Shown here piece after piece: positions 1-41,381 of a stretch of 41,381 nucleotides of DNA. The DNA is taken from positions 1-41,381 of the forward strand of contig MWEZ01000004.1 of assembly GCA_002071335.1 (NCBI GenBank). The letters are read 5' to 3'. Made by a program: the position numbers and the translations under genes. The stretch is from Verrucomicrobia bacterium ADurb.Bin018. GTDB taxonomy: Bacteria; Verrucomicrobiota; Kiritimatiellia; CAIQIC01; Lenti-01. The notes below the pieces were generated by a model. That model saw only the letters and a list, made by a program, of their open reading frames with translations. It was not told where the DNA came from and ran no database searches. Each line of letters opens with the position of its first letter. Position 1 is the stretch's first letter.

Positions 1-1
1 G

Positions 2-1081
2 CCGCTGGGTGACGGCGTAGATTTCCGCGGGGTCTATGACCGTCAAGGCAAGTTGGCGCACTTTTTTGAGCGGACCGTTGGCGGCGCCTCGCGCGCACCG
101 GAAGTGCTGCGTTCGCTGCAGGATTTGGCAACGCTAAGCCAAATGCCGGCCGATGCTGTCGCGCGGTTGACCGAAGAAATTGCCATGCTGGACGCCGCCG
201 GCGCGGTGTTCGATGAAGCCGCGGTGCGCGCCGGCGACATGACCCCGGTGTTTTTTGGCAGTGCGCTCAATAACTTTGGCGTGCAACTGCTGCTGGATTT
301 CTTCCTGGCTCACGCCCCCCCACCCGGTCCGCGCAAGGCCGGGGCGTTGGTGGTGCCGCCGCAGCATGACCAATTCTCCGGCTTCATTTTCAAAATCCAG
401 TCCAACATGGATCCCCAGCACCGCGACCAAATCGCATTTTTGCGGATTTGTTCCGGCGTGTTCCAGCGCGACATGAAGGCCACCCACCCCCGCACTGGCA
501 AGGTGATCCGGCTCTCCAACTCGCGCAAGCTGTTTGCCCGCGACCGCGAAACCGTGGATGAAGCCTATCCCGGCGATGTCATCGGCCTGGTGGGGCATCC
601 GGAATTTGGCATCGGCGACACGCTGACGGCAGACCCGGCCATCGTGTATGACCCGTTGCCGCAGTTTGCCGCGGAATGTTTCGCGTGGCTGCACCATGCC
701 AGCCCCGCGCAATTCAAGCGATTCCGCGCGGGATTGGACCATCTGTTGCAGGAAGGCGCGGTGCAGACGTTCACTTTGCCCGACTCCGGTTCCCGCGCGC
801 CGTTGCTGGGCGCTGTGGGCCCGCTCCAGTTTGAAGTCCTGCAATACCGGCTGGAAAATGAATATGGCGCGGTCACCCGTCGCGAAGCTGCCCCGTGGAC
901 CATTCTACGCTGGGTGGACCCCGCTGGGGAACCCGTCAGTCCAACCATGCTGCCCAGCAGTTGCCGGCTGGCTTTCGACACCGCCAACCGCCCGGTGGCG
1001 CTATTTTCCGCGGATTGGGAACTGAAGTTTTTTCAGGAAAAAAATCCGCGCGTCATTCTGCAACGCCTGCCGCCGGCTTGA
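2..1081 (+). CDS. prfC: Peptide chain release factor 3, 5'-truncated
   Basis: The reading frame is open from the first bases of the window, so the N-terminal GTPase core lies outside and only the last 359 residues are visible. RF3 is a translational GTPase that removes RF1/RF2 from the ribosome after peptide release. The visible part begins in the conserved segment following the G domain (FRGVYDR), continues through the domain II beta-barrel (SGFIFKIQSNMDPQHRDQIAFLRICSG, in two parts) and ends in domain III, with the typical GPLQFEVLQYRLENEYG stretch. That stretch and the FF-at-the-edge motif (VFFGSALNNFGV) separate RF3 from EF-G. The first start-like codon (TTG at 53) is internal and not a real start. 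The gene ends 40 bp before the VTC-domain gene on the same strand. Identity is near certain from these motifs. Confidence 0.95.
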   Translation, partial: PLGDGVDFRGVYDRQGKLAHFFERTVGGASRAPEVLRSLQDLATLSQMPADAVARLTEEIAMLDAAGAVFDEAAVRAGDMTPVFFGSALNNFGVQLLLDFFLAHAPPPGPRKAGALVVPPQHDQFSGFIFKIQSNMDPQHRDQIAFLRICSGVFQRDMKATHPRTGKVIRLSNSRKLFARDRETVDEAYPGDVIGLVGHPEFGIGDTLTADPAIVYDPLPQFAAECFAWLHHASPAQFKRFRAGLDHLLQEGAVQTFTLPDSGSRAPLLGAVGPLQFEVLQYRLENEYGAVTRREAAPWTILRWVDPAGEPVSPTMLPSSCRLAFDTANRPVALFSADWELKFFQEKNPRVILQRLPPA

Positions 1082-1121
1082 AATCGGTTGATTTCAGCCC
1101 TCTTTATGCCACCATGGGGCC

Positions 1122-1856
1122 ATGGTGCTGCAGTGGTGTCAATCTTTGGCCGAACCGGTTGAAAAATTGGTCAACGAAGTCAAATACGTGGGCACGGAAC
1201 GGCACACGGAAATGGTCAGTGCGCTGTTGGCCGCGGCTTGCCAGCCCGACGGCGAATACCCCGTTGGCGCGATCAATAGCATTTATTTCGACACCCCGAA
1301 CCGCCAATTCCACGACGAAAAACTTAACGGCGACAATCTGAAATTGAAAGTTCGCCTGCGGTGGTATGGCCGCCCCGGTCCCCTCACGGATGAGGATGTA
1401 CCGGTGTTCATCGAAGCCAAGCATCGCCTCGGTTCCGCCCGCCGCAAGACGCGTATCGCGGTACGTGCGCCCGAGCGCTGGCTGGCCACTGTGCCGCTGG
1501 ATGATCCCGGGCTGGTGGATTTCCTCTATCGCCACGCGGCAGAACTGGGCGAAGCGATCCCGCACATCCTGAGCCCCTCGGTTTGCATCTCGTATTCCCG
1601 GCAACGCTATATCTGCCCGGTCACGGGAAGCCGAGTGGCGCTGGATTGGCAAATTCGGGCCGGCCGCGTCAATCCCGCGCGCTTTCCCACCGTGGGCCCC
1701 GTTCATTTGGACTGCATCGTGGTTGAGTTCAAGAATCAGACCAAGGAACTGCCGGCCTGGAGCTATCCGCTTTTCCAGATGGGCTTGCGGTTGCGTAGTT
1801 TCTCAAAATATGGTGAATGTATGAACCAAGTCCTGCAGGGAGGCGCGCCGTTATGA
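1122..1856 (+). CDS. VTC-domain (polyphosphate polymerase-like) protein
   Basis: This 244-residue protein matches the VTC catalytic domain (PF09359), a triphosphate-tunnel fold that in yeast Vtc4 makes polyphosphate from ATP. The alternating charged strands of the tunnel are visible: an N-terminal NEVKY, KLKVRLRWYG, FIEAKHRLGSARRKTRI, the R..LDW strand near residue 175, and the C-terminal VVEFKNQTKELP followed by FSKYGECM. The length fits a bare catalytic domain without SPX or transmembrane parts. The ATG at 1122 lacks a strong ribosome binding site, so the start is somewhat uncertain. The stop overlaps the start of the next gene by 3 bases (ATGA), which predicts translational coupling. Partnership of a VTC domain with a DUF4956 membrane protein is common in bacteria. 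The reaction is inferred from the family. Confidence 0.9.
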   Translation: MVLQWCQSLAEPVEKLVNEVKYVGTERHTEMVSALLAAACQPDGEYPVGAINSIYFDTPNRQFHDEKLNGDNLKLKVRLRWYGRPGPLTDEDVPVFIEAKHRLGSARRKTRIAVRAPERWLATVPLDDPGLVDFLYRHAAELGEAIPHILSPSVCISYSRQRYICPVTGSRVALDWQIRAGRVNPARFPTVGPVHLDCIVVEFKNQTKELPAWSYPLFQMGLRLRSFSKYGECMNQVLQGGAPL

Positions 1857-2551
1857 ATAATGTAAATACATTTGGAGTGTTGGAGAGTTTGCGGCAAATC
1901 CGGGAACAACTGGATCCTGGATTGTTTTTGCTGGCGCTGCTGGCTTCGCTGGCGGCAGCCTACGCGGCGGCCGGCTTCTACCGCTTTTTCTATGAACGGC
2001 GCGGCACAGGCAGCCAAGTTCACCGCGCTTTCCCGCTCTTGGGCATAGCCATCACCACGCTGTTCATTGGCGTGCAGCTCTCCATCCCCCTCTCGCTGGG
2101 CTTGCTCGGCGCGTTGTCGTTCATCCGCTTCCGTACACCCATCAAGGAGCCAGAGGAAGTCGGCTTCATCATGCTGGTGATTGCGGCATCCATTTCGGCG
2201 GCCACGTTCAACTTCCGCTTTCTGGTGATCATGTATTTGGTGGCCTTCGGCAGCCTGTTGCTGACGCGCGGGACACGCTTTTGGCGGCTTTGGCGGCGTG
2301 ACGGTATTCTGGTGCTGACAATACCCGCAGGCGATGCCACCACGCACATGACCGCGGTGGAAGAAGCGCTGGGCCGCCATTTGCAGCGCTACCGGCTGGA
2401 AAGTTCATCTTTCCGGGAGGATCAGGCCAGCTTTCAGTACGTTTTTTCCGGACTGAAAACCGACGTGTCCCGCCTGCAAGCGGAATTGCGCGGGCAGGCG
2501 CCGTTGCAAACGCTGAACGTCTTTTTGGATCGGCCCGGTGGCCTCCGCTAA
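1853..2551 (+). CDS. DUF4956 membrane protein
   Basis: The 232-residue protein has an N-terminal transmembrane helix (about residues 20-42), then a cluster of hydrophobic helices (about 60-140) containing the DUF4956 signature LGALSFIRFRTPIKEPEE, and a soluble C-terminal domain of about 90 residues. I chose the ATG at 1853, not the upstream in-frame ATG at 1817. It overlaps the VTC stop as ATGA and has a GGGAGG ribosome binding site about 9 bases upstream. DUF4956 proteins have no firmly assigned biochemical role. Their constant pairing with VTC-domain proteins suggests that they anchor the polymerase to the membrane or move the polyphosphate chain, but this is inference. It is the last gene of the + strand series, and its end lies 15 bp from the convergent glycosyltransferase pseudogene. 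Confidence 0.9.
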   Translation: MNNVNTFGVLESLRQIREQLDPGLFLLALLASLAAAYAAAGFYRFFYERRGTGSQVHRAFPLLGIAITTLFIGVQLSIPLSLGLLGALSFIRFRTPIKEPEEVGFIMLVIAASISAATFNFRFLVIMYLVAFGSLLLTRGTRFWRLWRRDGILVLTIPAGDATTHMTAVEEALGRHLQRYRLESSSFREDQASFQYVFSGLKTDVSRLQAELRGQAPLQTLNVFLDRPGGLR

Positions 2552-3989
2552 AACGCGCAGGCGGAGTTAAAGCTCATCGGCGGCTTCGCCCGCCGGTACA
2601 TTCGGCGGCAATCCCGGGGTGACCGGCTCTGTGCTGCTGTTTTGAATGACAACCAACTCGTAGCCGGCATATTCGCCGAGGGATTCCACCGCCAACCCGC
2701 GTAAAAACTCGCGGCATTCACCACCGGCTAACACGCCGAGATACCGCGCCCCGGGCGCAATCGGCTGTTGGCAAAAATCCTTCAGTTGCACACTGTCTTG
2801 GTGGGCATAAAACATCAAAGAATTGAGCTTGTAGTGCCGGAAATTGACTACCAACGGATTCCCGGTTGGAGTCACTGCGCCCAGCCGTTGGGCAATCACG
2901 CGTATTTCGCTGGAGTCGCGCAACCGCATCACGGTGACGTGCGGATTCTGCAACGAGAGGCTGCCCGTCAGCGCGGCCGCCAAGCCAAGACCAAAGGCCG
3001 CGCCGCTGAGCCGTTGCCAAGCTTCGCGCCGGCCGACGGCGGCGAGCATCGAAACCGCAGCGAGGACGCAGACCAAAGCCGGCCACGCGGTTGGCCTCGC
3101 ATACACGTTGGGCAGCCACACCCCCGCCGCCAGCAGCGCGCCAGCGACTAATCGCAAAGTCAAGGGAGCTGATCGCTGGAGCAGGCGCGTTGTTAGCCAC
3201 GCGGCAATGATCGCCATTGGCGGCACGGCGGGCAGCATGTACCACGACATCTGCTGACGCACCAGCGACACCATCACCAGCGGCACCGCGCCGGCCAGCG
3301 CCACCAGCAATGTGGCGTCGCGCGCGCCGCGCGCGGCGGGCCCGCGCATCCACAACCAAGGCAAAACAAAAGCCCCGAAAAAGAGCGGCGCCACCCCGCC
3401 CCACGAAGCCCAGAGGTAACTCACGGATTTGAGATACAGCGCGGTATCCGTCCAAGAATGCTTCAGCCGATAGCCGACAATGTCGCTGTAATACGGCTTC
3501 ACAAAGGCGTCGTGGTTCAACAAAAACTGGCTGCCGAACCAGATGCCAGCCAATACAAGGCCGCCTGCCAATGCAGCGTAGAACCACGGCTGGCGAAAAG
3601 TGCTCCGGCGCGCAACCAGCAAATAGAGCAGCGAAACCGGCAGGATGGGCACCGCGCCAGGACCCTTGGTCAGCAACGCCAGGCCGCAGCACAAGCCCCA
3701 GCCCGCAAAGAAGCGAGGGCTGTCATCGGTGCGCAGCAAAAACCATGCGCCGCCGAGAGTTAGCGCAATCATGAGCGAGTCCATCATGCCCATGCTGGAC
3801 TGGACGGCCATAGTGGGATGCAACGCCGCAAACAATGCAGCCAACAATCCAGCCCAATCACCGGCCACGCGCCGACCAAGGACAAAGGTTAGCGCCAGCA
3901 CCACGAGGTAGGCCGCTAGTGCCGGTACGCGCACAGCCGCCAGTTGTATTCCCCACACTTTGTAGCCAATGCCCACCAGCCAAAAGTAT

Positions 3990-3998
3990 AGCGGCGGT
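3990..3998. repeat. Target-site duplication, left copy
   Basis: AGCGGCGGT occurs immediately left of the IS end and again at 5318-5326, immediately right of the other end. It lies in the glycosyltransferase codons for PPL. Two identical 9-bp copies flanking the element are direct evidence of transposition, and the length lies within the range known for IS4-family elements. Confidence 0.9.
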
Positions 3999-4014
3999 CA
4001 CTGCTGTCCCAATA

Positions 4015-5184
4015 TTACCCAAACAGCAGTAATTGGTTATGGCTCTCGGGTGTTTTGGTTTTGTAATCCCATGCCTGAAATGCCTGTAAAATGGGGGTTT
4101 TCTCAAACAGCGAGACGCTCAATATCTGTAGAATTGTGTAGAGTTCCATCTCAATTCGGAGACGTTTTTTGAGGATCGCCACGAGCAAATATGTCGAAAT
4201 GGCGATCCAGATCTGAGTCTTCACCGCATTTGGCGTAGTGCCAAGGAAAGCTTTAATACGGAGGTGTTGTTTGATCCACTTGAAGAACAGCTCAATCATC
4301 CATCGTGCTTTGTACAACTTGGCTATGGTCATGGCTGGCAGTGTAAAATCGTTGGAGAGAAACACGAGCAGAGAACTGGGATCGTCCGGGTCGCGAAATT
4401 TGATCCGGCGCAGAGGTTCTGGATACGCCTTGGCTGGGTAGAAGTTTGTGAGAAGCACGGTCTGATCGCAGATCAGGCCAGTATTCCTGTCGACCGGGTG
4501 AGAGTATCGACGTTGGAACTTGAAGTTGGATTTGGCCCTGGTGACAAAGAATGCACGGCAGACGTTGATTTCGAAAAGCCGGTTGAAATCAAGATAGGCA
4601 CGGTCCATAAGATAGTATGCACCAGGCGTGGGGATAAGATAGTCGAGAATGTTGACGTCGTGCAGTTTCCCGTCGGAAATATGAATAAATTCGGGGATGT
4701 TGCCCCGAAGATTCATCAGGGTGTGCATCTTGATTGCGCCTTTATGCCGTCGAAAACGCGCCCAAGGAAACATCGAAAGGCATAAGTCGATGGTCGTCGA
4801 ATCCAAGGCGTAAACTGATGCCTCCAACTCGACGGAAAGTTCTTCACCCGCGTAAAGCTCACGAGCTTTGCTGATCAGGTGTTGAGCGAACTCTGCGTAC
4901 ATGCGCCAGTCGCGTTGCTCGTTGGCGTTGGAAAGGTTGTTACGCGAAACGGTGCTGCGGATGCCCATGTGGTAGAGTTTCGGACGCATGGCCCGAAGAC
5001 ATGCTTCGATGTCGCGCAAACTCTCCCTGCAGGTCAACTGCGCGAAGGACATCACGCGGAAATGGGAAGAACACTTAAACTCCTTAACCTTGTGGTCGCC
5101 GCCGTATCGACTTACGCATCGGTCAAAATGATGCCACGGCAAATGTTGCATAAGCTGAGAGAATATTGTTGGGCCTGTGTACAT
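4015..5184 (-). CDS. IS4-family transposase with DUF4372-type N-terminus
   Basis: The 389-residue protein has a helical N-terminal region of the DUF4372 type (residues 1-80) and a DDE transposase core. The first catalytic Asp sits in ALDSTTIDL (about 127), the second in YYLMDRAYLDF (about 193), and the IS4 YREK-like signature is seen as YKARWMIELFFKWIKQ (about 300-315), providing the catalytic Glu. The ATG at 5184 is preceded by AAGGAG with about 7 bases of spacing. The frame is intact, so the enzyme is probably functional. No second ORF is present in the element. Confidence 0.93.
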   Translation of the reverse strand: MYTGPTIFSQLMQHLPWHHFDRCVSRYGGDHKVKEFKCSSHFRVMSFAQLTCRESLRDIEACLRAMRPKLYHMGIRSTVSRNNLSNANEQRDWRMYAEFAQHLISKARELYAGEELSVELEASVYALDSTTIDLCLSMFPWARFRRHKGAIKMHTLMNLRGNIPEFIHISDGKLHDVNILDYLIPTPGAYYLMDRAYLDFNRLFEINVCRAFFVTRAKSNFKFQRRYSHPVDRNTGLICDQTVLLTNFYPAKAYPEPLRRIKFRDPDDPSSLLVFLSNDFTLPAMTIAKLYKARWMIELFFKWIKQHLRIKAFLGTTPNAVKTQIWIAISTYLLVAILKKRLRIEMELYTILQILSVSLFEKTPILQAFQAWDYKTKTPESHNQLLLFG

Positions 5185-5192
5185 CCGGGTCT

Positions 5193-5210
5193 CCTTCCTA
5201 TTTCGGAAGG
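5193..5210 (-). promoter_or_regulatory. Hairpin covering the transposase ribosome binding site
   Basis: Arms CCTTCC (5193-5198) and GGAAGG (5205-5210) with a 6-base loop lie just upstream of the transposase start. On the mRNA, the AAGG part of the AAGGAG ribosome binding site (5191-5196, minus strand) lies in this stem. In IS10 and IS50, comparable hairpins block translation of transcripts that read in from outside. A similar role here is inferred. Confidence 0.5.
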
Positions 5211-5317
5211 TAAAAGCGTACAGGCAAATTCAAGTCGACAACAGCCATTTCACTTCTTAACATGCTCATAAATAACATGTTGCGAAGATGGTTTGCTTAC
5301 ACGTTGGGACACTACTG

Positions 5318-5326
5318 AGCGGCGGT
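5318..5326. repeat. Target-site duplication, right copy
   Basis: Second copy of AGCGGCGGT, matching 3990-3998 exactly. It adjoins the right terminal repeat of the IS and continues into the 5' part of the glycosyltransferase gene. Confidence 0.9.
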
Positions 5327-5521
5327 TTATGCACATCTGGCGCGCCGTTCCAGTACGGAGTCCAACCATGGCCTTGCTCCACTAGGCCACGCGCGCGCAA
5401 CGCCACCAAAGCTTCGTCGCCTGTTGTGATGGAAGGCTGGAACACCTGCACCCCGCGCCACGCCGCGGCCAGCAACAGCAGCGCCAGCAACCCCAACGGC
5501 AACCAACGGCGAAGCGTCATG

Positions 5522-7423
5522 TCACAAATCCCATGATGCGCCGCGCGGGATAAAGAGCGTCCGCACGAGCCATAGCTCGGCCTCGCGGCATTGCACGACT
5601 GCTTGCACCTGGGTGGTTTCGTTCAGCGAAAATTCCACCCGCTGAGTACGCAGCGCATGGCGGCCGGTGGCGATGGGCTCAATGCGCACAGCGGCCAGTC
5701 GTTGTTCGTTGTCGGCCCGCCAGACTTCCAACTCGCCCCAGAAATCATCACCCATCCGCCCCCGCGCGGCAAAGAGAAAAACGGCTTCGTACTCGCCGGG
5801 CGCCAAGGTGATGTGAGGGGCGGCGCCCAGCACCCCGGTTGCCCCCGCCTTCCCGCCGCGCCAGTGCAAGGATGGAATGGTCAACGCCTGATTAGCGCGG
5901 CCGAACCGCTTCGGCAGCCTGATTCGCGGGAACCGCGTGCCGTATGGCGCGCACTCGTAGGCTGTTTCCAGCAGCTCATTCCAGTTGGTGGGCGCCCCAC
6001 GCTGCAACAGCACATAATCGCCGTCAAAATAGACGAGACCATAGTCGCCGCTGGTCAGCTCGTCGTGGTAGCCGATGCGATGATTGTGCAGGTATTTCAT
6101 TTCGCTAAAAATGAAATCCGCCGGCGGGGTTGTGGCGGGGTCTGCCGCCCAGTCCAGCAGATCGCGCCGATTGGCGCAAAAGCCGGCCAAATGTGGCGCG
6201 CAGCGCAAAATGCCGTCCGTTGGGATGTGGCGGGCGGCACGCAACCCCAGCAAGCCGGACTCATGAATTTGCGAATAGGTTTTGGTGGCATCCACGCGCG
6301 GACGACTGCCGGGAATGTAGCCTTGGGTGCGGAAGGAAAAAGCGGTGATCAGCAACAAAGCCGATGCTACCCACAAGGCGCCGCGTCGGCTGGTCGGCGC
6401 GGCTAGCGATGGGCGCAGGCGCGCGGCTTCGACCATGGCCACGGCCAAACAGGCCATGGTCGCGGCGGGATAATGCAGAGAATACGTATAGTGATTGGAG
6501 GTGCCGCTGCCCATGGCAATCAGCAACGGCACCGCCGGCAACACCAGCAGCGGCAGCCAGCTTCGCCGCCACACAAAAGGCAAGACCGGCAATACCACCC
6601 ACAGCAGCGCACGCAAACGCAACAGCCCTGTGGCCGGATTCAGCAGATTGCCTAGCGGGTTGTTCACGTGCCCCGCCCGCCGCACCTGCAACGACATCCC
6701 CGCCAACAGCGGGAACAGCCATTGAATGGCCACCAGACAATAAACGACCGACAGCGCGGCATACACATAGCCCGGCCACCAGCGCTCACGCACCGCGCAA
6801 TAGAGCAGCAGCGGCAAGATGATAAACCCGGCATCCTCGCGCAGGCCCAGCGTCAACAGCCACGGCAGCCACACCCACCGCCGCTGGAACCGCAGGCAAT
6901 AATAGAGCCAGGGCACCAGCAAGAGATAAGCGCTGACGCCATGGAATTCGCTCAACAGCACTTGCTGATTGAGGTGGTAGCCGAAAAGAAACAGCACAAT
7001 GGCCCAAGCCAGAAACGCCGGCACGTGCGCGCGCAGGGCGCCCCGCAAGAGAATCAGCGCGCCGCTAATCAGCATTAGCCACTGCGCCACCCACAACAAA
7101 AACGGATGGTCCCAGAGGTAAAACAGCGGCCCCAGCAACGCCAGCGAGAATGACAAGTGCGTGGCCAAATAGGTGCGATCCAGCAGACAACGGAAAAGTT
7201 GGCCGTGCCCGCTGTTCCAGATCATGTTCGTATAAACGCCATAATCGAACAGGCCGAATTTGCGCCAGGTGAAGGCGCAGAACCCGGACCAGAGCAAGCC
7301 CAGCGCCAGCAACCCAGCCACCACCATCAAGCCGCGGGTCAGCCAGGTTTCTACGCGCGACACCGGCTGGACGGCAGTCGGCGACTGGCCTGTTGTGGCA
7401 GAGTTGGCCAACGGTGAATGCAC
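5522..7423 (-). CDS. DUF2079 polytopic membrane protein
   Basis: The 633-residue protein has a short polar N-terminus, a first transmembrane helix at about 31-53, then the DUF2079 pattern of a hydrophilic loop with FGLFDYGVYTNMIWN and many further helices up to about residue 365. The last 270 residues are soluble and beta-rich. DUF2079 proteins resemble the membrane half of GT-C glycosyltransferases, and the LFDYGVY segment is the equivalent of their acidic catalytic loop. The sugar donor and acceptor are unknown. The start is GTG at 7423, with AAGG upstream. The neighbouring GT39 gene begins one base after the stop, so the two membrane glycosyltransferase-like proteins probably worked together on a surface polymer or lipid. 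Confidence 0.85.
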   Translation of the reverse strand: MHSPLANSATTGQSPTAVQPVSRVETWLTRGLMVVAGLLALGLLWSGFCAFTWRKFGLFDYGVYTNMIWNSGHGQLFRCLLDRTYLATHLSFSLALLGPLFYLWDHPFLLWVAQWLMLISGALILLRGALRAHVPAFLAWAIVLFLFGYHLNQQVLLSEFHGVSAYLLLVPWLYYCLRFQRRWVWLPWLLTLGLREDAGFIILPLLLYCAVRERWWPGYVYAALSVVYCLVAIQWLFPLLAGMSLQVRRAGHVNNPLGNLLNPATGLLRLRALLWVVLPVLPFVWRRSWLPLLVLPAVPLLIAMGSGTSNHYTYSLHYPAATMACLAVAMVEAARLRPSLAAPTSRRGALWVASALLLITAFSFRTQGYIPGSRPRVDATKTYSQIHESGLLGLRAARHIPTDGILRCAPHLAGFCANRRDLLDWAADPATTPPADFIFSEMKYLHNHRIGYHDELTSGDYGLVYFDGDYVLLQRGAPTNWNELLETAYECAPYGTRFPRIRLPKRFGRANQALTIPSLHWRGGKAGATGVLGAAPHITLAPGEYEAVFLFAARGRMGDDFWGELEVWRADNEQRLAAVRIEPIATGRHALRTQRVEFSLNETTQVQAVVQCREAELWLVRTLFIPRGASWDL

Positions 7424-7473
7424 AGAATTACCTTGCCGAATGGCCCGCCGGGGAGCAAGGCAAAACCAAGCGG

Positions 7474-9516
7474 TTACAGCTCAAACGTCTCCACCGGGCA
7501 TTCGGGCAACGAGCGCTTGAACACCCGCCCGTACCACTTGGTCAACAGGCGCGAATCCAGCACCACGACAATGCCTTGGTCGGTCTGGGAGCGAATCAGG
7601 CGGCCAAAACCTTGCCGAAACTTCAGCACGGCCTCCGGCAGGGAATACTCGCGAAAGGGATCGCCCCCCCGCTCCTTGATGCGCTGCAGCCGCGCCGCCA
7701 CCACGGGGTGATCCGGCACGGCAAAGGGCAGTCGCGTGAGAATCACATTGCTCAGGGCGTCGCCACGCACATCCACGCCCATCCAGAAACTATCGAGCCC
7801 AAAGAGCACATAGCCTTCGTTTTTGCGGAAGGTTTCCAGCATGGCGCGCCGGCCCAGTTTGCCGCCTTGGGCCAGCAGTTCCAAGCCGGCGTCCGCCAAC
7901 GGTTCGCGCAAGGCTTCCGCAGTGCGTTGTAGCAGCTCGGCGCTAGTAAAGAGCGCAAACGCCCGCCCTTTGGTTTTTAGAGACCATTGCAGCACCCCTT
8001 TAGCCACGGCTTCGGCATAGGCGTCCTTTTCCTTGGGATCGGGCGCGTTGGTGGCGACGTATAGTCGCATTTGGCGGGCATGATCAAACGGCGAGCCCAG
8101 GCAAAGCAACTCGGTTTCAGCCGGCGCGCCAAGGCGATCCCGGCAATAGTCCAGCCTTCCAGCGACGGCTAGGGTGGCGCTGGTGAGAATGACCGTGCGC
8201 AGCGTGCCGAACAGGACATTGCGCAAAATTGGCGCCACTTCGATGGGCGCGGAATACAGCACGGGCTGCCGGCGGCGGCCTTCGCGCTCCAGCCAATAGA
8301 CGTGATCCGGCATGGACTGGTCCAGAAAAGCCTCCAGCATTTTGCTCAAGGCAATTCCCTGCCCGCGCAAGGAGCGTAATTCCGCGCGGGAGTCTTCGTC
8401 CTGCCCGACCAAATCTTCCCCCAGAATCTCCAATTCCGTGGAGAGTTGATGCATCAATTCCGGAACATTGGTCACCAGTTGCAAGGGCTGGGCGACCACC
8501 TTTTGGCCGTCGTGCGGCCCCAAGCCGACCAAGCGTGGCACTTCGTGGAACAGATCGGCCACTGCCGGCCAAAGTTCGGTGGCCACGCGGGCCGCGGCTC
8601 CGGCGCGCAAATAGCCCAAAAGCCCTTTGCCGCTTTCTGGCACGAATAGCCGGCGCAACCAATGTTCAAAACCATACGTGGAGAGGCGCAGGCCAAGGTG
8701 CTCGCTGGCGGTATCCTCCACCATGTGGGCCTCATCCAGCACTACCGCGCCCACATCCGGCAAAAAGGCCGCGCCGTCCTGCCGCAGGGCCAAATCGGAG
8801 AAAAGCAAATGATGGTTGGCCACCAGCAAGTGGGCATCCTGCATCTTGGCGCGAGCGCGCAGCAGAAAGCAGCGTTTGCGCTCCGGGCATTTGGCACCGA
8901 GGCAATTGCCATGTTCGGCGCATACCGCGCCCCAGGCCTCGGCGGATGGTTCATGCCGCCATTCCTGCAAGCTGCCGTCGTCCGTTTTGTCGGCCCACGA
9001 CCGGATGCGCTCCAGTTCTTCGGCCACGCCATCGCTGAATAACTCGCGTTGGTGGCTGCGCGCGCGGGCCAGCCGCCGCAGGCACAAATAATTCATCCGC
9101 CCCTTGACCAGCACTGCGCGGAATTCAAAGCCCAAGCGCTCGTGCAGCATGGGCAGGTCTTTGCCCAGCAACTGTTCTTGCAGTGCGATGGTGTGGGTGG
9201 ACACCAGCACCCGGATGCCCTGCTGCTGGGCGTGCAGCAGCAATGGGACAAGGTAAGCCAAGCTTTTCCCCACGCCGGTTCCGGCTTCCACGATCAGGTG
9301 GCGCTCATCAGCCAAGGCCGCCGCCACGGCATCGGCCATCTGCTGTTGCTGGGGGCGGGCCTCGAACTCGAAGTCGCCGGTGGTGACATCCGCCAGCGCG
9401 CCGCCCAGTGCGAAAAATTCACCGACCACCTCACGCAACGGGCGCGAATCCGCGGCAGCGGAGTCCGGAAACGGAGCGATCATACGGGTGACAAGCTCAA
9501 CTTTTGGCAGTCGCAC
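7474..9516 (-). CDS. dinG: DinG/XPD-type ATP-dependent DNA helicase with Fe-S cluster
   Basis: A superfamily 2 helicase of 680 residues. Visible motifs include the Q-like PQQQQMADAV, Walker A EAGTGVGKS (residues 77-85), four or five cysteines expected to bind the 4Fe-4S cluster (C145, C199, C205, C210, C216), the DEAH box at 261-264, SATLA, and the motif VI segment QGFGRLIRSQTDQG near the C-terminus. DinG unwinds DNA 5' to 3' and resolves R-loops and other structures in front of replication forks. The reading frame opens with GTG at 9516, and an in-frame ATG at 9483 is also possible and would drop 11 residues. There is no exonuclease domain, so it is the DinG and YoaA type, not the Firmicute DinG-like nuclease. 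Confidence 0.9.
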   Translation of the reverse strand: MRLPKVELVTRMIAPFPDSAAADSRPLREVVGEFFALGGALADVTTGDFEFEARPQQQQMADAVAAALADERHLIVEAGTGVGKSLAYLVPLLLHAQQQGIRVLVSTHTIALQEQLLGKDLPMLHERLGFEFRAVLVKGRMNYLCLRRLARARSHQRELFSDGVAEELERIRSWADKTDDGSLQEWRHEPSAEAWGAVCAEHGNCLGAKCPERKRCFLLRARAKMQDAHLLVANHHLLFSDLALRQDGAAFLPDVGAVVLDEAHMVEDTASEHLGLRLSTYGFEHWLRRLFVPESGKGLLGYLRAGAAARVATELWPAVADLFHEVPRLVGLGPHDGQKVVAQPLQLVTNVPELMHQLSTELEILGEDLVGQDEDSRAELRSLRGQGIALSKMLEAFLDQSMPDHVYWLEREGRRRQPVLYSAPIEVAPILRNVLFGTLRTVILTSATLAVAGRLDYCRDRLGAPAETELLCLGSPFDHARQMRLYVATNAPDPKEKDAYAEAVAKGVLQWSLKTKGRAFALFTSAELLQRTAEALREPLADAGLELLAQGGKLGRRAMLETFRKNEGYVLFGLDSFWMGVDVRGDALSNVILTRLPFAVPDHPVVAARLQRIKERGGDPFREYSLPEAVLKFRQGFGRLIRSQTDQGIVVVLDSRLLTKWYGRVFKRSLPECPVETFEL

Positions 9517-9558
9517 AAGCCGGCTGCCGGTGGACGGTGACTACTCGGTCCGTGGGGA

Positions 9559-10647
9559 TTATTGAGCCGGCACCGAGACCGGAGCTTCCGGCGGCAGGGC
9601 CGGCGCCGTTTCTTCTGCCGGGGTTTCAGGAGCCGCGGGGGCTTGCTCGGCCAGCGGCCCGACCAGCTTGATCGTGGCCTTTTCGCGCAGCCCGCGGATA
9701 AAATTTGCCGTGACTTGCTGGTGGGCTTGCAGCTTGAGCACCTCCGTCAGCCGCCCCTTGACCTCCTCAAAGGGAATCAACTTTTCTTCTTGCTCGCCCG
9801 TCACTTTGACGATGTGGAAACCCACCGGCGTTTCGATGACTTCGCCGATTTCGTTGAATGGCTGGCCATACACCGCCTCTTCAAAAGATAGCGCTTCGCG
9901 GCCACGCGGAATCACACCCAATTCGCCGCCACGCTCCGCACTGAGACATTCGGACTTTTCCCGGGCCATTTGCGCGAAGTCAGCACCACCCAGCAGTTCT
10001 TGGCGAATCGCCTCGGCCTTGGCCCGCAAATCCGCCTTCACGGATTCCGTCGCGTCCTGCGGCACGCGCAGCAGGATATGCGACGCCAAGCGCCCGGCCG
10101 GCTGGGTGAACTCCTGCGGATGGGTATCATAATACTCCCGCACGACCTGTTCCGTAATCCCGGCCAAGGCTTCATCGAGCTGCTCCTTGATCATCTTGTT
10201 CTTGAAGATGTCCAATTGAAGATTCTTTTCAACCTCTTCCATGGGCAGCTTGGTTTCCGCCAGCAAGACGGACAGCGAACCTCCGGGGCCAAGTGCGGCT
10301 TCCAAGTCTTTCTTCCCCTTTTCGATTTCTTCGCGGGTGATGATGGACTTGGAGCGTTCCATTTCGTTGCGCACCAGTTGCCGAACAATCAAGCCTTCAA
10401 CGGCCTCGCCCACCAGGCGCGCCTGAATACCCGGGATTTGATCAGCGGGAATGTTCGCCGGCACCTGCGCGAAAAGCCGATTGACTTCCCGCTGCACCTG
10501 GCCCGCCGTAATACCCGATTGGTCCACCCAAACCGCGACATCGTCCGGATTGATCAGATTGGGTTTGACCACCTGCGCGCTTTTCTTCCCGCAGCCCGCG
10601 CCCCAGACCATCGCCACCACCATGATCAGCCGCCAGAAATGTTTCAT
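9559..10647 (-). CDS. Parvulin-type peptidyl-prolyl isomerase lipoprotein (SurA/PrsA-like)
   Basis: The 362-residue protein begins with a lipoprotein signal: a hydrophobic stretch followed by GAGC, where the Cys at about residue 18 would be lipidated. A helical SurA-N-like chaperone region follows (about 35-185), then a parvulin PPIase domain from ASHILLRV to VGFHIVKVTGEQ (about 200-295), and a Pro/Ala-rich tail. Such proteins assist folding of exported proteins in the periplasm or at the membrane. I chose the ATG at 10647 because it fits the lipobox and has AGGAAG upstream; a longer frame to 10773 adds no signal-like sequence. A hairpin at 10664-10680 lies in the leader. It follows the HprK-like gene with a 132-bp gap, so it may be a separate transcription unit, although its role would suit the large exported proteins nearby. 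Confidence 0.88.
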   Translation of the reverse strand: MKHFWRLIMVVAMVWGAGCGKKSAQVVKPNLINPDDVAVWVDQSGITAGQVQREVNRLFAQVPANIPADQIPGIQARLVGEAVEGLIVRQLVRNEMERSKSIITREEIEKGKKDLEAALGPGGSLSVLLAETKLPMEEVEKNLQLDIFKNKMIKEQLDEALAGITEQVVREYYDTHPQEFTQPAGRLASHILLRVPQDATESVKADLRAKAEAIRQELLGGADFAQMAREKSECLSAERGGELGVIPRGREALSFEEAVYGQPFNEIGEVIETPVGFHIVKVTGEQEEKLIPFEEVKGRLTEVLKLQAHQQVTANFIRGLREKATIKLVGPLAEQAPAAPETPAEETAPALPPEAPVSVPAQ

Positions 10648-10663
10648 ACCCTGCTTCCTTTCA

Positions 10664-10680
10664 CCGGGCGTCACGCCCGG
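10664..10680 (-). promoter_or_regulatory. GC hairpin in the foldase leader
   Basis: CCGGGCG (10664-10670) and CGCCCGG (10674-10680) form a perfect 7-bp stem with a 3-base loop, 17 bases upstream of the PPIase start codon and just before its ribosome binding site. It could stabilise the mRNA or affect initiation. There is no T-tract, so it is not a standard terminator. Confidence 0.4.
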
Positions 10681-10766
10681 ATTGATTTGAGGCCTCATTT
10701 TCCCGCCCCACCCGTCAAAAATCAAGCTGCAATCCGAGTCCAGCAGAATTCTTCCCCTATCCAAAC

Positions 10767-10780
10767 GGGCCACATGGCCC
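10767..10780 (-). terminator. Short hairpin at the end of the peptide operon
   Basis: Arms GGGCCA and TGGCCC with a 2-base loop begin at the last base of the HprK-like stop codon. On the minus strand the hairpin is followed only by GTTTGG, so it is at best a weak intrinsic terminator. Its position at the end of the operon is the main support. Confidence 0.3.
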
Positions 10781-11694
10781 TATTTGTGAGAAGCCGTCAA
10801 TAACGGCAGCAGGCAGTCGGCCACAGCCGGTGTGGGGCGAAAATCCAGCCGGTAGGCGGGTATCGTCGCCACCAGGTGCTCCACCACCGCGAGGGCCAAG
10901 TCGCGCATGGTGGGCACGAACCATGGCACGGAGGCCGTGGTGAAAAGTCGTTTCAATGCTTCCGCGGGCGGGATTGGCGTCAGCCGATTTTCGGCGGCTT
11001 TTTCGATGAAGCACAAGGCGCGCAGTGGCGCCGATTCATTCCTGGCCTGCTTGGCATCGCCGGGCCATGGCGTACCGCAGGCGTCCAGGCCGTCGGCCGT
11101 TTGCCGCAACACCATGCGGTCATCGGACAAAATAACCCCGTGGCCGGAGGCCATGAGCTGGTTGCAGATGGTCGTTTTGCCCGCGCCAGACACACCGGGA
11201 AACAGCAAGGCTTGCCCTTGGTATTTCCATCCGCAGGCGTGAACCATGATCCGTTGCCGATGGGTCAGCACCCCCATACACAAGACCCGGTCCACCGGGT
11301 GCAGAAGCGGCGGCATGGGCCGGCCATGCACGGGATCGGGCCAGACGGTTACTCGCGAATAATCAGCGTTGGGTTCCGCCCAGAGATAGGCGGGCAGGTC
11401 GTTGGCATTGAAACGGAAAACAGTGCGCCCGTTCGCCTGACCTGCCTGCCAGGCGCCACCGGCAAAGGTGGCGGTAAAAGTGTCATCCGTCGGGCGCTCT
11501 ACATCAGCGCCATGGAGGAACACGGAATCGGCGGGTGTGGAATCAGGCCGAATATTAAGAAAGGCCTGATAGGAATCAGGCCATGCGGAAAAATCTGGAC
11601 ATAGGGGCTTGGCCAGTTCAATGCCAAGCCCGGCTATGTCCAAGATATTGCGTCCGGAGCTCGTGGAGCCGGCGGGCGCGGGATCCAACCTCAT
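10780..11694 (-). CDS. HPr-kinase-like P-loop protein of a peptide-modification cluster
   Basis: The 304-residue protein contains one clear nucleotide-binding unit: Walker A GVSGAGKTT at residues 167-175, followed by ILSDDRMVL (188-196), the position of the catalytic Asp pair in HPr kinase and PEP carboxykinase folds. The N-terminal 130 residues are not recognisable. It lacks the N-terminal HprK domain of true HPr kinase/phosphorylase. Related proteins sit beside PqqD-like genes, and in some lasso peptide pathways such a kinase phosphorylates the precursor peptide. Its start codon overlaps the stop of the 58-residue peptide gene as ATGA, so the two are translated together. I infer that the peptide, or a carrier bound to it, is its substrate. 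Confidence 0.8.
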   Translation of the reverse strand: MRLDPAPAGSTSSGRNILDIAGLGIELAKPLCPDFSAWPDSYQAFLNIRPDSTPADSVFLHGADVERPTDDTFTATFAGGAWQAGQANGRTVFRFNANDLPAYLWAEPNADYSRVTVWPDPVHGRPMPPLLHPVDRVLCMGVLTHRQRIMVHACGWKYQGQALLFPGVSGAGKTTICNQLMASGHGVILSDDRMVLRQTADGLDACGTPWPGDAKQARNESAPLRALCFIEKAAENRLTPIPPAEALKRLFTTASVPWFVPTMRDLALAVVEHLVATIPAYRLDFRPTPAVADCLLPLLTASHK

Positions 11695-11867
11695 GAACCC
11701 AATGACGAGCAGGTCACGCCAAATTGGTCTTGGCAGGTCAGCGTCGGGCCAGCGCCGGTGATGTCTTTGCAGCTCTTGGCCAACAGCTCTTCGCCGTGCA
11801 AATCAACCACTTCCAAGCGGGGGGCTTCGTAGGCATCTTGCTGGGGATTTTTCTCTTGCTCTTGCAT
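11691..11867 (-). CDS. Candidate RiPP precursor peptide, 58 residues, three Cys
   Basis: Translating the gap between the radical SAM and kinase genes gives a 58-residue peptide starting at the ATG at 11867, with AAGGAG 6-7 bases upstream (a strong site) and ending in TGA at 11691-11693 inside the kinase start. Residues 1-12 are rich in Gln and Glu. Residues 13-30 (YEAPRLEVVDLHGEELLA) resemble the Y..P.L.vv....e leader found in many small modified peptides, which is where a PqqD-type domain would bind. Residues 32-58 form a putative core rich in Ser, Thr, Gly and Asp with Cys at 33, 45 and 53. The gene lies between PqqD/radical SAM and the kinase, the usual place for a precursor. The product structure is unknown. 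Thioether or other carbon-linked crosslinks at the cysteines are one possibility. Confidence 0.85.
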   Translation of the reverse strand: MQEQEKNPQQDAYEAPRLEVVDLHGEELLAKSCKDITGAGPTLTCQDQFGVTCSSLGS

Positions 11868-11897
11868 GCTTTTCTCCTTGGGGGATTACTATTACTT

Positions 11898-13031
11898 TTA
11901 GGATATTCCGGGGGTTGCAACAAGACTTGTTTTAGCGGCCAGCTCTTTTTCAACGCCGCGCCGCTGGCGGGTTTTGGCCACTTGGCAGGCATAGGGGAAA
12001 ACGGCGGTCTCTATGCCCGTTTCCAGTTCGGCTACCGCCGGGCAGGAGGCGCAATACGGCAGCGCCGCGCAACCAGTGCAGGCATAACCGGCGGGTTTGA
12101 ACGCCGACTGGATGGCCTGGCGGGACTGCCGAAAAGCCGCCAGCAGCTTGCCGGGGCGCCATTGCACGCCGTAGCGGGCGGCGCTGACGCACGGTTGAAT
12201 CATCCCGGTGGCGGTTGCATAGAACGAAATGGACCCGGCCGCGCATGTGTAAAGCGGTTGCGGGCCCGGCGCGGCTGCCGTCTTGGCCGCCTGCGTTTGT
12301 TCCCGCTTGGCGGTGCGCTCCCATTCCGCCTGCAGTTCGGGAACGTGGCGCGCTTCCAGCTCCACCAGCTCGGCGGGCGGCACGCGGTACTGCTGAATCT
12401 CACCGTCGCCGGGGAAGCGGGCATGGATCGCGGCATCGTAACGTACTTGCCGCTCCCCTGCCCCACGCATGGCGCGAATGGTCGCGAAATCATGCTTGTT
12501 GGGATTCATCAGGATGGTCTTCAAGGCCACGGGCATTCCGGCATCCCGCAGTCGTTGGACACCGTCCATGACTTCGAGATAGGCCTCGGGACGGCCGGTG
12601 ACCGCGGCATACGTCTGCGGCGAGGCACCGTAGATCGTAATTTCAATCAGCCGCGGCGGCGCCTCCTGCAATACTTCAACGATCCGCTGGTCCACACGCG
12701 AGGCGTTGGTGAAGATCATCACCTGAATGCCCATTTTCCGGATACCAAGATAAATCTCGGGGAAGTCGGAGCGCAACAGCGGCTCCCCGCCGGTTAGCAA
12801 CACCGAGAAACAGCCGGCATCTGCGGCCTCTTTTACGAGCGCCAGCCATTCGCCGGCTGTCAATTCCTTGGTCGGCGATGCTGCGTTGGGCAGGACATAA
12901 CAATGGACGCAGCGAAAATTGCAGCGCTGAGTCAGTTCCAGTGTGGCGTGCAACGGGAGCCCCTCCTCGCGCGCGCGTTGCCGCATGGCATCCACGCGCG
13001 AGTGGCCAACTCCGATGTCGCAATCTCTCAT
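11898..13031 (-). CDS. Radical SAM/SPASM peptide-modifying enzyme (PqqE-like)
   Basis: The 377-residue protein has the radical SAM cluster motif CNFRCVHC (C37, C41, C44), the SAM-binding GGEP (81-84), and a full C-terminal SPASM domain with seven cysteines (263, 281, 318, 321, 327, 330, 349) spaced C-x12-G-x4-C, then C-x2-C-x5-C-x2-C and a last Cys. That set binds two extra 4Fe-4S clusters, as in PqqE, AnSME and sactipeptide maturases. These enzymes cleave SAM to a 5'-deoxyadenosyl radical and crosslink or oxidise side chains of a peptide. Its start overlaps the PqqD stop (ATGA), which fits a direct PqqD-enzyme partnership. The precursor gene starts 30 bp downstream. The chemistry catalysed cannot be read from sequence. 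Confidence 0.93.
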   Translation of the reverse strand: MRDCDIGVGHSRVDAMRQRAREEGLPLHATLELTQRCNFRCVHCYVLPNAASPTKELTAGEWLALVKEAADAGCFSVLLTGGEPLLRSDFPEIYLGIRKMGIQVMIFTNASRVDQRIVEVLQEAPPRLIEITIYGASPQTYAAVTGRPEAYLEVMDGVQRLRDAGMPVALKTILMNPNKHDFATIRAMRGAGERQVRYDAAIHARFPGDGEIQQYRVPPAELVELEARHVPELQAEWERTAKREQTQAAKTAAAPGPQPLYTCAAGSISFYATATGMIQPCVSAARYGVQWRPGKLLAAFRQSRQAIQSAFKPAGYACTGCAALPYCASCPAVAELETGIETAVFPYACQVAKTRQRRGVEKELAAKTSLVATPGIS

Positions 13032-13333
13032 GATGCAGGTTGGGCAACCACCAGGTTGCGTTCCACCAACTGCTCAACAAATGCCGTGGCATCCGCGGTC
13101 GCCCGCGCGGGTTCAATCCGGAAATGCCCGGCCATTTTCTCCGCCACCTGAGCCAAGGTAGTCTGCTGACGCAGTTGTTCCCAAAGCCACTCACCGCTGG
13201 CATTCAGCAAAAATAGGCTGTCCATATCCACCTCGCGCGTGACGGTGGGAACCAGCATGACTTCGCCGGCCACTTTACGCAGCACCACACCGGGGCGCTG
13301 TTGAAATTGCTGGTGGGCAAGAGAAAGCTTCAT
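13028..13333 (-). CDS. PqqD-family peptide chaperone (RiPP recognition element)
   Basis: A 101-residue protein of PqqD size and pattern. It starts with beta-strands that include VVLRKVAGEVMLVP, then the conserved LFLLNASGEWLWEQL segment (about 40-54), helices with LAQVAEKMAGHF, and a C-terminal helix ending in LVERNLVV. PqqD proteins bind the leader of a precursor peptide and deliver it to the radical SAM enzyme. GAGGTG lies 5 bases before the ATG at 13333. The gene overlaps the radical SAM gene by 4 bases and follows the glycine-rich gene by 18 bp. Confidence 0.9.
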   Translation of the reverse strand: MKLSLAHQQFQQRPGVVLRKVAGEVMLVPTVTREVDMDSLFLLNASGEWLWEQLRQQTTLAQVAEKMAGHFRIEPARATADATAFVEQLVERNLVVAQPAS

Positions 13334-13351
13334 GGTACACCTCGCCGATCG

Positions 13352-14059
13352 TTAGAACGGGGACTCGTCACCGCCGCCGCCACCGCCACCGCCGCCACCA
13401 CCCCCGCTGCCACCGCCGCCACTGCCACCGCCCCCGCTGGAGCCACCACCACCGCTCGGGGGTCGCGGTTTGTTGTTACTGCTGCCGCCGCCACCACCGC
13501 CGCCACTTGGCGGTTGAGGCGAAGGATTATTGGGCCGCACGCCCGGGTCGCGGGAATCGCTCCCCCCACCATCGCCCCCGCCGCCGCCACCAGCACTGGC
13601 AATCGCCGCCGTGATGCCCACGACAACCACCACCCCGGCAAATACTTTGGCAGTACGCCCCGGAGCATCATGCCACGCGCGCCAGTTCAAAAACGATAAC
13701 GGTTCGCCCACCCGGATTGGCAAGCGCCAGCGCGAAGGGCGAAATACCGCGGTCAGATCGGCCCACGTGCTAAACTCCTGCCCGGCGCCAACGGATACCG
13801 CCGTGGTGTCCGCTTGCAGTGCGAGGGTGCTGGCCGGCACAGGCGTAGCGGCAGCCATGAGCAGCGGATAGGTTGCATCTACGGTCATTGGCGCGGCAGC
13901 CGAGGGCGCGCCATAATCACCATATCCCAGCGGTGCATCGGACATCGCCCACGCAAGGCTCGAGTCCTGCAACGTGAGTAACGGATGACCGGCCGCTGCC
14001 GCATAGCCGCCGAACAGGAACAGTCCGGCCGTAATTCCACAGACCAGCCTTTGTTTCAT
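13352..14059 (-). CDS. Secreted or membrane protein with glycine-rich tail, unknown function
   Basis: I do not recognise the family. The 235-residue product starts at the ATG at 14059 (AGGAAA upstream) with a signal peptide of about 24 residues ending in AAAA. A region without clear motifs follows (25-130), rich in Ala, Pro and Ser. A second hydrophobic helix FAGVVVVVGITAAIASA lies at about 139-155, and from there to the end the chain is mostly Gly with Ser, Pro and Asn, finishing DESPF. The second helix probably anchors it in the membrane. It lies in the peptide operon between the HEAT-like gene and PqqD, 18 bp before the latter, so co-transcription is likely. It may be a surface or envelope component, possibly a second substrate, but nothing proves this. 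The low-complexity tail makes length variation by slippage plausible. Confidence 0.72.
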   Translation of the reverse strand: MKQRLVCGITAGLFLFGGYAAAAGHPLLTLQDSSLAWAMSDAPLGYGDYGAPSAAAPMTVDATYPLLMAAATPVPASTLALQADTTAVSVGAGQEFSTWADLTAVFRPSRWRLPIRVGEPLSFLNWRAWHDAPGRTAKVFAGVVVVVGITAAIASAGGGGGGDGGGSDSRDPGVRPNNPSPQPPSGGGGGGGSSNNKPRPPSGGGGSSGGGGSGGGGSGGGGGGGGGGGGDESPF

Positions 14060-14091
14060 TTTCACGATTTTTCCTTTGCGCAATGCAATCA

Positions 14092-15135
14092 CTAAAACCA
14101 CCGCTCACTGTCATCCATGCCTTCACGGCCGGGCTGCACCGCCGGGTGCAACTGCCCAGCCCCAGTGGCCGTTCCACCAGCCACCGCTGCGGTGCGGAGC
14201 GGCTCCGGCACGCCACGCCCGCCGGCAATAAATGCCAGCGCCGCTTGGCTGAATCCGGACGAACCGGCCGCCAAGGCATCCCGATAGTAGTGCGGCGCAT
14301 TCGGCTGGAGCGCGCATTCCGCCAACCAGAGGCAGGCCTCCCACCCGCCGATATTGGCGATGCCATGCGCCGCCGCTGCGGCGATATCGGGGTCCGGTGA
14401 TTCCGCCAGACTCATCAAAGCAGGTAACTCCTCAAAATCGGTGCGCTGGCGCAAAACGGCCAGCCAAGGTGCACGTTGCGTTGGAGAGTAATTGGTGGCC
14501 AACTGCTGTTCGATAGCCTCGATAAGAGCCGGCCCACGCACCGTGGCCAACACCGCCGCGAGGCGCTCCCGCGTTTGTTCATCCGTTGTGGTTGCCAACG
14601 CCTGCACCAGCCACGCGGCCAAAGCCGGGTGGCGAATCCCATGCAGCGCGCTGACATAATCGGCATGGCGCGGGTCATCAGCAGGGGTCATCCACAAGAT
14701 GGTCAAAGCCATGGCAAGGCCGGCATCGCCATCATGATGCGCCAGCCAACGAAAGGCCCCGCGCCGTTCCGCAGGCGTGGCCAGCGAATCCAATAGTTGC
14801 TGAACACCGGCCAGTTCATTTTCTGCCATCGCTGCAGCCAGCGCCTTGTGCAAGGCCACGAACGGCATGGAATCAGTCGCTGTGTCCGCCGGCCATGGTG
14901 TTTCATCGGCATCCATGACCACTTGGGGCTCTAACGCCGCTTCCGGGATGCTCTGGTCAAAATCTGCGTCAGACTGCTCGATGGTAGCAGCCTGCGCCGC
15001 AGCGCGCTCCCGCAGTTCTTCCTCGGTGCCGGGCAGAAGCACCACAGGCTGGTTATCCCGCAGATGGATGGCAACCGGCCAAAGCGCTAGCGCGGCCACA
15101 GCCAAGCAAAGCAAAACTAGAAGCCGACGGATCAT
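14092..15135 (-). CDS. Membrane-anchored HEAT-repeat-like protein
   Basis: The 347-residue protein has an N-terminal hydrophobic segment (MIRRLLVLLCLAVAALALWP) that would serve as a signal anchor, an acidic linker (about 35-85), and then an alpha-helical array of about 240 residues. Short helix pairs recur, for example HPALAAWLVQALA, and PDPDIAAAAAHGIANIGG, the latter close to the HEAT consensus. HEAT arrays are binding scaffolds. Its ATG overlaps the stop of the C25 protease gene (ATGA), so the two are translationally coupled and may form a complex at the envelope. I see no catalytic motif. The call of HEAT-like is from the helix pattern, not a profile search. Confidence 0.7.
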   Translation of the reverse strand: MIRRLLVLLCLAVAALALWPVAIHLRDNQPVVLLPGTEEELRERAAAQAATIEQSDADFDQSIPEAALEPQVVMDADETPWPADTATDSMPFVALHKALAAAMAENELAGVQQLLDSLATPAERRGAFRWLAHHDGDAGLAMALTILWMTPADDPRHADYVSALHGIRHPALAAWLVQALATTTDEQTRERLAAVLATVRGPALIEAIEQQLATNYSPTQRAPWLAVLRQRTDFEELPALMSLAESPDPDIAAAAAHGIANIGGWEACLWLAECALQPNAPHYYRDALAAGSSGFSQAALAFIAGGRGVPEPLRTAAVAGGTATGAGQLHPAVQPGREGMDDSERWF

Positions 15136-18100
15136 GGCCCGGGACTCACCTGAATGGTGCGTTCAATGAAGCGGCCAAACATGCCATCGCTGGCATAGGG
15201 GCGTGCATCCACGCCCGAGGCCAGATTGCAGGCCATGCGGGTACCGTTGCTGTTTTGGATCCGGTGCCGGAAGAAAATCTGCACCCGGGGGGCACCGGGC
15301 TCGCCGGGCGGTGTGGTATTCCATTCCGCCAGCACATTCACCAAGGCGCGGAAGGTATATTCCATCGCGTAATACGTGGTGCCATTGTGCGTGAAGTTGA
15401 ATGTGGATTTCTTGGACGACACCCGGCTGCCGTTCACTTGCAGCGGGATGGTCGAGTTGGCGAAGTCGGCCGCGGCCAACTGGCCTTCGATATCCATATA
15501 GGCCAAGACCGTCCACTGGCAGGTGACGGTAGTACCGGGCACCCAATTGTCCGGGATGTTGATGGCCGTGACCACGCCGCCAGAACGCTTCTTGATATCG
15601 TTGATGTTGTCGAACTCACGCTGCGGATTCTGTTCGCGCACGGGCGATTGGTCTTCGGTGAATCCCCCGGGCGTGCCGGGCGATGAGGATGAGGCATGCG
15701 ACACCAGCGTCCGGCGGAACACTTTGGCAATATCCGGATCCGGCCGGTTATCCACCCCATCGGGAATATTGGCCAGCAGGTAGCGCACCCCGTCCATCTG
15801 CGCCACGTTGAACCATGCAAAAATATCAACTGGGGCATCGCCTGAATCGGGTGCGGTCCAGTCGCACTCGAAGGAATAGACCTTGGCTTTTTTGGCGCCG
15901 GAACCCACGTTCCATGAGCTTTCCACCTGCCCGACCAATTCGCCATTGCGTCGCACATTCCAGACCACGTTGGTGCCGTCGCGGTGCATGGTTTGCAAGT
16001 AGGAGCGCACCGGCACATAGGATAGAATCTGCCAGCGCACGCGCACTGTATTGCCGCGTGGGATATTGTCCGGGAACTCGATGGCTTGCACCACTTGGCC
16101 GGAGCGTAGTCCCGCGTCATAGTAGGCGTCGCCACTATAGGTGACCTTGACGGTTTGGGTGGTGGCGTTGCCATAGATATCCGTAGCAATAACGTCCAGG
16201 AAATTCACGCCTTGATGCAGCGGGATATCGTTCACCGACCAAGAGCCGGTGCCAGTCGCCACCCATTCGCCCACATCCCGGTTATTGCGCACGATCACTT
16301 CGGCCACTCCGCTGAAGTCGGCAGCCGTGCCGGACAGTGCGACCCGGTTCGAGGCGCTGCTCGCGCCCGGGCGGGTGGTTATATTGAGATTGGGCGGGGT
16401 AAGGTCATCGAAACGGCGCGGCCGCATCCGCAAGGCTGGGTCCCCCATCAAGACACTGGCGGCGACGGTCCAAGGCGACGCGCTGCGCGCCTGCAAGTCC
16501 AGTGCATTCTGGATGACGTTACCCAGAAAACTTTCATCGGCGCCAAAGAGATTGCTCACAATGGCACCGGCGGTGGCTTCCGCCATGGAGAGCGTGTTTT
16601 CGGTGGCCGAGGACCAAATCGCCACGGGCCCGCCTGGTGCGGCCGTCAAAAAGGCTTTGCCGAGGCAACGGGTGTTCGGATGTGGCTCACCAAAGTTGTT
16701 CAGCATGCAGGTTCCGGCAACCAGAAGCGGCGTCTGGACTTGGTTCGTCAACGACAACATATCAATCTGATTGGTTGCGTTATACTGGAAGAAATAGGGG
16801 CTACTGATCCCAAAGTTATTTGCGTGGCCATAATACGACGCCAGGAAGGGACCCATGTTGAGCTGCTGAATGAAATTGGCGCGCATCTCAGCCACAGGGG
16901 TTGTCATGCCAAGCGGCAATTTTTTTACCGTGAGACCCGGTGGCAGTTTGGCCGCCAAACGGTTGGCCGCATGCGCGAAAGCATTATTCTCATCTTTGTC
17001 GGACACCAGCAGCACGCTTTTCTTCCAAGTGGATTCAGCCTCATGCTGGATAATGCGGGCGATCATGTTGCTCAGCGCGGCGGGTGTTTGCGCGGGCAGC
17101 CGCCCCAGCCGTACATCCGGCGCCGCGTTACCCTTCCAGTCCGCCATTGGGTTATCCAGCCCCACCGTCAGATTGTTGCCGCTGGGTGTGGCATCCACCG
17201 GAACTCGCGATTTGACCGGTGGAATGTGATTGGGACGCGTGGCCGACTGGTTGAAAATGTCGTGATAGTCCTGATGGCCATCCCCAGCGAGACAGACATA
17301 AGCTGGTTTTTCGGTCCAGTTTTGGCTCGTGTATTTTAGGAATTCGCGCACGGCGGTCGGATCCCGCCGGCCATAAGTGAATTCATTGAAGAGGTCTTCA
17401 ATGGGCACCAGCACGGAGTTCAAACCGGTTTGCTGCCGGTAATCCACCAGCGCCTGCGCTGCGTTGGTCAGAGCATAGGAGGTAATGACCACATACTTTC
17501 CCCCGGCCTGCGGTTTGCGCCAAGTCACTCCCGCTGCCCCGGTCATGTGCGCCGGCGTCAGATCCACGGCGCTGGCAAGGTAGCGGCGGGCGTCACTCTC
17601 AGCCACGCTCCACGAAATCTGCCAAGCGGCGCCATCTGGCGTCACAGTTCCCTGCACCGCCACCGGCCGGCGCGGGTTGGTGAGATCAAACACGCGAATG
17701 TCCGGTTGCGTGAAGCCGCGCACCGTCAGCACATTCGTTCCCGGCCGTGCGGTAAACAGCAATTGATTGCTTCGCGCCCGCAGATGGCGAGCATAGGTCA
17801 CCTCGAGCGCGTCCAACATGACCGTGGTTGTAACGACGCCGCTATCGCGCAGGATGTCCACGCGCACCGTCAGCGAGGTCCCTCCCAGGTTGGTCGTTGG
17901 CCCCGACAAGACGATGCGTTCGTCGCCCTTCCATTGTTGTTCCGCCACCAATACGCCGCCCGCCCGAAGGCGGGTATGGTTGTCCAACTCCGCTGGGCCG
18001 TCATACGCGCCGATCAACACGGCGGACACCGTTCCTGTTTTGAGGTTGCTGTATGCATCCGGCAGCGTGATGGTGTTGGCCAGATTGGCGCTGCTTTCCG

Positions 18101-19034
18101 GCGACGTGAGCGACACGCCATCCCACACAAAATAATCATCCTCAACTCCGCCGGGGAGTTGCGGCTGATAATAATTTTGCCGTTCAACGCGCAACGTTTC
18201 CCAGAACCAGCCGTTTGTGTCCGACAACGCCGTGGCCTGATTGCTCACCGCCATGGCCAAGCCGGGAGCCAGTTCCAGCCAATAGACATTTTCATGCCCG
18301 TAGCTGTCCGAATACCGCTCGCCCACAAAACGCAGAGCCGAGCCGTCTATCTCACCGAGCCACGCCACGGCCTCGCCGTTGCATGTCAGACGAATGCCCT
18401 GACTTTGAATCATCGTCGCCACGCCTGCTTCCGTGGCGCCAACCAGCAAGTTGGCGATTTCCGCTGCGGTCACCCGGTACACGCCATCGTTGGTGACGGT
18501 GACTCGAATCCGGTTGCCGGGCACGATGGGGAGCCCGCGCCGTTGCATGGACGATTTGCCGCGCGCGGACGGTTCGGCCTGCGGCTCTGCCGAGCCGCGC
18601 GGGGCAACGGTGAGCGTGCGGAATTCGCCGGGCCACTCCTGCCCTTCCGGATCCACGACAACCAAGCGGTACGTCAGCACATCGCCGACCCGCGCGCCTG
18701 CGGTTGTGTCCACAAATGAATAGGCATCACCCGGCAGCGCAAAGAGCCGAACCTTGACCCAACTGGTGGTGAGCCGCGTCACTGCGCCATTCGGTAATTG
18801 CCGCTCCACATGCCAGCCCACCATGGCCGTGGGTGGAATATCGCTGTTCCATTCCACCACCACCGCGCCGGCATCGCCGGCCGTCAACTGCACGGAAACA
18901 TCGTCGGGGCGCAGCGCTGCTTGGGCCGGCTCTGCCCCCCAAGCGATTCCGGCCACGGCCGCAAGCCACAGCCAGCGCCGCGCCTGCCCAATCATGGTTT
19001 TCCACGCTTTTGGCAACTGATTCATCTCCAACAT
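15132..19034 (-). CDS. C25-family (gingipain-like) cysteine protease, secreted
   Basis: A 1300-residue exported protein. A signal peptide covers about residues 1-40 (WLWLAAVAGIAWG then AEPAQA). A beta-sandwich region follows to about 500, and the C25 domain runs from KYVVITSYALTNAAQALVDY to about residue 860. The catalytic pair is visible: His 737 in YYGHANNFG and Cys 776 in AGTCMLNNFGEPHPNTRCLG, in the same order and spacing class as gingipains. APVWIWSSATEN-like sequence (GPVAIWSSATE) follows the Cys. After residue 880 come Ig-like beta domains. No type IX sorting domain is evident. The ATG at 19034 is chosen; a TTG one codon earlier and an ATG at 19025 are alternatives, and no clear ribosome binding site was found. 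It leads the peptide operon, so it may process an exported product, but this is inference. Confidence 0.88.
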   Translation of the reverse strand: MLEMNQLPKAWKTMIGQARRWLWLAAVAGIAWGAEPAQAALRPDDVSVQLTAGDAGAVVVEWNSDIPPTAMVGWHVERQLPNGAVTRLTTSWVKVRLFALPGDAYSFVDTTAGARVGDVLTYRLVVVDPEGQEWPGEFRTLTVAPRGSAEPQAEPSARGKSSMQRRGLPIVPGNRIRVTVTNDGVYRVTAAEIANLLVGATEAGVATMIQSQGIRLTCNGEAVAWLGEIDGSALRFVGERYSDSYGHENVYWLELAPGLAMAVSNQATALSDTNGWFWETLRVERQNYYQPQLPGGVEDDYFVWDGVSLTSPESSANLANTITLPDAYSNLKTGTVSAVLIGAYDGPAELDNHTRLRAGGVLVAEQQWKGDERIVLSGPTTNLGGTSLTVRVDILRDSGVVTTTVMLDALEVTYARHLRARSNQLLFTARPGTNVLTVRGFTQPDIRVFDLTNPRRPVAVQGTVTPDGAAWQISWSVAESDARRYLASAVDLTPAHMTGAAGVTWRKPQAGGKYVVITSYALTNAAQALVDYRQQTGLNSVLVPIEDLFNEFTYGRRDPTAVREFLKYTSQNWTEKPAYVCLAGDGHQDYHDIFNQSATRPNHIPPVKSRVPVDATPSGNNLTVGLDNPMADWKGNAAPDVRLGRLPAQTPAALSNMIARIIQHEAESTWKKSVLLVSDKDENNAFAHAANRLAAKLPPGLTVKKLPLGMTTPVAEMRANFIQQLNMGPFLASYYGHANNFGISSPYFFQYNATNQIDMLSLTNQVQTPLLVAGTCMLNNFGEPHPNTRCLGKAFLTAAPGGPVAIWSSATENTLSMAEATAGAIVSNLFGADESFLGNVIQNALDLQARSASPWTVAASVLMGDPALRMRPRRFDDLTPPNLNITTRPGASSASNRVALSGTAADFSGVAEVIVRNNRDVGEWVATGTGSWSVNDIPLHQGVNFLDVIATDIYGNATTQTVKVTYSGDAYYDAGLRSGQVVQAIEFPDNIPRGNTVRVRWQILSYVPVRSYLQTMHRDGTNVVWNVRRNGELVGQVESSWNVGSGAKKAKVYSFECDWTAPDSGDAPVDIFAWFNVAQMDGVRYLLANIPDGVDNRPDPDIAKVFRRTLVSHASSSSPGTPGGFTEDQSPVREQNPQREFDNINDIKKRSGGVVTAINIPDNWVPGTTVTCQWTVLAYMDIEGQLAAADFANSTIPLQVNGSRVSSKKSTFNFTHNGTTYYAMEYTFRALVNVLAEWNTTPPGEPGAPRVQIFFRHRIQNSNGTRMACNLASGVDARPYASDGMFGRFIERTIQVSPGP

Positions 19035-19346
19035 CAAATCAAAAACTTATTTTTGCCGGCGGTCATCTTCCACAAAAAACATGGACCCGACCGCTTGGCC
19101 AACGGCATCAAGCGTTTGCTCCTCTACACTACGGCAGCACCCGCGTTTTGCCACTGATTCACTCGACTTTCTTTCGACTTCTTTCCCAATTCACTGTTTT
19201 GCATTCCGAAACATCAGGAGCGGCCGGCTTGGGGGCCGGAAAGGTTTTCCACAGTGTGGAAAAAATATTTCCACAGCGTGGAAAACCGCGCGCCCGCGGA
19301 CCCCGGCGGCTGCCCCGGCATTCCGTGGCAGCCGCCTTGGCCTGGA
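19035..19346. other. Intergenic region between the giant gene and the C25 protease gene
   Basis: About 310 bp without a convincing gene. The notable content is the 45-bp palindrome at 19243-19287, described separately. Short + strand frames here give no recognisable protein. The C25 promoter should lie in this stretch, but no clear -35/-10 pair was found. Confidence 0.6.
19243..19287. promoter_or_regulatory. 45-bp palindrome made of two TTTCCAC/GTGGAAA hairpins
   Basis: Outer arms GGTTTTCCAC (19243-19252) and GTGGAAAACC (19278-19287) are perfect complements. Inside are two smaller palindromes: 9-bp arms TTTTCCACA/TGTGGAAAA around one G (19245-19263) and TTTCCAC/GTGGAAA around AGC (19268-19284). 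It could be an operator for the C25 operon about 210 bp downstream or a terminator for the giant gene, which ends about 60 bp before it on the minus strand. A related pair lies upstream of the giant gene at 35406-35433. Confidence 0.55.
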
Positions 19347-22300
19347 TTATGGTTCGCTGTCGCCCGGTATCCCTTCCGTTACCAAAATGACCTGGAAGAA
19401 GAGCCGCTGGTCATTACTCGGCACGACATACGTGGTGACAGCCCCGGTCGCCTCAATGGCCAGGCTGACCGGCAAGAACTCGCCACCCATGCTATCCGCC
19501 ACGGCGATCCGGTATGACCGCCCGGGCACACTGTTCCAGCGCAGTTCCGTGCCGCCCGCCACATGGCTCACGTCCACCACGCGCAGCACGGAATCCGCGT
19601 TCAGCGGATCGGTGCCGGCAAGGAATTCCTGCCAGTTGGTGAGGCCGTCGCCATCCGGGTCGGCGTCACGTCCACTGATGGCCGGGTCCAGCAGTTCGGC
19701 CGCGGAGAACTGGCCAGCCGCCCAATCTTCATAGGTGTGGCCGGCGCCATCCACGGTCAGCGTGTACGGGCCATAAGTCAACAGTGCGCCGCTCTTTTCG
19801 AGTTCCACGATCCGGTAGCGATAGGTCTCGCCCGCAACCGCAGTCGGGTCCACCTGCTCGAAGACGATGGGAGCTACGCCAAAGAGCGGGTAGCGAATCA
19901 TCTCTTCGCTGATGCGCACCCAGGCGCCGTTCACTTCGCGTTCCAGCCAGAAGCCAGCGGTGTCCCACGACTCGATGGTTTCCCAGCGCACGATGGTCTG
20001 GCCGTCGCGCGTGAACGCATCCACATTGCCGATGACTGCCAGCAGAGGGCCGCCACTATAACCGAAGTCATAGACGGTGATCCGGCTGCAGCGGGTCACA
20101 TTGGCAAAGGTACCGCTGTGCTCGCGCGAATCGTTGGTGCCATCGCCCATATCCACACCGGTCGGCAGGTAGCCATCATCCACCAGCACGTCTTGAGTGC
20201 CATCCACCGAGATGGTGAACCGGATCCGGTCTGGGGTGGCTGCCGGATCGTTGGTGGTACTGCCCGCGTAGCGCGCATCCAACAGCAGATTGCCGAACAG
20301 GTAGTATCCCGTGGAATCCGTCAGGGTTTCCATGTTGATGACACTTCCATCCGGGTATTCCAAGGCCAGGCGCACGCGGACGTTCGCCAAGCCCGGCTCG
20401 CCGCCGTCCTGGATACCGTTGCCATTGATGTCGTACCAGACGTAGTCGCCCACTTCCGCGATCACAAGGTAGTAGCCGAAGTCGGCCGTAGTGTTGATTT
20501 CACCACCGGCCACCGAGACGGTGTAGGGATCGGTCTTGCTGTGTTTGTCTGCATTCTGATCCGGGCCGAGGCTGTGCCACCAGCCCAAGAGGATATTGGC
20601 GGTATCCACCACATCCACCGTGTAGGTACCGTCCGGCAGACCCTCGAAGAGGAAGTCGCCGTCCGCATCCGTGAAGGCCTTGCCCACCACGTTGCCGTTG
20701 CTGTCGCGCAGGACTACGCCCACGCCCGCCATACGGTACGGCTCGCCCGGATCGAGAATGCCATCCGCGTTGCAATCGCGCCAGATGGTGCCACCGATCG
20801 CGTTGGGAATATCGGTCACATAGCCGAAGTCTTGATCGAGGTTGATCTCTCCTTGGTCCAGATCATAGACCGAGCGACTGTCGCCCGGATTCGGCGTGTC
20901 CGGGTCCACTGTGTTGACCAGTCCCGCGCCGCCGTTGGGCAGCGTGGTGGTGTCCACCACGATTTCATAGCGACCGGCATCCAGCCCACCGAACCAGTAG
21001 TTGCCGTTGGCATCGGTGACCGTAGTCGCCAGCAGGTTGCCCTCGTCGTCATAGAGGCGCACCGTGACGCCTTGAATGCCTTCGCCCGGGCCGGGCAGGC
21101 CGTCGTTGTCCCGATCGAGGAAGACTGTGTCGCCGATCAAGCCCTTGAGCGGCTCGTGACCATCCGGCGTGTAGCCGTGGTCTTGCAGCAGATCGTCATG
21201 GATGCCGTCCAGTGTGGTGGTGCTGCGGCTGTCCATGCCACCATCCGGGTCACCCGTCTGCACCAAGCCATTGAGCACGTTGTCCGTATCGTTGACCCAG
21301 ACCGTGTAGGTGCCCGCGGGCAGGTCAGTGAACAGATAGTTGTTGGTCGCCGAGTGATCGCCCGTGGTTACTGTGCTGGCAATCACATTGCCGAGACTAT
21401 CCAGCAGCACAACAGTGACGCCCGGAATGGCATAATCACCGTCCGCAGGGTTGAACACGCCGTCCGCGTTGGCGTCGAAGTAGATCAGGTCGCCGAGGTT
21501 GCTCAGCGGCGCCGGCGGCACATAGCCGAAGTCGGCGTTCACGAACACATCGCCCGGCGCCAGCACGATGGGCGTGGTGGTTTGGTTGTCACCCGCCTGG
21601 CTGGGATTGGTCGAGGCATCGGCGCCGAAGTGGTCCGGATCGCCTGTTTGGACATAGCCCGGCGGCAAGGTGGTGGTGTCCACCCGCACCACGTAAGCAT
21701 TAGGCGGCAGATTCGGGAAGATGTAGAAACCGGAAGCATCCGTCGTGGTGGTCGCCACCAGCGTCGTGTAAGATCCGGTGCCATCATCAACGTAGAGGTT
21801 CAGCACGACATCAGGAATGCCGATTTCGCCCGGGTCCTGCACGCCGTCCGAGTCGGTATCCACCCAGACACGGTCACCGATGGAGCCCAGAATCACATCA
21901 TCCGGATTCCAGTTATAGCCAAAGTCAATCCGGCGTTCATCGTCGCCTGACTGCAGCGTGACCGGCGTAATGCTGTCGCGGTTGCCGTCGAAATCATACG
22001 TCGGGTTGGCCGCCAACTGCGGCGGCAGACTGGAGAGGTCCACCCGCACGGTATAATCACCCGGCGGTAGATCAGTGAACAGGTACAACCCGTTCAGATC
22101 CGTCACGGTCGTGGCAATCACCACGTTGTTGCTGTCAAGCAGCTCCACGCGCACGTTCGGGATGCCCGCTTCGCCGGCATCCTGCACGCCGTCCCAGTTT
22201 TCATCGAGCCAGACATAGTCGCCCACCGAGGCCGGGCGGTAGAAGCCCGCATCCCACGTCAGGTCTTCCTGGCCGCTCGTCAGCGTGATGGTCGTTGTCT

Positions 22301-25300
22301 GCCCGGAGGTCGGATCGGCGTCGCTGTCTACGGCGTCATCGTTGCCCCGATCCTGCGGCGATGGCTTGTAGCCGCTCGGCCGCTGGAAGTGAACGGTGTA
22401 ATCGCCCGGCACCAGGTCTTCAAAGATATAGTTGCCGTTCACGTCCGTGACGGTTGTCGCCACCACGCTGCCGTTTGTGCCAAACAGTGTCACCTTCACA
22501 CCCGGGATACCCGGCTCGCCGGCATCCTGGATGCCGTCGCCGTTCAAGTCCTCCCAGACCCGGTCACCCAAACGCGCGGGAATATCCACCTCGTAGGGGG
22601 CGGGATTGGTCTGCGGCGGCACCGGCGGATATCCCGGAGGCGTCTCGGGAGCCGTCTCCACCCAGTTGGTGTGGACTTCGGTCGTGTTCAGCACCGCCGT
22701 GAAAGTCGCCACAATCGAGGTGGTCGCGCCCGCCGGCAACGGTCCAATATTCGTCCAGTTGATCACGCCATCGTCAATGTTGTCGTCAGAGGCCGGCTCC
22801 GACCCAACGTAGCTCAAGTATGTCGTCTCATACCGGTCTTCCACCGGAACTTCCACCAGATCCGCTTCGCCGTCGTTTTCGACCGTAATCCGGAAGACCA
22901 CTTCCTCGCCGATGATGGCGGGACGGTCCGCCGGTCTGATCCGCTCTTTCAGCAGCTTGTAGGAGGCCGACACAATCTGATACGGCACGTCATTTGTCTT
23001 CGGAGGCACCGGCGGCGAATTCGTCGGCGTCTCCGGAGCCGTCACCACGATGTTGGTGCGCGCCAGGTTGGTGCTCGAGGCAACAGCGGTGAAGGTCGCC
23101 ACAATGGATGCGCTGCCACCAACTGGAATCGGCCCAATGTTCGCCCAGTTGATCACGCCGTCATTGATGTTGTCATCCGACGCCGGCACCGACGAGACAT
23201 ATTCCAGATATGCCGTCTCGTAGGTGTCTTCCACCGGCACCGTCACCAAAGCGACTTCGCCCGTGTTGGCCACCGTGATGGTGAACACGATGTCCTCGCC
23301 GATGTTGGCGGCACGCCCCACCGGGCTCGTGACTTCCTTCACCAGCGTGTAACCGACGATTTGCACCTCGTACGGCACTTCGTTGGTCTTCGGCGGCACC
23401 GGAGGCGTATTCGGAGGTGTTGTCGGAGCCGTCACCACTCTATTGGTTTTGGAGTCGCCCTCCGTGGATGCCACCGCCGTGAAGGTCGCCAAAATTGAAC
23501 GGCTCTCGCCAACGGGAATCGGACCGATATCCGTCCAGTTGATAACGCCGTCATTCACGTTGTCGTCCGATGCCGGCACCGACGAAACGTATTCCAGATA
23601 CGCCGTCTCATAGGTGTCTTCAACCGGCACGGTCACCAGTTCCACCTCGCCCGTGTTCTCCACCGTCAGGCGGAAGACCACGGTTTCGCCGACTTCCGCA
23701 GCGCGGTTCGTCGGGCTGACAATTTCCTTGGTCAGGATGTAGTCGGAGCTGAGTACCTCGTACGGCACTTCGTTGGTCTTCGGAGGCACCGGAGGCGACT
23801 CCGGAGGCGTCTCGGGAGCCGTCACTACAATGTTGGTGCGTGAACTGTTGGTGGTCGAAGCCACCGCCGTAAAGGTTGCGACAATTGAGCGGCTCTCGCC
23901 CACGGGGATCGGCCCAATGTTCGCCCAGTTGATCACGCCGTCATTAATGTTGTCATCTGATGCCGGCAGCGACGAGACGTAGCTCAAGTACGCCGTCTCG
24001 TAGGTATCCTCCACCGGCACCGTCACCAAAGCGACTTCGCCCGTGTTGGCCACCGTGATGGTGAACACCACTTCTTCGCCGATGTTGGCCGGGCGACCCA
24101 GCGGACTCGTGACTTCCTTCACCAGCGTGTAACCGACGATTTGCACCTCGTACGGTACTTCATTGGTCTTCGGCGGCACGTCTGGATAATCTGGCGGCGT
24201 TGTCGGAGCCGTTGTCACCGTGTTGGTCTTCTGTTCGCCCCCCGTGGACGCCACCGCCGTGAAGGTCACATCAATCGAGACACTGTCGCCAACCGCTATC
24301 GGCCCGACATCCGCCCAGTTGATCACGCCATCGTTCACATTGTCATCCGATGCCGGCACTGACGAGACATATTCCAGATACGCCGTCTCGTAGGTGTCCT
24401 CTACCGGTACCGTCACCAACGGCGCCTCGCCGGTATTCTCCACCGTCAGGCGGAACACCACGGTTTCGCCCACTTCCGCCGCGCGGCCGATGGGGCTGAC
24501 CACTTCCTTGATCAAGGTATAGTCCGCGTTCACGATCTCGTAGGGCGCCGGATTGGTCTGCGGCGGCAGTGGCGGCGTGTTGGTCGTGGTCGGCGATGCC
24601 ACCACGATGTTGGTACGCGACTGGTTGGTCGTCGTAGCCACCGCGGTGAAGCGGGATGTGACTACGGCCGTCTCGCCCATTGCCAGCGGACCAATGTTGG
24701 CCCAGTTGATCACGCCGTCGTTATTGTTGTCATCCGAGGCCGGTTCCGACTCGATATAGCTCAAGAATGCCGTCTCATACGTGTCTTCCAGCGGAACCGT
24801 CACCAGGTTCACCTCACCCGTATTGACCACTGTGATGGTGAACACAACTTCCTCGCCTATCTGCGCGGCGCGGCCCGCGGGGCTGGTGCGCGTTTTCTCC
24901 AGCGTAAAGCCAGCGTAACGCACTTCCACCGGCGCCTCGTTGGTCTTGGGCTTCAGCGGAATATCGTTCGTGGTGAACGGACTGGTCGTCACCCAGTTGG
25001 TCGTGTCGCTCGGGAGCGTGCTTTCGATGGCTGTGAAGTCCACCGTCACCACCTTGGAACTGCCTACCCCAATCGGCCCGATGTCATCCCAGTGGATGCT
25101 GCCCGGGCCTGTGCTGGTTTCCGCCGGCGACGCTGACTGGAAACTCAGGTACGTCGCATCATAGGTGTCATCCAGCGGCACCAAGCCAAGGCCCACGTCG
25201 CCGGTGTTCGCCACCTCGATGGTGAAGGTGACCGTCTCGCCCACCACCGCCGGGCGGCCCAACGGACTGGTCAGTGTCTTGGTCAGGGTGTACTTCGGCA

Positions 25301-28300
25301 GCGGCAGTTCCTTCTCGTCGTCTTCATCCGGATACTTGCGCTCGTCATCATCCTTGCCGTCCTTCGAGCTGTATTCCGTCACAGTGGCGCGGTTGGTCAC
25401 CGGGCTCGGAGCATCAGGGATCAATGTCGCGCGGAACACGAATTCCAGTGCTTCGCCGACCTCAATCGAGTTGGTCGGTTGGCCTGATGCCGGGTCGCTC
25501 GCGATTGTCACCGTCGCGTCGCCCGGGTTGCCCGCGAAGCTGAAGGTGAATCCATCCGGAATGGTCACATTCGTAATCGTGTCGGTATCCCACCAGTTGG
25601 TGGTCAGCACGTCCTGAATTTCCACGTCGAATGCCGTCGCCAAACCGCTGTTGGTGACCACCAGCTTGATTTCGACCACATCCAGCCCGATCAGCGCCAT
25701 GGTCTTCTCGATGGCCAGCACCGGTTCAATCACGACCACCGGCACATCCGGGGTCTCGTCTTCCGGATCCTTGCCGTCATACGACACATTGGCCCGGTTG
25801 TTCAGCACCGTCTGCGCTCCGGCCACCTTGCCGGTGTTGGAACCCACATTCAGCGTCAACAGGGTCAAGGTAATCGTGAAGGAGTTGTCGCTCGGATCGT
25901 TATTATCCGTCACCACCGTGTTGCCCTCGAAGACGATCGTGATGTCGTCTCCGGAGCCGCCGAGCGTCGTCACAGTCGGCGAGCCGGCCGGCAAGGTGCC
26001 GCCGAAACCGTTGGTATCCACCGCGACGCTGCCCGCCACATACTCCATGCCCACCGGCACCAGGTCCACTACCGTCAGGTTCGTGATCGTGGCCTCCGGC
26101 AGGGTCACCGTCAGGCGGTAGGTCGCGGTCTCGCCGATCTGCACATCGCTGCCCGTCGAATCCGCCGGGCCGTTCTCCGAGGTGCCGGTCAGCACCTTGG
26201 CAATGCTCATCTTGGGCGTGTCGAAGTCGTCCTCATCGTCTTCGGTATATTCGCGCTCCTCCGGGGTCGGCGGCGTGCCATCAATCGTATCGGCGCGCAA
26301 ACTGACCGTGTTGGTGTAGCCGCTGTTCGGCTCGACCGCCTGCGACGCGTGCACCGTGAAGACGAACTCAAGGCTCTCGCCCACTTCCAGTGAATTGGTC
26401 GGCTGGCTGCTGGCCGGATCCGATGAGTAGGTCACCGTCAGCGTGCCTGCACCCGGCGTGGTGGCAAAGACAAACCCGGCCGGCATGCTGACATTCGTCA
26501 CGCTCGCCAGATTGAAGATATCCTCGCTCAGTACGTCGCTGATCACGAGGTCATAGGCGGTGGCGGTGCCGCTGTTGGTGGCCACCAGCGTGATGGTGAT
26601 TTCATCGCCCGCATCCACGCCGTTGGTCGGGGAGACCGTCTTGAAGATCGCAATGTCCGGCTCCACGGCCGTCACCGGCGGGCCGTCAATTTCCGCCGGC
26701 GGATTCGGGTTGCCGGTAAAGGTGACGGTGGCCTTGTTGGTCAACACGGTCTGCGGAGGCAAGCCCGAGTTGGCGGGCAGGTCCATCATCACCGCCTGCA
26801 TCGTCACGCGCAGGACATTGGCCGTGTGGCTATGGTTGGTGGATGCCGTGATCACGCTGTTCCCTTGCCAGGTCATCACCACATTTTCGCCGCTGGCACC
26901 CAAAACGCCGACATTCGGCGTGACCGTAAAGGCGCCCATGGCTCCACTCACCTCGGAGGCATCCACCGTCGCCGAGCCCACCACATACGCCATGCCCGCC
27001 GGCATCACGTCGGTGATGGTCAGGTCGGGAATGACGCCTTCCGGCAGATTCACCTTGATCTCATACGTCGCCACTTCACCGATTTGCAGGTTATTCCCCG
27101 TGGAATCCACCGGCCCTGTTTCGCTGGTGGCAATGAGCGCCTTGGTGGGATGGAAATCATCGGACGTGAACTGATCTTCATCCTCGTCGTTGGTGTCCCG
27201 CTGTTCGTTCTTCGGGCCGTTATCCTTGATCGAGTCGCCTTTCACCGTGGCGGTGTTGGTCACCACGGAGTTCGGCGGCAAACCGGCGCCCGTGTGCACG
27301 TCAAAGGTAAAGGTCAAGGTTTCGCCGGCTTCAATCGTGTTCGTACCCGTCGGCGCAAACTCGTAGGACTTGAAGCGCAGGATATCGCCATCCACCTCGT
27401 GCACGAAGCCCGTCGGCACGATGACATTGGCCAGCGTCGAAATATCGAAATACGGCAGCGCCAGCTCGTCTTCAATCACCACATCATAGGCCGTGCCCGT
27501 GCCGCTATTGGTCACCACCAGCGTCACGGAAATGATGTCGCCCGCGTCCACGTGGTTCGTGGGACTCAGGCTCTTGGTGATCTCAAGTTTTGGTTCGATC
27601 ACGGTAGTTGTCACCACGGCGGAGGTCACGGTATTCCCCGGGTTACCCTGATAGGTCAGCGTGGCATGGTTGGTGTGCACCGTCGGGTTCGGGCCCAACC
27701 CGTTGTTCACCGCGTTGCTACGCACCAGATAGTCCGCCAGAATGTAGAACGTGTTGTTCGTTGTATTGTTGTCGCCCGTTACGACCACGTTGGTGAACCC
27801 GAAGGTGATGGCCTGCCCCAGTGGCGCCAGATCGCCCAACGCCCCGGATGGGTTCTCCGTGAAGTTGCCAGTGTTGCCCACAAACGCGGCATTCGGGCCC
27901 CACGCACCAGTGTCCAGTCTTGCCGACCCATAGATGTAGGCCAACCCGTTATTGGACACATGGTCCACCACGCTTAAGTTCGTGATGGTGGATTCCGGCA
28001 TGGTGACGCCGATGCGGTAAGTCACCACTTCGCCGATCTGCACATTGGAACCGGTCGAATCCGGCGGATTGTTCGTCTCGCTCGTCGCTTCCAGAATCTT
28101 GCTGACGCTCATGCCCGGTATGCCGTGCGGCACCATGTTCGTCGCGCCATCCTGGCGGTCCTTGATGCCGGTGGGCACATCGTTCGAGATCGTCGAACTC
28201 TGCGGAATCGTCACCGTGTTCTGATAAACCTGGTTCGGACGAACCGTCTGCGCCAGGTTGATGCTGAACTGAGCGCTAACGCCCGTTCCCGGTGCCAATC

Positions 28301-31300
28301 CCACGCCCTCGTTCGCGGACAGCTCATAGAGGCCGTAGGTGCCGTGATTCTGCCAATTCAGCGTCCAGCCCGGCGGTGTGGAGAGAGATGTGAACGACGT
28401 CACGTCATACACCGAATTGGTCAAGTAGTCCCGCACCACCACCTTGTAGGCATTGGCAAGAGCGTTCACATGGTTCGAGGCCACAATTGTGAAGGTAATC
28501 GGGTCGCCCGCATCGCCCTCTAACGGTGTACGGCTCTTACTCACGCGGATGTCATGCTCCACAATCCGATGCACCGGCCCCGTCGCGCCCAGCGTGGTCG
28601 TGCCGTCCGTCACGCTCACCACATTGCTGCCCATGCGCGGATTCGGCCTCAGCCCCGCGTTATAGGGCATATCCAGCGCCACGAATTCCATCCGCAGCAG
28701 GAAGTAGTCGTTGGTCGCGTTGCCATCCGCCGCGTTGGTGATGGCCGGGAACGTGAAGGTGATCGCCCGCCCGGAGCCGTTCGTATCCACCGACGAGGCC
28801 GGCGATGGATCCGGATCCGTCACCACCACATTGGCTTCCACAAATTGCGGTCCGCCCGCCGGGATTTCAAACTCATATCCCTTGCCCGGATACGCCAGCG
28901 CGGCGTCCGGGTTGGTGCCCACGAAGTCAATGCCTACCGGCACCGTATCCGTCAGCACGAGGTTCGTCACCACACCCTGCGGCATGTCCACGCGGATTTG
29001 GTAAATAAACCGCTCGCCGATCGTCCAGTCATTGCTGGTTGCATAATCATGGGTGTTCTGCTGGCTTGACGAGACGAACGTCTTGTTGATTCCGCGCAAA
29101 TCCTCAAAGTTCAATACTTCCGGATCGTCCGTGTAGTAGTCGTTCAACCCGCCGGGGCCGTCCGAGCCGTCACGTTCGTTGCCGTTCTTGGAGCCGGAAT
29201 CCAACGATTCATACGTCGCCACCGAAATGTTGGTTGCGGTTGAACCGATGATCTGGTCCTGCACCAGTACCGTAAAGACGATCGCGATCGGCGGGGCATT
29301 CGTCTTGAACTCCGCCAGGGCCGGCAAGTCCGTGCTATCCACCGTAATGCTCTGCCCCAACACCTGGCCGCTCGCGGGCGTCACCCACGTATTGAACTGA
29401 AGGCCCGCCGGCAACACGTCCGTGAACACCACGCTATAGGCGCTGGTGCGGCTCAAGTCCGTGTGCTCAATGATATTGGTAAACGTGATGATGTCACCGG
29501 CTTGAATGTTGCTGGTCTTGTCCGCCACCTTGGTAATCTTCAGGTTGGGCTCCAGCACTTCCACCTCGGTCGAGGCTTCCGGCGCCGAGTTGGTCACGCC
29601 ATCCACCTCAAAGTGGGTCGTGGCCACGTTGGTGATCACCACCCCGTCCTGCACGAACATCATGTTCGACACCACCACGGGGATATCGAGCGTGATGCTT
29701 GACGGCACGCTGAACGCCGTTGGCGCCAGCGTGAACACGCCGGTGCCGGCACCCCAGCTCCCGCCCGTGATGCCGCCTGAAGTCGCCGCCACCGTCGGCG
29801 TGCCGAAGTGCAGCCCCAGCGGCAGCGAATCGGAAATGGTGACATTGGTGAACGTACCGCCAAAGTAGAACGCCTCGATGCGGTAGATCAGATCTTCGCC
29901 CACGCGCGCGTCGCGCTCGGTGCCCGCCGCCGACGCCGGCTCTTCATCGTAGCGCACGGTCTTGGTCAGCTCCAGGCCCGCGGCCGCAAAGCTGTCCTGA
30001 TCAAACGAGTAATACTGCCCGTTCACCGGCCCCAGCGTGCTCCCCTGCATGGTATTGGCCAGCGGGTTGCCGCCCAGCGTATTAGTGAAGGTGCAACTCG
30101 GGGTGATGGCGCTATTGCCGCAATCGCCCACCACTTCGGCCAGCGCGGTCAGGGCGCCGCCGTTCGTCGTGGCTTGCGCGGTAAAGTTGATTTCGATGAT
30201 GTCGTTGATCGGATTCAGGATCACGCCGGGGAAGTTGAACAGGAGGTTCGTGTCCCCCACCTGGTCCATCGTCATGGCGTTCGCCCCGGACGAGACGATG
30301 TTACTCGACACATACGTGACATTCGTCCACCCCTCACCCAGCAACACCCGCACGTAAATGCCATCGGCATTCACGGTTTCGGAATCGTTGATGACGGTGA
30401 CCTTGAAGTTGACCACTTCGCCGTTGGTCACAATCAGGCTGTTGGGCTGCAAATCAATGTCCAGGTCCGGAATGTCCGGATAGGTGCTGGTACTCCCCGT
30501 GACCTCGCCGGGGTTATGGCACAGGTCGGTATACGTCACAAGGTTGCTGGTGCCCAGAAGGCTCGGCACCCCCTGTTCCGGATCCTCGAAATCGAGGTCG
30601 GTCGGGTCGGCGAGGCAGTCGAGGTTTTCGCCCGTGCTGCGCAGCGTCCATGTCACCACAAATCCGCTGTTTTTGCCCAAGTCGAGGTTGTCAATGCCAT
30701 CCCCGGCATCGTCCTTGGCGTCCGTCGCGCCGCTGCTGGCCTTGGTACTGAAATCAATGTGCGCGACCGAGCCATGGGGAGTACCGCTATAACTCACAAT
30801 GAGCTCGGCACTGCTGGCGTTGAACTCACCCGTCACCGAAGCGCCCGTGAAGACGTAACCCGCCGGCGCCCACTCCGTGTAATTGAAGAGGAAGGCCGTC
30901 GAAGCGCCGCTATTCGTCACCAGCACCGTCTTGGTGCCGCCGCAGGTGTCCAGCACCAATTCGCCATCCACCCCCGGCGGTTGCAGCCGCGGGGAGGTGA
31001 CGATGGACGCGTTGGCCGTGATCTGGATGCAGGCATCCGCCGCCGAGCAACCATAATCCAGCGTGGCTTGATTGATGACGGAAGCTTCGCAAGCCACCAC
31101 CTTTGCCGTCACCAGTATCGTGATGGGGCCTTCGTTCAAGGCAAACGGCGGCAGGCCATCGCCGATTTGGGCCAACAGGTTGGTGGCGCTCCACTCCAGG
31201 GTTTGGCCGCCGGGCCCCGCACCCGTCACGCTGTCCGGTAGGACCGAAGCGCCCACATAATCCATTGCGGACGGCAACACATCGGTCAGCTTGAGGTACG

Positions 31301-34300
31301 GCACCGGCGCAGCCGAGTTGGGATCGTGGCTGATCGTGATGGTGTACACCACTTCCTCATCCGCATCGGCCACGGGCATGGAAGCGGTTTTGGTCATCAC
31401 CAAAAGCGGCTCCTTGGGGGCCAGCACCGACACGATTTCGCGGTTGGTCAAAATATTGTCGCACAAATCCGTATAAACGCCTTCGGCGATGAACCGGTTG
31501 TCACCGCTTACTGCTTCGCAGCCCAAGGCCACGTTGTAATGGATGGCCACTTCATTGGTGGGCGGCATGGCCGCCAGCAGCGGGATCAAGGACGAATCCC
31601 AAACCAGCGGGTCGCCGGGCAATCCGCTGCCGCTGGGATCGCTAATCGGGGCCAGCGCGCCGCCATTGATGCTCACCTGCGAGCTGCCACCCACATAGCT
31701 GATGCCCGCCGGCAGGGTTTGGCGGGTAATCACGTCATAATCCACGGTCAAACCGCTGTTGCGCACGCTGTACACCACCAGGCTGGTGCCGCATAGCTCG
31801 TTCGTCACCGGGAACGTTGCCCGGGTCACCAGCGAACCGGAGATGCTTTCATAGCCGGCAGTGTCCCATGGCGTCACTTGGCATTCACCACCATAGCAGC
31901 CATACGACGCGCGCAGATTAAGCTCCGTCAACGGGGCGCAGTAATCCACGTTGTTGGTCACCCAGAACTCAAAGACTTGCCGGGGCGGCAAATCGTCAAT
32001 GCTGCCGTCGCCGTCCATGTCTTGCAGCGGCCCGAAGGCCTGGTTGATCGTGTGGAAGTCCCAGACCACATTGGTCGCCGTCACGGTTGAAGGCGAAATC
32101 TGCGCGCCGGCAAACGAGACGTTGGGCGGCAGGGCGATTTCCACGCGCAAGTTGTTGGCCTCTATCGCACAGGTGTTCATCACGAGGATTTTGTTGACGA
32201 TCTGCGTGTCAACCAGGAATTGCATTTCAGGTTGCAAGTTGACGAACAGCACCGGCGTGCCGAACAGCGGCGGCCCGTTGATGCCGGACTCGGCCACCCG
32301 CGCCGGTGGATCTTGGCCGAGACTGCAATTGTCGTTATAGCGCACTTCCGCCCGGTGCTGGGCACTGGTGTCGTTCGTGCAGCCCATGTGAATCTTGTAG
32401 GTAATGGACATGTTGGCATAGTTGTTGGTGCCCACATCGCCCAAGTGCCATGTCCATTGGTAGCCGGAAGGACTGATCGTCGGATCGCTGGCGGTAATCG
32501 GATTGCCCGCCGGATCCACAATGTTGTGGAACACGGTAGAACCCGGTTCATAATGGAAAGCGGAGTAGTTGTTGCCGTCATAATCCAGGTTCAGCGTGAC
32601 CACCACATCCCGGACCGGATAGAGCGTGTCGCCATCCAAGGGTAGAATCGCCAGATCAATCTCTCCATCCGTCGTGGCGCAAGCGCCCGCAATCATGACC
32701 GGCTTGAGGGTAATGGCCATGCGCCCGGCGCCATTCAGCCAACTGACAATGTCTTCCTCGGTTCCGCATTGCGGCGTGGAAAGATACGAGTAATCATACT
32801 GCCGGCCGGCGGAGGCTGACGCCACCTGATAAATGACGCGGAGGTTGCTGGTCACCGAGGCCATGTCGGGATAGGGCGAGCCGTTCAAACCGCTCAGGTC
32901 AATTGTCATCCCGGAGGCGTTGGTCGAGATCGCCACATAACTAGTGACATCCGTCGAATCAATCCATACCCGGACCGCATTGGTGTCTGTCCAGCCGTTC
33001 TCCGCCAAATCGGCAAAGAAAGTCACTCCCGTCCAGTCCGTCAGGGAACCGGTGAACGAGCTGAAAACGTGGGTGATGATGACATCTTCACAAACTTCCG
33101 CCTCGGTCGTGGAGATGAACTTGGCACTGCTAAAGCTGCACGCGTTTGTTTCGCAACCGATGCCGGCACGCACTTGGACGGGGTACCGCTCTCCCGAACC
33201 GTTCACGGTCCGTTCACAGCCCTTGCAATCGGTGTAGGTCGTCGCGTAAATCGTGTTGTATACGATCGCCCGCGGCCCGCCGCAATGCTCCAAGATCCCC
33301 ATGTCGAAGTTGGCCGACCAGGTGCCCGAACCGCTCAATCCGCTCACGGTCCAGACCACGCTGGTACTGGTCAACGTGCCTCCGCCCGTGATGTTTTGCG
33401 GCGCGGTCAGGTTGGTGTGCGCCGGGAATACGTCCGTCACCGTAATGGTTTCGCTTCCCGTGAAATTGGTGTACGACAGGCGAACCGTCACCGGAATGCT
33501 GCCGTCGTCGCCGGAAACACTCGTTGGCATGATCTTGGTGACCGATGCCGAGGGTGGGTTGATCACCCGCGCCAAACTCACACCGATCGGGCCCGTGAAC
33601 GGCGTACCGCAGGCATCTTCATAATAAGGACGGAAATAAAGGAAAAACTCGTTGGTGGAAATCGGGCAGCCGCCCGCGTTGACCCGGAACGTCACCGATG
33701 TCGCCGTGCCGGCAGGCAGCGGGTCAAAGTGGAGAACGTTGCTAATCACGTTGTCGCCTGTCAAAGACCAGCCCGGCGGCATGACCGGCGTGCCCGTCAT
33801 GTTGTACGCCGTGCCCACCTCGGCGCCGGAGGCATTCGTGATATACAGCGTCACCTCGGTGCCCGCGCAATAGTCCACCAAAATGGGCGAGGGATCCATT
33901 GCGTAGGAAATGCTCGGGAAGCGGTCGAGAAAACGAATGCCCGCCGTGGCCGTCTCGTTCTCCAACGAGGTGTCTTCGCAAATCTCATTGGCCAACACTT
34001 GCAGGTTCTGGCAACCCCACTTGGCATCGGCCTGGTTGAACAGCCCCTTGCATGCCACCACTTGCGCCGTCACCACAATGTCCACATAAGCGCCCGGCGC
34101 CAAGCTAGCCAGTGCCGGGATCACCGTGGAGTCCCACACCGCATTGGAGACAGTTGCATTGGCTGGTGTGGGGTCAAAGCCGGTGAAAGCGAGCCCGTGG
34201 CCCAACCGGTCAGACGCAACAACATTTTGTGCCGTGCCAAAGCCTTCGTTGGCAATTCGCACCGTCCACACCACTTCATCCCCCTCCCCCGCCTCCTGCA

Positions 34301-35354
34301 TGATCGGGGTCTTGGTGACCACCAGGTCCGGGATGTTCACCGTCAAAAATGCCGACCCCGTGGCATTGGTGGCGGTGCCGATGGGTTGCTCAAAGCCCGC
34401 CCGCGCAAACAACTGGCCTGATACTGCCGCGCAATTGATTTCCACCGCATAGACAATGGTAATCTCCGCGCCACTGGACAATCCCTGCGGCAGATTCCCC
34501 GATCCAGGATTGGGCGTGGGCTGATCTCGCCAGTCATTGCGCCGGTTGGTATCGTTATTGGCCGGACTGCGTTCCAAGGAATGCCCGGCACCCACGCCCG
34601 GCACCGCCGGATTGAAAGCCGCCGTGGAGCCACCATACGAAACGGAGTCCACCGGCCCCATAGTACTAATCAGGAATACCCCATCGCCCGGGACCACGTT
34701 CAACCCGGAACCAATCTTCCCATCCGCCACCTCATAAACTTGCCCCGTATAGGCTGGGTGGTCCGCCAAAAATGCATTCGTCCGCCCGGCAATGATCACA
34801 AACTCTCCCGGGGCGATCGTGAAGGTCGGCAGCAGGTCCAACTGCCCCGGATTCGCATCGCCCACCTGCCAGCCATTCAGCGTCACTGGATTCGGCGTCG
34901 GATTGTAAATCTCAAACCACTCGTGATCCTCTTTGGTCCCCGGCCCCGTATAATTATAGAAAACTTCCGTAATCAGCAGATGGTCCACATCGGACGGCGT
35001 CACCACCGACGAAAAATCCCAGACCAGATCTTGGCCGTTGACCGTCGGGTCCGCCGCCGCGCCATTCAACACTACCCCGCTTGGCAGGGTCACCTCGGAC
35101 AGTCCCGGTACATAGGCCCAATTGGCCGATGGCAGCACATTGGTGATGAACAAATTATTGAGCGTGGGCCCGTTGTTGCGGAACGTGTTGGTGAAATACA
35201 CTAACCCGCAACTGTCCGCCATCGGCGCCCCGGCCAGTATGTTGGACACTTGAGCCGACGCCGTAAGCGTGCCCAAGCTCAGCAACAAGCCCAAGCTTCC
35301 CAAAAGCCAGCCGCTGCGCGTCCGCTTGCCGTTCGTCGTTTCTGCTGTTTTCAT
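19347..35354 (-). CDS. Giant secreted multidomain protein (LTD, DUF11, SdrD_B, TSP3-like), 5335 residues
   Basis: The ATG at 35354 is preceded by GAGGAGA at 7 bases and followed by a typical signal peptide (GSLGLLLSLGTLTASAQ, cleaved near residue 35). Domains in order: a DUF11-like region that appears to be interrupted by a lamin-tail domain (about 124-280, LLITEVFYNYTG, HEWFEIYNP); Cys-rich DUF11-like domains to about 1785; five two-domain units of about 310 residues to about 3350; seven tandem repeats of about 130 residues to about 4255; seven SdrD_B-type domains with GDYVWxDxNxDGxQDxGE calcium-binding signatures to about 5100; then an Fn3-like domain, a TSP3-like repeat DADPDGDGLTNWQEFLAGTDP and a final beta domain. 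There is no LPXTG, PEP-CTERM or autotransporter barrel. It is probably a surface adhesin or stalk-like fibre stabilised by calcium. The frame is open throughout, with no sign of decay. Confidence 0.93.
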   Translation of the reverse strand: MKTAETTNGKRTRSGWLLGSLGLLLSLGTLTASAQVSNILAGAPMADSCGLVYFTNTFRNNGPTLNNLFITNVLPSANWAYVPGLSEVTLPSGVVLNGAAADPTVNGQDLVWDFSSVVTPSDVDHLLITEVFYNYTGPGTKEDHEWFEIYNPTPNPVTLNGWQVGDANPGQLDLLPTFTIAPGEFVIIAGRTNAFLADHPAYTGQVYEVADGKIGSGLNVVPGDGVFLISTMGPVDSVSYGGSTAAFNPAVPGVGAGHSLERSPANNDTNRRNDWRDQPTPNPGSGNLPQGLSSGAEITIVYAVEINCAAVSGQLFARAGFEQPIGTATNATGSAFLTVNIPDLVVTKTPIMQEAGEGDEVVWTVRIANEGFGTAQNVVASDRLGHGLAFTGFDPTPANATVSNAVWDSTVIPALASLAPGAYVDIVVTAQVVACKGLFNQADAKWGCQNLQVLANEICEDTSLENETATAGIRFLDRFPSISYAMDPSPILVDYCAGTEVTLYITNASGAEVGTAYNMTGTPVMPPGWSLTGDNVISNVLHFDPLPAGTATSVTFRVNAGGCPISTNEFFLYFRPYYEDACGTPFTGPIGVSLARVINPPSASVTKIMPTSVSGDDGSIPVTVRLSYTNFTGSETITVTDVFPAHTNLTAPQNITGGGTLTSTSVVWTVSGLSGSGTWSANFDMGILEHCGGPRAIVYNTIYATTYTDCKGCERTVNGSGERYPVQVRAGIGCETNACSFSSAKFISTTEAEVCEDVIITHVFSSFTGSLTDWTGVTFFADLAENGWTDTNAVRVWIDSTDVTSYVAISTNASGMTIDLSGLNGSPYPDMASVTSNLRVIYQVASASAGRQYDYSYLSTPQCGTEEDIVSWLNGAGRMAITLKPVMIAGACATTDGEIDLAILPLDGDTLYPVRDVVVTLNLDYDGNNYSAFHYEPGSTVFHNIVDPAGNPITASDPTISPSGYQWTWHLGDVGTNNYANMSITYKIHMGCTNDTSAQHRAEVRYNDNCSLGQDPPARVAESGINGPPLFGTPVLFVNLQPEMQFLVDTQIVNKILVMNTCAIEANNLRVEIALPPNVSFAGAQISPSTVTATNVVWDFHTINQAFGPLQDMDGDGSIDDLPPRQVFEFWVTNNVDYCAPLTELNLRASYGCYGGECQVTPWDTAGYESISGSLVTRATFPVTNELCGTSLVVYSVRNSGLTVDYDVITRQTLPAGISYVGGSSQVSINGGALAPISDPSGSGLPGDPLVWDSSLIPLLAAMPPTNEVAIHYNVALGCEAVSGDNRFIAEGVYTDLCDNILTNREIVSVLAPKEPLLVMTKTASMPVADADEEVVYTITISHDPNSAAPVPYLKLTDVLPSAMDYVGASVLPDSVTGAGPGGQTLEWSATNLLAQIGDGLPPFALNEGPITILVTAKVVACEASVINQATLDYGCSAADACIQITANASIVTSPRLQPPGVDGELVLDTCGGTKTVLVTNSGASTAFLFNYTEWAPAGYVFTGASVTGEFNASSAELIVSYSGTPHGSVAHIDFSTKASSGATDAKDDAGDGIDNLDLGKNSGFVVTWTLRSTGENLDCLADPTDLDFEDPEQGVPSLLGTSNLVTYTDLCHNPGEVTGSTSTYPDIPDLDIDLQPNSLIVTNGEVVNFKVTVINDSETVNADGIYVRVLLGEGWTNVTYVSSNIVSSGANAMTMDQVGDTNLLFNFPGVILNPINDIIEINFTAQATTNGGALTALAEVVGDCGNSAITPSCTFTNTLGGNPLANTMQGSTLGPVNGQYYSFDQDSFAAAGLELTKTVRYDEEPASAAGTERDARVGEDLIYRIEAFYFGGTFTNVTISDSLPLGLHFGTPTVAATSGGITGGSWGAGTGVFTLAPTAFSVPSSITLDIPVVVSNMMFVQDGVVITNVATTHFEVDGVTNSAPEASTEVEVLEPNLKITKVADKTSNIQAGDIITFTNIIEHTDLSRTSAYSVVFTDVLPAGLQFNTWVTPASGQVLGQSITVDSTDLPALAEFKTNAPPIAIVFTVLVQDQIIGSTATNISVATYESLDSGSKNGNERDGSDGPGGLNDYYTDDPEVLNFEDLRGINKTFVSSSQQNTHDYATSNDWTIGERFIYQIRVDMPQGVVTNLVLTDTVPVGIDFVGTNPDAALAYPGKGYEFEIPAGGPQFVEANVVVTDPDPSPASSVDTNGSGRAITFTFPAITNAADGNATNDYFLLRMEFVALDMPYNAGLRPNPRMGSNVVSVTDGTTTLGATGPVHRIVEHDIRVSKSRTPLEGDAGDPITFTIVASNHVNALANAYKVVVRDYLTNSVYDVTSFTSLSTPPGWTLNWQNHGTYGLYELSANEGVGLAPGTGVSAQFSINLAQTVRPNQVYQNTVTIPQSSTISNDVPTGIKDRQDGATNMVPHGIPGMSVSKILEATSETNNPPDSTGSNVQIGEVVTYRIGVTMPESTITNLSVVDHVSNNGLAYIYGSARLDTGAWGPNAAFVGNTGNFTENPSGALGDLAPLGQAITFGFTNVVVTGDNNTTNNTFYILADYLVRSNAVNNGLGPNPTVHTNHATLTYQGNPGNTVTSAVVTTTVIEPKLEITKSLSPTNHVDAGDIISVTLVVTNSGTGTAYDVVIEDELALPYFDISTLANVIVPTGFVHEVDGDILRFKSYEFAPTGTNTIEAGETLTFTFDVHTGAGLPPNSVVTNTATVKGDSIKDNGPKNEQRDTNDEDEDQFTSDDFHPTKALIATSETGPVDSTGNNLQIGEVATYEIKVNLPEGVIPDLTITDVMPAGMAYVVGSATVDASEVSGAMGAFTVTPNVGVLGASGENVVMTWQGNSVITASTNHSHTANVLRVTMQAVMMDLPANSGLPPQTVLTNKATVTFTGNPNPPAEIDGPPVTAVEPDIAIFKTVSPTNGVDAGDEITITLVATNSGTATAYDLVISDVLSEDIFNLASVTNVSMPAGFVFATTPGAGTLTVTYSSDPASSQPTNSLEVGESLEFVFTVHASQAVEPNSGYTNTVSLRADTIDGTPPTPEEREYTEDDEDDFDTPKMSIAKVLTGTSENGPADSTGSDVQIGETATYRLTVTLPEATITNLTVVDLVPVGMEYVAGSVAVDTNGFGGTLPAGSPTVTTLGGSGDDITIVFEGNTVVTDNNDPSDNSFTITLTLLTLNVGSNTGKVAGAQTVLNNRANVSYDGKDPEDETPDVPVVVIEPVLAIEKTMALIGLDVVEIKLVVTNSGLATAFDVEIQDVLTTNWWDTDTITNVTIPDGFTFSFAGNPGDATVTIASDPASGQPTNSIEVGEALEFVFRATLIPDAPSPVTNRATVTEYSSKDGKDDDERKYPDEDDEKELPLPKYTLTKTLTSPLGRPAVVGETVTFTIEVANTGDVGLGLVPLDDTYDATYLSFQSASPAETSTGPGSIHWDDIGPIGVGSSKVVTVDFTAIESTLPSDTTNWVTTSPFTTNDIPLKPKTNEAPVEVRYAGFTLEKTRTSPAGRAAQIGEEVVFTITVVNTGEVNLVTVPLEDTYETAFLSYIESEPASDDNNNDGVINWANIGPLAMGETAVVTSRFTAVATTTNQSRTNIVVASPTTTNTPPLPPQTNPAPYEIVNADYTLIKEVVSPIGRAAEVGETVVFRLTVENTGEAPLVTVPVEDTYETAYLEYVSSVPASDDNVNDGVINWADVGPIAVGDSVSIDVTFTAVASTGGEQKTNTVTTAPTTPPDYPDVPPKTNEVPYEVQIVGYTLVKEVTSPLGRPANIGEEVVFTITVANTGEVALVTVPVEDTYETAYLSYVSSLPASDDNINDGVINWANIGPIPVGESRSIVATFTAVASTTNSSRTNIVVTAPETPPESPPVPPKTNEVPYEVLSSDYILTKEIVSPTNRAAEVGETVVFRLTVENTGEVELVTVPVEDTYETAYLEYVSSVPASDDNVNDGVINWTDIGPIPVGESRSILATFTAVASTEGDSKTNRVVTAPTTPPNTPPVPPKTNEVPYEVQIVGYTLVKEVTSPVGRAANIGEDIVFTITVANTGEVALVTVPVEDTYETAYLEYVSSVPASDDNINDGVINWANIGPIPVGGSASIVATFTAVASSTNLARTNIVVTAPETPTNSPPVPPKTNDVPYQIVSASYKLLKERIRPADRPAIIGEEVVFRITVENDGEADLVEVPVEDRYETTYLSYVGSEPASDDNIDDGVINWTNIGPLPAGATTSIVATFTAVLNTTEVHTNWVETAPETPPGYPPVPPQTNPAPYEVDIPARLGDRVWEDLNGDGIQDAGEPGIPGVKVTLFGTNGSVVATTVTDVNGNYIFEDLVPGDYTVHFQRPSGYKPSPQDRGNDDAVDSDADPTSGQTTTITLTSGQEDLTWDAGFYRPASVGDYVWLDENWDGVQDAGEAGIPNVRVELLDSNNVVIATTVTDLNGLYLFTDLPPGDYTVRVDLSSLPPQLAANPTYDFDGNRDSITPVTLQSGDDERRIDFGYNWNPDDVILGSIGDRVWVDTDSDGVQDPGEIGIPDVVLNLYVDDGTGSYTTLVATTTTDASGFYIFPNLPPNAYVVRVDTTTLPPGYVQTGDPDHFGADASTNPSQAGDNQTTTPIVLAPGDVFVNADFGYVPPAPLSNLGDLIYFDANADGVFNPADGDYAIPGVTVVLLDSLGNVIASTVTTGDHSATNNYLFTDLPAGTYTVWVNDTDNVLNGLVQTGDPDGGMDSRSTTTLDGIHDDLLQDHGYTPDGHEPLKGLIGDTVFLDRDNDGLPGPGEGIQGVTVRLYDDEGNLLATTVTDANGNYWFGGLDAGRYEIVVDTTTLPNGGAGLVNTVDPDTPNPGDSRSVYDLDQGEINLDQDFGYVTDIPNAIGGTIWRDCNADGILDPGEPYRMAGVGVVLRDSNGNVVGKAFTDADGDFLFEGLPDGTYTVDVVDTANILLGWWHSLGPDQNADKHSKTDPYTVSVAGGEINTTADFGYYLVIAEVGDYVWYDINGNGIQDGGEPGLANVRVRLALEYPDGSVINMETLTDSTGYYLFGNLLLDARYAGSTTNDPAATPDRIRFTISVDGTQDVLVDDGYLPTGVDMGDGTNDSREHSGTFANVTRCSRITVYDFGYSGGPLLAVIGNVDAFTRDGQTIVRWETIESWDTAGFWLEREVNGAWVRISEEMIRYPLFGVAPIVFEQVDPTAVAGETYRYRIVELEKSGALLTYGPYTLTVDGAGHTYEDWAAGQFSAAELLDPAISGRDADPDGDGLTNWQEFLAGTDPLNADSVLRVVDVSHVAGGTELRWNSVPGRSYRIAVADSMGGEFLPVSLAIEATGAVTTYVVPSNDQRLFFQVILVTEGIPGDSEP
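20050..22590 (-). repeat. Seven SdrD_B domain repeats within the giant gene
   Basis: Seven related segments start with GDRVWEDLNGDGIQDAGE, GDYVWLDENWDGVQDAGE, GDRVWVDTDSDGVQDPGE, GDLIYFDANADG, GDTVFLDRDNDG, GGTIWRDCNADG and GDYVWYDINGNG. Each continues with a TTVTDxNGxYxFxDLxPGxYTV strand pair. These are diverged protein repeats of about 110-125 residues (PF17210 type), each with an Asp/Asn-rich calcium loop. They follow one another without linkers and would form a stiff rod. Confidence 0.85.
22590..25310 (-). repeat. Seven tandem repeats of about 390 bp within the giant gene
   Basis: Each unit of about 130 residues contains GEEVVFTITVANTGE, VPVEDTYETAYLxYV, PASDDNxNDGVINW and a proline-rich end PPKTNEVPYEV. 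Boundaries recur near 22590, 22976, 23366, 23756, 24146, 24536, 24922 and 25310. Units alternate in sequence: the copies at 23341 and 24121 are almost identical and exactly 780 bp apart, so the array grew partly as two-unit blocks. The domains are DUF11-like beta-sandwiches. Confidence 0.85.
25310..30000 (-). repeat. Five two-domain DUF11-like units of about 930 bp within the giant gene
   Basis: Each unit pairs a first domain with a signature such as QIGEVVTYRIGVTMPE or QIGETATYRLTVTLPE, followed by TNLxVxDxVP, with a second domain that starts EPKLEITKS, EPDIAIFKT or EPVLAIEKT and continues AGDxIxxTLVVTNSGTATAYDV. The second-domain starts lie near 25725, 26660, 27590, 28560 and 29550. The three units nearest the C-terminus are the most alike. 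Boundaries are approximate. Confidence 0.75.
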
Positions 35355-35405
35355 ATCCGGTCTCCTCGGAGTCATCACCTTTTTAAAACGCCAAAAAACC
35401 GCCCA

Positions 35406-35433
35406 GTTCCACCCTGCTTTTCCAAGGTGGAAC
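35406..35433. promoter_or_regulatory. Inverted repeat GTTCCACC/GGTGGAAC upstream of the giant gene
   Basis: Perfect 8-bp arms (35406-35413 and 35426-35433) with a 12-base spacer, plus an overlapping inner pair TTCCA/TGGAA (35420-35432). It lies 52-79 bp upstream of the start codon at 35354, in the expected regulator-binding zone. The TTCCAC/GTGGAA theme matches the palindrome at 19243-19287 upstream of the C25 operon. Confidence 0.5.
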
Positions 35434-35651
35434 CGCGCAAAACTTCACTTGTCTTTTCGCCGGAAGAAACGCTTGACCCCACAAAATACAAGGATTGCTG
35501 TGCGATTAAGCAAACTCGGGGGAACCAAACAAACTTCCGGTGAATGGGCGAACTGATGACTCATCTGCCCCCCCGATGCAAACGAAAACAGCATTTTTTT
35601 TCTAATTTTTTCCGAAACCGCTGTTTTTCTTTCCGAAACGCCCCCCCCCCT

Positions 35652-35768
35652 CCCCGGCCTCACTGCGGCCGGCTACAATAAGACAGGAAATCCAACAGCC
35701 CGCCTCTGGTACAACGGCGGCCTACAAGGGCGTGGCTGTTGCTGTAGCCGCGGGCGGTGACCGCAGAG
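35652..35768. repeat. REP-like repeat cluster in opposite orientations
   Basis: Three related GC-rich pieces share a TGTAGCC or TGTAGGCC core followed by GC-rich arms. One is on the + strand (about 35743-35768, TGTAGCCGCGGGCGGTGACC). Two are on the minus strand (about 35652-35676, TGTAGCCGGCCGCAGTGAGG, and about 35715-35727, TTGTAGGCCGCC). Arms CAACAGCC (35693-35700) and GGCTGTTG (35734-35741) place them head to head. This looks like a dispersed extragenic palindromic element, but copies elsewhere in the genome cannot be seen from here. Confidence 0.45.
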
Positions 35769-35781
35769 ATTTTTTCAGACT

Positions 35782-35801
35782 CCCCCCCCGCTGGGGGGGG
35801 G
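35782..35801 (-). terminator. C8/G9 hairpin after the nucleotidyltransferase stop codon
   Basis: Eight C (35782-35789), GCT, then nine G (35793-35801) form a very stable stem that begins right after the stop codon at 35803-35805 on the minus strand. The downstream sequence AGTCTGAAAAAATC has no T-run, so classical intrinsic termination is doubtful. It could also simply protect the mRNA 3' end. Confidence 0.4.
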
Positions 35802-35802
35802 A

Positions 35803-36933
35803 TCAGCGGAACCAGGATTTCAGCCAAGGATGCCGCAGCAACCGCAGCGGACGCACCAACGCGTAGGCCGGCTCCAAAGCATGCGGTAATGGACACCCCT
35901 CCAAATCGCCCAAAGTCGGGGTGAACACCCACCCGGTCATCATTCGTACCTTCTGCCGCCATGCATCCTGCGCGGCGCGCTCGTAGCGCAGGCGGGCCAT
36001 CATCGGCATCCGTTCGGTCGCCGCGGGGCCGGCCATCACCGCAGCCCCCGCCGCCAACGCCAGCACGCGGGGCCGGCTCGCCAGTGTGGCGGCATCGTCG
36101 CTTAATTCAATGCCTGCCAAGTCCGCCGCCAACCGCAAGCCCAGCCCCAGCACGACGGTTTGCGCCCGCCGCCGTGCCACAACACACGCCTCCGCTCGTT
36201 CCGCCGGCGATAACTTCTGCCAAATGGCCGCGGTATCCATCACCCACGAAAGCCGATCCCATCCGTGGTGCGCGCCGTGCCGACAGCCGAACAGCAACGC
36301 ATCCACCGGGTGCAGCGTGGACACGACCACCCCGCCGATATTCAACTGCACGCGGCGATTCCACATCTCCCGTGCAGCCCGGCGGCTGGGCCCCAATGAC
36401 GCCCAACCATGCGCCACCTCCACCAACCGCCCTCGTTCCGGGTGCCGGAACGAAGCCTCGATCCCCGCCCGCCGCGCCGCCGCAGCCACCCGTTCCGTCA
36501 ACGGCGGCGACCGCTCGAATCCCGCAGCCCGCAACGCTATGGCGGCGTTCGCCGCGCGCGACGCCGGCACCCAAAGATCCACGTCGTCACTCACCCGCCA
36601 TTCTTCGGTCGGATAGGCCTGTCGAGCCAACGCCGGGCCTTTCAGAATCAAAAACTCCCCCCCCGCCCCCGCCAGAATATCCGCCACCAATGCCACTTCG
36701 CGGTCCAGCACCACCATGTGCTGCGCCAACGACAGCACTCGCCGCCGAAATGCTCCCCGCTGCTCAGCGGCCAGACCCGCCGCGCAAAGTGGCACCACAC
36801 GATGCCGCTCCGCCATGGCCAGCAAATCCTCCGGCCTCACCCCCGGCGATAATTCCACTCGGCCCAAGTTGCCGTGCAACGCCGCCGCGCAACACCGCTG
36901 CAAATCAGCGAACGTCTGGAGCGGTTCAACCAT
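35803..36933 (-). CDS. PF14907-type nucleotidyltransferase family protein
   Basis: The 376-residue protein has the hallmark of the uncharacterised nucleotidyltransferase family: FLILKGPALARQAYP (about 94-108), then VSDDVDLWV (114-122) with the metal-binding acidic residues, followed by ALRAAGF. Further on are a conserved VEVAHGW stretch and HPVDALLFGCRHGAHHGWDRLSWVMD (two parts, about 208-233) and a helical C-terminus. Family members occur in lasso and other peptide clusters together with HprK-like kinases and PqqD proteins, where they may attach nucleotides or act on the peptide. The substrate is unknown. The start at 36933 overlaps the end of the S24/S26 peptidase gene by 8 bases (ATGGTTGA), so the two are coupled. 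Confidence 0.85.
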   Translation of the reverse strand: MVEPLQTFADLQRCCAAALHGNLGRVELSPGVRPEDLLAMAERHRVVPLCAAGLAAEQRGAFRRRVLSLAQHMVVLDREVALVADILAGAGGEFLILKGPALARQAYPTEEWRVSDDVDLWVPASRAANAAIALRAAGFERSPPLTERVAAAARRAGIEASFRHPERGRLVEVAHGWASLGPSRRAAREMWNRRVQLNIGGVVVSTLHPVDALLFGCRHGAHHGWDRLSWVMDTAAIWQKLSPAERAEACVVARRRAQTVVLGLGLRLAADLAGIELSDDAATLASRPRVLALAAGAAVMAGPAATERMPMMARLRYERAAQDAWRQKVRMMTGWVFTPTLGDLEGCPLPHALEPAYALVRPLRLLRHPWLKSWFR

Positions 36934-37339
36934 GCCGCTGCCGCCACTGCAGAATGAGCCGGTTCACCCAGCGCCGCGCCGGATGGATCAGCAAAAAGAG
37001 CCGGCGTCGCCAAAGCGGCAGCGCCACGACGCCGGCAACCGCCGCCAGCGGCACCAGTTCCGGTGGCCCCCATTCTGCGTCGCCCCGACATGCCACCACG
37101 CCATCCGCTGTCGGCGGTTGCACCACGCGGTGCAGCACGGGCTCTTGTTCGTTGCGCCAGAACAGGGCGATATCGCCCCGGCGCAACTGCCGGCCCGCCA
37201 GCGGGGCCACCATCACTTTTTGCCCCTCGCGCAACCACGGCAGCATACTCGGCCCCCGCACCCGAAATGCCACCGCCTGCCCCCTCGCCAAAGTCTCGCG
37301 CAGCACCGCCGTAAACAACGCCTGGTCCTCTCTCTTCAA
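36926..37339 (-). CDS. S24/S26-family peptidase with Ser-His catalytic pair
   Basis: A 137-residue, single-domain protein. GPSMLPWLREGQ (residues 29-40) carries the catalytic Ser31. After RRGDIALFW the motif VLHRVV places His70 where bacterial signal peptidase I has Lys, so it resembles the SipW/Sec11 and ER-type subgroup. CRGDAEWGPPELVP (84-97) is the box E-like segment and VAGVV the final strand. It has no N-terminal transmembrane helix; only a weak hydrophobic stretch lies near residues 113-118. The start is uncertain: the frame opens at TTG 37339 without a good ribosome binding site. Such small proteins accompany PF14907 nucleotidyltransferases in peptide-type clusters. I infer a processing or regulatory protease role, not general secretion. 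Confidence 0.8.
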   Translation of the reverse strand: MKREDQALFTAVLRETLARGQAVAFRVRGPSMLPWLREGQKVMVAPLAGRQLRRGDIALFWRNEQEPVLHRVVQPPTADGVVACRGDAEWGPPELVPLAAVAGVVALPLWRRRLFLLIHPARRWVNRLILQWRQRHG

Positions 37340-37504
37340 AAGGGGTCAGTCCTATAATTTAATATTTTTGCTTCCGGCCCCGGCTATTCCGTGCGCCGGC
37401 ACCGCGCCAGCGGCGTGTTGATTTACGGCATTGTGCTGGTTTGCAGATGTCATGACACTATTCGCGCGGGCAACCGCCGCGGCATCAGGCTTGCCGCAGT
37501 TTGG
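37340..37504. other. Spacer between tRNA-Pro and the S24/S26 peptidase gene
   Basis: The segment has no gene. Next to the peptidase start it carries an AT-rich block and the string GGGGTCAGTCCTATAATTT (37343-37361), which recalls sequences at the borders of REP-associated transposase units. Arms GCGGCA and TGCCGC at 37479-37497 form a 6-bp stem just after the tRNA on the minus strand. It has no T-tract and is at most a weak end-of-transcript hairpin. Confidence 0.4.
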
Positions 37505-37578
37505 TCGGGGCGGCGGGATTTGAACCCGCGACATCAAGGTCCCAAACCTTGCGCTCTACCAGGCTGAGCCACGCCCCG
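37505..37578 (-). tRNA. tRNA-Pro (anticodon UGG)
   Basis: On the minus strand, CGGGGCG pairs with CGCCCCG as the acceptor stem (7 bp), followed by discriminator A. The D arm is GGCTCAGCCTGGTAGAGC. The anticodon stem CAAGG/CCTTG encloses the loop TTTGGGA with anticodon TGG. The T arm contains GCGGGTTCAAATCCCGC. The 3' CCA is not encoded. All arms pair well. Confidence 0.95.
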
Positions 37579-37591
37579 TCAATCGGCGGGC

Positions 37592-37620
37592 ACTTTTGCC
37601 CAAAAGCCGCGTGCCGTCAA
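37592..37620 (-). promoter_or_regulatory. Possible promoter for tRNA-Pro
   Basis: On the minus strand TTGACG (37615-37620) lies 17 bases upstream of AAAAGT (37592-37597), with the tRNA starting 13 bases later. The -35 is good and the -10 is poor, so this is tentative. Confidence 0.3.
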
Positions 37621-37653
37621 AGCAAAACCGCCGGAATCCGAACACAGTCCGGA

Positions 37654-39105
37654 TCAGGGTTGGAAACGGAAGTTGACGAACTGCCACGGATCGCTGGTGT
37701 CAGGGGTGGCCTCGTGATTTTCGGCAAAGAAAACACGGTGGCGTTGCAGGGGCGACCAAGTGGAATGCTGGGAGACCAGCCGGCCCAGATAGGGTGCGGC
37801 ATGGCGCAAGATTTCCTCGTGCGGCAGGTCCTCGGGCAAGTGAATGCCGCGGTCAGGGTTGGCAATGGCCCACAGCACGGCGGCCAGCATTCCCGCGGCC
37901 ACTTGGACGGCTGTGGCGTTGGAATGCGGCACTTTCTTGCGGGCTTCCGCTGCGGAAAGGATGGAGCCCGTCCACCACGCCTGGAACTTGGGCCCCATGA
38001 GTAGCGCGCCCATCCGGTCGTCACCTTCGCTGATTTCGTCGGTGATGATCCGCTTGTTGGTTTGCAACTCATAATTGCGGCAGCGCATTTCATGCAAGGA
38101 GGCCAAGGTATCGTTGGAAGGCATATAGGCGTAGTGCACCGTGGGGCGGTACACCACCCGTCCGCGCCGGCGCACGGTCAAGGCGTGGGAAATGGTGAAG
38201 GCTTCGCCGTGCGTGACCAGCATGCCCACGATCTCCTGATCCGGCACCCACGAGCGAACCAGCGTATTCATGCCCATCTGTGGCAGGATGATTTGGTTGC
38301 CGGGGCCGTTTTGCGGCACAATGGCCAGCGGGGGCAGGCGTTTCTCATGGGTACCCCACCCCAGCTCGCTGGGCGAGATGGCTTCTTCCCACATTCCCTC
38401 GATGCTCCATGTGCCGACAAACTCTTCGTGGCGCTTGGGTACGCGGCTGAGCTGCCGATCCCACTCGCTGCAATGGATCACCCGCACGCCGACCGCCCGG
38501 GCCAGTTCGGCGAATTCGCCATCTTCCATCAGGCGCTGCAAGCGCCGGGCGCTGCCGCGGGTCATGCGGTTCTTCTTCAGGATGTGCTGGCCAATATCCA
38601 GCAAGCCGCGCTTCACAAAATGCGAAATCAGGCCGGGGTTGGCGCCGTGATCCAGAACGGCTGTGGGGGCGTGGCGCGGGGCGGCGGCCATGGCGGCCAG
38701 TACCTTGTTGTAGCGCACATACAGGGACTTTTCGAAAGTGGTGCGTTGCGTGCTGGCGCCGGTGCTGTCCCAGGACTCCAGCGAGGTGTTGACGTAGAGC
38801 ACGCCGTTCTTGCGCGCCCATTCCATGATATCGAAGCAGTCAATGCTCCATGCCAAATCCACAATGATCCCGCCGGCTTCGACATAAGTGGACAGCAGCC
38901 GGGCCAGATTGATGGCGGTGACGCGCTCGCGCACATAGCGCACGCCCTTGGCGGTCCATGGCCGCAAGGCTTCCGTGCAATCGGCAAAGTCAATGACCGT
39001 GATGCGGTTCAGCGGCACGCGCAGATGGCGCGGCAGCATTTTGAGCAGGGTTTGCGCCACAATGCCAAAGCCGATAAGCAAAATGCGTCCGTGAAAATCT
39101 CTCAT
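37654..39105 (-). CDS. Homospermidine synthase
   Basis: The 483-residue protein matches bacterial homospermidine synthase in length (about 480) and pattern. It begins with an N-terminal Rossmann fold (HGRILLIGFGIVAQTLLKMLPRH, shown in part, residues 5-20) for NAD, followed by ITVIDFAD, then DLAWSIDCFDIMEWARKNG and YVNTSLESWD (about 78-112). HGANPGLISHFVKRGL (about 157-172) is the conserved segment near the active site. The enzyme transfers an aminobutyl group to putrescine in an NAD-dependent reaction to give homospermidine, a polyamine. The ATG at 39105 has AGGAGAT upstream. The gene follows the diaminopropionate ammonia-lyase gene by 84 bp on the same strand, so they may form an operon. No arginine or ornithine decarboxylase is in view. 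Confidence 0.92.
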   Translation of the reverse strand: MRDFHGRILLIGFGIVAQTLLKMLPRHLRVPLNRITVIDFADCTEALRPWTAKGVRYVRERVTAINLARLLSTYVEAGGIIVDLAWSIDCFDIMEWARKNGVLYVNTSLESWDSTGASTQRTTFEKSLYVRYNKVLAAMAAAPRHAPTAVLDHGANPGLISHFVKRGLLDIGQHILKKNRMTRGSARRLQRLMEDGEFAELARAVGVRVIHCSEWDRQLSRVPKRHEEFVGTWSIEGMWEEAISPSELGWGTHEKRLPPLAIVPQNGPGNQIILPQMGMNTLVRSWVPDQEIVGMLVTHGEAFTISHALTVRRRGRVVYRPTVHYAYMPSNDTLASLHEMRCRNYELQTNKRIITDEISEGDDRMGALLMGPKFQAWWTGSILSAAEARKKVPHSNATAVQVAAGMLAAVLWAIANPDRGIHLPEDLPHEEILRHAAPYLGRLVSQHSTWSPLQRHRVFFAENHEATPDTSDPWQFVNFRFQP

Positions 39106-39188
39106 GTTTTATCTCCTGATTTGGGGCCGGCGCGGGGCCGGCCATTGCCGAATGGGCCACCTCCCTGAATTGGCGGATTGCAACCGCA

Positions 39189-40448
39189 CTACACCAAAGG
39201 GAAACGATATTCTTGCGGCACGGGATCGCTGCCTTCCCACACGACGCGCCGGAAATGGCCGGGGTCGGTGTTGCCTTCGGTGTTGATCAGCAGGATCTGC
39301 GAGTCCGGACCCAGTTTCATCCGGCGTTTCAGATCCTGCAGCGACTCGTGCTCCACAATGTACATCATGGCCGCCAAGGTGACCGCGCCCGATTCGCCGG
39401 ACACGATGAACGGATCGCCCGACACGGGCACCGCATACACCCGCATTCCCTTGGCCGCCACAAAATCCGGACACGACAAAAAGAAGTCCGCACAATGATC
39501 CAGAATCTCCCACGCGATGGGGCTGGGGTCGCCACAGGCGAGGCCGGCCATGATGGTATCCAGATCGCCGCCGACGGAGCGGGCTTGGCCCGTGCCTTGG
39601 CGCGCCGATTCATAGAGGCAGGCCGCGCGGTCCGGCTCCACCACCGTCATGACCGGGCGCGAATCGCCAAACAACCCGCGGTAATAACCGGCCACGGCGG
39701 CGGCCAGCGCCCCCACCCCGGCTTGCACAAACACGTGCGTGGGCCGCGCGATCCCCTGCCCGGCCAGTTGCTCCTGGATTTCCGTCATCATGGTGGTGTA
39801 GCCCTGCATGACCCAGCAAGGAATGTCCTCGTAGCCCGGCCATGAGGTGTCGGAAATGATCTGCCAGCCATTCGTTGCGGCATCGCGCATGACCATGCGC
39901 ACGGCGTCGTCATAGGTGCCGGCCACCACTTTGACCTGCGCGCCAAACGCCTCGATGGCTTTGATCCGTGCCCGCGAAGTGCGCTCGTGCACATAGATCA
40001 CGCAGCGGAAACCCAACTGCTTGGCAGCCCACGCCACCCCGCGGCCATGGTTGCCGTCGGTGGCGGTGGCGAAGCACAGGTCGCCCAACTGCGCGCGGGT
40101 TTTTTCCGATTTAAGCTCCGTCACGGTCAGTTCGCGGTCGCGAATGCCGAGCCGCTTGCGCAAAAATTGGTAGATGGCGAATGACCCGCCCAGCACCTTG
40201 AACGAGTCGAGACTCAAGCGTTGCGATTCATCCTTCACCCAAACCCCGCCCACGCCGATCAACTGCGCCAGGCCCGACAAACTTTTCAGCGGGCTCATCC
40301 GGTAGCCGTCCAATTGGCGGTGCAACTGGCGGGCAATGCCGGTGATGCCCGGTGGCAACAACCGCGTCAGGGCCGTGCAGGGGCTGGACACTCCGGCCCG
40401 GGAATTCTCCACCCAATCCAGCAAAGGTTTTGACGCAAGGTCAGCCAT
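39189..40448 (-). CDS. dpaL: Diaminopropionate ammonia-lyase
   Basis: A PLP fold-type II enzyme of 419 residues, close to E. coli YgeX/DpaL (about 400). The PLP lysine is in LDSFKVLGGSFA (Lys84). FATATDGNHGRGVAWAA (Asp131) carries the catalytic Asp of the family, and SDTSWPGYEDIP the second conserved Asp region. It converts 2,3-diaminopropionate to pyruvate and ammonia. I chose the ATG at 40448 because AAGGAGA lies about 6 bases upstream; the frame extends to 40511 without a better site. It lies 84 bp before homospermidine synthase. The tRNA-Met on the opposite strand begins 127 bp away. Confidence 0.92.
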   Translation of the reverse strand: MADLASKPLLDWVENSRAGVSSPCTALTRLLPPGITGIARQLHRQLDGYRMSPLKSLSGLAQLIGVGGVWVKDESQRLSLDSFKVLGGSFAIYQFLRKRLGIRDRELTVTELKSEKTRAQLGDLCFATATDGNHGRGVAWAAKQLGFRCVIYVHERTSRARIKAIEAFGAQVKVVAGTYDDAVRMVMRDAATNGWQIISDTSWPGYEDIPCWVMQGYTTMMTEIQEQLAGQGIARPTHVFVQAGVGALAAAVAGYYRGLFGDSRPVMTVVEPDRAACLYESARQGTGQARSVGGDLDTIMAGLACGDPSPIAWEILDHCADFFLSCPDFVAAKGMRVYAVPVSGDPFIVSGESGAVTLAAMMYIVEHESLQDLKRRMKLGPDSQILLINTEGNTDPGHFRRVVWEGSDPVPQEYRFPLV

Positions 40449-40521
40449 GACGTTCTCCTTATTCATGCGAATACCGCATCTTCGCCAGAACGAAATTATT
40501 ATCAAGCGCAAAGCGGGCTGG

Positions 40522-40550
40522 TTGACATCCGCGGGCCAGTTCCGTACATT
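40522..40550 (+). promoter_or_regulatory. Sigma-70-type promoter for tRNA-Met
   Basis: TTGACA (40522-40527), a 17-base spacer and TACATT (40545-40550) form a near-consensus promoter. Transcription would start near 40557, about 18 bases before the tRNA. The -35 is perfect. Confidence 0.75.
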
Positions 40551-40574
40551 CCCCGCGATTCAATCAATCCCTTT

Positions 40575-40650
40575 GGCGGGATAGCTCAGTTGGCAGAGCG
40601 GAGGACTCATAAGCCTTAGGTCGCCGGTTCGACCCCGGCTCCCGCCACCA
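40575..40650 (+). tRNA. tRNA-Met (anticodon CAU)
   Basis: The acceptor stem GGCGGGA (40575-40581) pairs with TCCCGCC (40640-40646), followed by A and an encoded CCA. The D arm is GCTCAGTTGGCAGAGC, the loop CTCATAA holds anticodon CAT, and the T arm is GCCGGTTCGACCCCGGC. The A31-G39 pair at the end of the anticodon stem is unpaired. The first acceptor pair is G-C, so it is not the initiator. Elongator Met is most likely, and tRNA-Ile2 with a modified C34 cannot be excluded by eye. Confidence 0.9.
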
Positions 40651-40658
40651 CCCCAAAA

Positions 40659-40700
40659 CCCCTGAAAATAAGGGCTTTTCGCCTATTTTCGGGGCTTTTT
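40659..40700 (+). terminator. Intrinsic terminator after tRNA-Met
   Basis: CCCCTGAAAATAAGGGC pairs, with small bulges, with GCCTATTTTCGGGG across a TTTTC loop and is followed by CTTTTTC. It starts 8 bases after the tRNA, so it should end the tRNA transcript. Confidence 0.7.
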
Positions 40701-40960
40701 CTTGCCCTTCCCTCTCTCTTGCCTTTGTCCCATATTGCCGCATTTAGCCCCCACTAACGGCCCAAAGTGTCCGCAAAGTGTCAGCACAATCTTTTCAATG
40801 CCCGCCTAGTCGAAACCCCGTTTTTGCCGTTTTCAGCCACGCCCCGTTTCCCCGCCCTTTGTGTTGACACCACGGTGTCCGCACTTTTGCCCCCAGCCCG
40901 CCGCCCCGCCAGCCACCCCGCCACCGACCCGCCCCGCGCCCCGGACGCGCCAGCGGGCAC
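40701..40960. other. C-rich non-coding stretch after tRNA-Met
   Basis: No recognisable gene. Direct repeats AAAGTGTC occur at 40764-40771 and 40775-40782, 11 bases apart. A palindrome with arms GACACC and GGTGTC (40866-40879) shares the GTGTC core and is followed by CGCA, as is the first direct repeat. The ORF on + across 40767-40964 is C-rich low-complexity sequence and looks spurious. Confidence 0.4.
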
Positions 40961-41146
40961 CTAGAGGCGTTTTGTCGGCCTGCAATCCTCCGGGCGCGGG
41001 CGCGGGAAGTCCGCCGGGCGCACATCATCATCCGGCGGCATCGGCCTCCCCCAGCCCGGAAAAGCGGCATCAATAAGCCCGGCAATCATCCACCAGCCGA
41101 ACGCGGCCATTGCCAGCACGCCCACAATCTTCAACGCCGTTTCCAT
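40961..41146 (-). CDS. Small single-pass membrane protein, unknown
   Basis: The 61-residue ORF has a hydrophobic segment (VGVLAMAAFGWWMIAGLIDAAF, residues about 8-29, shown to describe the helix) and a Pro/Asp/Arg-rich hydrophilic tail with PPDDDVRPADFPRPRPED. A membrane helix with a charged tail suggests a real small protein, but no family is recognised and no good ribosome binding site precedes the ATG at 41146. It may belong to an element inserted beside tRNA-Met. Confidence 0.4.
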   Translation of the reverse strand: METALKIVGVLAMAAFGWWMIAGLIDAAFPGWGRPMPPDDDVRPADFPRPRPEDCRPTKRL

Positions 41147-41192
41147 GCGGGAGAGTATGCGCCCGGCCCGGCCTCCTGTCCAGCCCCGCCGG

Positions 41193-41217
41193 AAACCCCC
41201 GTTTTACTGGGGTTTTT
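41193..41217. terminator. Bidirectional hairpin with T-run
   Basis: AAACCCC and GGGGTTT form a 7-bp stem around a 9-base loop, followed by TTT on the + strand and by a similar run on the minus strand. No + strand gene lies directly before it, so its role is unclear. Confidence 0.4.
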
Positions 41218-41228
41218 GCGTTACGTCG

Positions 41229-41244
41229 CATAATGCGCATTATG
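41229..41244. promoter_or_regulatory. Perfect 16-bp palindrome CATAATGCGCATTATG
   Basis: The sequence is its own reverse complement over 16 bases and lies in an AT-rich segment 77-92 bp upstream of the last ORF. This is typical for a dimeric repressor site. The regulator is not in view. Confidence 0.45.
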
Positions 41245-41294
41245 TTACTTAATTATCGCATGTAAATAACTGCACACAATGGGCTTGCATCCTG

Positions 41295-41317
41295 CCCTTT
41301 ATACTACGTATAAAGGG
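41295..41317. promoter_or_regulatory. Inverted repeat directly upstream of the last ORF
   Basis: Arms CCCTTTATAC (41295-41304) and GTATAAAGGG (41308-41317) are perfect complements around TAC. The right arm includes the putative ribosome binding site of the ORF at 41321. It could be an operator or a translation-blocking hairpin. Confidence 0.5.
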
Positions 41318-41320
41318 GGC

Positions 41321-41381
41321 ATGAAAACGCCCACGCCCTCCCGCATGAGCCCCCAAACCCGCGCCGCCGTCGCCGCCATCA
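41321..41381 (+). CDS. Start of an ORF cut by the window edge, unknown
   Basis: An ATG at 41321 follows AAAGGGGG and opens a frame of 20 codons (MKTPTPSRMSPQTRAAVAAI) that is still open at the end. A second ATG at 41345 is in frame. Too little is visible to assign a family. The palindromes upstream suggest a regulated or self-regulating gene. Confidence 0.4.
   Translation, partial: MKTPTPSRMSPQTRAAVAAI

Follow-up and report, generated by a model that had tools for sequence, protein, structure and literature searches.

A reading frame of 58 codons lies between a radical SAM enzyme gene and a kinase gene in Verrucomicrobia bacterium ADurb.Bin018, and it raises the question of whether it is a gene at all and, if so, what is done to its product. 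We consider it within a window of 41,381 nucleotides, the whole stretch of DNA that was analyzed (contig MWEZ01000004.1). The initial annotation had placed an unlisted 58-residue precursor here, with cysteines at positions 33, 45, and 53, a strong ribosome binding site, and an ATGA overlap with the kinase start. The coordinates and all of these features are correct, and we add that the frame is on the minus strand. It starts with ATG and translates as MQEQEKNPQQDAYEAPRLEVVDLHGEELLAKSCKDITGAGPTLTCQDQFGVTCSSLGS followed by a stop codon, with Cys33, Cys45, and Cys53 in place, whereas the plus strand of the same interval is interrupted by stops. The AAGGAG sequence stands 6 nucleotides before the ATG, and the TGA of the precursor overlaps the ATG of the kinase as ATGA (Table 1).

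A tblastn search of 56 related genomes, a check that the initial annotation had suggested, returned clear homologues of the precursor in five (E values of 1.5e-23 to 2.6e-5), namely, G008 (72% identity), G004, G016, G014, and G010, and all of them lie between radical SAM and kinase genes of the same families. The precursor differs from that of G008, the nearest relative, at 14, 6, and 17 sites in the first, second, and third codon positions, with a dN of 0.137 versus a dS of 1.06. We take this pattern to indicate purifying selection; the dN/dS ratio for that pair is 0.13, and dS is saturated past the nearest relative. An unconserved frame, stop codons, or nonsynonymous drift would have counted against the gene, and none of these is seen. 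The 58-residue frame is thus a real and previously unannotated gene. The initial impression that its core belongs to no recognized class also holds: no Pfam model matches the window's own peptide, the one member scanned against Pfam, and the NCBIfam scan of 15 precursor members is silent save for one chance match (E value of 0.063).

A profile built from these 15 members (alignment A1) finds precursors in 54 of 346 genomes of the Kiritimatiellia class, and in about 40 loci of the class the precursor lies between the radical SAM and kinase genes. Among 388 genomes of the phylum Verrucomicrobiota outside the class, there was one marginal match and no others. Precursors found with the profile adjoin the same enzymes in Nitrospirota, Chloroflexota, Planctomycetota, Desulfobacterota, Omnitrophota, and other groups. 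Weak first-pass matches at L013, L015 to L020, and L197 were discarded, as no pathway genes adjoin them. Given the position of the precursor, its conservation, and its fixed anatomy across related loci, the peptide is almost certainly the substrate of the PqqD/radical SAM/kinase pathway, as first proposed.

Table 1. Coordinates in the window of the precursor gene, its parts, and the associated genes.
Feature	Position	Strand	Evidence
Precursor peptide gene, 58 aa	11691..11867	-	ORF; conservation in related loci; dN/dS 0.13 to nearest relative
Ribosome binding site AAGGAG	11874..11879	-	Sequence; ATG 6 nt further on
Leader, residues 1-32 (putative boundary)	11772..11867	-	Small residue before Cys33; Cys at Y+20
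YEAPRL, residues 13-18, [Y/W]xxPx[L/I/V] leader motif, expected PqqD binder	11814..11831	-	Precursor alignment
Core, residues 33-58, CKDITGAGPTLTCQDQFGVTCSSLGS (putative boundary)	11694..11771	-	CK core start in 75/91
C-terminal Gly-Ser, Ser58 the proposed phosphorylation site	11694..11699	-	Ser end in 81/93 complete precursors
HprK-like peptide kinase	10780..11694	-	HprK_rel_A, E 5.9e-9; invariant residues; model fold match
Radical SAM/SPASM peptide maturase	11898..13031	-	PF04055, E 2.6e-26
PqqD-like RiPP recognition element (RRE)	13028..13333	-	PF05402, 50.9 bits (cut-off 23.4)
Gly/Ser-rich exported protein, close relatives only	13352..14101	-	ORF; homologues in L021, L023
HEAT-repeat protein, close relatives only	14092..15135	-	PF13646; homologues in L021, L023
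Secreted C25 cysteine peptidase (PorU/gingipain family)	15132..19037	-	PF01364, E 8.4e-65; GH and TC motifs retained
NTP_transf_5 protein	35803..36933	-	PF14907, E 2.9e-33
Archaeal-type signal peptidase I-like protein (SpI), candidate leader peptidase	36926..37339	-	TIGR02228, E 3.3e-9 (below cut-off); PF00717 (above cut-off)

The peptide is fixed at a few positions and free to vary elsewhere. In the seed set of 15 members, Y13, P16, L23, E27, C33, K34, G57, and S58 are invariant. In total, 91 precursors can be aligned, from the Kiritimatiellia class, Nitrospirota, Chloroflexota, Planctomycetota, Desulfobacterota, Omnitrophota, Aminicenantes, Cloacimonadota, Chlorobi, and methanogenic archaea. 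The Y..P leader noted at the outset recurs throughout: in an alignment anchored on this motif, all 91 have the proline and all 91 have Tyr or Trp, and 87 have Leu, Ile, or Val at +5. Glu occupies Y+14 in 74 of the 91, counts that are deduplicated by sequence and inflated by kinship among the loci. A Cys follows, mostly at Y+20 or Y+21 (exactly Y+20 in 65 of 89), and Lys comes directly after it except in 16 of the 91, where it is replaced. Cores range from 16 to 49 residues and hold two to six Cys. Among nonredundant precursors (<50% identity), 44 of 55 end in Ser, against a background of 10% (binomial probability of 2e-33, with residual relatedness ignored). The three cysteines that had been singled out as core features, and suggested as sites of thioether links, do not all carry the same weight: only Cys33 is constrained, being present in every seed member, whereas Cys45 and Cys53 are common among precursors but not invariant, so that the sequence reveals no constant pattern of cross-links. 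At L035 (G018:C12; 9713-10204 and 1-162), two tandem precursors lie between the radical SAM and kinase genes, and this genome has a third some 10 kb upstream. The precursor at positions 4365-4526 of L086 ends in SFKGY, compared to SFKGADGS in its close relative L091, possibly due to a recent frameshift or truncation.

The PqqD-like RRE and radical SAM/SPASM genes lie upstream of the precursor gene, and the HprK-like kinase gene lies downstream. The radical SAM enzyme has the CxxxCxxC motif and the SPASM cysteines C263, C281, C327, and C330, all invariant in 18 homologues, which places it in the radical SAM/SPASM family; its closest solved structures are SkfB and PqqE. In the kinase, H152, G167, G170, G172, K173, and D191 are invariant, and the enzyme retains the catalytic H-G-G-G-K-T-D-D pattern known from BsfK, where this motif is needed (PMC10368454). 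Its predicted structure (mean pLDDT of 88.6) matches PEPCK and HprK/P folds with E values of 1e-5 to 1e-3 and modest TM-scores; by sequence, neither the kinase nor PqqD has a useful match among solved structures. Directly 3' of the kinase and on the same strand is a gene for a SurA-like peptidyl-prolyl isomerase, possibly a lipoprotein (9559-10773), and a transposase gene (DUF4372 and DDE_Tnp_1) occupies positions 4015-5184. A radical SAM gene also adjoins an HprK-like kinase gene in the Clostridia loci L146, L150, L153, L154, L166, L168, and L170, several of them with PqqD and SpI; the A1 profile finds no precursor in these seven loci.

Three further genes belong to the wider cassette and, like the conserved C-terminal Ser, go beyond the initial annotation. 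The SpI protein has residues S31, H70, and D87, invariant in 12 homologues, and its gene adjoins the kinase in 28 of 38 loci of the class and in 14 of 33 others, and lies elsewhere in the locus in 3 and 12 more, respectively (repeated contigs excluded). In four close relatives (L022 to L025), the kinase is followed by the SpI-like peptidase and an NTP_transf_5 protein, the latter a homologue of the window protein at 43 to 53% identity. The SpI/NTP transferase pair of the window is on the kinase strand, approximately 25 kb away, beyond a 16-kb giant gene, a separation that counts against a shared pathway. This gene, located between the pair and the C25 gene (19347-35378), encodes a 5,343-residue exported repeat protein that resembles DUF11/SdrB proteins by eye. 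A C25 gene is found upstream of pqqD in 28 of 37 loci of the class and in 6 of 29 from other phyla; the catalytic His and Cys are retained. Both PqqD genes in the window's genome are in such cassettes, as are two of its three C25 genes, the third being isolated. The second complete cassette of this genome (L068; G000:C93, 2-5953) has a precursor of another subfamily (core ending in CVGPPITAWEAGS) and a convergent SpI gene. A search for SprA, to probe whether C25 might belong to a type IX secretion system, gave no match, and the controls were silent too.

What we observe directly is the gene, how it is conserved, how its product is built, and which genes surround it; from this we infer that the frame quite likely encodes the precursor of a phosphorylated radical SAM RiPP, in which every chemical step is proposed. 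The proposed enzyme targets (the leader, Cys33-Lys34, Ser58, and the Ser32-Cys33 bond) follow from precursor anatomy and from precedents in paeninodin-type and linear polyphosphorylated peptide (LPP) pathways. PqqD would bind the YxxPxL leader and present the peptide. The radical SAM/SPASM enzyme would then modify the core, probably at Cys33-Lys34, and it may link Cys sulfurs. The HprK-like kinase is predicted to phosphorylate the hydroxyl of Ser58, a step that we consider to have good support; the conserved C-terminal Ser explains the kinase. In paeninodin, ThcoA, and pseudomycoidin, the C-terminal Ser is proven to be the site at which PadeK, ThcoK, and PsmK act (PMC9266682), although the related kinases BsfK (PMC10368454) and LppK (PMC13381572) target residue 3 and not the C terminus. 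The NTP transferase may decorate the Ser58 phosphate afterward; its homologue PsmN is required for addition of a hexose to phosphoserine (PMC9266682). SpI, which is proven to remove the leader in LPPs (PMC13381572), could do so here. We lean toward a cut between Ser32 and Cys33, which would leave a core of 26 residues that begins with Cys. A signal-peptidase-like cut between AKS and CK fits, as the residue before Cys33 is small (Gly, Ala, Ser, Thr, or Cys) in 84% of precursors, and position -4 relative to the proposed site is hydrophobic. Finally, the upstream C25 peptidase may have a functional link to the product, by processing it at a late stage or by partnering it at the cell surface.

Natural variants bear on two of these steps. 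L104 (G010:C10, 826-5838) encodes C25, PqqD, two precursors, the kinase, and SpI and is without a radical SAM gene. Both of its precursors are without Cys, which supports Cys as the target of the radical SAM enzyme. Both also are without the C-terminal Ser, while the kinase is intact, so not every such kinase targets the C terminus. Overall, 12 of the 93 complete precursors do not end in Ser, including those of L104 and of Anaerolineales members with intact kinases. In L128, L136, L141, and L155 (Anaerolineales and other Chloroflexota), CN or CH replaces CK, and the precursors end in residues other than Ser; their kinase has E-D in place of D-D, and the C25 gene is 3' of the kinase. The idea that loss of the C-terminal Ser is tied to the change from D-D to E-D was dropped, as some precursors that end in Ser also have E-D kinases.

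The association with C25 suggests another view of purpose, namely, that the RiPP is not a diffusible product but a partner of this peptidase that inhibits it, regulates it in the manner of a propeptide, or serves as an anchoring moiety. This is compatible with the phosphorylated radical SAM RiPP that we favor, and we regard it as rather unlikely. The recurrence of C25, with its catalytic residues, upstream of pqqD in most loci of the class and in further loci elsewhere points to such a partnership, as does its persistence in L104 despite the loss of the radical SAM gene. However, 23 of the 29 tested loci of other phyla have no C25 gene within 4 kb upstream, so in those the peptide probably functions without it. 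A bolder version is that this is a separate RiPP class, with a radical SAM-modified N-terminal Cys-Lys and a C-terminal phospho- or phosphoglycoserine, the product being coupled to the secreted C25 (PorU-like) peptidase. For example, C25 might process this moiety or join it to large proteins of the cell surface, the 5,343-residue protein encoded nearby being one candidate. We put this forward as speculative, with a low probability.

The resemblance of the radical SAM enzyme to SkfB, together with the number of Cys in the cores, might instead indicate a thioether (sactipeptide or ranthipeptide) bacteriocin, with a kinase that is regulatory or accessory and does not act on the peptide. Such a product requires no C-terminal Ser, yet this residue varies far less than do the second and third Cys. 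Moreover, the kinase is a constant neighbor whose start overlaps the precursor, and neither an immunity gene nor an exporter is seen among the families common to the related loci. We consider the bacteriocin reading improbable.

The discrete PqqD, the SPASM radical SAM enzyme, and the short peptide substrate also recall the PQQ pathway (PqqA/PqqD/PqqE). With a PqqE-like enzyme and a near-invariant CK pair, the peptide could be a PqqA-like precursor, cross-linked between Cys and Lys and excised as a small redox cofactor, with the remainder discarded. This would leave the C-terminal Ser, the kinase, the NTP transferase, and SpI, the last three of which set the locus apart from the PQQ pathway, unexplained, and it sits poorly with replacement of the Lys in one precursor of every six or so. 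We find it very unlikely, and membership in the PQQ pathway itself was rejected, as the PqqE model scores 73 bits against a cut-off of 381 and the PqqD model 19.9 against 46. Scores far under the cut-offs likewise ruled out membership in GeoRSP. A lasso peptide precursor has next to no chance and was rejected: the YxxPxL leader, PqqD-like RRE, HprK-like kinase, and NTP transferase do occur as in paeninodin and Bsf clusters, but the B2 leader peptidase (PF13471) is absent genome-wide (the control was positive elsewhere), there is no cyclase among the scanned window genes, the core begins with Cys rather than Gly, and no lasso precursor model matches.

Returning to the phosphorylated radical SAM RiPP, we conclude that the system is a radical SAM-bearing relative of the LPP and paeninodin-type pathways. 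LPPs, described in 2026 from the lpp cluster of Paenibacillus alginolyticus, have a core set of RRE, HprK-like kinase, SpI, and NTP transferase and are described as restricted to Bacillota (PMC13381572). Our system shares a discrete RRE, an HprK-like kinase, an SpI-like leader peptidase, and an NTP transferase, these four genes lying in one run in L022 to L025 and split by the 16-kb gene in the window. It also shares a YxxP leader with Glu at Y+14. However, the LPP precursor motif YxxPxVLxHQxIxFETxxS is matched only at Y, P, the aliphatic residue at +5, and E at +14, and the leader is without the VLxHQxIxFETxxS part. The radical SAM/SPASM enzyme, the Cys-rich core, and the C25 peptidase are further differences, as is the proposed target, here the C-terminal Ser and in LPPs the core Ser3, which becomes polyphosphorylated there. 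The MsbA-like transporter of LPP clusters was not found among the scanned window ORFs or recognized in the shared ORF clusters, which are partly annotated. With the paeninodin/pseudomycoidin type, the system has in common the HprK-like kinase, the NTP transferase, and the [Y/W]xxP leader. A conserved C-terminal Ser beside an HprK-like kinase with the H-K-D-D motif is found here as well, and this Ser, proven to be the kinase target there, would be the target here. A radical SAM enzyme takes the place of the macrolactam cyclase and B2 peptidase. The SynChlorMet cassette of NCBIfam (ScmC, ScmD, ScmE, and ScmF) similarly combines HprK-like, PqqD-like, and SPASM radical SAM proteins, and ScmE is the best NCBIfam match of the window enzyme. 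Nevertheless, our loci mostly have one radical SAM gene, not two, and membership was rejected on scores of 102 against a cut-off of 400 for ScmE, 24 against 125 for ScmC, and 24.5 against 100 for ScmD.

No described family matches the whole enzyme set of leader binder, radical SAM enzyme, C-terminal serine kinase, signal-peptidase-like cutter, and surface cysteine peptidase. A literature search of partial coverage found no paper on the combination of radical SAM with LPP or paeninodin-type features, and the novelty is provisional for this reason. C25 peptidases go unmentioned in a review of RiPP leader proteases. This single precursor family joins the enzyme sets of two kinds of RiPP that have so far been treated separately, those made by radical SAM enzymes and those phosphorylated at the C terminus (lasso peptides and LPPs). 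It occurs across many phyla, including Kiritimatiellia, with no such peptide described in the literature searched. As the leader motif, the Cys at +20, and the C-terminal Ser are fixed, the target of each enzyme is directly testable on the 58-residue peptide. A part in RiPP biology can, in turn, now be considered for C25 peptidases.
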